From: Collinsella bouchesdurhonensis
GTDB taxonomy: Bacteria > Actinomycetota > Coriobacteriia > Coriobacteriales > Coriobacteriaceae
NCBI RefSeq assembly: GCF_900155365.1
Contig: NZ_LT699742.1
Span: 1 to 64,000, forward strand
Length of the DNA stretch: 64,000 nt
Direction: 5' to 3'
Numbering within the stretch: position 1 is the stretch's first letter; every line of letters begins with the position of its first letter. The translations under genes were made by a program, and so were the position numbers. Shown here in pieces: positions 1 to 64,000 of this stretch. Under the pieces are notes generated by a model. It worked only from the letters and a program-made list of their open reading frames with translations, was not told the origin of the DNA and did not search any database.

Positions 1-416
1 AGTTATTCTTCCGTACACATTCGCTCATACTTCGAATTGGTATGATTTAGTGCATCTGTCCCGGATGGAGCCGATATGCCATCGCTCCACCCGCGGTATC
101 CGGTTCTCAAGGTACCCGCGCCGGCCCGCCTGTCGGCTGCCGTCGCGCAGGGATTAATAATGCCAGAGGGGAGGCCCTCCGGGGACGGGAATATCGGTCT
201 CCACATCTCGCACACAATTGGGGGGCTTTCGGGCCCGCCCCGTGGCGCAAGGGGACCGGGCCCGCGGGCGCGGTGTCCTCACATATACGAAGGCCCCGGT
301 ATCCGAAACGCGGCGCATGCCCCCTCCAATCGGAGCATGCGCCGCGACTTTCGCGAACTCTCCTATATCTATATATGTACCGGCCCTACATCGGTGTGCC
401 AAATGGCCGGCTTTCG
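1..416. other. Left-edge spacer without a recognisable gene
   Basis: I see no supportable gene here. Short open frames exist on both strands, but they lack ribosome sites and any recognisable protein pattern. The stretch is GC-rich around 230-290 and contains a 12-bp inverted repeat at 309-346, listed separately, that probably ends the phosphohexomutase transcript. Confidence 0.6.
309..346 (-). terminator. Inverted repeat after the phosphohexomutase gene
   Basis: A perfect 12-bp inverted repeat (309-320 with 335-346, arm CGCGGCGCATGC) lies about 70 bases past the stop of the minus-strand phosphohexomutase gene. Only three U residues follow in the minus-strand RNA, so it may be a weak intrinsic terminator or only an mRNA-end stabiliser. 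Confidence 0.45.
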
Positions 417-1820
417 CTAGATGCCGCCGTACTCGCCTTTCACGATGGCGGTGCCGGCCTCGAGCATCTCGTCGCGAAGCTCAATCGTTCCGGCCTCGGC
501 ATATATACGCACGACGGGCTCGGTTCCGCTAGGACGAAGCAGCAACCAAGACTCATCATCAAACTCCATGCGCAGGCCATCGCGATGGCTCACATGCACC
601 GGCGCCCTGCCCACGATGTTTTGAGGGTTCAGCCCCGGCATAAGCGTCCGAAGCATTTCCACTTCCTCGTTTTGCAGGCGGATATCGCGACGAGCATAGG
701 CAACGGGGCCATAATGCTCATCAAGCTCGTCGATGAGCTGGCCCAGAGTTTTATGCTCCTTCGCCATCATCTCGCACAGCAAAACATGTGCATACAGACC
801 ATCGCGCCCGGGAAAGCGCTCGGGAAAACCAATCCCCCCGGTTTCCTCGCCACCGATGATCACGCCGCCTTTTACCATCTCCTCATATATGTATTTAAAA
901 CCGATGGGCTTTATCGCGAGGGGCAAACCGAGCTCACGAGCCATGCGACGCGTCTGAATCGACCCCGTGAGGCCCATGGCAACACGCCCATGGGCGCCGT
1001 GGTGCTTAACCAGATGCCCCAGGACAAGCGTAAAGACCCGATGGGCGTCGATGTAGCGTCCGCGCTCGTCGACTGCAGAAATACGGCTGCCGTCTCCGTC
1101 ACAGATAAGGCCGGCATGAGCCTTGGAAGAGAGAACCATCCGCTCGCAATCGTCCACCCACGGCTCAATGGGCTCGGGGCGCAAGGTCTGTGCATCAGGC
1201 TCGTCCGTACCGTGGATCTCAATCGTCTGCACGCCAAGAGGGCCCAGCACAGCGGGAAGATACCCTCGAGCCGAGCCATACATGGGGTCATACACCAATT
1301 GCAAACCGGCCTCGGTAATCGCCTGAGTATCGATATTTGAAAAAAGGCTTTCGAGATATGGCGAGACGATATCCTTCTCGATAAGGGGGCCGCGCGCCTC
1401 GGTAGCCTCAAGAGGAATGGACTCCTCCAACGCGTCAATCACATCGGCGGTGCCCGTGCCGCCATCGGCCATACGAACCTTAATACCCAGGTAATCGCTT
1501 GAATGATTGGAACCCGTAATCATCAGGCCGCCGCATGCGCGCGGATCGTTTGCAATCGCCCAAGACAGCGCCGACGTAGGCGTGTAGCGATCGGAAATCA
1601 TGGCAACAAGGCCAGCACCCGCAACAACCATGCCCGCAAGACGCGCCGCTTGCTCCGCACCCTCGCGGGTGTCATATCCTATGTAGACGATGGCACCCGA
1701 ATCGGTGCGAGACCACATCTGCGCCGCCGCATCCGCAAGGCGCACGACGTTTTCTTCCGTAAAGTCGCCGTCACGCCGTGCGTACCAGCCGCCTGTTCCA
1801 AAATGAATAATCGTGCTCAT
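417..1820 (-). CDS. Phosphoglucomutase/phosphomannomutase family protein
   Basis: This 467-residue protein belongs to the alpha-D-phosphohexomutase superfamily, which interconverts hexose 1- and 6-phosphates through a phosphoserine. The four-domain pattern is visible: the phosphoserine loop near residue 104, the metal loop near 241-246, a sugar-binding GEETGG near 326, and a C-terminal phosphate-binding RPSGTEP. Two motifs are unusual. The usual TASHNP loop reads TGSNHS, and the usual DxDxDR metal loop reads DGDGSR, with Ser in place of the third Asp. Substrate and even activity are therefore uncertain. The ATG at 1820 is chosen over a GTG two codons upstream because AAAGAG sits five bases before it. 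It follows the homocysteine methyltransferase gene by about 70 bases on the same strand. Confidence 0.85.
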   Translation of the reverse strand: MSTIIHFGTGGWYARRDGDFTEENVVRLADAAAQMWSRTDSGAIVYIGYDTREGAEQAARLAGMVVAGAGLVAMISDRYTPTSALSWAIANDPRACGGLMITGSNHSSDYLGIKVRMADGGTGTADVIDALEESIPLEATEARGPLIEKDIVSPYLESLFSNIDTQAITEAGLQLVYDPMYGSARGYLPAVLGPLGVQTIEIHGTDEPDAQTLRPEPIEPWVDDCERMVLSSKAHAGLICDGDGSRISAVDERGRYIDAHRVFTLVLGHLVKHHGAHGRVAMGLTGSIQTRRMARELGLPLAIKPIGFKYIYEEMVKGGVIIGGEETGGIGFPERFPGRDGLYAHVLLCEMMAKEHKTLGQLIDELDEHYGPVAYARRDIRLQNEEVEMLRTLMPGLNPQNIVGRAPVHVSHRDGLRMEFDDESWLLLRPSGTEPVVRIYAEAGTIELRDEMLEAGTAIVKGEYGGI

Positions 1821-1891
1821 CTGCACTCTTTCTTACTCAATAAGGGCCGCACAAGCCGTGCGCCCCACACATGCTTCTGTCACCAGAATAG

Positions 1892-2833
1892 TCACTCTTC
1901 GACAAGCCGATGACATGCGTCAAGCTCCTCGGCGATAGCACATGTCGATGCAGGCGTGGCCCCACAGCACGTGCCGATGATGCGAGCGCCATCGGTCGCC
2001 CATCGCACGGAAGCGGTGGCGAGGGCCTCGGCATCTTCGCTCCACCTGAGGCAGCCCTCATCATCGCGCACCGGAAGACTCGCGTAGGGACGCACCATGA
2101 TATATCCGCGCGAAGAGCTTGCCATGCGCGGCACGCACAACGTCGCCGCAGCGATAGAACAGCAATTAACGCCTACCGCTGTAGCACCGTGCTTCTCGGC
2201 CCAAATGCAGGCCGCCTCGACATTCAGACCATCACCCAGCAGATTGCCCTCGTCATCGACAGCAAAGCTGATAAACATAGGCATGCCATCTGCAACATCT
2301 GCAACACCAGCGACAGCAGGCTCGAGGTCACGAATTGACGTAAAGGTCTCGAGCATACATGCCTGAACACCCGCGGCGAGCAAGGCGTGCGCTTGCTCAT
2401 GATAGGCGTCTCGTGCAAGACGATATTCTGGCTCATCCTTGTGAAACCACTCGATGCCACACGGGCCAATCGAACCTACAAGATTTTGGCCACCCGCCGC
2501 ATGAGCTGCCGCCACGGCCTCCGCGCACACCAGATTGACGCTCGACTCGATATGATCGCGCTTGAGCGCCGGCGCTGTTGCCTGGAATGTATTCGTGAGC
2601 AAAATCTGAGCGCCCGCATCGGCATATTGCTGATGAATACGCGTAACCTCCTGAGGCTCCGCCACATTCCAATAGGCAGCGGGAACATCTTGGGCGCCCA
2701 GCTCCGATGCGAGCATCGTCCCAACAGGCCCCTGCATGAGCACGGCGCCCGTCGAAAGAAGACCGAGCAAGCGATCAGCGCCCGCCCGGTCATAAGAATC
2801 GGTTGAATACAGCTGATTTTGGTCTTGATCCAT
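1892..2833 (-). CDS. Homocysteine S-methyltransferase family protein
   Basis: The 313-residue product is a single homocysteine-binding methyltransferase domain, the size of stand-alone MmuM-type enzymes. It has the family zinc-ligand cysteines: one in GVNCC and a pair in GTCCGATP near the C-terminus. Proteins of this family move a methyl group, often from S-methylmethionine, to homocysteine to form methionine; the methyl donor cannot be read from sequence. The TNTF motif near the N-terminus resembles the homocysteine domain of MetH. The ATG at 2833 is chosen because AAGGA lies eight bases upstream; the longer frame runs into the DtxR-type gene, which ends 24 bases before this start. Co-transcription with that metal regulator is likely. 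Confidence 0.88.
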   Translation of the reverse strand: MDQDQNQLYSTDSYDRAGADRLLGLLSTGAVLMQGPVGTMLASELGAQDVPAAYWNVAEPQEVTRIHQQYADAGAQILLTNTFQATAPALKRDHIESSVNLVCAEAVAAAHAAGGQNLVGSIGPCGIEWFHKDEPEYRLARDAYHEQAHALLAAGVQACMLETFTSIRDLEPAVAGVADVADGMPMFISFAVDDEGNLLGDGLNVEAACIWAEKHGATAVGVNCCSIAAATLCVPRMASSSRGYIMVRPYASLPVRDDEGCLRWSEDAEALATASVRWATDGARIIGTCCGATPASTCAIAEELDACHRLVEE

Positions 2834-2856
2834 CGGTCTAATCCTTGCCGAGCCGA

Positions 2857-3282
2857 TTATTCCTCGCCGATGCTTATACCCTGCTTCTCGAGATAATGCA
2901 GCCACCGTGTCATCGTATCCTCAGATACTGCATGCTCCATCATGCAGGCCTCTGCATCAGCGCGCTCGGCATCGACACCGAGCTCTTGCGTTAGGAAGGC
3001 ATTCAAAAGTCGATGGCGATACCACACCGCTCGCCCCAGCTCACGGCCTTTCTCGGTAAGCAGAACCTTGCCGTAGTGAGATTGCTCGACCAAACCACGC
3101 TCCTTGAGCGCACTGATGGCCTTATTAACCGATGCCTTTGAGACATCGAGGTGCTGGGCGATATCGACAGAGCGGATGCCTTCGCTAGAGCCGCTCTCTT
3201 CCTCGATGCGAACAATGCACTCGAGATAATCTTCATTTGCAACTGTGAGATGCAGCTCACGAGAAGCATCAGTGGTATCCAT
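2857..3282 (-). CDS. DtxR/MntR-family metal-dependent repressor
   Basis: This 141-residue protein has an N-terminal winged helix (EDYLECI, then the recognition region SKASVNKAISALKERGLV) and a dimerisation/metal-binding half with the family pattern of RH, L, FL, LGVD and MEH residues. No C-terminal SH3-like domain is present, so it is closer in size to MntR than to DtxR. Such proteins bind Mn2+ or Fe2+ and repress metal-uptake genes. The ATG at 3282 follows AAGGA by nine bases and is preferred over a GTG at 3288. It leads a probable three-gene operon with the methyltransferase and the phosphohexomutase. A palindrome overlaps its -10 element, suggesting autoregulation. Confidence 0.9.
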   Translation of the reverse strand: MDTTDASRELHLTVANEDYLECIVRIEEESGSSEGIRSVDIAQHLDVSKASVNKAISALKERGLVEQSHYGKVLLTEKGRELGRAVWYRHRLLNAFLTQELGVDAERADAEACMMEHAVSEDTMTRWLHYLEKQGISIGEE

Positions 3283-3305
3283 GGGCACGCGTCCTTCCTA
3301 AACCG

Positions 3306-3340
3306 TACACCTAGTGTAGCGCAACGGCGCCACAAGCCAA
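3306..3340 (-). promoter_or_regulatory. Promoter and possible operator of the DtxR-type gene
   Basis: On the minus strand TTGGCT (3335-3340) and TACACT (3313-3318) are spaced by 16 bases and make a plausible sigma-70 type promoter for the regulator. The -10 element lies within TACAC-CTA-GTGTA (3306-3318), a 5-bp-arm inverted repeat that could be a repressor site. This is inference from position and symmetry only. Confidence 0.4.
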
Positions 3341-3395
3341 CGACCCGACCGTGCTAGAGTAACAGTCGTCAGCACATTGAGCATAAGGAGTCACT

Positions 3396-4643
3396 ATGTC
3401 TGATACCCCGATGAGCGACGTCGTACAGCGCTTCTTCCGCTACGTTCAGGTTGATACACAATCTGCCGACGAGCACTGCGACCAGGTTCCCTCGACCGCC
3501 TGTCAGTTTGATCTTGCCAATCTTTTGGCTGACGAGCTGCGCGCGCTCGGCGCTGAGGACGCCTACGTAACCGAGAGCTGCTACGTTGTTGCGCACGTCC
3601 CCGCAAGCAAAGGCGCCGAGGATAAGCCCGCACTTGGCCTTCTCGCCCATATCGACACCACCGAGGCCGCCCCTGGCTTTGGCGTAAAGCCCCATATCGT
3701 GCACTACGAGGGCGGAAACTTGGTCGCCGGCGTTGTCGATGGCAACGAGGTCGCAATCGGCCCCGACATGCTTTCCGACCTTGATGGCCTGGTGGGCGAA
3801 GACATCATCTGCTCGGATGGTTCCACGCTGCTGGGCGGCGACGACAAGGCCGGCGTTGCCGAAATCATGGCGCTCGTGGCGCGCATTCACGAGGATCCCT
3901 CCATCAAGCATCCGCGCCTGGGCATCTGCTTTTGCCCTGACGAGGAAATCGGCCACGGCGCCTCGCTTCTGGACATCCCCGCCTTTGGATGCACCTACGG
4001 CTACACCGTTGACGGCGGCGCCGTGGGCGAGCTTGAGTGGGAGTGCTTCAACGCCGCCGAGGCAACCGTTCGTTTTGAGGGCTATTCCATCCATCCCGGA
4101 TCAGCCAAGAACCGCATGGTGAATGCAAACGACCTGTTCGTCCAATTCCAGAGCCTGCTGCCCGCGCATATGCGTCCCGAGCACACCGATGGCTATGACG
4201 GCTTTATCCACTGCGAAAGCGTCTCGGCAACCGTCACCCATGCCACCGCTCGCTATATCATCCGCGATCACGATGCCGAGCTGTTCCAGCAAAAGATCGA
4301 CCTCATGCAGCGTGCCGCCGATTTTATGAATAATGAGCTTGACCGTCCGCGCGTGACCGTCGAAATCAAGCAGCAGTATCGCAACATGGCAGAAATCGTA
4401 AAAGACTATCCGCAGCTCGTACAGATCGTCTGCGATTCATACGAGGCCCTGGGTATCAAACCCCTCGTCCTGCCCATCCGCGGTGGCACCGATGGCGCGC
4501 AGCTCTCTTTCCGCGGTCTCCCCTGCCCCAACCTGGGCACGGGCGGCTATTGCGGCCACAGCGTGAATGAATTTGTTGTCGTCTCACAGATGGAGCGCGT
4601 CGTTGACGTTTTGCAGGAGCTTGCACGTCGCTTTGCCGAGTAA
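3396..4643 (+). CDS. pepT: Peptidase T (tripeptide aminopeptidase)
   Basis: This 415-residue M20B metallopeptidase removes the N-terminal residue of tripeptides in the cytoplasm. The two-zinc site is readable: AHIDT, GGDDKAG (bridging Asp), the catalytic pair in DEEIGHG, TVDGG, and the C-terminal His in CGHSVNE. The length is typical of PepT (about 410). AAGGAG precedes the ATG by six bases. The gene is transcribed away from the DtxR-type regulator and ends at a bidirectional terminator shared with the LCP-family gene. Confidence 0.97.
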   Translation: MSDTPMSDVVQRFFRYVQVDTQSADEHCDQVPSTACQFDLANLLADELRALGAEDAYVTESCYVVAHVPASKGAEDKPALGLLAHIDTTEAAPGFGVKPHIVHYEGGNLVAGVVDGNEVAIGPDMLSDLDGLVGEDIICSDGSTLLGGDDKAGVAEIMALVARIHEDPSIKHPRLGICFCPDEEIGHGASLLDIPAFGCTYGYTVDGGAVGELEWECFNAAEATVRFEGYSIHPGSAKNRMVNANDLFVQFQSLLPAHMRPEHTDGYDGFIHCESVSATVTHATARYIIRDHDAELFQQKIDLMQRAADFMNNELDRPRVTVEIKQQYRNMAEIVKDYPQLVQIVCDSYEALGIKPLVLPIRGGTDGAQLSFRGLPCPNLGTGGYCGHSVNEFVVVSQMERVVDVLQELARRFAE

Positions 4644-4696
4644 CGGCGCTTTAAAGCAAGCGCCCCTCAAGCAAGCACCTCTCGTCTCTTGCTCAC

Positions 4697-4736
4697 AAAA
4701 AAGCCGCCGAGCTTGTGCCCGGCGGCTTTCTTTTTT
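4697..4736. terminator. Bidirectional terminator between pepT and the LCP gene
   Basis: AAGCCGCCG (4701-4709) pairs with CGGCGGCTT (4720-4728). An A-run on the left and a T-run on the right let it act in both directions for the convergent genes. It ends at the last codons of the minus-strand gene. Confidence 0.9.
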
Positions 4737-5901
4737 AGTCTTCGGAGCTTGTTTCTTCTTCCGATGACGACGATGTGCCCTTATCGGTTCCGTTACTAAA
4801 CGAACGAGAATCGTTGTTGGCAAGGTCGGCAATCGTACTCGACTCGCCCGAGGAGGAGCCCATGGACTGCGGGCCTTGTGGATCCTCACCGGCATCGACG
4901 CGCTCCATCATCTCCTTAAGCTTGTCTTCGTAGACAAAGACGTAGCTCTGGCCGTCGATGTATGTATCCTCGCCCGCCCAAGACGGCAAGTTGGCCGACC
5001 ACATAGTATCGGTATCCATGCCGCGCATCGCGTTTGCGAGCGACACGATATCCTGCACGCCCAGATCGGTGACGACCATGTCGGAGAGAGACTCGATGAC
5101 ACCAGGCAGGCGCGTGATGTCCATGTTGTTGAGCACTGCGTTCGCAAGGGCACCGATGACCTGGCGCTGATGACGCATACGCGTATAGTCGCCATCGGCA
5201 TACTGGTGACGCGCGCGGCAGTACGTAAGCGCCGTCTCGCCATCCATGTGCTGCTGCCCCGGCTCAATCGTAACCGGACCGGCCTCTGGGTCATCCACGC
5301 CGTCGGTAGCGTTGATATCGATGCCGCCCACAGCGTCCACAAGGGTCTTCATGCCATCAAAGCTGATCTCGGCATAGTGGGCGATTTCGACATCGCACAG
5401 CTCGTTAACGGCATTGACCATGCCTTCGGCGCCGTCGTAGGCGTGTGTTGCATTGATCTTCATGGTCGAACCCTTGTACTCGACCTTCGTATCGCGCGGA
5501 ATGGAGATGAGCGTGACCTGTTTGGCCTTAGGGTCAACACGCGCAAGGATGATGGAGTCGGCACGATAGGCAGTGTCTCCCGGACGGCCATCGGTTCCCA
5601 GCAGCAGCATGTAGAACGGATCGCGCGTGACATCGGAATCGGTAAGAGACGAAAGCAGTCCGCTGGTAATGATCTCGCCGTTATTGAGCTTGGAAACAAT
5701 CTTTCCAAACCACAGACCGCATGCCGTAACGCCTGCGATAAGCACACCCATGAGCGTAAGCAAAATCGTGCGGCGGATGCGCTTTCCGCGTTGGCGCTGA
5801 CGAGCGCGCTCTGAATAGCGGGCCACGTTTGTGCGACTGTAAACGCGGCTGCTCGATTCGTCAGCCGCAGCACGCATCTGCTGTACGGATTTTTTTCTCA
5901 T
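4735..5901 (-). CDS. LytR-CpsA-Psr (LCP) family protein
   Basis: This 388-residue membrane protein has a basic cytoplasmic N-terminus, one transmembrane segment (about residues 45-66) and an external LCP domain. The domain has the family hallmarks LLLGTDGR, SIPRDTKV, VGGIDI, YCRARH and an Arg/Asp-rich DYTRMRHQRQ. LCP proteins attach undecaprenyl-linked glycopolymers, such as teichoic acids or capsule, to peptidoglycan. The C-terminal 60 residues are a low-complexity Ser/Glu/Asp-rich tail outside the conserved fold. The ATG at 5901 lies 14 bases after the murA stop, so murA and this gene are probably co-transcribed in an envelope-synthesis unit. The specific polymer is unknown. Confidence 0.92.
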   Translation of the reverse strand: MRKKSVQQMRAAADESSSRVYSRTNVARYSERARQRQRGKRIRRTILLTLMGVLIAGVTACGLWFGKIVSKLNNGEIITSGLLSSLTDSDVTRDPFYMLLLGTDGRPGDTAYRADSIILARVDPKAKQVTLISIPRDTKVEYKGSTMKINATHAYDGAEGMVNAVNELCDVEIAHYAEISFDGMKTLVDAVGGIDINATDGVDDPEAGPVTIEPGQQHMDGETALTYCRARHQYADGDYTRMRHQRQVIGALANAVLNNMDITRLPGVIESLSDMVVTDLGVQDIVSLANAMRGMDTDTMWSANLPSWAGEDTYIDGQSYVFVYEDKLKEMMERVDAGEDPQGPQSMGSSSGESSTIADLANNDSRSFSNGTDKGTSSSSEEETSSED

Positions 5902-5914
5902 AAGAAGGACCTGT

Positions 5915-7198
5915 CTAGTCGTCAATAGGATCGGGGACGGTGACGCGCTCCACATGCGCCCCCAGCTCTACGAGTTTTTTTACGAAGTGCTCGTATCCAC
6001 GGTCAATGTGATGGATAGCAGAAACCTCAGTCGTGCCGTCGGCAATAAGGCCAGCGACGGCAAGCGCAGCGCCGCCGCGCAAATCGGGAGAGGTGACCTG
6101 AGCGCCTGAGAAGCCCTTGACGCCATGAATCATGGCGTGGTGGCTCTCGATGCGAATATTTGCCCCCATGCGCACAAGCTCAGAGGCGAACATGAAGCGA
6201 TTCTCGAAAATGTTCTCGGTGATGACAGAGCTGCCATCTGCCAGAGCGGAAAGAACCATAACCTGAGCCTGCATGTCGGTGGGAAAACCCGGGAACGGCA
6301 AGGTCTGGATGTCCACCGGGCGAATGGTATCAACGCGGTACACGCGCACACCGCCCTCGATGCGCTCAAAATCGATGCCCATGAGCTCGAGCTTTTTAAG
6401 AACCATGCCTAAATGGTGCGGAGCGAATCCAACCACCTCAACACCGGCATCGCCAGCCATCAAAGCGCCCGCAACGATAAAGGTGCCAGCTTCGATGCGA
6501 TCGCCAATCACGCGATGCGTAACAGGATGCAACTCAGAGACGCCCTCGATCGTAACGACAGGGGTTCCGGCGCCGGTGATCTGGGCACCCATCTCGTTGA
6601 GCATGTTAGCGAGGTCAACGATCTCGGGCTCGCGCGCGGCGTTATCGATAACCGTGGTGCCCTTAGCGCGAACCGCTGCCATGATGAGATTCTCCGTGGC
6701 GCCTACGCTCGCAAACTCAAGCGTAACGGTCTCGCCGTGCATTCCCTCGCCGGCGTCGGCATAGATATAGCCATGCTCGGTATCGAACTTCACGCCCAGG
6801 GCCTCAAGACCCAGAATATGCATATCGATCTTGCGAGCACCCAGGTTGCAGCCGCCGGGCATTGCGATTTTCGCCTTGCCCATACGGCCCAACAACGGAC
6901 CGAGGACCGCCGTAGACGCGCGCATTTTGGCAACGAGTTCGTACGGCGCTTCCCACTGATCGACAGCAGAAGTATCGATAGCCAGACTATGCTCGTCCAC
7001 GACCTCGATCGTGGCACCCATGCCCTTAAGAACCTTGCCCATCACGTGTACGTCGGAAATATTGGGCACATTGGTAAGGGTGGTTTTGCCCGGAGCAAGC
7101 AAGGTTGCAGCCATGAGCTTGAGCGCAGAGTTCTTAGCGCCCGAAACGCACACGCGTCCCTCGATCGGATGACCACCTTCAACGCGGATGATATCCAA
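5915..7198 (-). CDS. murA: UDP-N-acetylglucosamine 1-carboxyvinyltransferase
   Basis: MurA transfers enolpyruvate from PEP to UDP-GlcNAc, the first committed step of peptidoglycan synthesis. The protein shows the EPSP-synthase-like fold signatures, including the N-terminal SGAKNSALK and the PGGCNLGARKID region. The active-site loop position reads MPGGCN, so the PEP-binding Cys is present. The start is taken as TTG at 7198 (427 residues, normal for MurA) because AAGGGG lies six bases upstream and the mature sequence begins DIIRVEGG. A longer ATG frame from 7255 would have to encode the hairpin and T-run that terminate the atp operon, so I reject it. Confidence 0.95.
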   Translation of the reverse strand: MDIIRVEGGHPIEGRVCVSGAKNSALKLMAATLLAPGKTTLTNVPNISDVHVMGKVLKGMGATIEVVDEHSLAIDTSAVDQWEAPYELVAKMRASTAVLGPLLGRMGKAKIAMPGGCNLGARKIDMHILGLEALGVKFDTEHGYIYADAGEGMHGETVTLEFASVGATENLIMAAVRAKGTTVIDNAAREPEIVDLANMLNEMGAQITGAGTPVVTIEGVSELHPVTHRVIGDRIEAGTFIVAGALMAGDAGVEVVGFAPHHLGMVLKKLELMGIDFERIEGGVRVYRVDTIRPVDIQTLPFPGFPTDMQAQVMVLSALADGSSVITENIFENRFMFASELVRMGANIRIESHHAMIHGVKGFSGAQVTSPDLRGGAALAVAGLIADGTTEVSAIHHIDRGYEHFVKKLVELGAHVERVTVPDPIDD

Positions 7199-7211
7199 AC
7201 CTGTCCCCTTC

Positions 7212-7244
7212 AAAAAAAGGCCCGAGAGCACAAGTCTCCCGGGC
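7212..7244 (-). terminator. Terminator of the atp operon
   Basis: Minus-strand RNA forms a 9-bp stem (7236-7244 with 7220-7228, one G-U pair) followed by seven U residues. It lies between the atpC stop and the murA TTG start, separating the two transcription units. Confidence 0.85.
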
Positions 7245-7287
7245 ATGATGTCCATCGCATTGTTGGCAGAGGATAAATCCTCAGTAC

Positions 7288-7680
7288 CTATTTTGCAAGC
7301 AGCAGCTTACACCATGCGATTTCATTATATAGGTAGGCGCGACGCGCATCGTCTTCCGACAGATTCCTCAGGTTGTCTTCAAAACCTTGAAGTTCAACCT
7401 TAACCTTCTCGGCATCGACATCCGCCAGATCGCAGGCCCGCTCGGCCAGCACGATAACGGTGTCGTCGGCAATTTGAGCATAGCCGCCGCCCACCGCAAA
7501 CGTGTGGTCGACCGTGCCCATCTCCTTGTCACACACGCGCACGTAACCGTCCGTGATGGTACAGATCTCGTTCGCGTGCTTGGGAAGGATGCCGCACTCG
7601 CCGTCCGTAGAGGGCACGACCGCAAAGGCAGCCTCGCCCTCATAGGCACAATGTTCCGGACATACGATACGGATGAGCAT
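7288..7680 (-). CDS. atpC: ATP synthase F1 subunit epsilon
   Basis: The 130-residue subunit has the N-terminal beta-sandwich (VPSTDGECGILPKHAN, the typical xGxxGILPxH region) and a short helical C-terminus that can regulate the enzyme. It is the last gene of the atp operon; its ATG is two bases past the atpD stop, and GGGGAGAAG in the atpD end serves as ribosome site. Confidence 0.95.
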   Translation of the reverse strand: MLIRIVCPEHCAYEGEAAFAVVPSTDGECGILPKHANEICTITDGYVRVCDKEMGTVDHTFAVGGGYAQIADDTVIVLAERACDLADVDAEKVKVELQGFEDNLRNLSEDDARRAYLYNEIAWCKLLLAK

Positions 7681-7683
7681 GGC

Positions 7684-10046
<2,363 letters not shown>

Positions 10047-10051
10047 AGAGC

Positions 10052-11656
10052 CTAGTTCTCCTCGGCACCGCTATTGCTCGCAGAAGTCTCTGCAAGCTTT
10101 GCGGTGTAGTCGTTCTTGAAATCGGAGATCGCCTGCATGAGCTGGTCGTCCAGCTCATCGTCGATCTTCGCGGAGCGCAGCTTGTCGAGAAGCGGCGCAT
10201 AGGTCTTGGTCATGTAGTCGAGAAGCGCGTTACGGAACGGCAGGACCTGGGAGACCGGGAGGTCGTCCACAAAGCCCTTATTGCCGGCGAAAAGCGCAAC
10301 GATCTGCTCGGTAACATCAAACGGCTTGAAGCGCGGCTGCTTGAGCAGCTCGGTCATGCGGGCACCGTGGGTGAGCTGCTTTTGAGTGGCAGCGTCCAGG
10401 TCGGAACCAAACTGCGTAAAGCCGGCGAGCTCGCGGTAAGCGGCAAGGTCAAGACGCAGCGAACCGGAAACCTGCTTCATTGCCTTGGTCTGAGCGGAGC
10501 CACCGACGCGGGACACCGAGATGCCAACGTCGACTGCGGGGCGCTGACCCTGGAAGAAGAGCTCGGACTGCAGGTAGATCTGACCATCGGTAATGGAAAT
10601 AACGTTGGTCGGAATGTAGGCGGAAACGTCGCCGTCCTGGGTCTCGATGATCGGCAGAGCCGTCAGGGAACCATAGCCGTTCTTCTTGGAGAGCTTGCAG
10701 GCACGCTCCAGCAGGCGGGAGTGCAGGTAGAAGATGTCGCCGGGGTAGGCCTCACGTCCGGGCGGACGATGCAGCGTCAAGGACATCTGGCGGTAAGCGA
10801 CAGCCTGCTTGGACAGGTCGTCATAGATGACCAGCACGTGACCGCCGGGGTTATCCTCGGAAGCAGGCTCGCCATTCTCGCCGTTATACATGAAGAACTC
10901 GCCGATTGCGGCACCGGCCATAGGCGCGATGTACTGCATAGGAGCGGAGTCTGCAGCGGTAGCGGAAACAATGACCGTGTAGTCAAGAGCGCCGTGCTGC
11001 TTGAGGGTCTCACGGATGTTTGCAACCGTCGATGCCTTCTGACCGATGGCGACGTAGATACAAATCATATCCTTGCCGCGCTGGTTCAAGATAGCGTCGA
11101 TGGCGATAGCGGTCTTACCCGTCTTACGGTCGCCAATGATAAGCTCACGCTGGCCACGGCCAATGGGGATCATCGAGTCGATGGCGAGAAGACCGGTCTG
11201 AACCGGCTCGCACACCGGAGTGCGCTCGATAACACCAGGAGCCTTGAACTCAATGGGGCGCGTGTGGGTGGCGCGAATCTCACCCAAGCCATCGATAGGC
11301 TGACCCAGCGGATTCACGACACGGCCGAGCATGGCACGGCTTACAGGAATGTCCATGATGCGGCCGGTGGTGCGGCACTCGTCGCCTTCCTTGATGATGT
11401 CGACCGCGCCAAAAAGCACGGCACCGACCTCGTCGCGGTCAAGGTTCTGGGCCAGACCGTAAACGGTCTCACCAGTTTCGCTGCTCTTGAACTCGAGCAG
11501 CTCGCCGGCCATGGCGCCACGCAGTCCGGAGACGCGGGCGATACCGTCGCCGACTTCGTCAACATGGGAAACCTCCTGCGTGTCAACGGTCGCAGACAGG
11601 CTGTCGAGTTTCTCGGCCAGTGCGGCGGCAATGCTTTGAGCATTGATCTCTGACAT
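10052..11656 (-). CDS. atpA: ATP synthase F1 subunit alpha
   Basis: The 534-residue nucleotide-binding but mostly non-catalytic subunit has the P-loop [22 protein letters not shown] and the signature [27 protein letters not shown] precedes the ATG at normal distance, within the end of atpH. The C-terminal 25 residues are variable and acidic. The gene lies in standard order between atpH and atpG. Confidence 0.99.
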
Positions 11657-11658
11657 GA

Positions 11659-12135
11659 TTAGGCTTCACCTCCGTTTGTAATACTCGTAGAAACGAGGGC
11701 CTCGCGCGCAGCACGCAGCTGCGTCTTGACCGAGATGTCGCGGCGCTGACCGCGCGCCTCGAGTACAAGGCCTCCGATGATAGAAGGGTCGACCTTCTCG
11801 ATGAGGAAGACCTTGCGGCCAAGGTCGCCCTCGCACTTCTCTGTGATAGTGCGGCGCAGCTCGTCGTCGAGCGGAACGGCCGTCGTCACGGTAACGCCCA
11901 CCACGTCCTCATCCTCTTCGGTCATCTCCTTGAAGGTGGCGACGATCTGAGGAAGAAGATCGAGCTGACCGCGCTCGAACAGGGACATGAGCACGGCGAA
12001 AACCTCGGGGGCCGCGTTCGAGATAGTCTCAAGCTCGTTGAGATCGCGGAACACACGGTCCTCGGCCTTCGCAGCCTCCATGAGGGAGCGTGCGTACGTC
12101 TCCAGCACCCTGTCCTGCATGCGGCTATTAGGCAT
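11659..12135 (-). CDS. atpH: ATP synthase F1 subunit delta
   Basis: This 158-residue peripheral-stalk subunit links F1 to subunit b. It is recognised by the OSCP/delta C-terminal pattern ([22 protein letters not shown]) and by position between atpF and atpA. It is somewhat shorter than the usual 170-180 residues. The start overlaps the atpF stop by eight bases; an internal ATG at 12120 ([11 protein letters not shown]) is a possible alternative. Confidence 0.95.
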
Positions 12136-12724
12136 TCAGGCTACCCGCTTCCTTGACATAGCGCTCGATGAGGCGACGCTGCTCGCCGTCCTGGTCGAGC
12201 GTCTCGCCCACGATCTTGGAGGCGACGGAAACGGAAAGGTCTGCAATAGAGGCGGCAGCAGCTGCGTAGATGGCGTTACGCTCGTCCTCGGCATTGGCAT
12301 GGGCCTTGGCGATGATGTCCTCGGCCTCCTTGTGCGCTGCCTCGATGATGCGAGCGCGCTCGGCCTCGGCATCCTTGCGGGCCTCAAGAACGATGTCTGC
12401 AGACTTACGGCGGGCGTCGGTGACGAGCTCGTCGTACTCCTTGCGAGAGGCGATAGCCTTCTTCTTGGTGGTCTCGGCTTCGTCCAGACTCTCCTGGATA
12501 CGCTTACCGCGCTCATCCATCATCGAGAGGATCTGCGGCCAAGCGAACTTGGCGAGCACCACCCAGATGATAAGGAAAGCGATCAGCGCAGGGATGAACT
12601 CGGCCATCTTGGGGATGAGGATCTCCGCTTTATTGGAAGACTCCTCAGCAAACGCCTGGGCAGGCACCGCGAGCACGAAACTCGAGATGGCAGCCGCGAC
12701 GGTTGCGCGGTTGATCTGCTTCAT
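12128..12724 (-). CDS. atpF: ATP synthase F0 subunit b
   Basis: The 198-residue peripheral-stalk subunit has a membrane segment (EFIPALIAFLIIWVVLAKFA) followed by a long charged helix rich in Ala, Glu, Lys and Arg that forms the coiled-coil stator. Ahead of the membrane segment lies an additional signal-peptide-like N-terminus, with basic MKQINR, a hydrophobic core and an AFA-EE cleavage-like site. Cleavage would leave the N-terminus outside, the normal topology of subunit b. The ATG at 12724 is preferred over one seven codons upstream because GAAGGAG, which would otherwise be coding, lies just before it. Confidence 0.95.
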   Translation of the reverse strand: MKQINRATVAAAISSFVLAVPAQAFAEESSNKAEILIPKMAEFIPALIAFLIIWVVLAKFAWPQILSMMDERGKRIQESLDEAETTKKKAIASRKEYDELVTDARRKSADIVLEARKDAEAERARIIEAAHKEAEDIIAKAHANAEDERNAIYAAAAASIADLSVSVASKIVGETLDQDGEQRRLIERYVKEAGSLNA

Positions 12725-12759
12725 GTTGTTCTCCTTCTGGGACACGATATGCGACTTCC

Positions 12760-12972
12760 CTAGGAGATCAGCGTAACGACGAAGCCGATGAGGCCCAGAG
12801 CCTCGGTAAAGGCAGATGCCAGAATGAAGACGGTGAAGGCACGACCCTGGACCTCAGGCTGGCGGGCCATTGCGCTCGTTGCGCCGAACGCCGCGAGACC
12901 AATTGCAAGGCCGGCACCGATTACGCCAAGACCATATCCGATAACTCCCACGATTCCTCCTTTGTCGTGCAC
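12760..12972 (-). CDS. atpE: ATP synthase F0 subunit c
   Basis: The 70-residue proteolipid forms the rotating c-ring. Two membrane hairpin helices are visible: a Gly-rich first helix, the polar loop ARQPE, and a second helix with the ion-carrying Glu in SAFTEALGL. The start is unsettled. The ATG at 12972 has only a weak ribosome site, whereas a strong AAAGGAGG lies four bases before an in-frame GTG at 12951, which would give 63 residues. Actinobacterial c subunits with several residues before the IGYG segment favour the longer form. Confidence 0.95.
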   Translation of the reverse strand: MHDKGGIVGVIGYGLGVIGAGLAIGLAAFGATSAMARQPEVQGRAFTVFILASAFTEALGLIGFVVTLIS

Positions 12973-13050
12973 CTGTGTGCATGATTACCTATGCTGTTAA
13001 GGGCGTGCGGGAAGCCGCGCCCTTAGACACCGAAATGAATGGGGCGCGCC

Positions 13051-13848
13051 CTAGTGGGCATCCGCCTCGGCGATCTGAATGTACACGGCAGACAAAACCG
13101 TGAACACGTACGCCTGAACAAACGCGACGATAAGCTCGACCGCGTAGATGATGAGCAGAATGAGAACCCAAGCCACGCTGGGAAGCGCGCCCACCGCGTT
13201 CATGGCGGAGAAATGCGCGAGCAGGGGCTGGGCGAAGATGCTCGCCATGATGGCGAACGAACCCATAACGATGTGTCCGGCGAACATGTTGCAGAACAGA
13301 CGAACGGCAAGCGTCACCAAACGGAGCAGGAGCGAAAAGACCTCGATAACCCACACGAAGATGTTCATGGGGAACGAAACGCCTGCAGGAGCAAGGCTCT
13401 TGAGGTAGCCGAAAAGACCGTGCTTTTTCACACCGAAATACAGGAAGTAGATGAAGGAGACCAGGGCGACGGCGGCAGTACAGCCTATTGCGCCCGTGCC
13501 GGGCTTCATGCCGGGCACCAGGCCGATGAAGTTGTTGATCAAGATGAAGAAGAACAACGTCGCCAAAAACGGGAAGTGCTGGCGCCAATTGGAGCCGACA
13601 ACGCCCTTGGCGATATCATCCTCAACATACTCGATGACCCACTCGACGCCATTTACGAAAAAGCCTTTGGGAGCCAAAGACTGCTTTTTCACAAATGCGA
13701 AAATAACAGCCAGAAGCACAACACCCGCAATGAGCAGCCAAAGCGAATATTGGGTGAGACCAACATTCAAATTGCCGACAACAGGCGTCGATGAGAACTC
13801 GGCAACGAGCTCTGCAATTGCATCTGGGAGCTTGGCGAACGCGTCCAA
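13051..13848 (-). CDS. atpB: ATP synthase F0 subunit a
   Basis: This 265-residue membrane protein forms the proton half-channels. The essential Arg is present in LAVRLFCNMFAGH, and five to six hydrophobic segments follow a short N-terminus. The only plausible start is TTG at 13848, preceded by AAAGGTGG. It is the second gene of the operon, after a small membrane protein. Confidence 0.97.
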   Translation of the reverse strand: MDAFAKLPDAIAELVAEFSSTPVVGNLNVGLTQYSLWLLIAGVVLLAVIFAFVKKQSLAPKGFFVNGVEWVIEYVEDDIAKGVVGSNWRQHFPFLATLFFFILINNFIGLVPGMKPGTGAIGCTAAVALVSFIYFLYFGVKKHGLFGYLKSLAPAGVSFPMNIFVWVIEVFSLLLRLVTLAVRLFCNMFAGHIVMGSFAIMASIFAQPLLAHFSAMNAVGALPSVAWVLILLIIYAVELIVAFVQAYVFTVLSAVYIQIAEADAH

Positions 13849-13893
13849 GATTCCACCTTTCTCATGCCGCCGGGTACACCCGGAGACTCTTTC

Positions 13894-14190
13894 CTACTCG
13901 GCCGCGATGACGAGGCACGCGACCACAACAGAGCCGGCGAGGAAACCGCCGATCTCTCCTGCCACAAACGCGACAAGGACGCCGTGAAACAGCAAGTGAA
14001 CAACTACGATGCCAAGCAGCAGAGCCACAAACGACGCACCGACGCTCAACATCCCCTTGGTCATATTGGCCTCGCGTCCACGCCGAAGCACCGGCTCCAA
14101 TGCCAGCCACATCGGCAAAAACGCGAAGACGCCCACCACCACGCCGGCCAGTACGAAAGGACCGTGAGCTGAGAGCTCAAAGGCAAGCAT
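13894..14190 (-). CDS. Small membrane protein leading the atp operon (AtpI-like position)
   Basis: This 98-residue protein has about three hydrophobic segments (residues 10-30, 45-65 and 72-96) joined by a basic loop (LRRGREANMTKG). It occupies the place where atpI is found in many bacteria, immediately upstream of atpB, and is the first gene after the likely atp promoter. A role in c-ring assembly or ion supply is inferred from position only; I see no diagnostic AtpI motif. The ATG follows AAGGGGGAGG. Confidence 0.75.
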   Translation of the reverse strand: MLAFELSAHGPFVLAGVVVGVFAFLPMWLALEPVLRRGREANMTKGMLSVGASFVALLLGIVVVHLLFHGVLVAFVAGEIGGFLAGSVVVACLVIAAE

Positions 14191-14253
14191 GCCCTCCCCC
14201 TTTCGCGTGGCCTCGTGACAGACGCATCACCAGGGCCCACAGACGCTGCAACT

Positions 14254-14281
14254 ATTCTAGGCACCCAAATCCAAAAATCAA
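14254..14281 (-). promoter_or_regulatory. Probable atp operon promoter
   Basis: On the minus strand TTGATT (14276-14281) and TAGAAT (14254-14259) are separated by 16 bases, giving a start site near 14247 and a leader of roughly 57 bases before the first operon gene. No competing element of similar quality was seen. Confidence 0.55.
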
Positions 14282-14581
14282 CCGCTTCTTTTTGTCATGA
14301 AATCATGCCAAAAAAGGATACGGCCGAATACGCGCTGGTAGCGAATAATGCCCCGGCAAGCTTTCGGAAGAAAAACGACAACTGATAATTAATCATCACA
14401 TGTTTGACATTTTTGATGATCGTTTTTCACCGTCGCGTTGTCACCCGAACGCTCCAAACCATATCGTCCCCAATGCACGTGGGTCCTATTTTGCAGCCTA
14501 GTTGTCGCGATACAGCAAGCACAATGCGCAATCCAACCGTGAGCGTTCCGTATTCAGTCGCAAACGGCGTTTTTTGACATC
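14282..14581. other. Spacer between the atp promoter and the upp terminator
   Basis: I see no gene here. It contains TTTTGTCATGAAAT (14290-14303), shared with the dispersed element near 34360, and a 7-bp inverted repeat ATCATCA / TGATGAT around 14392-14420 that could be a protein site upstream of the atp promoter. Confidence 0.4.
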
Positions 14582-14620
14582 AAAACAAACCCTCCCACCG
14601 AAAATCGATAGGAGGGTTTG
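14582..14620 (-). terminator. Terminator of upp
   Basis: A perfect 10-bp stem, CAAACCCTCC (14586-14595) with GGAGGGTTTG (14611-14620), is followed on the minus strand by a short U-run. It begins about 27 bases past the upp stop codon. Confidence 0.85.
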
Positions 14621-14646
14621 CTCAAAACCGTTTGCGTTTTTTCGTT

Positions 14647-15294
14647 TTACTTCGTTCCAAAGATACGATCGCCGGCATCACCAAGTCCGGGCACGATATA
14701 GGCCCTCTCGTTCAGGCGCTCGTCGATAGAACACGTAAACAAACGAACATTCTCGTCGGCGTCAAGGACAGCCTTGATTCCCTCGGGGGCCGCGATGATC
14801 ACAAGCAGACGGATATCTTTCACACCCTGCCCGCGCAGGTATTGAATCGCTGCGATGGCAGAGCCGCCGGTGGCCAGCATAGGGTCGACGACCAAACATA
14901 TACGTTTGTCTATATCGGCCGGCATCTTGCAGTAGTACTCGTGAGGCTCATGGGTCCCCTCATCGCGATACATACCGATATGACCCACGCGTGCCGCGGG
15001 AACAAGTTCGAGCAAGCCGTCGACCATACCCAAGCCCGCACGAAGGATGGGAACGACAGCGACCTTACGGCCAGAGATCTTCTTGCACACAGTCTCGCAA
15101 ACAGGCGTAGTTACGTGCACATCTTCAAGAGGGAAATCGCGCGTTGCCTCGTATCCCTCAAACAGGCCGAGCTCCTTCACGATTTCGCGGAACTGCTTTG
15201 AGCCGGTATTCGCATCGCGCAGAATCGACAGTTTATGTTGCACCATCGGATGGTCGACAACGGTCACACGCGCTATATCGAACTCTTCTGCCAT
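14647..15294 (-). CDS. upp: Uracil phosphoribosyltransferase
   Basis: This 215-residue salvage enzyme makes UMP from uracil and PRPP. It has the family segments PILRAGLGMVDG, the PRPP-binding VVDPMLATGGSA and the C-terminal PGLGDAGDRIFGT. Length is typical (about 210). The ATG at 15294 is favoured because the protein then begins MAEEFDIARV, as conserved homologues do; a further ATG nine codons upstream has no ribosome site. It lies downstream of rpiB in the same direction, an order shared with Gram-positive relatives. Confidence 0.96.
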   Translation of the reverse strand: MAEEFDIARVTVVDHPMVQHKLSILRDANTGSKQFREIVKELGLFEGYEATRDFPLEDVHVTTPVCETVCKKISGRKVAVVPILRAGLGMVDGLLELVPAARVGHIGMYRDEGTHEPHEYYCKMPADIDKRICLVVDPMLATGGSAIAAIQYLRGQGVKDIRLLVIIAAPEGIKAVLDADENVRLFTCSIDERLNERAYIVPGLGDAGDRIFGTK

Positions 15295-15379
15295 ATCCCC
15301 TCTTCTCTCCCCCGTAAACATCGCGCACTAATATATAGAACCATGCACTATATATACTACTAAGGTTTATGGGCCGCGA

Positions 15380-15823
15380 TTACCTGTTGTCGTTTGCCAT
15401 GATCTTGTCGACACGCTGCTGGTGCCTACCGCCACCGAACTCGGTGGCAAGGAACGTCTTGATGATCTGCTTGTTCACGTCAAGATCAACAAAGCGACCG
15501 GAAAGGCAGACCACGTTACCGTCGTTGTGCTCGCGGAAGAGCGCCGCAAACTCGGGCGTGGTAATAGAAGAGGCGCGGATGCCTGCAACCTTATCCGCCG
15601 TGAGAGCCATACCGATACCCGTACCGCATACAAGCACACCGTACTCAGCGTCTCCGTTGGCTACAGCGTGGGCAACTTTGTTGGCAAAGTCGGGGTAATC
15701 GACACGGTCGTCGGAATCGGGGCCAAGGTCGAGAACGTCTTGCGCAAGATCCTCTGCAAGATAGGCAGCCAAAAGCTGCTTTTGCTCGAATCCGGCATGA
15801 TCTGATGCGATTGCAACGCGCAT
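15380..15823 (-). CDS. rpiB: Ribose-5-phosphate isomerase B
   Basis: This 147-residue LacAB/RpiB-family enzyme interconverts ribose 5-phosphate and ribulose 5-phosphate. It shows IASDHAGFE at the N-terminus, the catalytic Cys in VLVCGTGIGM, and the C-terminal RHQQRVDKI segment. The ATG at 15823 is eight bases past AAAGGA; the longer frame has 37 extra residues with no family match. Confidence 0.95.
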   Translation of the reverse strand: MRVAIASDHAGFEQKQLLAAYLAEDLAQDVLDLGPDSDDRVDYPDFANKVAHAVANGDAEYGVLVCGTGIGMALTADKVAGIRASSITTPEFAALFREHNDGNVVCLSGRFVDLDVNKQIIKTFLATEFGGGRHQQRVDKIMANDNR

Positions 15824-15952
15824 GATTGATGTCCTTTCCGACATGTCGTTTCGATAATGGCGGGCACGCCGAACAATCAACGGAGTTACCCGACGAAAGT
15901 GAACCTCAGGAGGATACGGCCACCCCACGCTCACTGTACCACGTATATAGCC

Positions 15953-17494
15953 CTATTGAGAGGTCCTCGCACGCGCCACGGCATCATGCCAGCCCGTAAG
16001 GTTGAACTTCACCTGAGCCGCATCGCCTGCCGGCGCAAAGGTCTTGGCATCGCCCACGTTTTGCAGCAAGTCCTCGTGGTCCTCCCAGTAGCCAACAGCC
16101 AAACCCGCAAGATAGGCGGCGCCCAGGGCAGTGGTCTCGAGAGATTCGGCCTGCACAATGGGAATGCCCAGAAGGTCTGCCTGGAACTGCATGATGAACT
16201 CGTTGCGAGAGGCTCCGCCGTCGACGCAAAGACTTGGCAGCTTGATACCCGAATCCGCCTCCATAGAGCGCAAGACATCGTAGCTTTGATACGCCATGGA
16301 TTCGCACGCCGCGCGCACGATGGTCGCTCGGTCGGATGCGGTAGTGAGCCCGCAGATCATCGCGCGAGCGTTCGGATCCCACCAAGGGGCGCCCAAGCCG
16401 CTAAATGCAGGGACGAAATAGCATCCCGAATTACCCTCCACCGAGCGACAGATTGCAGCAGTTTCCCCTGCGCTCGCAATGATGCCCATCTTGTCGCGCA
16501 GCCACTGGATGGTCGATCCCGCATGGAAGATGGATCCCTCGAGGGCATAGCTGATCTTTCCGCCCTCGGCGATGCCGATAGTAGAAACCAGACCATGCGC
16601 AGACTCCACGATCGTCTCGCCCGTATTCATGAGCATGAAGCAACCGGTACCGTACGTATTCTTAGCAGCGCCCGGCTCAAAGCACCCGTGGCCAAACAGC
16701 GATGCCTGCTGATCGCCGGCAACGCCCATGATGGAGGGCATGTGCGTCATGATCTCGCTCGATACGCGGCCAAAATCACCCGAACTCCAGCGAACCTCGG
16801 GCATCATGGAGCGAGGAATATCGAGGTACCCCAGCAAATCTTCGTCCCACTCGAGCGTATTGATGTTGAAGAGCATCGTACGGCTCGCGTTGGTGTAGTC
16901 GGTTGCATAAGTAACCCCGCCGGTGAGGTTGTAGATAAGCCAGGTGTCGATGGTTCCGAACATCAACTCGCCGGCCTCGGCAGCCTCGTGCGCGCCGCTC
17001 ACATTGTCGAGAATCCATCGGATCTTGGTGCCCGAAAAATACGGATCAGGGGTGAGACCGGTCTTAGCGCGAATTTCCTCCTCGTAGCCGTCGACGATAA
17101 GCTGCTCGGCGAGAGGCGCCGTACGGCGGCACTGCCACACGATGGCGTTGTATATGGGTTGGCCGCTGTCACGGTCCCACACCACGGTGGTTTCACGCTG
17201 GTTGCTGATGCCGATGGCGGCGATGCTATCGGAATGGATGCCGCTTTTGAACTGGACTTCCATCATCACGGCAATCTGCGAGGCAAGAATCTCCATAGGG
17301 TCTTGCTCCACCCAGCCCGGATGAGGACAGATGGTCTTGAGCGGTTTGGACGCTTGGGCAACGATGCAACCGTACTCGTCCACAATCACGGCGCGCACCG
17401 AAGTAGTACCTGAGTCTAGGGCCATGATGTAGTTGTTGCCGGTTGATACGGAAATCGTGTCGACCAAGCCCAAGTCTTTCAGCGAAAACGGCAT
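15953..17494 (-). CDS. glpK: Glycerol kinase
   Basis: This 513-residue FGGY-family kinase phosphorylates glycerol to glycerol 3-phosphate. The N-terminal phosphate loop MALDSGTTSVRAV, the substrate loop SNQRETTVVWD and the C-terminal VDGGASRNEFIMQ and ETTALGAAYLAG motifs are clear. About 27 extra residues precede the usual start. The ATG at 17494 is nine bases past GGAGGGG and two bases beyond the tsaC stop, so the two genes are tightly linked. No glpF or glpD accompanies it. Confidence 0.95.
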   Translation of the reverse strand: MPFSLKDLGLVDTISVSTGNNYIMALDSGTTSVRAVIVDEYGCIVAQASKPLKTICPHPGWVEQDPMEILASQIAVMMEVQFKSGIHSDSIAAIGISNQRETTVVWDRDSGQPIYNAIVWQCRRTAPLAEQLIVDGYEEEIRAKTGLTPDPYFSGTKIRWILDNVSGAHEAAEAGELMFGTIDTWLIYNLTGGVTYATDYTNASRTMLFNINTLEWDEDLLGYLDIPRSMMPEVRWSSGDFGRVSSEIMTHMPSIMGVAGDQQASLFGHGCFEPGAAKNTYGTGCFMLMNTGETIVESAHGLVSTIGIAEGGKISYALEGSIFHAGSTIQWLRDKMGIIASAGETAAICRSVEGNSGCYFVPAFSGLGAPWWDPNARAMICGLTTASDRATIVRAACESMAYQSYDVLRSMEADSGIKLPSLCVDGGASRNEFIMQFQADLLGIPIVQAESLETTALGAAYLAGLAVGYWEDHEDLLQNVGDAKTFAPAGDAAQVKFNLTGWHDAVARARTSQ

Positions 17495-17496
17495 GG

Positions 17497-18195
17497 TTAG
17501 CATCCCCTCCGAATTGGAGTGTTGATATCTGCGGCGCGCAGGGCGGCCTCAAGATCGGATTGGGCAAGAGCGCCCACGCGAAGAAGGGTAATTTGACCCC
17601 CTTCGCAAGAAACGATAGTCGAGGCTTCTTGGCAAACCGTTTTGCCACCATCTATCGCAAGGTCCACGCCCGCAAGGATACGTTGCTCAACCTGCTCAAA
17701 CGAGGCAGGGGCCGGCATGCCGTGCGTATTAGCACTCGTCACCGCCAATGGAGAATCGCATGCGCGAACGAGACGCTGAACGCACCCGCATGCGCTCGCG
17801 CGCAACGCAACGGTGCCGTCCGCCGCCTGCATATAGAGGGGAACCTCATCGGAAGCCTTCACCACGATAGTGAGGGCACCCGGCCAAAACGCATGAGCAA
17901 GAACATGGGCAGCGCAAGGCACATCCACGCCGTAGCGATCGAGAGCGGATTCATCTGCCACGAGCCATGGAACGGTCTGGGTGAGCTCTCGTCGCTTGAG
18001 CGAGAAAATGCGTCGATACCCACTCCCCTCGACGGGAAGCTCTGCGCACTGCCCGTAGGCAGCAACGGCAACACCCACGCCATAGACAGTCTCGGTAGGA
18101 AGTAGGGCCAATGCGCCCGCAGCCAAACAAGAGGCAGCGTCCCTCACGGCAAAATCGCCGCATACGCCTGTACTCATGTTGTAGATACGCCGCAT
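17497..18195 (-). CDS. tsaC: L-threonylcarbamoyladenylate synthase (Sua5/YrdC/TsaC family)
   Basis: The 232-residue YrdC-domain protein makes threonylcarbamoyl-AMP for the t6A modification of tRNA position 37. LLPTETVYGVG, the SLKRRE segment, WPGALTIVV, VALRAS and SPLAVTSAN are the family landmarks. There is no C-terminal Sua5 domain. The start at 18195 follows AAAGGGA by seven bases. It sits between prmC and glpK in a translation-related cluster, a common neighbourhood for this gene. Confidence 0.93.
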   Translation of the reverse strand: MRRIYNMSTGVCGDFAVRDAASCLAAGALALLPTETVYGVGVAVAAYGQCAELPVEGSGYRRIFSLKRRELTQTVPWLVADESALDRYGVDVPCAAHVLAHAFWPGALTIVVKASDEVPLYMQAADGTVALRASACGCVQRLVRACDSPLAVTSANTHGMPAPASFEQVEQRILAGVDLAIDGGKTVCQEASTIVSCEGGQITLLRVGALAQSDLEAALRAADINTPIRRGC

Positions 18196-18393
18196 GCATC
18201 CATCCCTTTCCGGCACAAATCGTCTTCTCCCCACCACACAGGGCAAGAGGTCAAGTGCTCATTGTTGCACGAAGCGCACATTCGTGCCCATGCGGGCAGC
18301 ATATGCGCGACAAACGGAAACATGCGCTCGGCAAAGGGGCACATCTGTGATGGTTATATGATGCAAAATCGCACTATAGGGCGCATGCCTGCA

Positions 18394-19584
18394 TTAATCG
18401 CGCGTACGAGCTTCCAGCACGCGGGCGGCAACGATGCGAGGACGACCGGTCAGGTCCTCCACAACGCGCACATCTCCCAATCCCGCCTCGCGACACAGCT
18501 GAGCCGCCGGATCGCACGCCTTCTCAAAGAGCTCGCAGATAAAAAGACCGCCCTCGCGAAGCATATAGGGAGCAGCATTAAGAAGGCGGCGGAAAATATC
18601 CAGGCCGTCGCATCCGCCGTCAAGTGCCAGGTGCGGCTCAAAATCGGCCACCTCGTGAGGAAGCTCGTCCATCACCTTCGTGGGAATGTAGGGAGGGTTC
18701 GAAACCAATACATCAAACGTCCCCCATTCGCTCTCGCGATCAAGAGGGGAAACCAGATTTCCTAGACGAATGTCTACCCTCTCGGGGGCGATGCCCAGGC
18801 TCTCGCGATTCTTGGTTGCAAGCGCCACGGCACGCGGCTCGATATCGGTCGCTATGCACACCACGCGTCCAGCGCGTTCCGCCGCAATGGAAAGAGAGAT
18901 GCAGCCCGTGCCGCAACCCACTTCCAAAACCCTCGCGCAACGAGGCTCGGCATCGGGAATCGAACCGTCATCCGCGGCAGGAGACTCGGCCATACCTTTG
19001 TCCAAGACGCCATCCGACACAGGATCGAGGGATTCTTCCGGCTCATCATTGAGCTCGTCTGGCTCAATATGACCAAACGTCCCTTCATCGGGACCATCTT
19101 GCTGCAAATTATCGGCATCATCCGCAGCTTGTTTTGCCGCCGCCTCGGCCTCGGCACGGCGCGCGGCCTCGACCTCGTCGTTCCAGGGCAGTTCAACGCG
19201 AACTCTCTGCTCCCGCCCATCGTTGCCCAACACCTCTTGGTCAAGATAGGCAAGCACCTCCTCGACCAGCACTTCCGTCTCGGGGCGCGGAATGAGCACG
19301 CCGGGTTCACAGGCAACATCGATAGTCCTGAAGGAAGTTTCGCCCGAAATGTACTGCAACGGCTCGCCCTTCGCACGACGCGCCACGGCCTGATGCATAA
19401 AGGAGAGCTCATCTGCCGTCAGCGGCGTATCGAAGCTGGTGTAGATCCCGACGCGCGTTAACCCCGTCGCCGCCGAGAGCAACCATTCGGCCGAGAGACG
19501 AGGACGCTCGATGCCGTGGGAACCGAGATAATCGGCCGTCCAATCAAGGCATTCTTTCACTGTCCAGTCTTTCTTAGCTGCCAT
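18394..19584 (-). CDS. prmC: Release-factor glutamine methyltransferase with acidic insertion
   Basis: PrmC (HemK) methylates the Gln of the GGQ motif in release factors RF1 and RF2. The N-terminal substrate-binding domain (to about residue 115, with LIPRPETEVLVEE) and the Rossmann domain (VLEVGCGTG near 219, catalytic NPPY near 300) are intact. Between them lies roughly 95 residues (about 116-214) of Ala/Glu/Asp-rich, low-complexity sequence, making the protein 396 residues instead of about 280. The start at 19584 has GGAG six bases upstream. Its substrate gene prfA lies 9 kb upstream, separated by a PTS islet. Confidence 0.93.
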   Translation of the reverse strand: MAAKKDWTVKECLDWTADYLGSHGIERPRLSAEWLLSAATGLTRVGIYTSFDTPLTADELSFMHQAVARRAKGEPLQYISGETSFRTIDVACEPGVLIPRPETEVLVEEVLAYLDQEVLGNDGREQRVRVELPWNDEVEAARRAEAEAAAKQAADDADNLQQDGPDEGTFGHIEPDELNDEPEESLDPVSDGVLDKGMAESPAADDGSIPDAEPRCARVLEVGCGTGCISLSIAAERAGRVVCIATDIEPRAVALATKNRESLGIAPERVDIRLGNLVSPLDRESEWGTFDVLVSNPPYIPTKVMDELPHEVADFEPHLALDGGCDGLDIFRRLLNAAPYMLREGGLFICELFEKACDPAAQLCREAGLGDVRVVEDLTGRPRIVAARVLEARTRD

Positions 19585-19753
19585 GGCACACTCCATAAAG
19601 CGGGTCCGGGTATCGCCTAGCGATTCTAAAGCAGCGATGGCATCTGTCTCTCAACAATGCGAAAAAGCAGGCAACTTGAGGTGCCATCACCATCTCAACA
19701 CGCCGTCTCTCCCCAAATTCCGCGACATCTCTCTCCAAATCAAACAACACATG

Positions 19754-19787
19754 CAAAAAGCCCGGCTGCCAAGGGACAACCGGGCTC
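19754..19787 (-). terminator. Terminator at the distal end of the PTS islet
   Basis: AGCCCGG (19759-19765) pairs with CCGGGCT (19780-19786), followed on the minus strand by five U residues. It follows the GntR-type gene. Its sequence is almost the same as the terminator at 28502-28533 at the other end of the islet. Confidence 0.85.
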
Positions 19788-19816
19788 TAGAGCAACGGTA
19801 TCGCGCCAGCTAGCTG

Positions 19817-20536
19817 CTAGAGATCGAGCATGTAGCGCGAGCCAATAAAGTATTGACGGCCAATATAGACAGGCTTGTCATCTTGGTCGAGAGCATATGT
19901 CGTAATGTACAGCAGCGGCTCGGAAACAGGCACCTGTAAACGGCCCGCACGCTCGCTCGACGCGCCCATGGCTTCGACCAGAACCTTCTGGTTCTGTACC
20001 GGCTTCCTTCCATAAAATTCGTCCAGCAGCTCATAGAGCGAATTTCCCTGAAGGTCGCACCTTGCGAGCTCCTTGTTCTCAACGTAGGGAAGACACATGT
20101 TCTCTTCGAATATGGGCTGCTCATCGGCCGTACGCAGGCGCTGAACATGCAAGACAAGGTCGCCCTCATCGAGCCCAAAGAACTCGCGCTCGTCCTGGCG
20201 AGCAACAACGATTTCACGATTAATGAGCTTTGCACCAGGAACGCGGCCGCTCTTGCGACAAATCTCACTGAAGCTCTGGGGCAGGCCACCTTGCAGCAGC
20301 TTCCTGCGCATGCGCGGTTCGCAAACAAACGTGCCCAAACCACGTCGCTTTACCAAAAAACCTGCCGCGCTCAGATCCTCGATCGCGCGCCGCACCGTAA
20401 TGCGACTCACGGCGTACTTGGTCGATAGCTCCGTCTCGGTTGGGATCTTATCCCCCGGAACATATATGCCGTTGTCAATAGCATGCTTAATCTCGTCGTA
20501 TATCTGTTGATACAGCGGCATCTCAAGCTGGCTCAT
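19817..20536 (-). CDS. GntR-family (HutC/UTRA) transcriptional regulator
   Basis: This 239-residue regulator has an N-terminal winged helix (PLYQQIYDEIKHAI, then PTETELSTKYAVSRITVRRA) and a C-terminal UTRA ligand-binding domain of the HutC subfamily, which usually senses a sugar or amino-acid metabolite. It lies immediately downstream of the PTS/dehydrogenase operon, on the same strand but after a tandem terminator, so it has its own promoter. Repeats GGTCATAT / ATATGACC in that promoter region are candidate operators. Its ligand is probably an intermediate of the adjacent pathway. The ATG at 20536 follows AGGAG. Confidence 0.93.
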   Translation of the reverse strand: MSQLEMPLYQQIYDEIKHAIDNGIYVPGDKIPTETELSTKYAVSRITVRRAIEDLSAAGFLVKRRGLGTFVCEPRMRRKLLQGGLPQSFSEICRKSGRVPGAKLINREIVVARQDEREFFGLDEGDLVLHVQRLRTADEQPIFEENMCLPYVENKELARCDLQGNSLYELLDEFYGRKPVQNQKVLVEAMGASSERAGRLQVPVSEPLLYITTYALDQDDKPVYIGRQYFIGSRYMLDL

Positions 20537-20596
20537 GATGTTCAAACTCCTCACTCGGCAGCAGCTCGCTTGCCGCTTGCATGCCCCATAATACAA

Positions 20597-20634
20597 GGTC
20601 ATAAGGTCATATTATCCTCGAAAGGTATATGACC
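20597..20634. promoter_or_regulatory. Candidate operators upstream of the GntR-type gene
   Basis: GGTCATAT (20605-20612) and ATATGACC (20627-20634) form an inverted repeat with a 14-base spacer, and an extra GGTCAT lies at 20597-20602. The right half also reads GGTATATGACC, a GGT-N5-ACC pattern like HutC-family sites. Autoregulation is inferred. Confidence 0.45.
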
Positions 20635-20648
20635 AATCGAACGGTACG

Positions 20649-20712
20649 AAAAAAGAGCCCAAGGTCATGGGCTCAATGCCCGAGGCGCGCAAGACGACGC
20701 GCGCCTCGGGCA
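20649..20712 (-). terminator. Tandem terminator of the PTS operon
   Basis: Minus-strand RNA first forms a perfect 14-bp hairpin (20699-20712 with 20677-20690). It is followed by a second hairpin (GGGCTC 20669-20674 with GAGCCC 20655-20660) and six U residues. Together they separate the operon from the regulator gene. Confidence 0.85.
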
Positions 20713-20725
20713 ATAGCAAGATGAG

Positions 20726-21697
20726 CTATGCGACTGCCTCGGTGATCTCGAGGCGCGTGAGCTCGGCATCGAGCAGAGCGATATCCTCGTCGCTCAGGCT
20801 CCACTCAAAGGCGGCACAGTTCTCCTGAGCCTCGGACACCTTGCGAACGCCGGTGAGCGCGGTGGAGACAAAGCTCTTCTGCGTGCTCCAGTTAATGGCG
20901 ATCTGGGCCAGCGGCTTGCCATACTTTTCGCTCAAGACGTCCATGGTCTTGAGGAACTCCTGAATCTTGGAGAACATAGGCTCCTGATAGAACGGATAGA
21001 AGGTAGCGCGGAAGTCCTTCTCATCGAAGTTCGGCTTCTCGCGCACGGCGCCGGTAAGGATGCCTGCACCCAAAGAACCCCACGTCATGACATCGATGTC
21101 GTTCTCCTCGCACCACTTGAGGTCGGAGAGGGCAGACTGGTTGACCATGGAGAACGGAAGCTGCACGATGTCGATATCGGCAACGGCGCTTGCACGCTCG
21201 ATGAGGGCCCTATCGGAGTTGCACAGGCCGAGCATGCGAACCGCGCCCTGCTCCTTGAGCTTGTTGACGCAAGCCATCGTATCCTCGATGGGAGTGCCCA
21301 GGTCGTCGGGCCAGTGCATGAGGTACATGTCGACGTAATCGGTGTTCAGGCGCTTGAGCGATGCGTCGAACTCACGCAGGACCGAATCGGGACGGCTGCA
21401 GTGAACGCCCTTACCGTTCTCGATGTAGGAGCCGTACTTCGTGGCAATCAAAACCTTGTCGCGGATACCCTCGATAGCCTTGCCAACGACCTCCTCGGAG
21501 TGGCCCTCGCCGTAGATGGGAGCGGTATCGATCAGGTTGACGCCGCCATCGATCATGGCCTTGATTGCCTCGATGGAATCCTGGTCGTCAATCTCGCCGT
21601 AGCCGCCGCCCATGCTGTTCTTGCCGCCGATGGCCCACGTACCGACGGTGATAGCAGAGATCTTCTCGCCGGATTTTTTCATTGTCTTGTAACGCAT
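20726..21697 (-). CDS. Aldo/keto reductase
   Basis: This 323-residue NAD(P)H-dependent (beta/alpha)8-barrel oxidoreductase has the catalytic tetrad readable as Asp (NLIDTAPIYG), Tyr (same motif), Lys (ATKYG) and His (LMHWPDD). It is the last gene of the PTS operon; its ATG overlaps the region of the alcohol dehydrogenase stop, and AGGAGG lies seven bases upstream. It probably reduces or oxidises a sugar or polyol intermediate, but the substrate is not readable. Confidence 0.92.
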   Translation of the reverse strand: MRYKTMKKSGEKISAITVGTWAIGGKNSMGGGYGEIDDQDSIEAIKAMIDGGVNLIDTAPIYGEGHSEEVVGKAIEGIRDKVLIATKYGSYIENGKGVHCSRPDSVLREFDASLKRLNTDYVDMYLMHWPDDLGTPIEDTMACVNKLKEQGAVRMLGLCNSDRALIERASAVADIDIVQLPFSMVNQSALSDLKWCEENDIDVMTWGSLGAGILTGAVREKPNFDEKDFRATFYPFYQEPMFSKIQEFLKTMDVLSEKYGKPLAQIAINWSTQKSFVSTALTGVRKVSEAQENCAAFEWSLSDEDIALLDAELTRLEITEAVA

Positions 21698-21699
21698 TG

Positions 21700-22743
21700 T
21701 TAGTCCTCCTGGCACTGAACGCTGATTCGATACATTCCGGGCTTGCATGCCTCTTCAAAGGCCTCTTGGATCTTATCCAGAGGAATCTTCTCCTCGACAA
21801 GCTGGGAGAAGTCAGCTGCGCCCATGTTGATCATCGAGGCGGCCTCGCGGAAGTCGACAGCGTCGGCACCGTAGGAGCCCACGATGACCATGCGGCGATA
21901 GTGCACGGTGTTGGGATCGAGCTCCCACTTGGGTGCCGGGTATCCTGCTGCGAAGATAAGCAGGTGGGCGCGCTTCTCCTTGGCCATCTCGAGAGCCTGG
22001 GCATAAGCGCCCGAAGCACCAACGGCGATGATGACGCCGTCTGCGCCCTTGCCGCCGGTAAGCTCGCGAACCTTCTCCACCGGATCGCACTTGGAAACGT
22101 CGATGGTCTCCAGGCCGAGCTTCGCTGCGGTCTCGAGCTTCTTGGGCATCATCTCGGTGATGATGACGCGGCAACCATGCGCCTTGGCAACCAGAGCGTT
22201 GAGAACGCCCATGGTGCCTGCACCGATAACGACAACGGTCTGGCCGTACTCGATGCCAAAGCGGCGGAAGCCGGCGCAGCAGGTGCCCAAGGGCTCAAGA
22301 AGGGCGGCCACGGAAGGATCGATGCCCTTATCGATCTTGTAGCAGGCAACTTCCTTGGCAACGGCGTAGTTGGCGCAGCCGGCGTTGCCAAAATAGCCAT
22401 CCGGGTTGGGGTGATCGGCGCTTTGCAGCTTGGTGCACTCGCTGGTGCGGCCCTCGCGGCTGGGCTCCGAATAGGGGTCGTACTGGTAACCGCTCGCGAT
22501 GTAGTCGCCTACGGCAACGCTGTCGACCGCAGAGCCGACCTCGACCACGGTACCTGCCCACTCGTGTCCAAACACCAGGGGAAGCGGACGCTTGCGTGCG
22601 CCGTTAAAGGCACCGTATTCGGACGTGCAGATGTTATTCGCATCGATCTTGACCAAAACGTCGTGCTCGCCCAGCTCGGGAAGCTCGCGATCGATCACCT
22701 CTGCCGTCTCAACCGCAGTGAGTACAGCTGTTTTTGCTTTCAT
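21700..22743 (-). CDS. Zinc-type alcohol/polyol dehydrogenase (medium-chain family)
   Basis: This 347-residue medium-chain dehydrogenase has catalytic-zinc ligands Cys39 and His60 (GHEWAG) and the LLEPLG glutamate. The nucleotide site is GAGTMG. The four-cysteine structural zinc lobe of classical alcohol dehydrogenases is not evident. Sorbitol dehydrogenase and the sorbose-1-phosphate reductase SorE belong to this superfamily. With the PTS and the MtlD-like gene next door, a ketose-phosphate/hexitol-phosphate reaction is the likeliest role, but this is inference. Confidence 0.9.
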   Translation of the reverse strand: MKAKTAVLTAVETAEVIDRELPELGEHDVLVKIDANNICTSEYGAFNGARKRPLPLVFGHEWAGTVVEVGSAVDSVAVGDYIASGYQYDPYSEPSREGRTSECTKLQSADHPNPDGYFGNAGCANYAVAKEVACYKIDKGIDPSVAALLEPLGTCCAGFRRFGIEYGQTVVVIGAGTMGVLNALVAKAHGCRVIITEMMPKKLETAAKLGLETIDVSKCDPVEKVRELTGGKGADGVIIAVGASGAYAQALEMAKEKRAHLLIFAAGYPAPKWELDPNTVHYRRMVIVGSYGADAVDFREAASMINMGAADFSQLVEEKIPLDKIQEAFEEACKPGMYRISVQCQED

Positions 22744-22789
22744 GGTTTCCTCGTTTTCAGTCGTTGGTATTGGTTATTACAGCCGTCGG

Positions 22790-23965
22790 TTATTCGGCGG
22801 CTCGAAAAGCGATATCGGCGTGCTGCTTGGCGACAAGATCGAGCAGCATCCATTCGTCTTCGCCAAGCGAACAGATCTCGCGAGCGTAGGCGCGCACCGC
22901 CGCGTCGTCTTTAAGCTCCACACCCTGCTCGGCTGCAAGACAATCAAGTCCGTAGGCGATACCGCGTGCGAGATAGAACGGGACGATTCCGTGCCGCAAG
23001 CACATCAGAGCCGGGCCAACGAAGCGGTTATCGTGTGACAGCTTCTCGTCGGTCTTTGCGATAACGCGATCGACCGGGTCTTTGACGTCGGCATCGAGCT
23101 TGGAGTAGATGAATTCCACCCACTCGGCGTCCTCTGCCGGATCAAAGGAGTACTCCTGCACGATGGCTGCGTGAGCCTCCTCGAACGCCGCCACGATGTT
23201 GGCGCGGATCCACGGATCCTTGTGGCAATCGCAAATGAACTCGTGACCAGCGGCCTTGCCCATAAAGCCGGCCATAGCATGGCGCATATTGCCGCAATAG
23301 ACCTTGCGGTAGATATGGCCTTGGGCACCACGGATGAAAGAGACGCTCTCGATCTGAAGCTGCGGGCCCTTCCAGGCATCCGCGTCAATCTCCAGTCCGG
23401 GATTCGCAGAGACAACTACCTGCCAGGGGTTGGCGTCTGGGTCGCTCGGAATGCCGGCGGCGAGAACCATGACCTGGCAAACGCCCACATGCTCACGGAA
23501 ATACGCGAGGTATTCCTCGGCAAGCTCGCCCTCGATATACGAGACGACCTTTGCGGGAGCGCCCAAAGCATTCACGCACAGCAGGATATTGAGATCGCGC
23601 TCGTTCCCGGATGCATGGCGCTGGGAGACAGCCTCGGCAATCACGCGGGCGAGGCTCTTGAATGCCCCCTCGTACACACAGCACGCAGCGATGTCTACGC
23701 TCTGAAGAAGAGCAATGGCCTCGGTGTCGGTGGTGCTATCGACGATATCGAAGTCGTCGATGCGCGTGGACTCGTCAACATCATGGCCGTCGGTCACGCG
23801 GACGTCGTAGTAGCCCTGCGCCTCAAGCTTGCGCATACCTTCCATGTACATGTCGTACAGGTGCAGGCGGTATCCTGCGCGGGAGAAGAGCAGGCCGACG
23901 ACTCCCCTGCCGATCTTTCCCGCACCGAGAATCGCAATCTCACGCGGGGATTCTTCAGTCGACAT
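22790..23965 (-). CDS. Mannitol-1-phosphate 5-dehydrogenase-like polyol dehydrogenase
   Basis: The 391-residue protein belongs to the mannitol dehydrogenase superfamily. It has an N-terminal Rossmann domain (ILGAGKIGRGVVG, close to the MtlD consensus) and a helical C-terminal domain with catalytic Lys, Asn and His in KVYCGNMRH. MtlD oxidises mannitol 1-phosphate to fructose 6-phosphate with NAD+. No mannitol-specific PTS is present here, so the natural polyol phosphate may differ. The ATG at 23965 is ten bases past AAGGAGG; a TTG three codons upstream is too close to the ribosome site. Confidence 0.88.
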   Translation of the reverse strand: MSTEESPREIAILGAGKIGRGVVGLLFSRAGYRLHLYDMYMEGMRKLEAQGYYDVRVTDGHDVDESTRIDDFDIVDSTTDTEAIALLQSVDIAACCVYEGAFKSLARVIAEAVSQRHASGNERDLNILLCVNALGAPAKVVSYIEGELAEEYLAYFREHVGVCQVMVLAAGIPSDPDANPWQVVVSANPGLEIDADAWKGPQLQIESVSFIRGAQGHIYRKVYCGNMRHAMAGFMGKAAGHEFICDCHKDPWIRANIVAAFEEAHAAIVQEYSFDPAEDAEWVEFIYSKLDADVKDPVDRVIAKTDEKLSHDNRFVGPALMCLRHGIVPFYLARGIAYGLDCLAAEQGVELKDDAAVRAYAREICSLGEDEWMLLDLVAKQHADIAFRAAE

Positions 23966-23989
23966 AAGATTCAATCCTCCTTATGTCGC

Positions 23990-24829
23990 CTAAGCGATGA
24001 TGCCCAGGAGACGGAGGATGACGCCGACGACGAGCAGGCCAAGCAGAAGAGGGATCACATTGACCTTCTTCTTAGCAAGCAGCCAGTAGCACAGCAGCAC
24101 GAGGCCAAGCGGCAAGATCTTGGGGCACACAGCGTCAAAGAGGCTCTGAACCAGGGTGGGGTCGCCACCTGCCGCGTTCGGGATGGTGAGGGCGCAGGAA
24201 AGGTTGACGTTGAACGCCGTCATGGCGCCGATGGCAGCAAGGCCGATAACGCTCGCAGCGTAGGAGATCTTCTCCATGATGCCCGAGGACTCAGCCTGCT
24301 CGAGCAGCTTAGTACCCATGCTGTAACCGCTCTTGAGCGACCACCAACGGCAGATAAACTGGGGAATGTTGAAGATCAACAGGAAGAGGATCGGGCCCAG
24401 GATGTTGCCGGCAGAAGCCATGCTGATCACGACGGCCGTCGCGATAACGCGAAGCGTCGCGTGGAAAAGCGTGTCGCCAATGGCGGAAAGGGGACCCATA
24501 AGAGCGGTCTTGATACCGGTGATCGTCGCGGTATCGAAGTCATCGTCCGCGGCGTTTTGCTCTTCCATAGCAAGAACGACGCCCAGAGGCAAACCGCCGA
24601 GATACGGGGTCACGTTGAAGTACTCGTTCATATGACGCTGGTAAGCATCGATGCGCTTCTCTTTGTTGTCCGCGTAGATCTTCTTGAGCGCCGGGATGAT
24701 GGAGTAGGTAAATCCAGCATGCATCTGGCCCGGATAGTCGTTCATGCCGTTAAGGTGGATGTAGCGACCGTAAATCTGCGTCAAGTCTTTGTTCGTGAGC
24801 TTGCCGTTCGTGGTCTGATTAGAACTCAT
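23990..24829 (-). CDS. PTS mannose/fructose/sorbose-family IID component
   Basis: This 279-residue membrane component of a mannose-family PTS begins with a cytoplasmic helix bundle (LTNKDLTQIYGRYI, then MQGxGF-like MHAGFTYSIIPAL) and has the family motif TGIKTALMGPLSAIGDTLF. The C-terminal half is strongly hydrophobic. The start at 24829 overlaps the IIC stop by 11 bases and has AAGGTG six bases upstream. Confidence 0.94.
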   Translation of the reverse strand: MSSNQTTNGKLTNKDLTQIYGRYIHLNGMNDYPGQMHAGFTYSIIPALKKIYADNKEKRIDAYQRHMNEYFNVTPYLGGLPLGVVLAMEEQNAADDDFDTATITGIKTALMGPLSAIGDTLFHATLRVIATAVVISMASAGNILGPILFLLIFNIPQFICRWWSLKSGYSMGTKLLEQAESSGIMEKISYAASVIGLAAIGAMTAFNVNLSCALTIPNAAGGDPTLVQSLFDAVCPKILPLGLVLLCYWLLAKKKVNVIPLLLGLLVVGVILRLLGIIA

Positions 24830-25589
24830 TGTCATCACCTTCATCAGCAGTAGAAGTAGCGGGGTTCTCGTTGCGGCTCACCAGGATGAGCACGACGCCT
24901 GCAGTGGCCAGAGCGGTTACTGCGATTACGGGGAGCTGCAGGTAGGCAGCGAGGATGAATCCGATAAAGAACCAGGGAGCAAGCTTCTTGTCCATAATCA
25001 TGGACAGCAGCAGGGCAAAGCCCACGGCGGGAAGCAAGTTGCCGCCGGATGCCAGGCCGTTAATCACATCGGTGGGGATAGCGGAGACTGCAGACTCGAG
25101 CGCGGTGCTTCCAAAGAAGACGGAAAGGAAGCCGATCAAGAAGTAGAGGCCAAAGGTGCCAACCCAGCTACCTGCCCAGAACAGGGCGCGGGCAGCCTTA
25201 TCGTTATCCTTGGCAAGCTGCGCCTTCATCGCCTCGGCAAAAGCGTTGTTGATGAACTTGCAGAGCACGAAGGCAAAGCCACCGAGAAGTGCCAGGGGCA
25301 CAGCGAAGGCGGTGCCCACCGCGGTGCCAGCGCCGGTAAGAATGGCAAACGCCGTCGAGACGCCAGCAGCGGTACCACCGTCGGGGGAAACCGCGGCACC
25401 AACCGGGAACGAACCGAGGAAGACGATCTCGAGCGTGGCGCCGATGATCGTACCGGTCACGGGGTCGCCCAAAACGAGACCCATGATAGCGCCCTCAACG
25501 ATGGGGCGATTGAACATGCTGTAGCCAAAGAAGTATTCCATCTTGGAAAGACCGACTACCAAGCCAGCAAGCAGAGCTTGTACGAGCAT
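24819..25589 (-). CDS. PTS mannose/fructose/sorbose-family IIC component
   Basis: This 256-residue permease component is mostly hydrophobic with the family features of ETIxxG-like LEIVFLGSFPVGAAVSPDGGTA. It forms the sugar channel together with IID. Its ATG overlaps the epimerase stop by one base (TAATG), so translation is probably coupled. The C-terminal tail is acidic. Confidence 0.94.
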   Translation of the reverse strand: MLVQALLAGLVVGLSKMEYFFGYSMFNRPIVEGAIMGLVLGDPVTGTIIGATLEIVFLGSFPVGAAVSPDGGTAAGVSTAFAILTGAGTAVGTAFAVPLALLGGFAFVLCKFINNAFAEAMKAQLAKDNDKAARALFWAGSWVGTFGLYFLIGFLSVFFGSTALESAVSAIPTDVINGLASGGNLLPAVGFALLLSMIMDKKLAPWFFIGFILAAYLQLPVIAVTALATAGVVLILVSRNENPATSTADEGDDNEF

Positions 25590-26419
25590 TACCGTTCACA
25601 TCCTTTCAGGACAGAGAGTGCGCGAGCAAGGACTTCGCGCGGGTTATTAAAATAGGAGGGACAGGTCATTTCGAGAGCGCAATCGCCGTCAAAACCGTGT
25701 TGGATCAAGGAGTTCACGATGCGTGCGGCGTCAAGGATGCCGTGCTCGTCTCCCCAGGCCAAGTGTGCGAAAACGCTCGGGTCGAGATTTGTCAGATGCA
25801 CGTAGCCGATCTTTGTTTCGAACTGCTCGAGATAATCCTCGAGGTCTTCTCCGCCGCGGGCAATCGTTCCGGTATCCAGCGTCACCTGCAAATTGGGACG
25901 GTCGATATCGGAAAGTGCCTGTGCCATCGAGCCACGATCGGTAAGTAGGCGATATCGCTTGGGCGTAAGGGTTTCCAGGCAAACGTCGATTCCCTGCTCC
26001 CCCGCGATATCGCAAATCAGTCCGATGCTTGAAACCATGTTGTCCCAAGCCTTTGAAGGATCTTCATCGAGCGAAAACCAGCCGCCGTTTATCGATATGC
26101 GAGAACAGTCCAACATTCCCGCCAGGCGAACAATTTGCCGATAGTAACCTTCTGTTAACCGCTTGATATGGCAATCCGAAGACATGATGTTGTAAGCTTT
26201 TGGATTACCCTGTTCGGGGGTTAACGTGCGTACGCGCACCCTGTGCTTCCGGAGCCCATCAACGACTGCTTTGGCGTTGTAGATATCGTGAGCGTCGATA
26301 TCTACGTGGTTATTGCACAACCACAAATCGATATCGCGTGTTCCCGTGGCTTCGATATCTCGCAAACAGGTATCGAAGCTCCAATAACGCCAAATCTGGT
26401 TGGTGGGCAGGAAGCGCAT
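25589..26419 (-). CDS. Sugar isomerase/epimerase of the xylose isomerase-like TIM-barrel family
   Basis: This 276-residue TIM-barrel protein has the metal-ligand pattern of ketose 3-epimerases: Glu in CLETLTP, Asp in TLDTGT, His in VHLTN and Glu in ALEMT. The TPE...YNIMSSDCHIKR stretch resembles FrlC, the fructoselysine 3-epimerase. A role epimerising the sugar or sugar phosphate brought in by the surrounding PTS is likely, but the substrate is unknown. TAAGGAG precedes the ATG. It is placed between aldolase and IIC genes. Confidence 0.85.
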   Translation of the reverse strand: MRFLPTNQIWRYWSFDTCLRDIEATGTRDIDLWLCNNHVDIDAHDIYNAKAVVDGLRKHRVRVRTLTPEQGNPKAYNIMSSDCHIKRLTEGYYRQIVRLAGMLDCSRISINGGWFSLDEDPSKAWDNMVSSIGLICDIAGEQGIDVCLETLTPKRYRLLTDRGSMAQALSDIDRPNLQVTLDTGTIARGGEDLEDYLEQFETKIGYVHLTNLDPSVFAHLAWGDEHGILDAARIVNSLIQHGFDGDCALEMTCPSYFNNPREVLARALSVLKGCER

Positions 26420-26430
26420 GGAATTACTCC

Positions 26431-27291
26431 TTAAGCCTTGCCGACGCAGCCGAAGACATGCATGTAGTGCTCGAGCGCGGCCTTGTAGCCATCGGCACCG
26501 ATCATGTCGTACTGCCAGGAGCTGATCTTCTTCTTATCGGGATCGACATCGGGAGCGTAGTCTGCCTCGATAGCCTCCTTGACCGCCATGTTGGAAGCCT
26601 GGGAGAGGTCGGTCCAGAGGTTGACCTTCTGAATGCCGCACTTAATGGCCTTGGCAATCAGATCGTCACCGGTGCCGGAACCGCCATGCAAAACCAGCGG
26701 CACGTCGACGCTCTTAGCGATCGTCTCGAGCAGCTCGAACTCGAGGTGCGGGGTGCCCTTGTAAGCGCCATGGGAGGTGCCGACGGCAACTGCCAGGCAG
26801 TCGACGCCCGTCTCCTCGACAAAGGAAACTGCCTCTTCAGGATGGGTCAAGCCAGCGTCACGAGTCTGCTCGTACTCGACGCCCTGACCAACATGACCCA
26901 GCTCGGCCTCGACGGAAACGCCGACGGCGTGAGCGATCTTCACGATCTCTTTGCTCTCTGCGACATTTTGCTCGTAGGGAAGCGTGGAGCGGTCGACCAT
27001 AACGGAGGAGAAACCAGCGCGGATAGCGCGGATGAGGTGCTCGAACGGGCCGCCGTGGTCAAGGTTCACGGCAAACGGAACGCGCGGATACTTGCGCTCG
27101 TAGTAACGAGCGAGCTCGCCGACTTCCTCGATGCCAAAGACACCGGGGCAGCCAAGAATCACCGGGGCATTGAGCTCATCTGCAGCCTGCAGTGCAGCCT
27201 CGATAGTAAAGCGATTGTAGACATTGGGAGCGGGGATTCCGTAGCCGCCCTTTTTCGCTTCCTGCAGAAGCTCGTGCATCGGTTCCATCAT
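26431..27291 (-). CDS. Class II fructose/tagatose-bisphosphate aldolase family protein
   Basis: This 286-residue zinc aldolase has the family signatures NLDHGGPFEHLIRAI (zinc His and catalytic Asp), VEAELGHVGQG, AVGTSHGAYKG and VLHGGSGT. Such enzymes cleave a ketose bisphosphate into dihydroxyacetone phosphate and glyceraldehyde 3-phosphate. It resembles the GatY/KbaY/FbaA group, but no sugar-phosphate kinase is encoded in the operon. It could therefore depend on a kinase elsewhere, or act on a monophosphate. AGGGAG lies eight bases before the ATG. Confidence 0.92.
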   Translation of the reverse strand: MMEPMHELLQEAKKGGYGIPAPNVYNRFTIEAALQAADELNAPVILGCPGVFGIEEVGELARYYERKYPRVPFAVNLDHGGPFEHLIRAIRAGFSSVMVDRSTLPYEQNVAESKEIVKIAHAVGVSVEAELGHVGQGVEYEQTRDAGLTHPEEAVSFVEETGVDCLAVAVGTSHGAYKGTPHLEFELLETIAKSVDVPLVLHGGSGTGDDLIAKAIKCGIQKVNLWTDLSQASNMAVKEAIEADYAPDVDPDKKKISSWQYDMIGADGYKAALEHYMHVFGCVGKA

Positions 27292-27368
27292 GATAGGTTC
27301 TCCCTTTCTTTCTTAATGCGCATCGCGCATGTGAACCGCATTGAATACGTGCGTGTATCGTTACTTGA

Positions 27369-27830
27369 TTACTTGTAGAGCTCTTTTTTCTCTGTTGGCA
27401 CCTGGCGAATCTCGAGCTCGACGCCGTTTGCAGCCAGCTCGTGCAGCTCGTCCTCTTCCTCCGGAAGAAGGAAGATCGCCTGGCTTACCTGGCGAGCGCC
27501 CTCGCGATTCTTGATGCCGCCAAGGTTGATGCTCTTGATCTCGGGCACGGCGTCGCAGATGCGCTTGGCGTCGGCCACGCTGCCCGTGACGATGAACAGC
27601 TTGTACTTATCGGTAACGCCGCTCTGGAGCGCCTTGATGCTGTCGTCGATGGACTTGACGACAAGCTTCACGCCCTGGGGCTTTGCCAGACGTAGCGTAG
27701 TCATCTTGAGGCTGTTCGTCGTGGCCTCGTCGTCTGCCACAAGAATGCAGTCGGCACCGATGGACTTGGTCCACGAGAATGCAACCTGACCGTGAAGAAG
27801 CCTGTGGTCGATTCGGAACAACTTGATCAT
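27369..27830 (-). CDS. PTS mannose/fructose/sorbose-family IIB component
   Basis: This 153-residue cytoplasmic phosphotransfer protein carries the phosphorylatable His13 in RIDHRLLHGQV, the signature of mannose-family IIB proteins. It passes phosphate from IIA to the sugar during uptake. GGAGG is present upstream of the ATG. It lies 11 bases downstream of the IIA gene. Confidence 0.95.
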   Translation of the reverse strand: MIKLFRIDHRLLHGQVAFSWTKSIGADCILVADDEATTNSLKMTTLRLAKPQGVKLVVKSIDDSIKALQSGVTDKYKLFIVTGSVADAKRICDAVPEIKSINLGGIKNREGARQVSQAIFLLPEEEDELHELAANGVELEIRQVPTEKKELYK

Positions 27831-27841
27831 GGTTTTGCCTC

Positions 27842-28288
27842 CTAAAACTCGTTAAGTTCAGCCAGCTGGTCGTCTGCCGCGGCTGCTGCCTTGGCTTCAA
27901 CAAGCTCGTTGCACAAAACGATGTGCTCACGAGCGTGTTCTACGATCGACGGCAGGTTCGCGGTCAGATCCTCTGCGGGACACGTGACAACCTCGAACAA
28001 AAGCGCTAGGTTAATGCCGGTAATAAGATGGAAGTTGTACTTGTCGAGCAGGCCCATGAACTCGTTGTTCACCGAGCCGCCCAGGATATCGGTCAGCACG
28101 ACGAGCTCCGCATGCTCGTAATCGTGCTCGGAGACGATCTTCTCCAGCTTGTCTTGGTAATCGACGCTCAAATCGACATATGCCGTGATGCACTCAACAG
28201 GAACAGCGTCGCCAAAGATCATCTTGAGCGACGAGGCGATGCCCTCCGAGAACATTGCATGCGTGGCGATTACGATTCGCTTCTCCAC
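27842..28288 (-). CDS. PTS mannose/fructose-family IIA component
   Basis: This 148-residue protein accepts phosphate from HPr on His10 in IATHAMFSEGI, the family position. LTDILGGSVNNEF is also characteristic. It is a separate IIA rather than an IIAB fusion. The start is GTG, eight bases after GGGAGGG. It is the first gene of the nine-gene operon. Confidence 0.94.
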   Translation of the reverse strand: MEKRIVIATHAMFSEGIASSLKMIFGDAVPVECITAYVDLSVDYQDKLEKIVSEHDYEHAELVVLTDILGGSVNNEFMGLLDKYNFHLITGINLALLFEVVTCPAEDLTANLPSIVEHAREHIVLCNELVEAKAAAAADDQLAELNEF

Positions 28289-28501
28289 CGTTTTGTCCCT
28301 CCCAAATGAACCGAACTCGTAGTTACGGCCCCCATAGCTCGTAACCTCGTGTTCATCTGGTATGTACTATACGTCTATAACGTTTCAGATATTACGGGTA
28401 CCGGTCAGCGGTCGAATAAAGATGATGAACGGCATGCGAACATCTGGGCACTTAAGGATCCTGTTTAACGAATCCCCTGCTAGATAGTTTATTTTTGGCA
28501 T
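28289..28501. promoter_or_regulatory. Leader region of the PTS operon
   Basis: The stretch between the IIA start and the prfA terminator holds no gene. On the minus strand TATAGT (28365-28370) is a possible -10 element, without a good -35. It lies within a symmetric sequence that reads GGTATGTACTATACG on the plus strand (28360-28374) and is loosely like the candidate GntR operator at 20624-20634. Both assignments are tentative. Confidence 0.3.
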
Positions 28502-28533
28502 AAAAAGGCCCGGCTGCCGTGGGGCAACCGGGC
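28502..28533 (-). terminator. Terminator of prfA
   Basis: GCCCGGCTGCC (28508-28518) pairs with GGCAACCGGGC (28523-28533), with one mismatch, and is followed on the minus strand by five U residues. It differs from the terminator at 19754-19787 mainly in the loop. Confidence 0.85.
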
Positions 28534-28591
28534 GGGTGGCGGACATTTCGCCAAATACAGTTGTTATATCGCGCATTTCTCCGCGCGAACC

Positions 28592-29659
28592 TTAGACAGC
28601 CTGCGCGAGCTTTTCGGCACGGTCGGCGGCGGCGAGGGCGTCAATCACCGTGACGAGCTGATCGCCCAGCAAGACGCCGTTATAGGTGGAGTTGAAGCCA
28701 ATACGGTGATCGGTCACGCGGTCCTGCGGCTGGTTGTAGGTGCGAATCTTCTCCGAACGGTTGCCGTGGCCAATCTGACTCGAACGCTCGGCACCAAGCT
28801 CGGCCTGCTGCTTTTCCAGCTCCATCTCGTACAAACGGGCACGAAGCATCTGCATGCAGACCTCGCGGTTCTGGATCTGCGAGCGCTGCTCCTGCGACTG
28901 CACCACGGTGTTGGTGGGCAGGTGCGTGATGCGCACGGCGGAATACGTGGTGTTAACGCACTGGCCGCCAGGACCGGAGGCGCAATAGGTGTCGATGCGA
29001 AGATCGGACTGGTTGATCTTGATGTCGATCTCGTCGGCCTCGGGCAGCACGGCGACGGTCGCCGTCGAAGTCTGGATGCGACCCTGGCTCTCGGTCTTGG
29101 GGACGCGCTGGACGCGATGCACGCCGGACTCATACTTCATAACGGAGTACACGCGATCGCCCGTCACCTTGAACTCGATGGACTTGAAGCCGCCGGCCTC
29201 GGACGGGCTGGAATCGAGCACTTCCATCTTCCAGCCGCGCGACTCGATAAAGCGCTGGTACATCTTAAAGAGGTCGCCCGCAAAGATGGCGGCTTCGTCG
29301 CCGCCGGCAGCGGAGCGAATCTCGATGATGGTGTCTTTGTCGTCGTTGGGGTCGCCGGGGATGAGCATGAACTTGATGTCTTCCTCAAGCTGCGGAAGCT
29401 TTGCCTCGTTCTCGGAGATGTCCATCTGGAGCATCTCTTTCTCATCGGCATCGGTCGCCTCGTGCAGCATCTCCTTGGCGGCCTCGATGTCGTCGAGTGC
29501 AGCCAGGTACTCGCGGGCGGCGCGCACAAGATCGGTTTGATGCGCGTACTCCTTGTTGAGACGCGTAAATTCTTTGATGTTGGAGGCAACAGAGGGGTCT
29601 GCCAGCTTCTTTTCGAGCTCTTCGTAGGCAGCGATGAGCTTCTCGAGTTTGTCGCGCAT
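28592..29659 (-). CDS. prfA: Peptide chain release factor 1
   Basis: The 355-residue release factor reads UAA and UAG stop codons. It has the ribosome-catalytic GGQ motif in SGPGGQCVNTT, whose Gln is the target of PrmC, and a PxT-type recognition tripeptide (RVPKTESQGR), which marks RF1 rather than RF2. Length is normal. In many bacteria prmC follows directly; here the two are 9 kb apart. Confidence 0.97.
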   Translation of the reverse strand: MRDKLEKLIAAYEELEKKLADPSVASNIKEFTRLNKEYAHQTDLVRAAREYLAALDDIEAAKEMLHEATDADEKEMLQMDISENEAKLPQLEEDIKFMLIPGDPNDDKDTIIEIRSAAGGDEAAIFAGDLFKMYQRFIESRGWKMEVLDSSPSEAGGFKSIEFKVTGDRVYSVMKYESGVHRVQRVPKTESQGRIQTSTATVAVLPEADEIDIKINQSDLRIDTYCASGPGGQCVNTTYSAVRITHLPTNTVVQSQEQRSQIQNREVCMQMLRARLYEMELEKQQAELGAERSSQIGHGNRSEKIRTYNQPQDRVTDHRIGFNSTYNGVLLGDQLVTVIDALAAADRAEKLAQAV

Positions 29660-29923
29660 GTGCGGCTCCTTTATTCCGTTATGGGGAAGTAAAAATCGAC
29701 AGAGAGTAGCGGCCGCGGCAGTATGCCGCAGGCAATGGCAAAAGCAGCTAGAACATGTCGATCTTTTGGTACATAGACTCTCCTCGTGTAAACCACCTCA
29801 TAATACCGCGAAAAAACGGGCATCTCTGCAACATACATAAAACCGCTTTTACGCAGAAGGATAGGCGCGACGCACCTAGTATCATGGGCTATCGGTACGC
29901 ACGCATCGACTGGGAGCGCAAAC

Positions 29924-31012
29924 ATGCCAAACAATGATCGACCCATCGCCGAGGAAGGCGAGCTTTTTGCCACGCATATCGGCGGAGCCGCCACACTCGA
30001 GGGCGTGATGATGCGCGGTCGCGACCACTGGGCCGTAGCCGTTCGCTGCGAAGACGGATCCATCTATACCGAGGAGCACGACCTGCCTGCCCCCGAGAGC
30101 CGCCCGGCATGGACGAAGCTCCCGCTCGTACGCGGATGTGTCTCCCTTGTAAGCTCCCTGTCGCTTTCCTATAAAGCAATGGAAATCGCCGCCGAGCACG
30201 CCTTTGAAGAGGACGATGCCCCCGGCAAATCATCGCCTGTCGGGAAATCACATACCGCCGAGTCGCCCGACAAGCCCGCGACGGCCTCCTCCACCGCCGA
30301 CGCCTGCGCCCCAAGCCAAAACTCCCAGCATGACGAACAGACCTCCTCGGATGGATCCGGCTGGCAGTTTGTCCTCTCCACCGTGCTTGGACTCGCCCTT
30401 GGCATGGGATTGTTCGTGGCGCTGCCCGTTGGTCTGTCGAATCTTCTTATGGGGCCACTTACCAGCGATAATACGGTTGCCTGGAACCTTTGTGAGGCGT
30501 TATTGCGCATCATAGTGCTCATCGCTTACGTTGGAGGCATCGGCCTTGTTCCCGACATGGCGCGTCTTTACGGATACCACGGCGCCGAGCATCAATCGAT
30601 CCATTGCTTTGAGCACGGCCTGTCCCTCACGCCCGAAAACGCTGCCAAGTTCTCGCGCATCCACGTGCGCTGCGGCACCGCTTTTTTGGTCATGACCGTA
30701 ATGGTCGCCATCGTGGTGCACACGCTCGTACCCGTTGGTGCCTGGGCGGACGGGCTTGGGCTTGTTGGCATCCCACGCTCGCTTTTTGTCTTTGCCTCGC
30801 GCATCGCCATGCTTCCGCTCGTCGCTGGACTTTCTTATGAGGTCACGGTCAAGTGGGCGGGTTCGCACCCCGATAATCCCTTGGTGAAAATCGCCCTGTG
30901 GCCAGGCCTTATGATGCAAAAGCTCACAACGCGCACGGCAGATGAGGGAATGCTCGAATGCGCCATCGCGGCCCTCAAGCTCGTAGACGAGCACGAACGG
31001 AAGGCTCGATAG
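29924..31012 (+). CDS. DUF1385 family membrane protein (YqhQ-like)
   Basis: The 362-residue protein has the DUF1385 start pattern (GGAATLEGVMMRG) and the later YHGAEHQSIHCFEHG and RIHVRCGTAFL motifs, with several membrane segments in its second half. Between about residues 95 and 145 is a variable Ser/Ala/Asp-rich linker. Function is unknown; homologues commonly sit next to prfA in Gram-positive genomes, as here, although the two genes are divergent in this window. GGGAG lies seven bases before the ATG. Confidence 0.92.
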   Translation: MPNNDRPIAEEGELFATHIGGAATLEGVMMRGRDHWAVAVRCEDGSIYTEEHDLPAPESRPAWTKLPLVRGCVSLVSSLSLSYKAMEIAAEHAFEEDDAPGKSSPVGKSHTAESPDKPATASSTADACAPSQNSQHDEQTSSDGSGWQFVLSTVLGLALGMGLFVALPVGLSNLLMGPLTSDNTVAWNLCEALLRIIVLIAYVGGIGLVPDMARLYGYHGAEHQSIHCFEHGLSLTPENAAKFSRIHVRCGTAFLVMTVMVAIVVHTLVPVGAWADGLGLVGIPRSLFVFASRIAMLPLVAGLSYEVTVKWAGSHPDNPLVKIALWPGLMMQKLTTRTADEGMLECAIAALKLVDEHERKAR

Positions 31013-31260
31013 GGCATCGACAGACCTGTTGCCGAGATGTCATCTGACAGGTATCCCACGCGGGTTTCTTGCTGGAGAGGATGGCGATGCTGTCCCGGAC
31101 GACAGGTTTCTTACCGGAAGGAATGACGATGGCGTCCCGAGCGATAACCTCTTGTCGAGATAATCGACGACGGTGCCCGGAGACGAGCTTCCTACCGGGG
31201 CAATTGGCATCCCGCATTCCCTGGCGGGCAGTTTTCCCGGGGCAATCGACAGCATGCCCC
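31011..31260. repeat. Degenerate tandem repeat, period about 39-42 bp
   Basis: About six imperfect contiguous copies begin at the end of the DUF1385 gene. The best unit, 31092-31133, contains GTCCCGGACGACAGGTTTC, then TTACCGG and GACGATGGC. Unit lengths are near 39 or 42, multiples of three, so translated frames show a 13-14 residue periodicity such as IPSGKKPVVRDSIA. No ribosome site supports coding. Confidence 0.65.
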
Positions 31261-31281
31261 ATGTTAAGTATTGTTCCAGCA

Positions 31282-31339
31282 AATCAGTGGCGGAAAATCG
31301 CGCATTTTGAAATGAGTGGCGGAAAATCCAACGTTTTGG
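31282..31339. repeat. Pair of 29-bp repeats (copy 1 of a dispersed family)
   Basis: Two tandem 29-bp units (31282-31310 and 31311-31339) share AGTGGCGGAAAATC. The same 29-bp-period pair occurs in inverted orientation at 58886-58943. Confidence 0.75.
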
Positions 31340-31441
31340 AGGCGTTTTTTGCCGAAAAACGTATATGGAACCGCCAGTCGTTGAGCAACGTACGGCCTCC
31401 GGTGCACAACGGCCGGCACCCGCAGCCCACCGCCACACGGT
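31340..31441. other. Spacer downstream of the zinc-finger gene
   Basis: Nothing coding is seen. CGTTTTTTGCCGAAAAACG around 31344-31362 is a short A/T-armed hairpin that could help end transcription of the minus-strand zinc-finger gene. Confidence 0.35.
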
Positions 31442-32923
31442 CTACCGGCCGCCGCGCTCCTTGAGCTGCTTGTGCCTTTTTGCATTCAAGAGCTTAAGAA
31501 CGTCGATCCCCTCGGCATGGCAGCGCACAAACAGGGGTGCGTGCCAACCATGCTCCTCGATATCGTCCTCAACGGCGCGCTTGAGCTTCGGCCATCCTTG
31601 CAAAAGCGCAATCGTGCGCCTGGTTGCCTCATGAGAAGTCTCGCTCGGATAGAACTCCCGTGCAAGCTCCTCCACCGTCTTGCCCTCGTCGAGAAAACCG
31701 TGCCGCAGCCCATCGCGCCGCGTAGCCATCCGCTCGTTGTGGGCCGCGTCGCGACAAACGGCGCTACAGTAATTCTTCTCGGGACCGCGATGCCCCACCA
31801 CCGAAAACGGCCGGCCGCAGCGAGCGCAATACTTGATGCGCACGGCCCCCAAATCGCAGGAGAAGTCGTACCACAGCCAGGATAGATAGCTGCGAAACGA
31901 AAAATGCCCCGTGGCCCCACTGACGGAAAACACATCGACATAGGCATCACCCAGGTGTGCCGTCACCAGCGCGCGCACCATAGACGCCATCCGCGGCAAA
32001 TCCGCCTTCTCCAATTTCCCCGCGCACCCCCGCAGCTTTTCGTCATCAAGCCGATACCCGTCGCTCTCGACCCCCGAATAGACCTCCGCCGCCTCGAGCG
32101 AGAGGACCTCGCGTACCTCGCGGTCAACCGAAGGGGCCAAGTCGAGCGCCTGGCTCAAAAGACGATAGTCCGACGCAGTAATCTCATGCTCAAAAGAGGC
32201 CAAAGCGACCTCCACAACGCCATCTAAATCGGCATCCCCCAGAATAAACGCGTAATTGATGCGCCCCTCGACCTCTTCGCGCCGAATGAATCGCGGCACG
32301 CCAAGCCACGATGCGTACGCTCCATCGAGGGTCCTGGAAATCACAAAGAGGTCGAAGCTCGACCCTGTTCGAGGATTGTCGACACGCCAAAGAACAAGGT
32401 TTCCCAAGGCGGCCTGCGCCGCCGCTAGGGGCAAGGAGCCGTTTGCGCAGCGCTGCGCAGTAACGGCAAGGTCCGCCATGATGGCAGCGGACGCCCAAAA
32501 CCCCATGCTTTCCTTGAACTCCTCGTCTTCTACCAGCTCGCCGCCGTCTAAAGAGCGGGCATACGGAAAACGCGCGCAAAGCGGTCCATGCTCCAAGGCA
32601 AACTCGACGAGCCTCTCGACAGAAACCCTCAGCTGATACCCAGCGTCCGCAGGGGCCTCCTCACCCCACTGAGAAGGAAGTCTTCCGCGCACCGTAGTGC
32701 ACGCGGAAAGGTCCACGAGCGTCATGGCCGCACGCCCGCGAGCCGTTGCCTCCACAAAGGGCGATCCATCGCGCCCTGCCCCCGTAGGCGCCGCGGGGCT
32801 AAACCTCAGCCCCCTCATATGAAAAGAGTCGCTCGGCCCGCCCTCGGCATAAATAGGCTGCACCGCTGCCGCAGGCACACTTCCATCCGTCTTGCGAATC
32901 TGAGCAAATGCATCGCGCCCCAC
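31442..32923 (-). CDS. Uncharacterised protein with C-terminal four-cysteine zinc finger
   Basis: I do not recognise a named family for the whole 493-residue protein. Near residues 385-415 it has a likely zinc finger, CARCGRPF followed by YCSAVC and a basic stretch (HNERMATRR). This resembles CGNR-like fingers but lacks the CGNR letters. The remainder looks globular and soluble, with no signal peptide or membrane helix; the very C-terminus is basic. The start is GTG at 32923, six bases past GGAGG; the longer ATG-like frame would cover an AT-rich promoter-like stretch. It is divergent from the YARHG protein gene. Confidence 0.8.
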   Translation of the reverse strand: MGRDAFAQIRKTDGSVPAAAVQPIYAEGGPSDSFHMRGLRFSPAAPTGAGRDGSPFVEATARGRAAMTLVDLSACTTVRGRLPSQWGEEAPADAGYQLRVSVERLVEFALEHGPLCARFPYARSLDGGELVEDEEFKESMGFWASAAIMADLAVTAQRCANGSLPLAAAQAALGNLVLWRVDNPRTGSSFDLFVISRTLDGAYASWLGVPRFIRREEVEGRINYAFILGDADLDGVVEVALASFEHEITASDYRLLSQALDLAPSVDREVREVLSLEAAEVYSGVESDGYRLDDEKLRGCAGKLEKADLPRMASMVRALVTAHLGDAYVDVFSVSGATGHFSFRSYLSWLWYDFSCDLGAVRIKYCARCGRPFSVVGHRGPEKNYCSAVCRDAAHNERMATRRDGLRHGFLDEGKTVEELAREFYPSETSHEATRRTIALLQGWPKLKRAVEDDIEEHGWHAPLFVRCHAEGIDVLKLLNAKRHKQLKERGGR

Positions 32924-33088
32924 GTACGTCCTCCGATTTTTATACTGGTTCAAAAACACTATTATTGCGTTCACGTTTATTTTAAATTGTTATCAGCCAA
33001 AACCACTCGGCCGCTTTCGAAAAAGAACTCGTGAAAGCGCGCTCAACGCACAAGCACGATGCAGATCGAAAAAAGAAAGGACAGCCTC

Positions 33089-34258
33089 ATGCGGTGCCCT
33101 CAGTGCAATTGTGAAAATCCCGACGGGGCCAAATTCTGCACCACCTGCGGAGCCCCCTTTATGAATGAGAGGGTAGCGCCCAGCGGCAGTGACACCAATC
33201 CCGCCAGCTCGCCCGCCCCGACGGAAGTACGCCCCGCCGTATCAGACGGCGCTTCTCAACAGTCTGCCGGAGACATCCAAAACCAAACCCAGCAAGCGCG
33301 CAAGAAGAGCCGCCGCAAAATTCCCATGGTATTGTTCATCGTCCTTGTGATCCTCGCCCTTGCCGCCACCGCTTTTGGCGCCTACTACGTCTACACCCAG
33401 ATCCTGCACCCACAGCAGGAACAGGTCGAACAACCCAAGCAAAAGGGTAAGGACAAGCCCAACGACAAGAAGTCCAAGCAGGAGGGCAAAATCGAGAGCA
33501 ACGACGCCGAAAAGCAAAACGCACGCCAGAAGGCCATCGACAACGCAAAAGCCGCGGGCAAGACAGTCCTTCCAGGCACGATTCGCATCTTTGAGACCGA
33601 CGCCCAAATGACAGACTTCCAGGGAATCCAGAACCCCAATGCAGGGGGCTATGAGTGCGGCCCCTATGCAGTCTTCGCGTTTGATTCGACGGCTTATGTG
33701 ACCGCAGGCCACGGGGACGGAAGCCCGGGATCGTCCAGCGAATCCGCAAGCATGGTTTTGCTTGCCCAAGGTTCCGATGTCGACGCATGGACCTCATACG
33801 ACGGCAAGCACGTCACCTGTGCATTGGGGGCCATGTGGTGGCCCTCCGATACGGGCCTTCCCCTGGGCGAGCCGCGCGCCCTGAGAGACGTCCAGGTTCT
33901 TCTCGACGACGGCGAGGAATTCTCCAACGTAAGCAACTCGCAAAGTAGCGAAACCAGCACGTCGGCCAGCTCTAGCAGCGCAGGCGACTACATCCTGCCC
34001 GATTCATCCACGCGCCTCTACAGCGCCAGCGAGCTGCAGCCGTACTCCCAGTACGAGCTGATGCTCGCCCGCAACGAGATCTATGCACGCCATGGCCGTG
34101 GCTTTAACGACCAGGAGATTCGCCAGTACTTCCAGAGCAAGAGCTGGTACCAGCAAAGATACACTGCCGAGGAATTCGACTCGCTGCCGAACAGCCCCCT
34201 AACCTCCATCGAGCAACAAAACATCAAGACCATCTACGACGTGGAGCATAGCAAGTAG
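33089..34258 (+). CDS. Zinc-ribbon membrane protein with YARHG domain
   Basis: The 389-residue protein starts with a zinc ribbon (CPQCNCENPDGAKFCTTCG), then a linker and one transmembrane segment (about 80-103). A Lys/Gln/Glu-rich external stalk and a Ser-rich linker follow. The C-terminal YARHG domain contains RNEIYARHGRGFNDQEI and FQSKSWYQ. The domain is found at the outside of many bacterial membrane proteins but its function is unknown. AAAGGA lies seven bases before the ATG at 33089. A strong terminator follows. Confidence 0.9.
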   Translation: MRCPQCNCENPDGAKFCTTCGAPFMNERVAPSGSDTNPASSPAPTEVRPAVSDGASQQSAGDIQNQTQQARKKSRRKIPMVLFIVLVILALAATAFGAYYVYTQILHPQQEQVEQPKQKGKDKPNDKKSKQEGKIESNDAEKQNARQKAIDNAKAAGKTVLPGTIRIFETDAQMTDFQGIQNPNAGGYECGPYAVFAFDSTAYVTAGHGDGSPGSSSESASMVLLAQGSDVDAWTSYDGKHVTCALGAMWWPSDTGLPLGEPRALRDVQVLLDDGEEFSNVSNSQSSETSTSASSSSAGDYILPDSSTRLYSASELQPYSQYELMLARNEIYARHGRGFNDQEIRQYFQSKSWYQQRYTAEEFDSLPNSPLTSIEQQNIKTIYDVEHSK

Positions 34259-34279
34259 CACCCCGCCGCAAAGCACGCG

Positions 34280-34324
34280 AGCGCCCTGGCAGGATCAGGC
34301 ATCCTACCAGGGCGCTTTTCTTTT
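34280..34324 (+). terminator. Terminator after the YARHG gene
   Basis: AGCGCCCTGG (34280-34289) pairs with CCAGGGCGCT (34307-34316), extended by AGGAT / ATCCT, and is followed by a T-rich run. It lies between convergent genes. Confidence 0.9.
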
Positions 34325-34338
34325 CATTCTACAAAATG

Positions 34339-34369
34339 TGACAAAATAAACCCGTGGACTTTTGTCATG
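34339..34369. repeat. Dispersed element with TGACAAAA / TTTTGTCA arms
   Basis: TGACAAAA (34339-34346) and TTTTGTCA (34361-34368) form an inverted repeat around a centre containing CCCGTGGAC. The right part, starting at 34348 and ending at 34369, is identical over 22 bases to 37131-37152. Confidence 0.6.
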
Positions 34370-34372
34370 AAA

Positions 34373-35260
34373 TTAGAATGCCGTAATGGTAAACGTTCGC
34401 TTGTCGGTGGCGCCGGGGGCGAGCAACGTGATGCCCTCCTTGTGCTCCAGCACGTCATCCTCGGTAGTCAACGTGGCGTGGCCCGTCCAGGGCTCGATAG
34501 CCACAAACGGTGCGTCGGGAGCCATCGACCATACGCCCAGATAATCGAATCCCGGGAAGTCGACGCGCACGCCATGGCCGCTGCGACGACCGGTAAGCGA
34601 CACGGTGTTGCCCGGCACATGGTTAAACACCATGGTGTCGTAATCAAAGCAACTGCGCGTGAGCGGCAAGGTGTCGCCGCCATCGAGCACGACGAAGGTA
34701 TCGGTTGGATCGGCCAGGCCGCCTTCCACAATCTTGGGGCATTCGGCGTGCCAGGGCTCGGCAAACGTAAAGTCATACTCGTCGAAGGCCTCGTCCGTTC
34801 CCTCGACGGGGATATTAAACGCTGGGTGACCGCCAACAGAAAACGGTAGCGTCACCGACCCCGTATTGGTAACCGAGAACGTCTGCGCGAGCGTCGCCTC
34901 GCCCACAAGGGCATAGGTCATGTTAAGACGGAAAGCATACGGATACTGCTCGCGCGTCTCGGAAGAATCGCACAGCTCAAACGTCACCGACGTTCCATCG
35001 GCTGCAACGTCCACCACGCGGTGCTCGTAATTGCGCGCCACGCCGTGTTGCTTCATGTGGCACGGCCCCTGCTCGGACATCGCCTCGCCATTACGGATAT
35101 TGCCCACGATGGGAAACAGGATGGGAGAGGTGCGCCCCCACCAGCGTTCATCGCGCTGCCATAGATATTCGCGATCATCAAAACGCATGCTCAAAAGCTG
35201 TGCGCCCATAGTGTCGACCTGAGCCGTACAGGTATCGTTTGTAATCGTAACGATTGCCAT
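34373..35260 (-). CDS. Aldose 1-epimerase family protein (LacX-like)
   Basis: This 295-residue protein has the galactose-mutarotase-like beta-sandwich pattern: SPILFPIVGNIRNG near the start, HGVARN, FSVGGHPAFNIP (catalytic His) and VAIEPWTG (catalytic Glu). The order and length match the LacX-like branch of sugar mutarotases. It would interconvert anomers of an aldose or sugar phosphate. The ATG at 35260 is chosen because AAGG lies six bases upstream. It is 22 bases downstream of the three-ribbon zinc protein gene. Confidence 0.92.
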   Translation of the reverse strand: MAIVTITNDTCTAQVDTMGAQLLSMRFDDREYLWQRDERWWGRTSPILFPIVGNIRNGEAMSEQGPCHMKQHGVARNYEHRVVDVAADGTSVTFELCDSSETREQYPYAFRLNMTYALVGEATLAQTFSVTNTGSVTLPFSVGGHPAFNIPVEGTDEAFDEYDFTFAEPWHAECPKIVEGGLADPTDTFVVLDGGDTLPLTRSCFDYDTMVFNHVPGNTVSLTGRRSGHGVRVDFPGFDYLGVWSMAPDAPFVAIEPWTGHATLTTEDDVLEHKEGITLLAPGATDKRTFTITAF

Positions 35261-35281
35261 AGCCATCCTTTCGCCCGGTCG

Positions 35282-36979
35282 CTACTTGGCTTTAATCTGA
35301 CTGACGATGTTGTCTTGGAAGAACGTGTCCTGGGCAAAGATCAAGTCGTTCGCGTCGGCGTCATCGTCCTTCATGGCAGCAAGGACGTCGTCATAGTGGA
35401 CCGCGCCGCCCGTCTGCAGGTCCACGAGCTCGCGCGCCTCGTCGTACGTGTAGTAGTCGTCCGGATTGGTCGAATTCGTAATGTTGGCATATGCGATGAT
35501 AAACGAGTAGCGATCGCACCAAACGTGCGCATAGCGGCCATTGGAAAGGCTTGCGTAACCCATCTGGGAAGTGCCGATGTCTCCCATGGGGCCGTCACCT
35601 TGGGTGTCAACGAATATCGAGCATATCTCGCGCTTGGGATAATTCTTGGAGTACACAACCACGGAATCTCCCTCGTACTTAACGGTCACGCGACCATCCC
35701 AATAAGAAGGCAGCTCGAGGGTATAGTCTGCGGTAGTAATGGTACGTGCAGCCTTGGCGTCGGCCTCCTTCTTGGCGGCAACGGCATCGTCGCGGCGCTT
35801 GGTCGCGGCTGTCTTGAGCGCATCGGCATCGGGGGCGCCGTCGGTTGTATCCTTCGAGGCATACTCGTATGCCTTGTTGATCTGCTCGTCCGTCACCTCG
35901 AGGGCGTCGATGGGAGTGAGCTCAAAGCCACCCCTACCTGTAGCATCGATCTCGGAGCCCTCCTCATCCTTCGCGGTAAACGAGACCTCTACCTGCGTGT
36001 TCGAGACGCTGAAAACGGTGCCGTCGGCGGCGATGGGCGAAGCGGGCACCGAGAGCACGTAGTTGCCCTGGCGCAGATTGATGCCGCGGCCATCGGAGGT
36101 GGCGTACTGGACCTCGTCGACCTTCTCGCCTTTAGAGTCGGTTCCTTCGACGTGCACCGGCAGGCGCGAGGCCCCGGCCGAGGTATCCCAGCCGTCCCCA
36201 CTCACCTTGATAACGACCACGTGCTCCGCCTTGGCGATAGCCTCGTCCTTTTCCCGTTGCGCCTGCTCGGCAGCCACCTGCTGCTGATGCTGATAGTTGA
36301 TAAACGCCCAGGTACCGCCACCAACCACGGCGATTGCGACAATAACGCCCGCCACGATAGCGGCAATCTTGCAAGGGTCCTTCTTCTTGGGCGCATTCGC
36401 ACCGGCACGCGCCTTATCGGCAAGGGACTCAGGCGAAACCGGGCCGCCGCCCTCGCCCGAAGCGGGAACGGGCTTGGGCATCAATGCGGTTTTATCAACC
36501 GGAACAGGACCTGCCATGCCAAGGTCCGGCGTCACGACGTTGAGCGATTCATGGGCAGCAGCCGCATCGGCGCGGTATTGCTCGGCATCTGCATCGGGCT
36601 GCTCAAAGGTCAAGGAGCGCGTCTCGATTTCGCCCTCTGTCTGAGAGACGTCTGAGGCATCGACCTTCGATCCGCACTGCGTGCAGAACTCGGCACCATC
36701 CATCAGCGCTGCGCCGCAATGCGGACAAGCCGGATCGGGCGCAGACTCCGGCTCGGGCCCAGTCGCAGTCGTGAGCGCGGCGTCATCGCCCGCCTCGAGG
36801 CGTGCCCCGCACATGGTGCAGAACTCAGCGTCTGCCGGAATGTCGTTGCCGCAATGCGGGCAAACGCGGGCGGAAGGATGCAACATCGACGATGCGGCAG
36901 AGGCCTCGACCCTTGCTCCGCATTCGGTGCAAAACATAGAGTCGTCAGCAATTTCGCTATGGCAATGAGCACAAATCAT
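35282..36979 (-). CDS. Membrane protein with three N-terminal zinc ribbons
   Basis: The 565-residue protein carries three CxxC...CxxC zinc ribbons in its first 110 residues (CAHCHSE...CTECG, CPHCGND...CTMCG, CPHCGAA...CTQCG). Then come a low-complexity linker, a single transmembrane segment (about 204-225) and a large external part of beta-rich sequence. The last 150 residues contain a compact region with IVGSK-like YTLELPSYWDGRVTVKY. The architecture parallels the YARHG protein 1 kb away, without YARHG. Function is unknown. AGGATG precedes the ATG. Confidence 0.88.
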   Translation of the reverse strand: MICAHCHSEIADDSMFCTECGARVEASAASSMLHPSARVCPHCGNDIPADAEFCTMCGARLEAGDDAALTTATGPEPESAPDPACPHCGAALMDGAEFCTQCGSKVDASDVSQTEGEIETRSLTFEQPDADAEQYRADAAAAHESLNVVTPDLGMAGPVPVDKTALMPKPVPASGEGGGPVSPESLADKARAGANAPKKKDPCKIAAIVAGVIVAIAVVGGGTWAFINYQHQQQVAAEQAQREKDEAIAKAEHVVVIKVSGDGWDTSAGASRLPVHVEGTDSKGEKVDEVQYATSDGRGINLRQGNYVLSVPASPIAADGTVFSVSNTQVEVSFTAKDEEGSEIDATGRGGFELTPIDALEVTDEQINKAYEYASKDTTDGAPDADALKTAATKRRDDAVAAKKEADAKAARTITTADYTLELPSYWDGRVTVKYEGDSVVVYSKNYPKREICSIFVDTQGDGPMGDIGTSQMGYASLSNGRYAHVWCDRYSFIIAYANITNSTNPDDYYTYDEARELVDLQTGGAVHYDDVLAAMKDDDADANDLIFAQDTFFQDNIVSQIKAK

Positions 36980-37187
36980 GAGCGCATCCTAACCTGGACG
37001 TTTTCCATATGGGCAAAGTATAAGCCCACGAATGGGGTACGCTCGTCACCATTTACAGAGCAACGGGGATCTGAATGCAGCAAAAATCTTCCTGATGTTC
37101 CTCGTTATATGAGGTGGCATCCATATAACTAAACCCGTGGACTTTTGTCATGTTTATCGTCTGCGGCATCGATTGAATGTCTACGCC
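36980..37187. other. Spacer between divergent genes, possible small RNA start
   Basis: No gene is visible. TATAAC at 37124-37129 is a possible plus-strand -10 element, followed by the 22-base dispersed element (37131-37152) and then by an orphan plus-strand terminator. This arrangement could make an RNA of roughly 90 bases. Confidence 0.35.
37131..37152 (+). repeat. Second copy of the 22-bp dispersed element
   Basis: These 22 bases, containing CCCGTGGACTTTTGTCATG, are identical to 34348-34369. The left TGACAAAA arm is absent here. Confidence 0.7.
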
Positions 37188-37226
37188 AAGCGGGACAAGA
37201 CCGAGCATGGTCTTGTCCCGCTTTTT
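37188..37226 (+). terminator. Orphan terminator upstream of pth
   Basis: A perfect 15-bp stem (37188-37202 with 37209-37223) with a six-base loop is followed by five T residues on the plus strand only. No plus-strand gene lies upstream, so it ends either a small RNA or a pth leader. Confidence 0.8.
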
Positions 37227-37300
37227 GCTGCGGATGGTTTGACATAGACCACGCGTCCCATCACCATACCCATGGACAACACGTGTGAGAGGAACCACCC

Positions 37301-37930
37301 ATGGCAGCAGCTCAGCCGCAAAAAATCAGAATGATCGCCGGTCTTGGCAACCCGGGCGAGGAGTATGCGCAAACGCGCCACAATGCCGGATTCAAAGCGA
37401 TCGACGAGCTCGCTCGTCAGGCAAACGTGACGTACTGGAAAAACCAGGCCGGAGCCGAAGTCGCCTCCATCAAGGTTAACGATGCCGAGGCTGAGGGCGG
37501 CAAGCGCGAAGTGATCCTGGTAAAGCCCCAGTCGTACATGAATACGAGCGGCGGCCCCATCTCCAAGCTCTGTGCACAGTACAAGGTGAGTGTCGAAGAG
37601 CTGCTGGTAATCCATGACGAGCTGGACATCCCCGCAGGTGACGTGCGTATCAAAGTAGGTGGCGGGCATGCCGGTCACAACGGCCTGCGCTCGATTATCG
37701 ACAAGATGGGCAGCCGCGACTTCAGCCGCGTGCGTGTGGGCATTGGCAACCCTCCGGGACGCATGCCGGTGGCAGATTTCGTGCTCAAGCAGCTGCGCTC
37801 CCGCGAGGCGGAGGATTTTGACGAGACCACGGTTCGCGCCGCCGAAGCCGCGGCAACCGCACTCACCCGCGGCGTGATCTTTGCGCGCGACCACGTGAAC
37901 GGCGCCGCCGCCAGCAACGGAAAGCACTAG
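37301..37930 (+). CDS. pth: Peptidyl-tRNA hydrolase
   Basis: This 209-residue enzyme releases peptides from prematurely dropped peptidyl-tRNA. Catalytic and binding residues are visible: His in TRHNAG, Asn in YMNTSG, Asp in HDELDIPAG and Asn in GGGHAGHNGLRS. About ten extra residues precede the conserved start MIAGLGNPG. AGAGG lies eight bases before the ATG. A strong terminator just upstream suggests possible attenuation. Confidence 0.97.
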   Translation: MAAAQPQKIRMIAGLGNPGEEYAQTRHNAGFKAIDELARQANVTYWKNQAGAEVASIKVNDAEAEGGKREVILVKPQSYMNTSGGPISKLCAQYKVSVEELLVIHDELDIPAGDVRIKVGGGHAGHNGLRSIIDKMGSRDFSRVRVGIGNPPGRMPVADFVLKQLRSREAEDFDETTVRAAEAAATALTRGVIFARDHVNGAAASNGKH

Positions 37931-37987
37931 GCAACCTCCACACTCGGTCTTCTGCACAGTCGTCATCATCTTCTTTTGTTATCCTTG

Positions 37988-37993
37988 TATAAC
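37988..37993 (+). promoter_or_regulatory. Possible -10 element of the LPXTG gene
   Basis: TATAAC at 37988-37993 lies about 17 bases before the perfect inverted repeat and 84 bases before the ATG. No convincing -35 was found. A start site near 38000 would place the hairpin at the very 5' end of the mRNA. Confidence 0.35.
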
Positions 37994-38010
37994 TTTCTCG
38001 GTTGAAAGGT

Positions 38011-38072
38011 CTCCTTCTCCTGTTTCGATATTAGTTAGTCTCTACTAACTAATATCGAAACAGGAGAAGGAG
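38011..38072 (+). promoter_or_regulatory. Perfect 28-bp hairpin covering the ribosome site
   Basis: Positions 38011-38038 and 38045-38072 are exact reverse complements with a six-base loop (TCTCTA). The right arm ends with GGAGAAGGAG, the ribosome site, four bases before the ATG at 38077. In RNA the arm would be fully base-paired, blocking ribosome access unless opened or cleaved. No T-run follows, so it is not a standard terminator. Confidence 0.9.
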
Positions 38073-38076
38073 TTCT

Positions 38077-40464
38077 ATGAAAGCACCATCGAAGCGCTTG
38101 TCGGGAGTACTTGCGGCAGGAGCCGTCGCCCTTGCCGTTGTGAGCGGAACCGCAGGCGCAGCGCTCGTCCTCCCTACACCCGCCTTTGCGGCAACGACCT
38201 CAGCAAGCGAGCTTGTTGTCGATGACAATTACCCCGCCCTTTACGGCTGGATCAACAACAAGCTCAACGACGCAACGAGCATCAAGATCTCGACGAGCGC
38301 TTGCGGCGTCTCGGACAATGGCAACGGCACGACCGTCATCCCGGCCCAGGTTAAAAGCATGACCGGCTGGCAGCAGTATTTTTGGGAGAGCGAGGGCAAG
38401 GCGTATGATCGCCAGCTTGGCTATGCAAGCAACTACGAGACTCTCACCTTTGCCTCCGGCTCCACCACGACGCTCGACCATCTGACGCTCAAGCTTCTCG
38501 ATGATCACCTGGTTATCCCCGCAGGCGCAAACATCACATTCAAAAACTGCACGTTCAAAACGGCGACCATCCTGAATAATGGCCAGGCAAGCTATACCGG
38601 AACGACAAAGGAACCCGTCAACAAAGGCAAAGCCCAGAGCAGCTTTGAGGACCTCGGCATCGTTGCGAGCAAAACCACCCTCAACGACGCCGTGCACGGC
38701 CACGCGTTCCAGGACAAGGTTAAGCTCACGCTGAGCGGGACCAATGCGAAGAAGGCCACGATCAGCGCCAGCATCGACCAGGCCGATTCGGGGCTCACCG
38801 CCTCTGTAGACGGCAGCACGGTCACGATTTCCGGTACACCCGCGACATTCGGAACCTACACCGCCACCATCACCGCTGTCGCCCCGGATGAATCCGGGAA
38901 CGGTACACAGAGCAAATCTGTAACCGCAAGCATCACGGTGCACCAGGATTACACCTTTACGGTGGAAGGAACCCTCGACGCCGTTCGCACGGGACAGGGC
39001 GACTACCAGGACAGCTCGAACCACGAACTCACCGTCTATGTCACCGACGAGGCCGGCAACAAACAGAGTTACTTCGATTTCTCGTCCACAACAGAGGGCA
39101 AGGCGTATTCCCTCAGGCCCCAAATCTCGCCCGAAGGCGCAGGTCTTTCTGCCACGCTTTTCAACGCCGGCGGCAAGGCGACCGTCACGCTTTCCGGCAC
39201 GGCGGGAGCCACGGGCACCTACCAGGTTGGCGCCACGGCAACGCTCGGAGACTACACCTTTGACACAAACACGGTAGAGCTGCGTATCTATAGCGGAAAC
39301 GAAACACTCGCAAGCCAGATTGCCGCACTCTCCGGAAACCCCGACAGCTGGGATATGGAGCCCTACGAGATCGACCGGAGCGATAACGCGACGATTCCCA
39401 CATGGCTGCACCACATCTACGGCTCCCACACAAGCGGCCTATACGGACAGATCGGCAACGCAACCGATGCCGCAGCGAGCGATACACTCGTCATCCCCGC
39501 CGGAGCCGACGTCACGCTCGAGAACATCAAGATCAACAGCTCCGTCAAGATTGTCGTGGAGAAGGGCGGCAAGTTGACGCTCACCGACTCCTGTGCCTTT
39601 GGTCCCATTGAAGTCAACGGCGGCACGCTCACGCTAAACCGAAGCTCTTCCGTCACGAATACCATAACGCTCAACAACGGCTCCACGCTCAAGGATTCCG
39701 AGGTCGTCTCGCACGCTCAATTCCTCACAGACGGCCGCAAGCCGACGCCTGCCGCACCTGCGCAGGTAGTGACCGCCAACGGTATCGTCACCTTTGAGGG
39801 CACCAACGTCATCAAGGCCGACCAAAGCCAGATCGGCCTCAAGGTCACGGGCACCGCGCAGATTCCTGCAGGGTCCAATCTCACGGTGACCGGCGGCAAC
39901 GGCGGCACTGCGCCCGGCAATGCCGCAAGCGCCATCGAGCTCGATCACGGCGCCATCACCGGAGCGGGAGCGCTTACGGCAACCGGCGGTTCCTACGAGG
40001 TCGGAGGCAACGGCGTTCCCGCCACAGCGATTACGGGAACGGGCAAACTTTCGACAGGCACGCTCACCCTCACCGGAGGCGACGCCGATACCATCTACAA
40101 CAGCGCAATCGACGGAGCCGATGCAGGCGTAAAGACCGTCACCGTTACCACCAAGGCGAACAAACGCCAGATTGCAGGCGGCAAGGGCGTAAACGGTGGA
40201 GCCGACGGCAAGGGCGAGGAATCCCTCACCATTGATGACTCCGACCATAGCTCGGACTCGGCTCCGACCGATAAGCCCAACAACAACGCAAATGCTGATG
40301 CGGGTAAGAACGGCACCACTGTAAAAACGGAAAAGCGGACAAAGGGCAAGAATGCACTTCCTGCCACGGGAGACAGCGCAGCTTTAGCGGCAACGAGTGC
40401 ATGCATCGCAGGAATTACCGCCGCAGCGGCAGGATTAACGCTCGCGCGCAAGCGCAACAAGTAG
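38077..40464 (+). CDS. LPXTG-anchored surface protein with Ig-like segments
   Basis: The 795-residue protein has a signal peptide (cleavage near FAATT, about residue 39) and a long Thr/Ser/Gly-rich extracellular part. Its C-terminal sorting signal is LPATG (761-765), a hydrophobic segment and an RKRNK tail. Two stretches (about 215-295 and 300-405) with TVTISGTPATFGTYTATI and similar resemble bacterial Ig-like (He_PIG/cadherin-like) folds. Others repeat a beta-helix-like pattern (VIPAGANITFKNCTF, later VIPAGADVTLENIKI). It is probably attached to peptidoglycan by a sortase. Ligand and function are unknown. Expression may be controlled by the hairpin over its ribosome site. Confidence 0.92.
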   Translation: MKAPSKRLSGVLAAGAVALAVVSGTAGAALVLPTPAFAATTSASELVVDDNYPALYGWINNKLNDATSIKISTSACGVSDNGNGTTVIPAQVKSMTGWQQYFWESEGKAYDRQLGYASNYETLTFASGSTTTLDHLTLKLLDDHLVIPAGANITFKNCTFKTATILNNGQASYTGTTKEPVNKGKAQSSFEDLGIVASKTTLNDAVHGHAFQDKVKLTLSGTNAKKATISASIDQADSGLTASVDGSTVTISGTPATFGTYTATITAVAPDESGNGTQSKSVTASITVHQDYTFTVEGTLDAVRTGQGDYQDSSNHELTVYVTDEAGNKQSYFDFSSTTEGKAYSLRPQISPEGAGLSATLFNAGGKATVTLSGTAGATGTYQVGATATLGDYTFDTNTVELRIYSGNETLASQIAALSGNPDSWDMEPYEIDRSDNATIPTWLHHIYGSHTSGLYGQIGNATDAAASDTLVIPAGADVTLENIKINSSVKIVVEKGGKLTLTDSCAFGPIEVNGGTLTLNRSSSVTNTITLNNGSTLKDSEVVSHAQFLTDGRKPTPAAPAQVVTANGIVTFEGTNVIKADQSQIGLKVTGTAQIPAGSNLTVTGGNGGTAPGNAASAIELDHGAITGAGALTATGGSYEVGGNGVPATAITGTGKLSTGTLTLTGGDADTIYNSAIDGADAGVKTVTVTTKANKRQIAGGKGVNGGADGKGEESLTIDDSDHSSDSAPTDKPNNNANADAGKNGTTVKTEKRTKGKNALPATGDSAALAATSACIAGITAAAAGLTLARKRNK

Positions 40465-40495
40465 CGCATCGTTCGCACGCAGATACAAGTTCACG

Positions 40496-40526
40496 AAGCG
40501 GCCCCGTCATGGGGCCGCTTCCTTTT
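40496..40526 (+). terminator. Terminator of the LPXTG gene
   Basis: AAGCGGCCCC (40496-40505) pairs with GGGGCCGCTT (40511-40520), followed by a T-rich run. The stem is 10 bp and perfect. Confidence 0.9.
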
Positions 40527-40628
40527 GCGGGCATGCCACCCCCAACACACGAATCGAGCCCTGTCTCCAACACCTCGTCAACCCTTACCGTTCACGGCAG
40601 CGTTGCACGATAAAGCACCCGGCAAAGC

Positions 40629-40634
40629 TATAAT
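40629..40634 (+). promoter_or_regulatory. -10 element upstream of the nfnA-like gene
   Basis: A consensus TATAAT lies here, about 150 bases before the ATG at 40784. The matching -35 is poor. The leader between them contains no gene or clear hairpin. Confidence 0.4.
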
Positions 40635-40783
40635 TGAGCGCGGTATGCGCAAAGGCTCAAGATGCCGGTGGGTCTATCGTCTGGCCCCGATTTGCACGCG
40701 CATATCACCGCAACCTGGTTGCAATTGAAAACGGCAGTTACCTGCGTATTTCTGCCGCTTTCACAACAATAGAGAGGGGTTCT

Positions 40784-41626
40784 ATGTACAAGATCCTTGA
40801 GAAGACGCAGTTCTCGGAGAAGGTGTTCAAGTTCCGCGTCGAGGCGCCCGCCATGGCCAAGCATGCACATGCTGGTCAGTTTTTGATGGTCCGCGCCAAC
40901 GAGTGCGGTGAGCGCGTGCCGTTCACCCTTGCGGGCTGGAATGCCGACGAAGGCTGGGTCGAGTTCATCTTCATGGTGATCGGCAAGACTACCGAGATGC
41001 TATCTGCCTACGAGGCCGGCGATGCCCTGCGCGACGTCACCGGTCCCCTGGGTGTTCCCACCGAGATGCCCGACGGCCCCTGCGCCGTTATCGGCGGCGG
41101 CGTTGGCCTGGCCATCGCCTTCCCCGTGGCCAAGCATCTGATCGAGACCGGCCACGAGGTGCACGCCATCATGGGCGCTCGCACCAAGGACCTCCTGCTG
41201 CTCGAAGATCAGTTCCGCGAGCTGCTCGACGACGAGCACATCCACATCACCACCGACGACGGCTCCTACGGCGAGCAGGGCGTAGTCACCGCTCCGCTCG
41301 AGCGCCTGCTTGAGTCCAAGGCCGTTACGCAGGTCTTCTGCGTAGGACCCGTGCCGATGATGAAGTTCTCGGCACTCACCGCCGAGAAGTACGGCACCCC
41401 CATCACCGCCTCCCTCAACCCCATCATGGTTGACGGCACCGGCATGTGCGGCTGCTGCCGCGTCGAGGTCGACGGCAAGACGAAGTTCGCCTGCGTCGAC
41501 GGCCCCGATTTTGACGCCACGAAGGTCGACTGGGATGATCTTCGCGCACGTCAGGCTGCATACCGTACCGAGGAGGGCCAGTCCCTCAAGGCCTATGAGG
41601 AGGGGAGCTGCGCATGCCACAAGTAA
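40784..41626 (+). CDS. NfnA-type ferredoxin:NADP+ oxidoreductase small subunit (sulfide dehydrogenase beta-like)
   Basis: This 280-residue flavoprotein has an FAD-binding domain (RVPFTLAG), a NAD(P)-binding domain (VIGGGVGLAIAFPVAKHL) and a C-terminal [2Fe-2S] motif (GMCGCCRVEV with FACVDGP). Together with the following gene it forms the pair known as NfnAB, an electron-bifurcating NADH-dependent reduced ferredoxin:NADP+ transhydrogenase of anaerobes; the same fold is annotated as sulfide dehydrogenase in archaea. AGAGGGG precedes the ATG at 40784. The stop overlaps the next start by 13 bases, so translation is coupled. Confidence 0.9.
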   Translation: MYKILEKTQFSEKVFKFRVEAPAMAKHAHAGQFLMVRANECGERVPFTLAGWNADEGWVEFIFMVIGKTTEMLSAYEAGDALRDVTGPLGVPTEMPDGPCAVIGGGVGLAIAFPVAKHLIETGHEVHAIMGARTKDLLLLEDQFRELLDDEHIHITTDDGSYGEQGVVTAPLERLLESKAVTQVFCVGPVPMMKFSALTAEKYGTPITASLNPIMVDGTGMCGCCRVEVDGKTKFACVDGPDFDATKVDWDDLRARQAAYRTEEGQSLKAYEEGSCACHK

Positions 41627-43023
41627 ATGGCCGTTTTGTTCCTGATATGAAGTCGCCGCGCACCCCGGACAACGAGGAGCCGGCAGCCGAGCGCGCATGC
41701 GATTTCCGCCCCGTCGACAAGGGTTTCACCGAGGAAATGGCACTCGCCGAGGCCGAGCGTTGCATGGATTGCAAAAAGCCGTTCTGCGTCGAGGGCTGCC
41801 CCGTTAACATCAACATCCCCAAGTTCATCGAGCAGATTCGCGAGAAGAACTACGGTGGCGCTCTGGACACCATCCGCGAGGAGTCCATGCTCCCCGCCAT
41901 CTGCGGCCGCGTGTGCCCGCAGGAGAACCAGTGCGAGGGCAAGTGCATCCGCGGAAAGAAGAGCGAGCCGGTGGCTATCGGCCAACTCGAGCGCTTCGTG
42001 GGCGATCAGCCCGAGCTTGCCTCCAAGCCGGCTATGAAGCCCAAGAACGGCAAGAAGGTCGCCGTCGTGGGCTCCGGCCCCTCTGGCATCACCTGCGCGG
42101 GCGAACTTGCCCGCAACGGCTTTGACGTCACGGTGTTCGAGGCGTTCTTCACCGGTGGCGGCGTGCTGGTCTACGGCATCCCCGAGTTCCGTCTGCCCAA
42201 GGCGGTTGTCAAGCGCGAGATCGACGGTCTCGAAGAAATGGGCGTCAAGTTTGAGTACAACTCCGTCGTGGGCAACATCGCCACGGCCGAGGAGCTGTTT
42301 GACGAGGGCTTTGACGCGCTCTACATCGCTACGGGCGCTGGCCTGCCCAAGTTCCTCAACGTCCCCGGCGAGAACCTGCCCAACGTCTTCTTCGCAAACG
42401 AGTACCTCACCCGCGTGAACCTTATGAAGGCAAACAAGTTCCCCGAGTACGACACCCCCACCAAGCACGGCAAGAACGTCGTGGTCTTTGGCGGCGGCAA
42501 CGTGGCCATGGACGCCGTCCGTACCGCCAAGCGCCTGGGCGCCGAGCGCGCGATCATCGCTTATCGCCGCACCGAGGACGAGATGCCCGCCCGTCGCGCC
42601 GAGCTGCACCACGCCAAGGCAGAAGGCGTCGAAGTTATGCCACTCGTCTCCCCGCTCGAGTTTATCGCTGGCGAGGATGGCACCGTGTGCGCCGTCAAGG
42701 TCCAGAAGATGGAGCTTGGCGAGCCCGATGAGTCCGGCCGTCGTCGTCCCGTGCCTATCGAGGGCGCTATCGAGGAGATTCCCTGCGACGTTGCCATCTC
42801 GGCGATCGGTACCAACGCCAACCCGTTTGCCTCCAAGATCGGCGGCAAGATGGAGCTCAACAAGTGGGGCTACATCATCGCCGACGAGGAGACCGGTCAG
42901 ACGACCGATCCGCGCATCTGGGCCGGCGGCGATATCGTGACCGGTGCCGCCACGGTCATCCTGGCCATGGGCGCTGGCAAGAAGGCCGCAGCCTCCATCA
43001 CCAAGAGCCTGCTGGGCGAGTAA
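41614..43023 (+). CDS. NfnB/GltD-type NADPH-binding flavoprotein (glutamate synthase small-subunit-like)
   Basis: The 469-residue partner of the preceding gene has two [4Fe-4S] cysteine clusters (CMDCKKPFCVEGCP and CGRVCPQENQCEGKC), an FAD Rossmann motif (VAVVGSGPSGITCAGEL) and an NADPH motif (VVFGGGNVAMDAVRTAKR). Such proteins are often labelled glutamate synthase small subunit, but no large GltB subunit is nearby. The context with the NfnA-like gene favours the bifurcating transhydrogenase, which balances NADH, NADPH and ferredoxin. Confidence 0.9.
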   Translation: MPQVNGRFVPDMKSPRTPDNEEPAAERACDFRPVDKGFTEEMALAEAERCMDCKKPFCVEGCPVNINIPKFIEQIREKNYGGALDTIREESMLPAICGRVCPQENQCEGKCIRGKKSEPVAIGQLERFVGDQPELASKPAMKPKNGKKVAVVGSGPSGITCAGELARNGFDVTVFEAFFTGGGVLVYGIPEFRLPKAVVKREIDGLEEMGVKFEYNSVVGNIATAEELFDEGFDALYIATGAGLPKFLNVPGENLPNVFFANEYLTRVNLMKANKFPEYDTPTKHGKNVVVFGGGNVAMDAVRTAKRLGAERAIIAYRRTEDEMPARRAELHHAKAEGVEVMPLVSPLEFIAGEDGTVCAVKVQKMELGEPDESGRRRPVPIEGAIEEIPCDVAISAIGTNANPFASKIGGKMELNKWGYIIADEETGQTTDPRIWAGGDIVTGAATVILAMGAGKKAAASITKSLLGE

Positions 43024-43051
43024 TCACCTACAGCGCTAGTCATTAAACGGC

Positions 43052-43088
43052 AAAGTCCCCGTCGAGCACACGCCCGGCGGGGACTTTT
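43052..43088. terminator. Terminator of the nfn-type operon
   Basis: AAAGTCCCCG (43052-43061) pairs with CGGGGACTTT (43078-43087), followed by T residues on the plus strand. An A-rich left flank is short, so activity from the minus strand is less certain. Confidence 0.85.
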
Positions 43089-43107
43089 GCTAACGGATCG
43101 AATTCGC

Positions 43108-43267
43108 TTAAGCAAAATTGAGCGTTCCACTGCTTGCGGCGCTTGGAGACCGCAGTACCGGCGGCAAACAGGGTAGCGCCGGTAACGCGCCCATGGCGGC
43201 GATTGTCATACCTGCGTCGTCCCCCGTAGCGGGAAGGTCTTCTGTAGGCGCCTTGGGCGCGCTGTCC
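43108..43267 (-). pseudogene. Frameshifted remnant of an LPXTG sorting signal
   Basis: Directly after the pcp stop, minus-strand translation reads DSAPKAPTEDLPATGDDAG, then MTIAAMGA, a typical LPXTG motif with the start of its hydrophobic anchor. One base is missing after this point: the next frame continues VTGATLFAAGTAVSKRRK, the rest of the anchor and its basic tail. No extracellular domain or start codon is attached, so this is the C-terminal scrap of a lost surface-protein gene. Confidence 0.75.
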
Positions 43268-43882
43268 CTAGTTGACGTCTTTAAAGAGAGTCTCGACCAT
43301 AATCTCCAGGGCCCGAGCTGCCATAGCGGGCTCCATGGAGGGCTTGGCCTCACCCGTTATCGCCACCTGCTCAGAACATTGCGGGACATGAATGAAGTCG
43401 ACCAGCATGCCGGGATAGTACTGCTGCGCAAAATGACGCACGCTGTAGAACAGATCGTTGCAGCAATACGTGCCCGCAGAATAAGAAACCGCCGCAGGTA
43501 TACCCTGCTCGCGGCACGCCTTCACCATGGCATAGACCGGCGCGGCGGCAAAATAGGCGTCGGGACCTCCCACAACCACAGGTTCATCGTACGGCTGGAA
43601 CCCCTCGTTATCTGCAATGCGTGCATGGCGATGGTTGATAGCCACGTACTCGGGCGTCACCTGAGCACGACCCGCGGCAACGCCTATGCACAAAACAGCA
43701 TCGGGCCGCTCCCGCTCAATGAGTTCTTCGACAATCCGTGCGGCATCGCCAAACACAACGGGCACGCACTCCGCCACAACATCAATGTCTGCCATGCGTT
43801 CCGGCAAGCGACGCACAGCCTCCCATGATGCATTGATGCTGTCTGCTCCAAATGGCTCAAACCCCGTAACGAGAACTTTCAT
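43268..43882 (-). CDS. pcp: Pyroglutamyl-peptidase I
   Basis: This 204-residue cysteine peptidase of family C15 removes N-terminal pyroglutamate from peptides. The catalytic residues are visible: Glu in CIGVAAGRAQVTPE, Cys in SAGTYCCN and His in DFIHVP. MKVLVTGFEPFG at the start is the family signature and fixes the ATG at 43882, which follows GAAAGGGA. The frame upstream would enter the terminator at 43898-43937. Confidence 0.95.
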   Translation of the reverse strand: MKVLVTGFEPFGADSINASWEAVRRLPERMADIDVVAECVPVVFGDAARIVEELIERERPDAVLCIGVAAGRAQVTPEYVAINHRHARIADNEGFQPYDEPVVVGGPDAYFAAAPVYAMVKACREQGIPAAVSYSAGTYCCNDLFYSVRHFAQQYYPGMLVDFIHVPQCSEQVAITGEAKPSMEPAMAARALEIMVETLFKDVN

Positions 43883-43897
43883 CCAATCCCTTTCGAC

Positions 43898-43937
43898 AAA
43901 AAAGAGACGCCCTTCGCGCAAGAGCAAAGAGCGTCCC
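43898..43937 (-). terminator. Terminator of the cytidylate-kinase-like gene
   Basis: Minus-strand RNA pairs GACGCUCUUUGC with GCGAAGGGCGUC (two G-U pairs) and ends in six U residues. It lies between this gene's stop at 43973 and the pcp start. Confidence 0.8.
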
Positions 43938-43972
43938 CATTCCAGGTGATATGCCGATATGCAACGCGAGGT

Positions 43973-44704
43973 CTATTCGGCAGTCTCCGGAGCAGCAGGT
44001 GCGCCCTCCGCCTCGGCGGCAGCACGTGCCGCAGCCTCCTCGCATACGCCAAGTTCGCGCAGCTTATAGCGGTATGCAGAAGCGATAACCTCGACGCAGC
44101 CTTCGCGACCAAGCTTGGCACGATTGACCACAATGTCTTTGCCGCTCGTCATCTTCCATTTACCGCCCGAATAGCGCTTGTAGAACGCCTCGCGCATCTT
44201 TTGCATCTGTTTGACGAGCTTGGCGCCCTTCTTCTTGTTAAGACCGCGCTTCTTGCGCACAATCTCAACACGGTCCTCAAAGGGAGCCGTCACCAGCACA
44301 GCGATGTGATTGGGATTGTTACGCAGCAGGTAATCGGAAAGACGACCCTCGATAATACAACTGCGCGTAGCGCCCAAATCGACAATCACCTGCGACATGG
44401 ATTTGAACAGTTTGTCCGAAAGCGAGCGCGAATCCACGCGGTCGGGCAAAAAGGCCACGTTGTCCATAGCAAGCTGCTCGTCGTAGGCTGCCATCTTGTC
44501 GAGCGACTCGCCCTCACGCATGGCAGAACGGACCAACAGCTCGTTGTCATACAGAGGAATGCCCAGTTCGCAGGAGAGCATCTTGCCAATCTCGTGGCCC
44601 TCGGCACCAAAATCGCGAGCGATGGTGATAACCACCGGCTGTCCCGCTCGCGTAGCCTCACGAAGAGCGCGACGCTGATCGATCTTGTCCTTGATAACCG
44701 CCAT
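43973..44704 (-). CDS. Cytidylate kinase-like family protein
   Basis: The 243-residue protein has the N-terminal pattern of the cytidylate-kinase-like family, VVITIARDFGAEGHEIGKML, followed by GIPLYDNELL and IIEGRLSDYLL. It contains a degenerate phosphate loop rather than the GxxGxGKS of true Cmk. Substrate is unknown. The last 30 residues are an Ala/Glu-rich tail. AAAGGGAA precedes the ATG. It lies downstream of the glutamate-type ABC transporter genes and may be co-transcribed with them. Confidence 0.85.
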   Translation of the reverse strand: MAVIKDKIDQRRALREATRAGQPVVITIARDFGAEGHEIGKMLSCELGIPLYDNELLVRSAMREGESLDKMAAYDEQLAMDNVAFLPDRVDSRSLSDKLFKSMSQVIVDLGATRSCIIEGRLSDYLLRNNPNHIAVLVTAPFEDRVEIVRKKRGLNKKKGAKLVKQMQKMREAFYKRYSGGKWKMTSGKDIVVNRAKLGREGCVEVIASAYRYKLRELGVCEEAAARAAAEAEGAPAAPETAE

Positions 44705-44777
44705 CGGTCTTCCCTTTCACATACGAGAGGAGCCTAAATCAGGCCCTTCGGGCAAATCATCCAGTCAAAACGCTCGG

Positions 44778-45425
44778 CTACGCAGCAACAACGCGACGCT
44801 GATATGCGCGAACGATGAGCGAAATGCCAAAGTTCAGCACGAAGTATAGCGCGAAGGTAAAGCCGTAGAGGGCAAGTACCTGCGAGAGGTCGGAAGTCTG
44901 AGCCATAACAACTTTGGTCGAATACATGAACTCTGCCACGTTGATGCCAGCAAGATACGACGAGTCCTTGATCACCGTGGTGCACTGGCTAAAGAGCGCC
45001 GGGATAATGATCTTGAACGTCTGCGGCAAGATGATCAGGCGCATGGTCGAGAAGAATCCAAAGCCCTGCGACTGCGCAGCCTCAAACTGGCTTTTAGGAA
45101 TCGCGTTAAATCCGCCACGGATAATCTCGGCCATAACAGCAGAAGTGAAGACGGTAAACGCCAGCACAGAGATCATGACGTCGTTGCCCTTGACCGTGAA
45201 GTAGATAAAGAGAATCCACAGCAGGTTAGGTGTGCAACGGAACAGCTCGATATAGGCGCTCACCAGCAACGAGAGCGGGCGCAGCTTGCCGGTGCAATAC
45301 TGTTTGACCATGGCGAGCACGGTGCCAAAGACAATCGAGAAGATGATGGCAAAGAAGGAAATCTCGATGGTCTTGGCAAAGCCGAGCATGATGAAGCTCA
45401 GGTTGTCTGCATTGAAGATCTGCAT
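44778..45425 (-). CDS. Amino-acid ABC transporter permease (second)
   Basis: This 215-residue polar-amino-acid permease (HisM/GlnP type) has about five membrane segments and the conserved ATPase-contact loop SQFEAAQSQGFGFFSTMRLIILPQ. It forms the membrane channel with the permease gene four bases upstream. AAGGAGG lies ahead of the ATG. Confidence 0.93.
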   Translation of the reverse strand: MQIFNADNLSFIMLGFAKTIEISFFAIIFSIVFGTVLAMVKQYCTGKLRPLSLLVSAYIELFRCTPNLLWILFIYFTVKGNDVMISVLAFTVFTSAVMAEIIRGGFNAIPKSQFEAAQSQGFGFFSTMRLIILPQTFKIIIPALFSQCTTVIKDSSYLAGINVAEFMYSTKVVMAQTSDLSQVLALYGFTFALYFVLNFGISLIVRAYQRRVVAA

Positions 45426-45428
45426 CCC

Positions 45429-46175
45429 TTAGGCCTCCTTTGCAGCAACATCGGTGATACCGGGGATCACCTTGGCGCGGGGACGACGCTTGGAGCGACG
45501 CTCGAGCCACTGAACAAGCATGGCCAGCGGGAAGCAGATGATAAAGTACATCACGCACGCGAGGATATAACCCTGCAGGTAGCCATAGGTAGAAACAAAG
45601 CCGTCGGCGTTGTACATCAAATCGCCGCCAGCGATAAGGGCGAGCACCGAAGTGTTCTTGACCAAATTAAGCGCCTGATTGCACAACGGGGGCAGGATAA
45701 CCTTAAAGGTCTGCGGCAAGATGACGTAGCGATACGCCTGCACACGGCTAAAGCCCTGTGAAAGCGCCGCCTCCATCTGACCGCGCGGCACCGATTCGAT
45801 ACCGGTACGGATAACCTCGGAGACATAGGCGGCGTGGTAGAGGCCTACGCCCAAAAAGCCCAGGGCAAACGAGGAGATACGCACAGGCGATGCCGCTCCG
45901 GTGACGGACTGGAGCAGCTGGGGGCCCGCCATGTACATGAAGAACACCTGGACCGGCAGCGGTGTATTTTGATAAAACTCCACGTAGATGCGGCTAATAG
46001 CACGCAACACACGCGAACGCGTGGTGGAAAACACACCGAGCAGGGTGCCCAGGATCAGCGAGAGTGCCAAACCGGCAACTACAACCTGCAGCGTGACGAA
46101 GAAGCCATCCCAAAAGCTTCCCATCTCGCTAAAGGTCATCTCCCATCGCATGGAATCGAGGAGTCCTTCAAGCAT
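45429..46175 (-). CDS. Amino-acid ABC transporter permease (first)
   Basis: This 248-residue permease has the same EAA-type loop (GQMEAALSQGFSRVQAYRYVILPQ) and five or more hydrophobic segments. It pairs with the second permease for glutamate/glutamine-type uptake. A hairpin without a U-run separates it from the binding-protein gene upstream, which may reduce permease expression relative to the binding protein. Confidence 0.94.
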   Translation of the reverse strand: MLEGLLDSMRWEMTFSEMGSFWDGFFVTLQVVVAGLALSLILGTLLGVFSTTRSRVLRAISRIYVEFYQNTPLPVQVFFMYMAGPQLLQSVTGAASPVRISSFALGFLGVGLYHAAYVSEVIRTGIESVPRGQMEAALSQGFSRVQAYRYVILPQTFKVILPPLCNQALNLVKNTSVLALIAGGDLMYNADGFVSTYGYLQGYILACVMYFIICFPLAMLVQWLERRSKRRPRAKVIPGITDVAAKEA

Positions 46176-46207
46176 GGCGAGAGTTCCTTCCTAACTTACG
46201 AACATAT

Positions 46208-46237
46208 ATCGCCCGGACGCGCTGGCGCCCGGGCGAT
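46208..46237 (-). terminator. Hairpin inside the ABC transporter operon
   Basis: ATCGCCCGG (46208-46216) pairs with CCGGGCGAT (46229-46237), extended inward by GCG/CGC. No U-run follows. It probably protects the upstream binding-protein mRNA or attenuates the permease genes, rather than ending transcription fully. Confidence 0.6.
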
Positions 46238-46284
46238 CAAAAGCCGTGCAACGCAGATGCGTTCAGCACAGCAACGGCATCACC

Positions 46285-47139
46285 TTAGAGCAGGCCCCAC
46301 TTGGAGATCTCTTCGTCAATCCAGCCGTCCTTCTGGAGTTTCTTGACGGTATCGTCGACGGTCTTGGACAGGTCGCAGCCCTTCTTGGTGGCCACGCCGT
46401 ACTCCTGGGCGCCGAACTCAATCTCGGGCTGCAGCAGCTGGCAGTCGTCGGTGGTGTAGGTCTTGAGCGTAGAGCGATCCATAGCAAAGGCGTCGACATT
46501 GCCGGCGTCAAGAGCGCTCTTGATGGACGGGTAGTCCGGGAACTCCTTGAACTCGGGAGTAGCGTCGATCTTCTGGTCCTCGAGCATCTGCAGAACCAGG
46601 TCCTTGGTGGTAGAACCCTGGGAGACGCCGATGATCTTGCCGTCAAGGTCGGCCATCTTGCTCATACCGGAGTTCTTCTTGATGAGGATGCCCACGTGGT
46701 CGGTACGATACGGAGTCGAGAAGTCCCAGCTCTTCTTGCGCTCCTTGGTGATGGTGTAGGTAGCAGCGATGATGTCGAGCTGGTCGTTATCGATCAGCGG
46801 GCCGCGGGTCTTAGGCGTGACGTCGGTGAACTCGCACAGCTCCTTCTCGACGGCCTCCTCGTAGGAAACACCCAGGACAGCAGCGGCGATCTGGTAGCAA
46901 AGGTCGATCTCGAGACCCTCGTACTTCTTGGTCTTGGCATCCAGGTAGCCATAGCCCAAAACGTCCTTCTTGACGCCGCATTTAAGCTTACCGCGCTCCT
47001 TGATGGTGGCGATCTTAGAATCGCTGCTGGAGCCAGAGCCCTTGCTACCGGAACCGCAGCCAGCAAGCGCACCCATGCTGGCAACGCTCAAAACGCCCAA
47101 ACCGGCTACCTTCAAAAACTGACGACGAGACATATCCAT
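46285..47139 (-). CDS. Glutamate-type ABC transporter substrate-binding lipoprotein
   Basis: This 284-residue family 3 solute-binding protein has two lobes around GLEIDLCYQIAAAVLG and GVSQGSTTKDLV. Its signal peptide has both a twin-arginine-like SRRQFLK and a lipobox LAGC, with Cys at residue 28, followed by a Gly/Ser spacer. It would bind glutamate or a related amino acid outside the cell and hand it to the permeases downstream. GAAGGGG lies eight bases before the ATG. Confidence 0.94.
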   Translation of the reverse strand: MDMSRRQFLKVAGLGVLSVASMGALAGCGSGSKGSGSSSDSKIATIKERGKLKCGVKKDVLGYGYLDAKTKKYEGLEIDLCYQIAAAVLGVSYEEAVEKELCEFTDVTPKTRGPLIDNDQLDIIAATYTITKERKKSWDFSTPYRTDHVGILIKKNSGMSKMADLDGKIIGVSQGSTTKDLVLQMLEDQKIDATPEFKEFPDYPSIKSALDAGNVDAFAMDRSTLKTYTTDDCQLLQPEIEFGAQEYGVATKKGCDLSKTVDDTVKKLQKDGWIDEEISKWGLL

Positions 47140-47251
47140 TGTTGGTACCCCTTCCCTGCGATACGCAATTCATGGCAACGCATGCAGCCATGGCGCCGAA
47201 CCCATACTCGGCATATCTCGATGCGGCGGCTATACCGCATGCGAAAACAAA

Positions 47252-47983
47252 CTAGTGGAGAATCTTGTCCAAGAACTCACGGCAACGCGGATTCTCGGGA
47301 TTCTCAAAGAAATGATCGGGCGTGCCCTCTTCCAAAATCTGGCCATCGTCCATAAACACCACGCGGTCGGCCACCTGACGGGCAAAGCCCATCTCATGGG
47401 TGACGCAAATCATGGTGATGTTCTCGTGAGCGAGCTCGACCATGACGTCGAGCACCTCCTGGACCATCTCGGGATCGAGCGCAGAAGTAGGCTCGTCAAA
47501 GAGAATGATGGGCTGCTTGGTGCACAGGGCGCGGGCGATTGCAACGCGCTGCTGCTGGCCACCGGAGAGATTCTGAGGATACTCCCCCGCTTTTGCCGCC
47601 AAGCCAACGCGCTCAAGCGCGGCCATGGCGATCTTGTTGGCCTCTTCCTTGCTCTTCTTCTGGAGCTTGATAGGGGCCAGCGTCAAGTTGCCCAGCACCG
47701 TCATGTTGGGATACAGGTTGAACTGCTGGAACACCATCGAGGAATACTTGCGGGCCATCTCCAAGTGATTCTTCTTGGTAAGCGGCGTGCCGTCGATGAT
47801 GACCTCGCCAGACGTGGGCTCCTCAAGAAAATCGACGCAGCGGATGAGCGTGGATTTACCGGAACCGGACGGACCGATGACAACGAGCTTCTCGCCAGCC
47901 TTGACGTTCAGGTTGACATCCTTCAGGACATGCAGGTCCCCGAAGTATTTGTTGAGCCCTTTGATCTGGATCATATCGGACAT
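47252..47983 (-). CDS. Amino-acid ABC transporter ATP-binding protein
   Basis: This 243-residue ATPase (GlnQ/GluA type) has Walker [10 protein letters not shown], signature [15 protein letters not shown], Walker [14 protein letters not shown] and the switch His in CVTHEMGFA. It energises the transporter encoded by the three genes downstream and is the first gene of the operon. AAGGAA is nine bases before the ATG. Confidence 0.97.
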
Positions 47984-48073
47984 GGACGAGTTCCTTCCTT
48001 ATCTGCCATCGAATCGGGACGCGGCGCATCCACAAGCAATACTGCTTCGCGGCTCCATCCATTCTACGGTTGG

Positions 48074-48107
48074 AAAAAACCAAGCGCTCCGTATAAGGGG
48101 GCGCTTG
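48074..48107 (-). terminator. Terminator between yqeY-like gene and ABC operon
   Basis: Minus-strand CAAGCGC (48101-48107) pairs with GCGCTTG (48081-48087) and is followed after two G residues by a six-U run. It lies 155 bases after the YqeY stop. Confidence 0.65.
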
Positions 48108-48262
48108 TTCGATTCGAAATCGAGTTGTTACAAACGGGCAACGGTAGAAAAGGCGGTTTTATACGAATTGGTGGGTTTTATGCCCGCTCTTTACGTACTT
48201 GATACATAGCACCTGGTATACCGCTCGAATTCTCCATCAAGCTAAAGAGCCCGAGGATATGC

Positions 48263-48706
48263 CTATGCCAGACGAGAGCCAACCTCTTTTGCTGCCGCCG
48301 GTTTATCAAAATTGCCACCGGTACGGCGGCCGAGCTCGCCCATCACACGGCCCATATCCTTCTTGGCGGTAGCACCCGTCTCGGCAATGACCTCTTCGAT
48401 CAGCGCTACGAGCTCTTCGCCCGAAATCTGGCGAGGCAGCAAGCTCTGCAAAATCTCAACCTGCTCGGTAAGGGTCTCGGTGCGCTCGGCGTTGTTGGCC
48501 GCCTTGATAGACATATCAAGCGTCTCGCTCGTCTGCTTGATCAGACGCTTGATCATGCCATTCACATCTTCCTCGGTCACGTCGCGGCGCTCGTTGACCT
48601 CGATGTTTTTCACCTCGGCCTTGACCTGGCGAATGATAGACAGACGCGTCTTGTCCTTCGCCTTCATAGCGGCGATCATTTCTTTTTGCAACTCTTCGTT
48701 GGTCAT
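48263..48706 (-). CDS. GatB/YqeY domain protein
   Basis: This 147-residue YqeY-family protein matches the tail domain of GatB: an N-terminal helical half (MKAKDKTRLSIIRQVKAEVKN) and a C-terminal half with KKDMGRVMGELGRR. Stand-alone forms may influence tRNA-dependent amidation or translation, but no function is proven. AAAGGGG precedes the ATG. Confidence 0.92.
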   Translation of the reverse strand: MTNEELQKEMIAAMKAKDKTRLSIIRQVKAEVKNIEVNERRDVTEEDVNGMIKRLIKQTSETLDMSIKAANNAERTETLTEQVEILQSLLPRQISGEELVALIEEVIAETGATAKKDMGRVMGELGRRTGGNFDKPAAAKEVGSRLA

Positions 48707-48728
48707 CGAAAACCCCTTTCCGATAAAC

Positions 48729-48751
48729 GAACCCGCCGTTTGGGCGGGCTC
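48729..48751 (-). terminator. Hairpin after the PrsA-like gene
   Basis: GAACCCGCC (48729-48737) pairs with GGCGGGCTC (48743-48751). The following minus-strand run is only GTTTATC, so termination may be partial. Confidence 0.55.
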
Positions 48752-48780
48752 GCAGGTAAACGTACAGTTGTTGCGCGCAA

Positions 48781-49998
48781 CTACTCGCCCGAAGTCGAGG
48801 AGGAGCCGGTGCTTGGCGTCACGCCCTTAAGGCTCACATTATACGGAACCTCTTTGGGCATGTCGTTGACTTGGATGTCGGCCTTCTTGATATAGGCGTC
48901 CATCCACTCAGAGTACGCCGTGCTCTCCTTCTGGGTCTTGAGGATGTTCTTGACGTAGCTCACGATCTTCTTGGGAACCTGATCGATCGAGGTGACCGAC
49001 TCGTCCACGTGGAAATAGTCGGTGCACTTGATGATGTGATAGCCGTAGGAAGACTCGACAAGCTGGCTCACATCGCCCTTGTTGAGACCGGAAAGGGCCG
49101 ACTGATACTCATCGACAAAGCTCGTGAGCTTATCCCAACCCACATCGCCCTTGTTGTCCTTGGACCCGGTGTCCTCGGAATACTTGCTCACAGCATCGTC
49201 AAAGGAAATCTCGCCGGCGTTAATCTTGTCGAGCACCTCCTGGGCCTTCTCCTTGACTTTTGCCTTCTCTTCATCGGTGGCACCCGAATTCACCTTGAAC
49301 AGGATGTTTTGGGAGCGGCGAGCGTCGTTGTAGGTAGAGAGGTTGCTGTTGAGATAATCGATAACCTCCTGGTCGGTGGGGTCGGCGGCCTTGGCGACCT
49401 TTTCCTTGAGCTTGGTCTGCTTAAGGGTGCTCTCGAGCTGCTGCTTGTAGCTGTCCTTGGTGAAGCCAAACATCTTGATCTGGTTCTCGAACGCCTCCTC
49501 GCTCTCATAGTTTGCGGCGGCATCTTTCCAAGCCTGCTCGACATCTTCATCGGTCACTTGGACGTCGTATTCTTTTTCGGCCTTCTGCACCAGGTACTGG
49601 CGAGCCAGGGAGTCGATCACACTCGCGCGATAGCTCTCGGGCGTCATGCTGTTATCAACCAGGTATTGAGCCCACTTCTTGTCGGTGTCATAGCCGCCGG
49701 AAGTGCGCACGTTCATGATTTGCTTGGTCACGGTGTCCTCGGTAATATTCACGCCGTCGACCTTGGCAGCAACACCGCCGGTAAGCGTATACGATTCCTT
49801 GTTCTGGCTCTGGTTGATGATGCCAGAGCACGCCATGGTGGAAACGGAGAGAATCATCGCTGCGCAGCCGATGGCAACAAGCAAAATCTTGACACCCTTG
49901 GACATGCGCGTCTTTCGAGCGCGGGCGTGCACGTCCTTCTTGCGCGGTGCCTGAGTCTTATCGGCGGGCGTAGGCGATTTCTTTTTCTGCTGAGCCAT
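48781..49998 (-). CDS. PrsA/SurA-like peptidyl-prolyl isomerase
   Basis: This 405-residue foldase has a basic N-terminal cytoplasmic stretch, a membrane segment or signal (about 37-57) ending at a Cys in a near-lipobox context (TMACSG), a SurA-like helical chaperone region and a parvulin domain. The parvulin domain shows ARRSQNILF, FDDAVSKYSEDTGSKDNKGD and ESSYGYHIIKC. It would help secreted proteins fold at the outer face of the membrane. The C-terminus is Ser/Thr-rich. The ATG at 49998 is preferred because AAGGAT lies ahead of it. Confidence 0.9.
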   Translation of the reverse strand: MAQQKKKSPTPADKTQAPRKKDVHARARKTRMSKGVKILLVAIGCAAMILSVSTMACSGIINQSQNKESYTLTGGVAAKVDGVNITEDTVTKQIMNVRTSGGYDTDKKWAQYLVDNSMTPESYRASVIDSLARQYLVQKAEKEYDVQVTDEDVEQAWKDAAANYESEEAFENQIKMFGFTKDSYKQQLESTLKQTKLKEKVAKAADPTDQEVIDYLNSNLSTYNDARRSQNILFKVNSGATDEEKAKVKEKAQEVLDKINAGEISFDDAVSKYSEDTGSKDNKGDVGWDKLTSFVDEYQSALSGLNKGDVSQLVESSYGYHIIKCTDYFHVDESVTSIDQVPKKIVSYVKNILKTQKESTAYSEWMDAYIKKADIQVNDMPKEVPYNVSLKGVTPSTGSSSTSGE

Positions 49999-50130
49999 AG
50001 ATACATCCTTATCGCGCCTGCGCTCGCGGGCGCGCACAATGGTTACTACCTGAGTTTTCCTATTGTCTCATAGATACGCCCAGCTCAGAAAAACGTGACA
50101 ATACCGAATGCCTTAATGCCCCTTACACAC

Positions 50131-50162
50131 AAAACCCCTGCGAGCGCCTGCTCACAGGGGTC
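50131..50162 (-). terminator. Terminator of the orphan EIIA gene
   Basis: Minus-strand ACCCCTGTGAGC pairs with GCTCGCAGGGGT (one mismatch) followed by four U residues. It lies 48 bases past the EIIA stop. Confidence 0.8.
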
Positions 50163-50209
50163 ATAAAAGGGGGCAGCTAAAACCTGTTGGTCAAAACAGG
50201 AAACGGATG

Positions 50210-50680
50210 CTACTCGAAGTACTTGGTGATGGCGTCGATCATGCCCTGCTGCGTGGTCTGCGCGAGGATGTCGGCCGTCTTCTCCTTGTCCATGAAGATG
50301 TTCATAAGGTTCTGCAGCACGGCAACCTGGCCGCCGTCACGCAGAACGCCCAGGTTGATGATGAGCTCGGCAGGAACCTCGTCGCCCATGCCCGCCATAG
50401 GCTGGAAGACGATCGGGGTCTTAGGCTTGATCACCGCGATATAGGGCTTCTCGATGAACTGAGGATCGGTGTGAGGAATGGCAATAGCAGCAGCCTCGGT
50501 GTGAAGGCCGGTGGGGTAGTTCTTCTCACGCGTGGAGATGCCATCGTACCAGCCGTCATTGATGTTGCCACGCTTCTTGAGCTCGGCACCAAGCTTGGTG
50601 AAGAACTCGTCGGTGCTCTCGGCCTCCATATCGAAGAAAACCAGATCGGGGCTAAACAGCTCAGTATCCTTGCTTGCCAT
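50210..50680 (-). CDS. Orphan PTS EIIA protein (fructose/mannitol-type fold)
   Basis: The 156-residue protein is a PTS_EIIA_2 domain. The phosphorylatable His is in AIAIPHTD, and VFQPMAGMGDEVPAELIINLGV follows; the sequence resembles GatA-type galactitol IIA. No IIB or IIC gene is adjacent, so it may serve a distant transporter or be regulatory. AGGAGAG precedes the ATG at 50680. It is monocistronic, with its own terminator. Confidence 0.9.
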   Translation of the reverse strand: MASKDTELFSPDLVFFDMEAESTDEFFTKLGAELKKRGNINDGWYDGISTREKNYPTGLHTEAAAIAIPHTDPQFIEKPYIAVIKPKTPIVFQPMAGMGDEVPAELIINLGVLRDGGQVAVLQNLMNIFMDKEKTADILAQTTQQGMIDAITKYFE

Positions 50681-50953
50681 GTTCTCTCTCCTGTCTTGTT
50701 GACATGTGCGCTGTCTCAAAATGGGCAGCGAGACAGCTTAGCAAAATAGATGATAGCACAGTCAACATCATGCAAAAGTTGTACAGCAATTTACATACAA
50801 GTGTAACAAATGAACATGCCCGGCAAACACGTTATGCGAGTTTCTTGCATGCCCTCTCGCCAACACAAAAGCTCCCCAACCAGTCCCTCGTATTTAAGAA
50901 CAGGTTGAGAAGCTTGTATGGGTCAAGTCGATTGAGGCGACAAGCAAGAAACG

Positions 50954-51640
50954 CTATGCGGCGGACACCGGATCGATAGCCACCTTGCCGTCGGCCAGCA
51001 CATGAACGCGACCATCGGCGAGCATCTGCACGGCCTCAGGATAGAGCACGTGCTCGATATCGTGGATGTGAGACTCGAGCGTGTCGACGTCCCACTCCTC
51101 CTTGATGGGCAACGCGCGCTGAGCGATGATGGGGCCGCAGTCGTACACCTCGTTTGCAAAGTGAACGGTCACGCCCGTCACCTTGACGCCACGGTCGAAC
51201 GCGTCTTGAATGGCATGCGCACCTACAAAGCTCGGCAGCAATGCCGGATGCAGGTTGACCACACGATTCTCAAACGCCCGAAGCATCGGGGTGCGGACCA
51301 TGCGCATGTAGCCTGCCATCACCACATACTCCACGCCGCGCTCGAGCAGAGCGTCCACGATCTTTTGATCGGCAGTGACGGGGTCGGCATAATCCTCGCG
51401 GCTCATCACGAGCGTCTCGATGGAGGCTTCCTCCGCGCGCTTGATGCCATAGGCGTCCGCGCGACTCGAAACCACCAGCTCGATGCTGGCGTTAAGGCTG
51501 CCCTCGGCAATGCGGTCAATCAAGGCCTGAAGATTGGTGCCAGAGCCAGAGATAAGCACGCCGATTTTGAGCGGCTCGGCCACGGGAGTACCCGTCGGGC
51601 GCGTATAGGGAGCGGGACGGGAAACGTTCTTATCGCTCAT
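50954..51640 (-). CDS. purN: Phosphoribosylglycinamide formyltransferase
   Basis: PurN transfers a formyl group from 10-formyl-THF to GAR in purine synthesis. The 228-residue protein has VLISGSGTNLQALID, NLHPALLPSF (catalytic Asn-His) and the Asp in YDCGPIIAQR. The start overlaps the purM stop by 11 bases. About 20 residues precede the usual beginning and the C-terminus is slightly extended. Confidence 0.96.
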   Translation of the reverse strand: MSDKNVSRPAPYTRPTGTPVAEPLKIGVLISGSGTNLQALIDRIAEGSLNASIELVVSSRADAYGIKRAEEASIETLVMSREDYADPVTADQKIVDALLERGVEYVVMAGYMRMVRTPMLRAFENRVVNLHPALLPSFVGAHAIQDAFDRGVKVTGVTVHFANEVYDCGPIIAQRALPIKEEWDVDTLESHIHDIEHVLYPEAVQMLADGRVHVLADGKVAIDPVSAA

Positions 51641-52736
51641 CGGAGTATGTCACCTTGCCCGAACCCTCTACGCAGGTACCCACGCGGAAGGGCTTCTCGC
51701 CCATGGCCTCAAGAGCGCGGACCGTTGCATCCTCGTCCTTGGCAGATACGATAAAGCACAGGCCAACGCCCATGTTGAAGGTCTTGCACGCCTCGTTGGG
51801 GGCAAGCTCGGCATGCTCGGAAATGTAGGTGATGACGGAGGGCACGTCCCAGCCCATCTTGGATCCGTCGCGCTCGACCACGGCGTCGACATCTGCCGCC
51901 AGCGCGCGATTGAGGTTCTCGGTGATACCGCCGCCCGTAATGTGGGCGATGGCGTGCACGTTGGCGCCTCCGCGCAGCAGCTCGAGCACCGGCTTCACAT
52001 AGATGCGAGTGGGTGCCAGCAGGGCATCTGCCAGCGAAAGGCCGCCCAGCTCCTCAAGCGGCTGCTCAAGCTCGGCGCGCTTGGCGGCCGCCTCGGGCGT
52101 GCCCGGCACGATGCCGTCGACGCCAATAACCTTGCGCACCAGCGAGTAGCCGTTGGAGTGAACGCCCGTGGAAGGCAGACCGATGATAACGTCGCCCGGA
52201 CGGACGTTTGCCGGGTCGATCATCTTGGGGCGATCGACAACGCCCACGGTAAAGCCAGCCAGATCATAATCGTCCGGACGCATGACGCCGGGATGCTCGG
52301 CCATCTCGCCGCCCACAAGCGCACAGCCCGCAAGCTTGCAGCCGTCGGCCACGCCCTTCACGATCTTTGCCATGTGCTCGGCCTCGATATGACCGATGGC
52401 CACGTAATCAAGGAAGAACAGCGGCTCGGCGCCAGAAGCGAGAATGTCGTTTACGCACATGGCAACAAGGTCTTGGCCCACCGTCTCGTGGCGGTCGAGC
52501 AGCTGCGCCAGCACGAGCTTGGTGCCCACGCCGTCGGTGCCCGAAATAAGAATCGGGTCTTCCATGTCCTTAAGGGCGGCGGCGGAGAACAAACCGCCAA
52601 AGCCGCCAATACCGCCAATGACCTCAGGGCGATTGGTTTCCTTAACCATCTGCTTGATGGCGTCGACCGCGCGACCGCCCTCGGCCGTATCGACGCCGGC
52701 GTCCTCGTACGTCACGTGCTTGGTATTCTCGCTCAT
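51630..52736 (-). CDS. purM: Phosphoribosylformylglycinamidine cyclo-ligase
   Basis: This 368-residue AIR synthetase closes the imidazole ring. It has the ATP-binding start GGFGGLFS, SGTDGVGTKL, VGGEMAEHPGVM and GLPSTGVHSNGYSLVR. The ATG at 52736 follows AAAGGA by six bases; the longer frame reaches toward purF without family similarity. It is the middle gene of a purF-purM-purN operon. Confidence 0.97.
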   Translation of the reverse strand: MSENTKHVTYEDAGVDTAEGGRAVDAIKQMVKETNRPEVIGGIGGFGGLFSAAALKDMEDPILISGTDGVGTKLVLAQLLDRHETVGQDLVAMCVNDILASGAEPLFFLDYVAIGHIEAEHMAKIVKGVADGCKLAGCALVGGEMAEHPGVMRPDDYDLAGFTVGVVDRPKMIDPANVRPGDVIIGLPSTGVHSNGYSLVRKVIGVDGIVPGTPEAAAKRAELEQPLEELGGLSLADALLAPTRIYVKPVLELLRGGANVHAIAHITGGGITENLNRALAADVDAVVERDGSKMGWDVPSVITYISEHAELAPNEACKTFNMGVGLCFIVSAKDEDATVRALEAMGEKPFRVGTCVEGSGKVTYSDER

Positions 52737-52823
52737 CGGATTTCCTTTCGCGTGGAGCGGTTTGGTAACAAAAAGACACAGGCGCCAAGTCACGGGTTGC
52801 CGCTCCTGACGCCAAAAGGTGCA

Positions 52824-54497
52824 TTATGCCTCGGGATGATTCTCTTCCCAGCTCTTATCCTTATCCTTCTCGACAATCGCATCGTCTGCAAAGCGCATGG
52901 GCTTGGTGAGGTTGCGCGGCTTGTAGCCTTCCATGAACTTGTCGCGACCAAAGCTATCGGGAATAGCCACCGGATAGACACCCGTAAAGCAGGCGTCGCA
53001 GTAGCCGCCCTCCGGCATGCACTTGAGCAGACCCTCGACCGAGAGGAACGCCAGGGAGTCGGCACCGATGAACTCACAGATCTCGTCGACCGTCTTATTG
53101 GCGCTGATCAGCTGCTGCTGGACATCGGTGTCGATGCCATAGAAGCACGGCCAAATGACCTCGGGCGAGTTGATGCGCACGTGAATCTCTTTGGCACCGG
53201 CGCCGCGCAGCATCTTGACGAGCTGCACCATGGTGGTGCCGCGCACGATGGAGTCGTCGATCACAACGATGCGCTTGCCCTCGATGTTGTCTTTGAGCGG
53301 GTTGAGCTTCATGCGCACACCCATGGCGCGCAGCTCCTGCGTGGGCTCAATAAAGGTACGAGCCACGTAGCGGTTCTTGATAAGGCCCTCGCCATAGCGA
53401 ATGCCGCTCTCGTGAGCGAAACCCTCCGCCGGAGGCATGCCGGAGTCGGGAACGCCAATGACCATATCGGCGTTGACGGGTGACTCGATGGCAAGCATGC
53501 GGCCCATGTCGTAGCGGCAAGCATAAACGCTCTTGCCGTTCATGATGGAATCGGGACGAGCAAAATAGACCTGCTCAAAGATGCAGTTTGCCGACTTTTC
53601 CGCCGCGGGCATGCCCTGCTCGGAAACAAGGCCCTCGTCGTTGATGCGTAAAATCTCGCCCGGGCGAATGTCGCGAACGTACTCGGCGCCCACGATGTCG
53701 AGAGCACAGGTCTCGGAAGCGACAACCCAGCCGCCAGCCGTAGTGACTTCGGGCACAGGCTCGTTCGCCTCGGTGCTCTCCTCGAGCGAGGGAAGCTTGG
53801 CAGCCGCTTTGAGGTCGGCCTGATCAAGGCCGCCGTCTACGAGCTTGCCCAGCACGAGCGGACGGATGCCATGCGGGTCGCGGAAGGCGTAGAGGGAGCT
53901 CTCGTTGATGAGGGTCATGGCGTAACCGCCGCGCACGAGCTCCATGGTCTTGCGGATGCCCTCGCGCAAATGGCCGGTGCGTTGGGTAAAGTAGCCAATG
54001 AGCTTGGTTGCAACCTCGGAGTCGGAATTTGAGAGGAACGGCACTCCCAGCTCGATAAGCTGACGGCGCAGCTCATCGGTGTTCACAAGGGTGCCGTTAT
54101 GCGCAAGCGCGATGATAACCTCGTTGATGGTAGAGAGGTGCGGCTGCGCAGCCTCCCAGCTCTTAGCACCTGCGGTTCCGTAGCGCACGTGTCCCACTGC
54201 AAGCTGGCCGGTAAGCGTGGAGAGGTCGGCGTTGGAGAAGACCTGACCGCAAAGGCCCAGATCCTTGCGCACCATAACAGTACCGCCGTCACCCACCGCG
54301 ATACCCGCCGACTCCTGGCCGCGATGCTGCAGCGCACGCAAGCCAAAATACGTCAGGCGAGCAACGTCGCGCTTTGGCGCCCAAACACCAAAGACACCGC
54401 ACTCCTCGTGCAGCTGATCCCTATCTTCGTCCAGCTGCTCCGGCTCGGACACACGTCCTGCGGCGGCCTGGGCCGCATGGATGGTTTCTTGAGACAT
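52824..54497 (-). CDS. purF: Amidophosphoribosyltransferase
   Basis: PurF makes phosphoribosylamine from PRPP and glutamine, the first step of purine synthesis. The glutaminase nucleophile is Cys in EECGVFGVW, after an N-terminal propeptide of about 32 residues. The PRPP loop reads VVIDDSIVRGTT. Cys residues in TCALDIVG, WPCFYG and YCDACF match those that hold a [4Fe-4S] cluster in the Bacillus-type enzyme. At 557 residues it is longer than usual, with an insertion near residues 220-250 rich in Glu/Ala. AGGGG precedes the ATG. Confidence 0.97.
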   Translation of the reverse strand: MSQETIHAAQAAAGRVSEPEQLDEDRDQLHEECGVFGVWAPKRDVARLTYFGLRALQHRGQESAGIAVGDGGTVMVRKDLGLCGQVFSNADLSTLTGQLAVGHVRYGTAGAKSWEAAQPHLSTINEVIIALAHNGTLVNTDELRRQLIELGVPFLSNSDSEVATKLIGYFTQRTGHLREGIRKTMELVRGGYAMTLINESSLYAFRDPHGIRPLVLGKLVDGGLDQADLKAAAKLPSLEESTEANEPVPEVTTAGGWVVASETCALDIVGAEYVRDIRPGEILRINDEGLVSEQGMPAAEKSANCIFEQVYFARPDSIMNGKSVYACRYDMGRMLAIESPVNADMVIGVPDSGMPPAEGFAHESGIRYGEGLIKNRYVARTFIEPTQELRAMGVRMKLNPLKDNIEGKRIVVIDDSIVRGTTMVQLVKMLRGAGAKEIHVRINSPEVIWPCFYGIDTDVQQQLISANKTVDEICEFIGADSLAFLSVEGLLKCMPEGGYCDACFTGVYPVAIPDSFGRDKFMEGYKPRNLTKPMRFADDAIVEKDKDKSWEENHPEA

Positions 54498-54538
54498 GCT
54501 ATCCCCTCATGACTCTATGCGTTGGCGTTTACCAACTC

Positions 54539-54544
54539 ATTATA
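54539..54544 (-). promoter_or_regulatory. -10 element of the purF operon
   Basis: A consensus TATAAT on the minus strand lies 41 bases before the purF ATG. The -35 is weak. No purine-responsive hairpin was recognised in the short leader. Confidence 0.45.
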
Positions 54545-54596
54545 CGCACAGGTACGACGGCAAACGGACGGCAACGGAGCCTCTCGAGAAGCTTAG

Positions 54597-54630
54597 AAAA
54601 AAGTCCGCACCCTCAAACGAGGATGCGGAC
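54597..54630 (-). terminator. Terminator of the second LPXTG gene
   Basis: Minus-strand GUCCGCAUCCUC (54619-54630) pairs with GAGGGUGCGGAC (54603-54614; one U-G pair) followed by six U residues. It lies upstream of the purF promoter. Confidence 0.85.
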
Positions 54631-54670
54631 CAATGTTTCGATGCGAATGCTTGCTCGAAATCGTGGCTTG

Positions 54671-56203
54671 TTAGTTCTTACGGCCCTTAAGCACAGCGAC
54701 ACCAGCAGCGATGCAAATAACGGCCACAACCGCAACTCCACCGATGATGATCATGGAGTTGTCGCCCGTCTTGGGTAGGGATCGACCAGTAGGCTTCTTG
54801 CCCGTCTGGGTCTTGTCGGCAGGCTTGTTGTCGGCAGGCTTGTCGGAAGGCTTGGGCGCGGGCTCGTCCTTCTTCCACTGGGCGTAGAGCGTTACCGGGG
54901 CGGAAAGCTCGACCTTCGCGCCAGCCTCGTAGCTCGTGCCGGAACCGTCTGCAGCCGTGTTCCAGCCTACGAAGGAATAGCCCTTGCGCACCGGCTTATC
55001 GGCCGTGACCTCAGTCTCGGTAACGTGCTCGACGGTAGCGAAATCGACAGTTTGCTTATCCTCGGAGCCGTTCAGGTCGTAGGCGAGGTCGTAGGCCTTC
55101 TCCTCGACCGGGTCCTTGGTATAGCCGCAGTACTTGCACTTAGGGGTTCCCGTACGAGTCCAAGTACCGGCATTGTCAGAGGCCCACTCGGTGTAGGTGA
55201 CATCGTAGGCCTTGTCGTGCTCGCCGTCGGTGTAGGAGTGGGTCTTCATCTCGCCTTTGGACGTCTCGCCTTTTTTGGACCACACGAGAGTGCCGTCAAT
55301 GTAGACATCGGTGCGGCCGGTGTCGTTGCCCGACTTGCCACCAAAGCCAAAGAGCTGCGAGCAGGTAGTGATGTCGCGCGCATCCTTAGCATAGTTACCG
55401 GTAAAGTTAACCGTATTGGTACCGGTAATGTTGAGGATGTACTTGAAGTCCCCCATATTAGAGTCGTTGATGTTCAAAGCTTGCTTGTGGAATAACCAGC
55501 TGGTTTCCGAGTTGAACGTACAGTCGTTAACATTGACGATGATGTTGTTCTTGCCGGCACCGTAATCGGTGTAGACGTTGATGACCTTACCGGTTGCGTT
55601 AAAGGTGCACGTGTCAAACGTCATGGTAGGGGAGCTGTAGGTCCACAAGGAATAGTCTCCACCAGGGGCGTTGAACGTAGTGTTGTTGAACACCGCGGTC
55701 TTATAGCCCCAGTAGAACGTCTTGCCTTCAACGATGCAGTTATCGACAACGGTGTTGTCGATGCGGATGAAACCAAGGTAGTTCGCATGGGCAGAAAGCA
55801 TCTTCATGTTCTTGAACGTAACGGTGCCGGCGCCGTCAAACGAATAGTCGCCGTTGTACTCGGTAGTTTCGTGCTTTGGATCGGGAACCTCGGGACCAAT
55901 GCGCCACGATGTCTTATCGGTACCGGAACCCTCAAACGTAAGATCCTTGCCCTTGGTGTGGCCCTCGGAGCTCACCTTGTAGAGCGTATAGTTACCCTCG
56001 GGGAGCAGGATGGTCTCACCGCTTTTGGCATCAGCGGTAGCGGTGGCAAGATTCTCGTAGGTCGCGCCCGTCTCCTTATTGGTAATCTTGGTGACAGTCG
56101 CTCCGTCGGCATATGCTGGTGCAACAAAGGCGCCCAACGAAAACGCCAACGCACATGCCACTATGGCGATGGAGCGGACCCCCGCCCGCATCAGTTGTTT
56201 CAT
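54671..56203 (-). CDS. LPXTG-anchored surface protein with beta-helix and InlB-type repeat
   Basis: The 510-residue protein has a signal peptide (to about AYA, residue 33) and a right-handed-beta-helix-like middle with repeating FDxC/TFN steps (TMTFDTCTFNATGK, NVNDCTFNSETS). A Listeria-Bacteroides repeat follows (GYSFVGWNTAADGSGTSYEA). The Pro/Lys/Asp-rich wall-spanning segment ends in the sorting signal LPKTG (476-480), hydrophobic segment and KGRKN tail. Adhesion or glycan binding is plausible but unproven. The ATG at 56203 follows GGAG; the TTG two codons upstream is less likely. Confidence 0.9.
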   Translation of the reverse strand: MKQLMRAGVRSIAIVACALAFSLGAFVAPAYADGATVTKITNKETGATYENLATATADAKSGETILLPEGNYTLYKVSSEGHTKGKDLTFEGSGTDKTSWRIGPEVPDPKHETTEYNGDYSFDGAGTVTFKNMKMLSAHANYLGFIRIDNTVVDNCIVEGKTFYWGYKTAVFNNTTFNAPGGDYSLWTYSSPTMTFDTCTFNATGKVINVYTDYGAGKNNIIVNVNDCTFNSETSWLFHKQALNINDSNMGDFKYILNITGTNTVNFTGNYAKDARDITTCSQLFGFGGKSGNDTGRTDVYIDGTLVWSKKGETSKGEMKTHSYTDGEHDKAYDVTYTEWASDNAGTWTRTGTPKCKYCGYTKDPVEEKAYDLAYDLNGSEDKQTVDFATVEHVTETEVTADKPVRKGYSFVGWNTAADGSGTSYEAGAKVELSAPVTLYAQWKKDEPAPKPSDKPADNKPADKTQTGKKPTGRSLPKTGDNSMIIIGGVAVVAVICIAAGVAVLKGRKN

Positions 56204-56513
56204 ATCCAATCACTCCAACCACTCTTTTGCATGCTAAACATGGCATATTACGCCGCGCATATTCGCATGACATTTATATATCAAGGTCATTTTGCCACAG
56301 AATATGCCGCAAGGTGTCGCGACAATCAAGTGTGACCGCTCATTTTGCGGCCATTTCCCTATCGCTTGTAGTTTTGCCACGTTTGTTGTGCAAAAAGGTG
56401 CAAAAAACGCCTCCCCCGGCGCATCTCAAAGACCCGCGTGCGAAACTCTGATTCGAAGCCCAAAACCTCCCAAACCCAGCAGCCGCCTTGAGAGCCATAG
56501 CAAATGGAGGAAC
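56204..56513. other. Spacer upstream of the second LPXTG gene
   Basis: No gene is seen. On the minus strand TTGATA (56279-56284) and TATGCG (56256-56261), 17 bases apart, are a possible promoter for the LPXTG gene. Confidence 0.35.
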
Positions 56514-56831
56514 CTAGGAGATGAGCCCCGCCCTTCGCGCGGCTTCGATGACCCCATCGCCGCTCTTGGTAACGCAATAGGTGTTTTCAAGCTGACCACC
56601 GTTCTTCATGCGGTTGGCTCTCACCGTCAGATAGCCCGCCTCCTCGCACGAAGCAAGGGCACGACGCGCGGTGTCGAGGCTCACGTCCAGCTCGTCTGCA
56701 AACGAACGAATCGACGCGCTCACGCCATGGCTCGATGCCCCACTGCACTTTTTTACCAGTGCCAGCACATGAACGTCCCGATCACGAACTACGATATCGA
56801 CGGGTACCGTGAGCGTTACTTTCCTAGACAT
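56514..56831 (-). CDS. Small winged-helix DNA-binding protein
   Basis: This 105-residue protein has a helix-turn-helix core (SFADELDVSLDTARRALASC) followed by a wing (GYLTVRANRMKNGGQLENTYCVT). No effector domain is attached. It is probably a local transcription regulator; its targets may be the neighbouring LPXTG or CmpB-like gene. GAGGAG precedes the ATG. Confidence 0.75.
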   Translation of the reverse strand: MSRKVTLTVPVDIVVRDRDVHVLALVKKCSGASSHGVSASIRSFADELDVSLDTARRALASCEEAGYLTVRANRMKNGGQLENTYCVTKSGDGVIEAARRAGLIS

Positions 56832-57443
56832 GCGTCACTCCTCAGCTGCGTTTTGGCCGCCATCCAACATGCTGCAAAACCCCGAGGAGCGAGAGGACGA
56901 TTCAAGGTGGCGTCTGCCAATCGACCCATAAAAAGCAATTGGTCTAGAGAAATCGTTGAGCTACAGGTCGATTTTGAAGACCCCTCCCCCCCGTTATTTA
57001 ATTCGACGGTTATCATGCGGCCGACCACCGACCCTTCTCGCCCAACGTACTTGTATGCACGTTCTATGTAACATTCCTGTGTCGCCTTTTGTGATTTTAG
57101 TACACTGATGTATGATTTTTAATTTTTAGTCGGCGAGTCGCGACGCCGCCTCGGTAAACGCCTCGGTAAAAATGCAAAGGGGCGTTGTCCCCTTTAGAGG
57201 GCTGCTGGTTTCGTACCGATTTGCAAAATGCCACTTCATCGCTAGCGCACATGCAATTAGGCCGCAATATCAAACGGACACGGCGGCATTTATTTAGCCA
57301 TCCCCCAGTCGCAATTGGTACATAATCTTCATATAATAGCAATCGGTACACTACCCTTATGCAACCCGCGCACACCGCACGGAGCGCTACCTTAGATGAG
57401 CTACCATATGATTCAGGTTTGATTGAAACAAAAAGGAGCGCTT
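56832..57443. other. AT-rich spacer with repeated GCAAnyGGTAC motifs
   Basis: No convincing gene is seen. GCAATTGGTACA (57311-57322) and GCAATCGGTACA (57339-57350) are 28 bases apart, on either side of a TATAAT at 57332-57337, and an inverted copy (CGTACCGATTTGC, 57212-57224) lies further upstream. The TATAAT would give a start near 57344 for the CmpB-like gene. AAAGGGG / CCCCTTT at about 57176-57195 is a small hairpin. Confidence 0.5.
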
Positions 57444-58697
57444 ATGGCGCGCAATATGCTTGATCCAAAAATCGTCACCGAATCGGAAATTCGAGAGCTT
57501 CCCCTCTTCATTAAAATCTACGGCGGACTCTGCATCACCTCCGGTGTCATCTCGATTCCGGTCTACCTGATGTTCTTTGGCTACATTGCCCAGCAACTCA
57601 TTCAAAACCCCGACACCGTGACCATCGGTGCAAACCCACTTGTAGCCCTTGTCATCGCCATCGTCGGTATCTCGTTTGCCGTACTCGACACCGTGGGCCT
57701 TATCGTTTTTGGCATCTCGCTCATCAAGAATCGCAGACGCCACGCTGCACGCTGGTCATACGCGCTTATCGTCGTCACCATCATTCAGATCATCATCGAT
57801 ATGATGCTTAGCGGTATCGGGTCGCATCTCATCCGACCTGCCGTACAGCTTGCGATTCTCATCGCCCTCTCAATCACCGTCGACCCATCGCTTCGCCAGG
57901 AGCGCGAGCTGCAGCGTCGCCTGCGCAACATGATCAATCGCGAGGCCGCACGCGATGCCATGCTTGGCCGTGACGAGACAGGCGAGGGGTTCATTCGCCT
58001 CAACTTCTTCAATCTGTTCTGGGTATTTGTCGCATGTAGCGTTATTGGCCTGGTGCTTGAGACCATCTGGCATATGGTTGTGGTGGAGCCGGGTGTTTAT
58101 CAAGATCGAGCCGGCCTCCTCTTTGGCCCGTTCTCGCCTATCTACGGTTTTGGCGCCCTGCTCATGACGGTGGCGCTCAACCGCTTTTATAAAAAGAACC
58201 CGATCATCATCTTTATGGTGAGTGCATGCATCGGAGCGCTTTTCGAAGTGGCCGTCGCCTGGTTCTTGCAGATATCGTTTGGTGTTGTTGCCTGGGACTA
58301 CAACCACATGCGCCTCTTTGGCATGCCCGACCCCATCGCCGTGCTCTTTGGCGGCCGCACCTGCACGATGTTCGCTGGCATCTGGGGCTGCCTGGGTCTC
58401 GCATGGATTCGCGTGCTCTTGCCGCGCTTGCTCAAGCTTATCAACCGCATCCCCTGGACCTGGCGCTATTCGCTTACGTCCATCTGCACGCTTCTCATGC
58501 TTATCGACGGCGTCATGACCCTGCAATCGCTCGACTGCTGGTTCGAGCGCGTAAGCGGCCTCACCCCGCAAACGCATATCGAACAGTTCTATGCCGCTCA
58601 TTTTGACGACGATTACATGCAGCATCGCTTCCAAAGCATGACGATCACGCCGCAGGATACCAGTCGCGTGCTCAGCGCCGAAGACAGTGCCGCCTAA
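57444..58697 (+). CDS. CmpB-like putative ABC-transporter type IV membrane protein
   Basis: The 417-residue protein is polytopic. Its second half has the features of the CmpB/type IV putative transporter family, PFSPIYGFGALLMTVAL, GALFEVAVAWFL and DPIAVLFGGRTCTMF. About nine membrane segments are visible: four before residue 145 and the rest between 190 and 370. The C-terminal 50 residues are soluble. The function is not known. AAAAGGAG lies five bases before the ATG at 57444, overriding a TTG seven codons earlier. Confidence 0.88.
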   Translation: MARNMLDPKIVTESEIRELPLFIKIYGGLCITSGVISIPVYLMFFGYIAQQLIQNPDTVTIGANPLVALVIAIVGISFAVLDTVGLIVFGISLIKNRRRHAARWSYALIVVTIIQIIIDMMLSGIGSHLIRPAVQLAILIALSITVDPSLRQERELQRRLRNMINREAARDAMLGRDETGEGFIRLNFFNLFWVFVACSVIGLVLETIWHMVVVEPGVYQDRAGLLFGPFSPIYGFGALLMTVALNRFYKKNPIIIFMVSACIGALFEVAVAWFLQISFGVVAWDYNHMRLFGMPDPIAVLFGGRTCTMFAGIWGCLGLAWIRVLLPRLLKLINRIPWTWRYSLTSICTLLMLIDGVMTLQSLDCWFERVSGLTPQTHIEQFYAAHFDDDYMQHRFQSMTITPQDTSRVLSAEDSAA

Positions 58698-59063
58698 ACC
58701 CCAGGCCGCTCGTGCGACAATAGTCCATGTGACAAAAGTCCTCAGAGTTGTTTTGTCACCTGTGTCGATGGCGCAGGGTCCATCGCGCTGGTTTGACTCG
58801 GGATCCGGACCAAACGAGTGGCGGTTATTCATTCGTTTGCGGATGAATGGCGGCTTTTGAATCGTTTTTGGGCTCCATGCAGCGTCCAATTGCACGTTCT
58901 TCCGCCACTCATTTCAAAATGCACGTTCTTCCGCCACTCATTTCGCAATCTTGGCAGTTCCGGAAAACGAACGCGCCCCACATTGCCCATCGTCACGTAT
59001 CGCCCATCGCACCACGCCGCCTATCGCCCAACATTGTTCATGATCATCGCTCGGCAAACGTTC
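58698..59063. other. Repeat-bearing spacer after the CmpB-like gene
   Basis: No gene is seen. GTGACAAAA and TTTTGTCAC form an inverted repeat at about 58731-58759, related to the dispersed TGACAAAA/TTTTGTCA element. The 29-bp repeats lie at 58886-58943, and a looser GAGTGGCGG copy lies near 58816. Confidence 0.55.
58886..58943. repeat. Pair of 29-bp repeats (copy 2, inverted)
   Basis: Two tandem 29-bp units (58886-58914 and 58915-58943) read in the minus direction as AAATGAGTGGCGGAAGAACG followed by GTGCATTTTG or GTGCAATTGG. They match the pair at 31282-31339, 27.5 kb away, in opposite orientation. Confidence 0.75.
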
Positions 59064-59097
59064 AAAAAACGGAGATGCGCTTTGCAGCACATCTCCG
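59064..59097 (-). terminator. Terminator of the sortase gene
   Basis: CGGAGATG (59070-59077) pairs with CATCTCCG (59090-59097) and is followed on the minus strand by six U residues. It lies 165 bases past the sortase stop. Confidence 0.75.
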
Positions 59098-59261
59098 AAA
59101 GTAGACGAGTGGCCCAAAACGTGGGCATCCTCGATTCAAAATCCCAGTTCGCCGCGACGAGGGCTTGCGCGCGTGCGCCGACACGACATCGCGGGGAAAT
59201 CGGTGCAAAATGCGAAACCCGTCGACGGCTTGCGCGTGCGAGGGCGCGGCGGCAAAGTGCC

Positions 59262-60905
59262 CTAGTTTGAAGAGCTCTGTCCCTCGGCGCGCGGCTGTGC
59301 CTCCACAACCGTGCACACCATGGCGGCTCGCGTGGTACGCGGGATAATCTCGCCCGCACAGGTCACGAGCGTAAGAACCTGTTTTGCCTTCTTGACATCT
59401 TCCCCCGCGGTGCTCGACTTCGCCTTTGCCTGGCCAAGCATATCTTCAAGATACGCGGTGAGCGTCTTATCGGACGCGTCGAAGTTAGTGCGGCGGGCGT
59501 CGACATAGGTGTCCTCGACCTGCGCGGTAAACATCGGCTTGAGCACATAGGTGGTATCGCGCGTGATGTAGTACACCTTGCCGATTTTGTCGAAATCACC
59601 CTGATTGAGGGTATTGTCAATTGCCTTGAACATAGAGCCGTCGTTCATATGATGGCCGTAAATGGTGGTTTGCTCGTCCACCAAGCCCGGAGCCGTATCG
59701 TCCATGTCCATGAAGATGGTGCCCGAACCATTGCCCGAAGCATCAAAAAGCCTGCTCAGATATGTTGTATTGTTGCTAGTCTGGACCACGGGGTAATTGA
59801 TCACCGTGCCCGGGACATAAATCCAGCCCACAATATCCGGATTGATCTGCGCCAAGGCGTTGAAGTCCACGCTGGGCACCTCATCGCCTTCATCGCCCTT
59901 GACGGCATACTGCTCAAGTTGCTTATAGCATGATTGCGCCTCTTGATAGCCCAGCTGAGCCTTGATGAACAGGCCTCCGGCAACCAGCAAAAGGGCTATA
60001 CCCACAATAATGAAGATGAGAGGCAGTATCTGCTTTTGCTTGCGCGGGGGACGATTATCACCGCGACCGCCTTTGGCTCCACGCTCCGGAGTGCGAGGCG
60101 GCACAGAACCGCCGGCGCGGACCGGGCGCGGCTGCTTTGCGGAAGAGTGATGCGTGGAAGCGGCAACCACAGGGGCAATTCCCTTCGGGGATGTCATCTG
60201 GTTTTGTGAGGTCCGAGGTGTCTGCACGGGAATCCGAGCAGTAACAGCTGCGGCGCCATGGGGAGCCGGCGCGGTGGCGGGAGACACGGAACACACGGCA
60301 GGCGCGACATGCGCCGGCATCTCTTCTGGCTCGGCAATCTCGGGATGATACGCAAAGGGGTCAAAAGCCGGAGCCTCTGCAGGAGCGGATGCCGGGGGCT
60401 TTACCTGCGGAGACTGCGAGGCAGCACGTGCCGAAGAAGCCGACGCCGTCGTGCGCAGAGCGGGTTGCTTTGCAGCGCGGGATACCGTAGCCGGAGCCGC
60501 CGCAGGCGAAGCGATTGGCTGCATGGCATGCGTGACAGAGGCCGCGTTTGCCGCTACCGCGCCGGCAGACGATGCACCGGACGTGCCGCGCGCGGCCGCA
60601 ATGCGCATGAACTCAGCGGTCTCCCAAGCAGAAGGATTACTCGCCGATGTAGATGAGCGCGTCGGAAGCGTCACGGGCTTGGGTGCGATCTGCGCCGCCA
60701 CCTGCGTGGCAGAAGGCTGCTCGGCCTTGGGCGACGTCGCAAAGCGCGCGCCCACAGGACGAGGCGTCCATGCAGGCTCGAAGGCGTCTGCCGCAGCCTT
60801 TGGATCGGGCGTGGCCGAAGAAGCAGCCGGGGCGGATCCAAAATGCGAGCCGGCCTTTACCATGCGCACACGCGACTGCCCCGCCACATGACGGCCACCC
60901 GGCAT
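59262..60905 (-). CDS. Class B sortase with long N-terminal cytoplasmic extension
   Basis: The sortase domain (about residues 330-547) has class B features: IVGWIYVPGTVINYPVVQ, catalytic His in IYGHHM, Cys in LTLVTC and Arg in TTRAAM. A single membrane segment (about 293-314) precedes it. Unusually, some 290 residues of Ala/Pro/Ser-rich, mostly uncharged sequence come first and would lie in the cytoplasm. Class B enzymes typically anchor a specific substrate, for example iron-acquisition proteins with NPQTN-like signals; the two proteins nearby carry LPXTG, so its substrates are uncertain. The ATG at 60905 follows GAGGAGG by about four bases; ATGs up to 60953 are possible. Confidence 0.88.
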   Translation of the reverse strand: MPGGRHVAGQSRVRMVKAGSHFGSAPAASSATPDPKAAADAFEPAWTPRPVGARFATSPKAEQPSATQVAAQIAPKPVTLPTRSSTSASNPSAWETAEFMRIAAARGTSGASSAGAVAANAASVTHAMQPIASPAAAPATVSRAAKQPALRTTASASSARAASQSPQVKPPASAPAEAPAFDPFAYHPEIAEPEEMPAHVAPAVCSVSPATAPAPHGAAAVTARIPVQTPRTSQNQMTSPKGIAPVVAASTHHSSAKQPRPVRAGGSVPPRTPERGAKGGRGDNRPPRKQKQILPLIFIIVGIALLLVAGGLFIKAQLGYQEAQSCYKQLEQYAVKGDEGDEVPSVDFNALAQINPDIVGWIYVPGTVINYPVVQTSNNTTYLSRLFDASGNGSGTIFMDMDDTAPGLVDEQTTIYGHHMNDGSMFKAIDNTLNQGDFDKIGKVYYITRDTTYVLKPMFTAQVEDTYVDARRTNFDASDKTLTAYLEDMLGQAKAKSSTAGEDVKKAKQVLTLVTCAGEIIPRTTRAAMVCTVVEAQPRAEGQSSSN

Positions 60906-60970
60906 AGCGCCTCCTCTATCGGTATGTGCCATATCGGCCATGCTCTTCCCCATTTCTCACGATGTCGAGT

Positions 60971-61435
60971 TTAAGCCTCGGCCATCTCGCGCTTCATGTT
61001 CTCGATCACCGTACGATACTCGGGCATCGTGGCACCCAGAATCTGGGTGGCAAAAATCGCCGCATTCTTGGAACCGTTGATGGCAACGCAGGCAACCGGC
61101 ACGCCAGAGGGCATCTGCACCATCGAGAGAAGCGAGTCAAGGCCGCCAAGATCGGAGGTCTTCATGGGCACACCGATGACAGGCAGCGGCGTGAAGGCGG
61201 CAACAACGCCACCCAGATGAGCAGCCTTGCCAGCCGCAGCGATAATCACCTTGATACCGCGATCGGCCGCAGTAGCTGCCCACTCATGCACCTTGTCGGG
61301 AGTGCGATGCGCCGAAGCGATAACCAGCTCGTACGGGACGCCCAGGCGTTCGAGCTCCGCAGTGCATCCCTCCATGGTAGGAAGATCGGACTTAGAACCC
61401 ATGATGATACCGACAACGGGCGTTTTCTCTGCCAT
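60971..61435 (-). CDS. purE: N5-carboxyaminoimidazole ribonucleotide mutase
   Basis: This 154-residue class I PurE converts N5-CAIR to CAIR in purine synthesis. It has IIMGSKSDLPTM, the loop ASAHRTPD (active-site His) and GKAAHLGGVVAAFTPLPVIGVP. The ATG at 61435 is seven bases past GGAGG; the longer frame has no family similarity. It is apart from the purFMN operon, next to carB. Confidence 0.96.
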   Translation of the reverse strand: MAEKTPVVGIIMGSKSDLPTMEGCTAELERLGVPYELVIASAHRTPDKVHEWAATAADRGIKVIIAAAGKAAHLGGVVAAFTPLPVIGVPMKTSDLGGLDSLLSMVQMPSGVPVACVAINGSKNAAIFATQILGATMPEYRTVIENMKREMAEA

Positions 61436-61578
61436 ATACATGCCTCCAGATTGAGAGCGGCCGCGCGAATATCCGCGCCCCTTAACTACAACGTGTTCAG
61501 TATAGACGCGCCAAGCGATGTCGGGCAGATTGCCGTAGCTTTTCCCCAATCGTCCCCGCAAAAGCGTCTGTTATGCAA

Positions 61579-61616
61579 CGGCGAGAACCCGCGTTTATGC
61601 ACGAGTCCTCGCCGTC
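61579..61616. other. Hairpin downstream of carB
   Basis: ACGGCGAG (61579-61586) pairs with CTCGCCGT (61609-61616), and the inner stem continues imperfectly. There is no U-run on the minus strand, so it is a possible mRNA-end structure rather than a clear terminator. Confidence 0.4.
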
Positions 61617-61710
61617 ATCGTAGCGCCCAGCAAGGGTGCCTTACTTATTGAGTCACGATGCGATCATCGACGCCGGCGTCGGTCAATCTCAGATGCGCAC
61701 GACCGATACC

Positions 61711-64000
61711 TTACACGTTGTACTGCGGCAGATCCTGCAGCGCGATGGCAGACATGCCCACCTCGTTGTTGGAACCGACGCCGGCGCGCTCTTCGCGCAC
61801 CGCTTCGATGGCACTCACGTAGGCGTTTGCTCCCGAAAGCGCCGTGACGCAGGTCACGCCGCGGCGAACCGCCTCGGTGCGCAACAGATATCCGTCGCCA
61901 CGCGAGCCCGGGCCATACGGAGTGTTGATGATAAGCGAAATCTCGCCGTTGGCAATCATGTCGCCAATGTTGGGATGCGCGCCGCCAATCTTGTTGACGG
62001 TCTCGCACGTCACGTTGCCACCGCGCAGCACACGCGCCGTACCCTCTGTGCTCACGATATCGAAGCCCAGATAGCGCAGGATACGCGCGACCGAGAGGAT
62101 ATGGCGCTTGTCACGATCGCACACCGAGATAAAGACTTTTCCCTTACTTGGATTGGGCATGTCGTAGTCGATAGCGAGCTGCGTCTTGGCATACGCCTCG
62201 GGATAGCTCTTGGCGATACCCATCACCTCGCCCGTCGACTTCATCTCGGGCCCCAAGATAACCTCGGCTCCCGGGAAGCGACCCCACGGCATAACCGCTT
62301 CCTTCATGCAGAACCAATCCAGGCGACGACTATCGCGAGGCAAATGAAGGTCGGCGATCTTCTCCCCCGCCATGATGCGTGCGGCGCACTTGGCAAGCGG
62401 CACACCAGTGGCCTTGGAGATAAAGGGTACGGTGCGGCTGGCACGAGGGTTGGCCTCGATCACGTAGATCGTCTCGCCCTTGATGGCATACTGCACGTTT
62501 ACCAGGCCGCGCACGCCCAGCGCAAGCGCGATGCGGCGCGTAGTCTCGCGCAGCCTCTCCACCAGGCTATCGCTAAAGCTAAACGGCGGGATGCATGTAG
62601 CAGAGTCACCAGAGTGAATACCCGCCTCCTCAATGTGCTCCAAAACGCCGCCGATATAGACTTCCTCGCCATCGCACAGGGCATCGACGTCAGACTCGAT
62701 CGCACCCTCCAAGAAGCGATCGAGATAGACAGGATAGTCGGGGCTGATGCGCGTGGCCTCCGCCATATAGGTGCGCAGATGCTCGGAGTCGTACGCAATC
62801 ATCATGCCACGACCTCCCAGCACATAGCTGGGGCGAACGAGCAGCGGATAGCCAATGCGCGTCGCTACAGCCTCGGCATCCTCAAACGAGGTGGCCTGAC
62901 CCGCCGGCGGATACATGATCTGCAAGCGGTCGAGCAGTGCGGCAAAGCGCTCGCGGTCCTCGGCGAAGTCGATGGAATCGGGTTTGGTGCCCATGATGTT
63001 CACACCGGAATCCTCCAGCATGCGCGCGAGCTTGAGCGGAGTTTGACCGCCTAGCGTGACCACGACACCGTCGGGGCGCTCCACATCGATGACGTCCATG
63101 ACGTCCTCGTACGTAAGCGGTTCGAAGTACAGACGGTCGGATGTGTCGTAATCGGTCGAGACCGTCTCGGGGTTGCAGTTGACCATGATGGTCTCAAAGC
63201 CGCGGCTCGCCAGCGCATAACTCGCGTGCACGCAGCAATAGTCAAACTCAATACCCTGGCCAATACGGTTGGGGCCCGCGCCCAAAATCATCGCCTTGGG
63301 CTTATCGCAAGGCGTCACCTCGTCGGCGGCAACCGTTTTGCGCGAGCAGGAATCGGTGCGCATGAGGTTCTCGTACGTCTTGTAATGGTACTCGGTGGCA
63401 CTTGCGAACTCGGCGGCGCAGGTATCGACCGTCTTCATGCTGGGAACCACGCCCAGGCCCTTGCGATAGGCGCGCACAAAGCGCTCATCGGATCCAGTGA
63501 GATACGCAATCTCGGCATCGCTCGTGCCATACTGCTTGAGCAGGCGCATAGCGTCGGCATCGATATCCTCCACGCGCATACCGCGCACGGCCTCCTGCAC
63601 CTGAACCATATCGTTGATGCGGTTGAGATACCACGAGTCGATCTTGCAGATGTCGTGCACGCGCTCGACGGTCCAGCCGCGGCGGAAGGCCTCGACCACA
63701 TAGAAGATGCGATTCTCGGTAGGCGTAGCGATAGCCTGCGTAAGCTCGTCATAGTTCAGCTCGGAGGCGCCCTCCTTGCCACCGGCAGAAAGACCCACAT
63801 GGCCGTCTTCCAGCGAGCGCATCGCCTTGCCAAAGGCTTCCTCAAACGTGCGGCCGATGGACATGATCTCGCCCACGGCCTTCATGCGGGTGGTAAGCGT
63901 GGTGTCGGTACCCTTGAATTTCTCGAAGGCGAAGCGCGGGACCTTGACCACGCAGTAGTCGATGGTGGGTTCGAAGCACGCCGGCGTAGCCTTGGTGATG
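61711..64000 (-). CDS. carB: Carbamoyl-phosphate synthase large chain, 5' part missing
   Basis: CarB makes carbamoyl phosphate for pyrimidine and arginine synthesis. About 763 residues are in view; the first roughly 310 lie beyond the window edge, and the frame stays open to the edge. The end of the first ATP-grasp half (VPRFAFEKF), the linking domain (ILGAGPNRIGQGIEFDYCC), the second ATP-grasp half (SYVLGGRGMMIAYD) and the C-terminal regulatory domain (NTPYGPGSRGDGYLLR) are visible. The C-terminus SAIALQDLPQYNV is complete. Confidence 0.96.
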   Translation of the reverse strand, partial: ITKATPACFEPTIDYCVVKVPRFAFEKFKGTDTTLTTRMKAVGEIMSIGRTFEEAFGKAMRSLEDGHVGLSAGGKEGASELNYDELTQAIATPTENRIFYVVEAFRRGWTVERVHDICKIDSWYLNRINDMVQVQEAVRGMRVEDIDADAMRLLKQYGTSDAEIAYLTGSDERFVRAYRKGLGVVPSMKTVDTCAAEFASATEYHYKTYENLMRTDSCSRKTVAADEVTPCDKPKAMILGAGPNRIGQGIEFDYCCVHASYALASRGFETIMVNCNPETVSTDYDTSDRLYFEPLTYEDVMDVIDVERPDGVVVTLGGQTPLKLARMLEDSGVNIMGTKPDSIDFAEDRERFAALLDRLQIMYPPAGQATSFEDAEAVATRIGYPLLVRPSYVLGGRGMMIAYDSEHLRTYMAEATRISPDYPVYLDRFLEGAIESDVDALCDGEEVYIGGVLEHIEEAGIHSGDSATCIPPFSFSDSLVERLRETTRRIALALGVRGLVNVQYAIKGETIYVIEANPRASRTVPFISKATGVPLAKCAARIMAGEKIADLHLPRDSRRLDWFCMKEAVMPWGRFPGAEVILGPEMKSTGEVMGIAKSYPEAYAKTQLAIDYDMPNPSKGKVFISVCDRDKRHILSVARILRYLGFDIVSTEGTARVLRGGNVTCETVNKIGGAHPNIGDMIANGEISLIINTPYGPGSRGDGYLLRTEAVRRGVTCVTALSGANAYVSAIEAVREERAGVGSNNEVGMSAIALQDLPQYNV

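Follow-up and report, generated by a model that had tools for sequence, protein, structure and literature searches.

What does a mannose-family PTS operon that encodes an aldolase and no kinase do with the substrate it imports? Collinsella and its relatives are common gut bacteria with poorly assigned carbohydrate pathways, and the window, the whole 64,000-nucleotide stretch of Collinsella DNA analysed here, holds such an operon: nine minus-strand genes at 20726-28288, transcribed from 28288 to 20726 in the order IIA, IIB, class II aldolase, epimerase, IIC, IID, MtlD-like dehydrogenase, zinc dehydrogenase, and aldo/keto reductase, followed by a GntR/UTRA regulator gene (all features located below lie on the minus strand). 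The nine-gene operon described in the initial annotation holds: all nine ORFs are open, their Pfam matches agree with the families named there, and the order is kept in four other loci. The reported absence of a kinase gene extends to all five complete cassettes, and Pfam identified neither a kinase nor a non-PTS transporter among the ten genes. The cassette probably imports and phosphorylates a sugar or sugar alcohol, with subsequent cleavage by the aldolase and no separate kinase.

A comparison of gene set and order, as the initial annotation had proposed, gives for the Coriobacteriia an identical arrangement of all ten genes in four further Coriobacteriales loci, each complete and independent: L018, L019, L020 (the same as L015), and L021 (the same as L016). 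L017, on a cut contig, contains the last seven genes, with an incomplete epimerase gene; it was rejected as independent support because it matches L016 at 99.9% identity over 7979 bases, and this near-identity despite placement in another family points to mis-binning or very recent transfer. In the single pair for which dN/dS was computed, the values (0.03-0.23) indicate purifying selection on all ten genes and are highest for those encoding the MtlD-like protein and the epimerase; these two also rank lowest in conservation among the five enzymes, behind the aldolase, the reductase, and the zinc dehydrogenase. The plasmid collection contains no match at ≥60% identity, and the scan beyond Actinomycetota relied on exact 8-residue peptides on genome contigs, a procedure that failed to recover G074 and G138, both known to carry the cassette. 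Among the carriers with a species name is C. phocaeensis. A transposase remnant adjoining the L018 copy, read by eye and with no Pfam match, was discarded.

The cassette sits between prfA and prmC and is flanked by two copies of one terminator. Specifically, the outer copy is the prfA terminator hairpin (28508-28533, found by terminator scan), and the second copy, identical in pattern and orientation, lies 3′ of the regulator gene (19760-19785); the pattern occurs at only these two places in the 1.88 Mb assembly. The scan also detected a terminator-like hairpin between the reductase and regulator genes (20655-20674), and the region's seven terminator-like sites are close to the shuffled mean of 6.2. 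Immediately ahead of the 20655-20674 hairpin there is a larger, G+C-rich inverted repeat. The regulator gene (19817-20602; GntR, 2e-20; UTRA, 1e-27), correctly placed after the operon by the initial annotation, follows it in all five complete loci and probably starts near 20536. A candidate operator, the imperfect palindrome GTTATAGACGTATAGTAC (28364-28381), is located 5′ of IIA in all five loci, with mismatches to GTAATAGACGTATATTAC numbering zero in L019 and L020, one in L021, two in the window, and three in L018; the GntR/UTRA protein would repress the operon through this palindrome.

The transporter is encoded by separate genes for IIA (27842-28288; GTG start; EIIA-man, 2e-14), IIB (27369-27830; PTSIIB_sorb, 2e-48), IIC (24819-25589; EII-Sor, 4e-63), and IID (23990-24844; EIID-AGA, 4e-90), and all four subunits exceed the Pfam gathering score for the Man/Sor class, placing it in the mannose family. 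IIA leads the operon in all five complete loci, at 61-71% identity, and IIB contains DHRLLHGQV, which we take to be the phospho-His motif. The PTS would take up the substrate and phosphorylate its terminal carbon, and therefore no kinase would be needed. The best-scoring NCBIfam models for the subunits are Aga-type or general mannose-family models (for IIC, AgaW, at 159 bits, below the cut-off of 300). These scores would also suit a galactitol-type route, in which a polyol phosphate is converted to a ketose-6-phosphate, a kinase is supplied from elsewhere, and the aldolase is a true bisphosphate aldolase.

The class II aldolase (26431-27291; F_bP_aldolase, 3e-85) is 85-87% identical across the four other complete loci. 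In bisphosphate aldolases the 6-phosphate is presumably bound by the DPR arginine (R332 in E. coli FbaA, Met counted). FbaA, GatY, KbaY, and L098, an aldolase of this genome, retain this arginine; YdjI, which is annotated as a 1-phosphate aldolase, and 14 of 14 aldolases in the window's group lack it. In particular, it is replaced by W in the window enzyme and by C in three orthologs. Three alignments were used: the first (n=19) took in the window's group (14 sequences), YdjI, GatY, KbaY, and the collection aldolases L028 and L029; the second (n=22) added FbaA, L098, and L099 and left out L100; and the third (n=23) included L100. The place of the arginine is occupied by K in L099, the genome's own Aga-type aldolase, and by H in L100, its fifth aldolase (23-sequence alignment). 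A KKK run lies just before this place in the window enzyme, its four orthologs, and the aldolases of three further loci (L083-L085); it may compensate for the residue equivalent to FbaA R332 that the window enzyme and its four orthologs lack, with a second phosphate or a carboxylate as its possible ligand. The passages of PMC5434028 covered here do not mention this arginine.

The KKK run and the K in L099 keep the arginine loss from proving that the substrate is a monophosphate. The loss favours a ketose-1-phosphate as the substrate, a preference weakened by the KKK run, and such a substrate would explain the missing kinase. Thus, of the two options offered by the initial annotation, a kinase elsewhere or a monophosphate substrate, the second is favoured, with the KKK run as a caveat. 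The galactitol-type route appears unlikely: the aldolase shares 41-42% of its residues with KbaY and GatY, clears the cut-off of the cbbA ketose-bisphosphate aldolase subfamily (TIGR00167, 238.4 versus 215.6), and has KKK close to its phosphate site, but the DPR arginine is missing in five of five orthologs, a kinase gene is found among the ten genes of none of the five complete cassettes, and the scores fall below the FBP/TBP aldolase equivalog cut-offs (TIGR01859, 251.8 versus 343.05; TIGR01858, 231.9 versus 443.55). That the cut-off cleared is the one of a subfamily named for ketose-bisphosphates counts against the monophosphate reading. Like its partner enzymes, the aldolase is a small soluble protein.

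The zinc-dependent medium-chain dehydrogenase (21700-22743; ADH_N, 1e-16; ADH_zinc_N, 2e-19) has invariant C39, H60, E61, and E150 and scores below the galactitol-1-phosphate 5-dehydrogenase equivalog cut-off (68.8 versus 550 bits). The MtlD-like polyol-phosphate dehydrogenase (22790-23974; TTG start; Mannitol_dh, 3e-14; Mannitol_dh_C, 5e-11) belongs to the polyol-specific long-chain dehydrogenases, with both Mannitol_dh Pfam domains above cut-off; N135, K224, N229, H232, and the GAGxIGRG motif are invariant between it and E. coli MtlD, K224, N229, and H232 forming K-x4-N-x2-H, which we take to be the motif of that superfamily. Its top NCBIfam model is mannitol-1-phosphate 5-dehydrogenase, at 158.6 bits versus an equivalog cut-off of 356. 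The initial annotation had paired the two enzymes as a SorE-like reductase and an MtlD oxidase. In such a sorbose-type route to fructose 6-phosphate the PTS would yield a ketose-1-phosphate, the zinc dehydrogenase a hexitol phosphate, and MtlD a ketose-6-phosphate, with the epimerase adjusting C3 and the products entering glycolysis; a mannose-family PTS and both dehydrogenases, with catalytic residues kept, are indeed present, but the aldolase and the reductase would be left without a role, even though they rank with the zinc dehydrogenase among the best conserved enzymes.

At least nine other Coriobacteriia loci (L083-L091) encode relatives of the aldolase (40-63% identical; E 1e-60; a lower bound, with six candidates scored per genome), and to our knowledge none has been characterised. 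In these loci, whose genes come from codon-scored calls that may miss some, a mannose-family PTS is found in six of nine, a zinc dehydrogenase in six, a 2-hydroxyacid dehydrogenase in two, and an Fe-ADH in seven; homologs of MtlD, the epimerase, and the aldo/keto reductase are found in none (tblastn, 1e-3; 18-20 kb examined each). L083-L085, which have the closest aldolase and zinc dehydrogenase, the latter 47-49% identical to that of the window and neighbouring the aldolase, have no PTS homolog; in three loci with a PTS the zinc dehydrogenase is 30-31% identical. No oxidoreductase was recognised in L086 and no Fe-ADH in L087, exceptions that, like the pattern of PTS and zinc dehydrogenase, count against the reading preferred below. 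Different regulators accompany these loci: L083 has one of the DeoR type, L086 an RpiR-like one that scores below cut-off, and L090 a Sugar-bind protein, and the L087 and L088 stretches include GntR-type genes with 30-36% identity to the regulator of the window. The zinc dehydrogenase thus occurs beside the aldolase without an MtlD homolog in six of nine loci (18-20 kb stretches), which weakens the proposed pairing: oxidation would be the more economical direction, because reduction of a ketose phosphate without MtlD would be a dead end. This argument may carry over to the window, although its dehydrogenase is 47-49% identical to those of the loci that lack a PTS and only 30-31% identical to those of loci that have one; we consider the sorbose-type route rather unlikely.

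The conserved N-terminus of the aldo/keto reductase (20726-21697; Aldo_ket_red, 1e-67) begins at 21697, which makes this the most likely gene start, in place of 21748; D57, Y62, K87, and H128 are invariant. The distribution of reductase and Fe-ADH genes places the window reductase in the position that Fe-ADH holds in the related loci. The core common to these loci would then comprise PTS import, oxidation beside the phosphate, retro-aldol cleavage that yields DHAP and an aldehyde, and reduction of the latter, to which MtlD and the epimerase would add a branch. The E. coli trio ydjG, ydjI, and ydjJ is matched by the reductase (32% identity), the aldolase (40% over 236 residues), and the zinc dehydrogenase (25%), and raises an alternative in which a longer sugar acid, such as octuluronate, is the substrate and the PTS stands in for transporter and kinase. 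YdjI likewise lacks the DPR arginine, KKK might bind a carboxylate, and two related loci encode 2-hydroxyacid dehydrogenases; this alternative is nevertheless rather unlikely as well, as the reductase scores far below the YdjG equivalog cut-off (182.9 versus 550 bits) and the ydj cluster has neither MtlD nor an epimerase.

The xylose-isomerase-fold sugar 3-epimerase-like protein (25589-26419; AP_endonuc_2, 1e-22) has invariant E149, D182, H208, and E250, a Glu-Asp-His-Glu set that is presumably the metal site of xylose-isomerase-like epimerases, and with its domain match belongs to that group. Its AlphaFold2 model (pTM 0.83) has UlaE (3cqj, E 1e-14) as top Foldseek match, in a ranking that is a tie among many isomerases. 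The label FrlC-like, given in the initial annotation, stands at the superfamily level and fails at the family level (70.9 bits versus an NCBIfam cut-off of 305 for the fructoselysine 3-epimerase equivalog; 22% identity to E. coli FrlC). Epimerisation of a fructosamine in a glycated-amine (Amadori product) pathway is accordingly highly improbable: beyond the weak FrlC similarity, it can point to a C. aerofaciens PTS locus with a distant relative of the epimerase (27%) and three SIS-domain proteins, but the ten conserved genes include no SIS-domain deglycase, unlike that locus, and the chemistry needs neither an aldolase nor three oxidoreductases.

The explanation we prefer, tentatively and a little short of an even chance, is that the operon is transferable and serves the catabolism of a polyol (or a rare ketose), the aldolase cleaving a monophosphate. 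From gene content, order, conservation, catalytic residues, the shared operator-like site, and the related loci, we infer the substrate class, the phosphate position, the order and direction of the reactions, and the role of each enzyme. Specifically, the zinc dehydrogenase would oxidise the hydroxyl adjoining the phosphorylated carbon to give a 2-ketose-1-phosphate, the aldolase would cleave this to DHAP and an aldehyde such as glyceraldehyde, and the reductase would convert the aldehyde to an alcohol with recycling of NAD(P)H. MtlD and the 3-epimerase would form an added branch for another stereoisomer, in its simplest form from polyol phosphate to ketose-6-phosphate (MtlD) to a C3 epimer such as fructose 6-phosphate (epimerase); the epimerase may act on phosphates, its fold matching the phosphate-using UlaE among others. 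The fuller two-branch version, a rare hexitol or ketose pathway of gut Coriobacteriales in which a monophosphate-specific aldolase clade directly cleaves a PTS-made sugar 1-phosphate and a second stereoisomer is salvaged by an MtlD relative together with a ketose-phosphate 3-epimerase, is possible but more doubtful; if true, the same aldolase clade with interchangeable dehydrogenases and reductases would link related operons throughout the class into one family. Should the monophosphate reading prove right, a clade whose members score with fructose- and ketose-bisphosphate aldolase models would in reality degrade different sugars, and a group of PTS operons could be given their assignment in one step. 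The cassette could plausibly serve as a route for rare dietary polyols.

Searches of open-licence literature found no described system with exactly this gene set, and within that scope the corresponding statement of the initial annotation stands. The E. coli ydj cluster (YdjG, YdjH, YdjI, YdjJ) shares a reductase, a class II aldolase, and a zinc dehydrogenase with the window, and differs in having a putative transporter and kinase instead of a PTS and no MtlD or epimerase. The E. coli galactitol (gat) operon shares a PTS, a zinc dehydrogenase (GatD), and a class II aldolase (GatY); unlike the window, its PTS belongs to another family, GatD is 22% identical to the window enzyme, GatY keeps DPR, GatZ is present, and MtlD, epimerase, and reductase are absent. 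The L-sorbose operon shares a mannose-family PTS and a zinc dehydrogenase acting on sugar phosphates, but is not known to have a dedicated aldolase or aldehyde reductase, and its SorD is a short-chain enzyme, not MtlD-like. The frl and other glycated-amine operons share an AP_endonuc_2-family epimerase and, in the C. aerofaciens locus L030, a mannose-family PTS, but contain SIS-domain or deglycase genes. The related Coriobacteriia loci differ in lacking the MtlD, epimerase, and aldo/keto reductase homologs and in their regulators, and share with the window the aldolase and, in six of nine each, a mannose-family PTS and a zinc dehydrogenase; a 2-hydroxyacid dehydrogenase (two) and an Fe-ADH (seven) complete their gene sets.

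The nine-gene operon proposed in the initial annotation is borne out by the gene calls, which place PTS IIA, PTS IIB, a class II aldolase (ALD), an epimerase-like xylose-isomerase-fold protein (EPI), PTS IIC, PTS IID, an MtlD-like dehydrogenase (MtlD), a zinc dehydrogenase, and an aldo/keto reductase in this order on the minus strand (28288 to 20726), followed after the reductase gene by a GntR/UTRA regulator gene (20602–19817, minus strand). EPI belongs to the AP_endonuc_2 family. No operon protein reached a listed NCBIfam equivalog cut-off, and ALD passes one NCBIfam subfamily cut-off (cbbA ketose-bisphosphate aldolase). Scans found no tRNA or Rfam family at gathering score in the window, and no sigma-70-like promoter by consensus in 20500–28700.

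MtlD has matches at E 1e-3 in 13 of 297 genomes of the order, six of them (the window's genome included) at at least 68% identity and the remaining seven at only 21–32%. EPI has matches at 1e-20 in 60 of 396 genomes of the class: the same six at at least 52% identity and the other 54 at 23–32%. ALD is present at at least 85% identity in five of these six genomes; the sixth, G030, has no ALD match at that level, and its contig (7979 bases) ends inside EPI. In a phylum-wide set of 396 genomes, which apparently contains no other carriers, MtlD matches at 1e-50 only in the window's own genome. An exact-peptide scan of genome contigs returned three loci, Coriobacteriales throughout, and missed two carriers. 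The window's order of the ten genes recurs unchanged in four further complete loci (L018–L021). Because L021 (= L016) and L017, a cut contig carrying the last seven genes, are 99.9% identical over 7979 bases, the independent loci number five, the window counted. L017, a contig of a MAG placed in another family, has this identity to bacterium OL-1; the near-identity is mis-binning or very recent transfer.

In the one pair compared by dN/dS (L019 and L021), all ten genes are constrained, MtlD and EPI least (0.03–0.07 for seven genes, 0.14 for IIA, 0.19 for MtlD, and 0.23 for EPI). Identity across loci is lowest for EPI (52–59%); IIA (61–66%) and the regulator (62–70%) do not exceed MtlD (65–75%), and values are 85–87% for ALD, 79–90% for the zinc dehydrogenase, and 73–90% for the reductase. 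Third-position G+C of EPI (25589–26419) is 0.60, compared with 0.70–0.81 in the other eight operon genes, and in each of the four orthologous loci its codon score (26–36) is below that of the other nine genes.

The window's operon sits between prfA and prmC. Among 26 relatives with a match, the prfA locus was recovered for 11, each belonging to the same genus (Collinsella), and the prmC match starts ~0.2–0.65 kb from prfA in 10 of these; in the other, G074, none was found near prfA within the flank examined. A 26-base terminator hairpin is present on both sides of the cassette, on the same strand (28508–28533 and 19760–19785), with no further copy at ≤3 mismatches in the 1.88 Mb assembly. Neighbours elsewhere differ: an NMT1-type ABC transporter and FeoB at L018, an RsgA-like GTPase at L020, and, at L019, a GlpK-YwlC-PrmC side common to the window with an AAA-ATPase gene on the opposite side. 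From the duplicated hairpin, the prfA/prmC adjacency in relatives, and the differing neighbours, we read the cassette as inserted at the prfA terminator, with the terminator duplicated in the process.

A candidate operator, the imperfect palindrome GTAATAGACGTATATTAC, is positioned upstream of IIA in all five loci, with no mismatch in L019 and L020, one in L021, two in the window, and three in L018, compared with 0.45 sites per shuffle at ≤4 mismatches in 20 mononucleotide shuffles of the window; the pattern was derived from the same sequences in which it was counted, and the result is therefore phylogenetic footprinting rather than an independent test. Ahead of the regulator gene lies a half-site of similar sequence in L018 and L019; inspection by eye shows one in L020 and L021 too.

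What we take to be the metal and catalytic residues are kept in EPI (E149, D182, H208, and E250), MtlD, the zinc dehydrogenase, the reductase, and, by eye, ALD. A predicted EPI model (mean pLDDT 78.6, pTM 0.83; alignment of four sequences, one partial) retrieved UlaE, an L-xylulose-5-phosphate 3-epimerase, as the top Foldseek match, with ketose 3-epimerases among the hits ranked just below it. With VIA-align, many isomerases tied near Z 25, indicating that the EPI fold does not pick among isomerases.

Nine further Coriobacteriia loci (L083–L091; 18–20 kb examined for each) contain an ALD relative found at E 1e-60 (called proteins 40–63% identical). PTS genes are nearby in six (L086–L091), some on the other strand in L087 and without IIA in L088; no PTS homolog was seen in the L083–L085 stretches, and a Cof-type HAD phosphatase is present there. 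A zinc dehydrogenase is present in six of the nine (47–49% identical to the window's in L083–L085, ~30–31% in L089–L091), an iron alcohol dehydrogenase in seven (L083–L085 and L088–L091), and a 2-hydroxyacid dehydrogenase in two (L087 and L088); L086 has PTS genes and an ALD relative without any recognised oxidoreductase. Searches with MtlD, EPI, and the reductase at E 1e-3 gave no match in any of these nine stretches.

This gene content suggests a core pathway that runs from transport through oxidation and aldol cleavage to aldehyde reduction; here the window's aldo/keto reductase would fill the place of the iron alcohol dehydrogenase. Since the zinc dehydrogenase occurs without MtlD in related loci, where reduction of a ketose phosphate would be a dead end, we infer that it works as an oxidase. 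The initial annotation had suggested that it could pair, as a reductase, with MtlD as the oxidase, the epimerase adding a C3 or C4 inversion and the aldolase finishing. That pathway is one of several possible, and the locus comparison speaks rather for an aldolase-centred pathway on which MtlD and the epimerase would form an added branch.

L083 (6016–11182; contig C15, 86016–91182) is a second aldolase locus of the window's own genome and encodes a Cof-type phosphatase, an iron alcohol dehydrogenase, a zinc dehydrogenase (49%), an ALD relative (63%), and a DeoR-type regulator. In L087 (7945–9015) and L088 (11056–12129), the D-2-hydroxyacid dehydrogenase genes lie inside PTS-aldolase loci, and the substrate there may therefore be a sugar acid. 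On an Enterococcus avium plasmid (L027, 5922–10640), mannose-family PTS genes surround the genes for two proteins: a distant relative of MtlD (26% identical), which is annotated as hypothetical, and one whose match to a mannose-6-phosphate isomerase cupin domain is weak and below the cut-off.

As to the missing kinase, the PTS itself would phosphorylate the substrate. The DPR arginine of E. coli FbaA (R332 with Met counted, R331 in the mature protein), which we take to contact the 6-phosphate, is kept in FbaA, GatY, KbaY, and the window genome's own aldolase L098. Two further aldolases of this genome have another residue in its place, K in the Aga-type L099 and H in L100, and the collection aldolases L028 and L029 have F and D. 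The window's group of 14 aldolases has W, C, Q, N, or Y there throughout. KKK stands just before this place in the window's ALD, its orthologs, and L083–L085, and might replace the arginine. With the arginine absent but KKK adjacent, action of ALD on a monophosphate is favoured, rather than proven, by the sequence comparison. L100 (8951–9838; contig C14, 194951–195838) is the fifth PF01116 aldolase of the genome and shares 37% identity with YdjI of E. coli.

YdjI itself, whose annotation is that of a 1-phosphate aldolase, has L at the DPR arginine place and is likewise without the arginine. The gene set as a whole is a new combination of parts already known.
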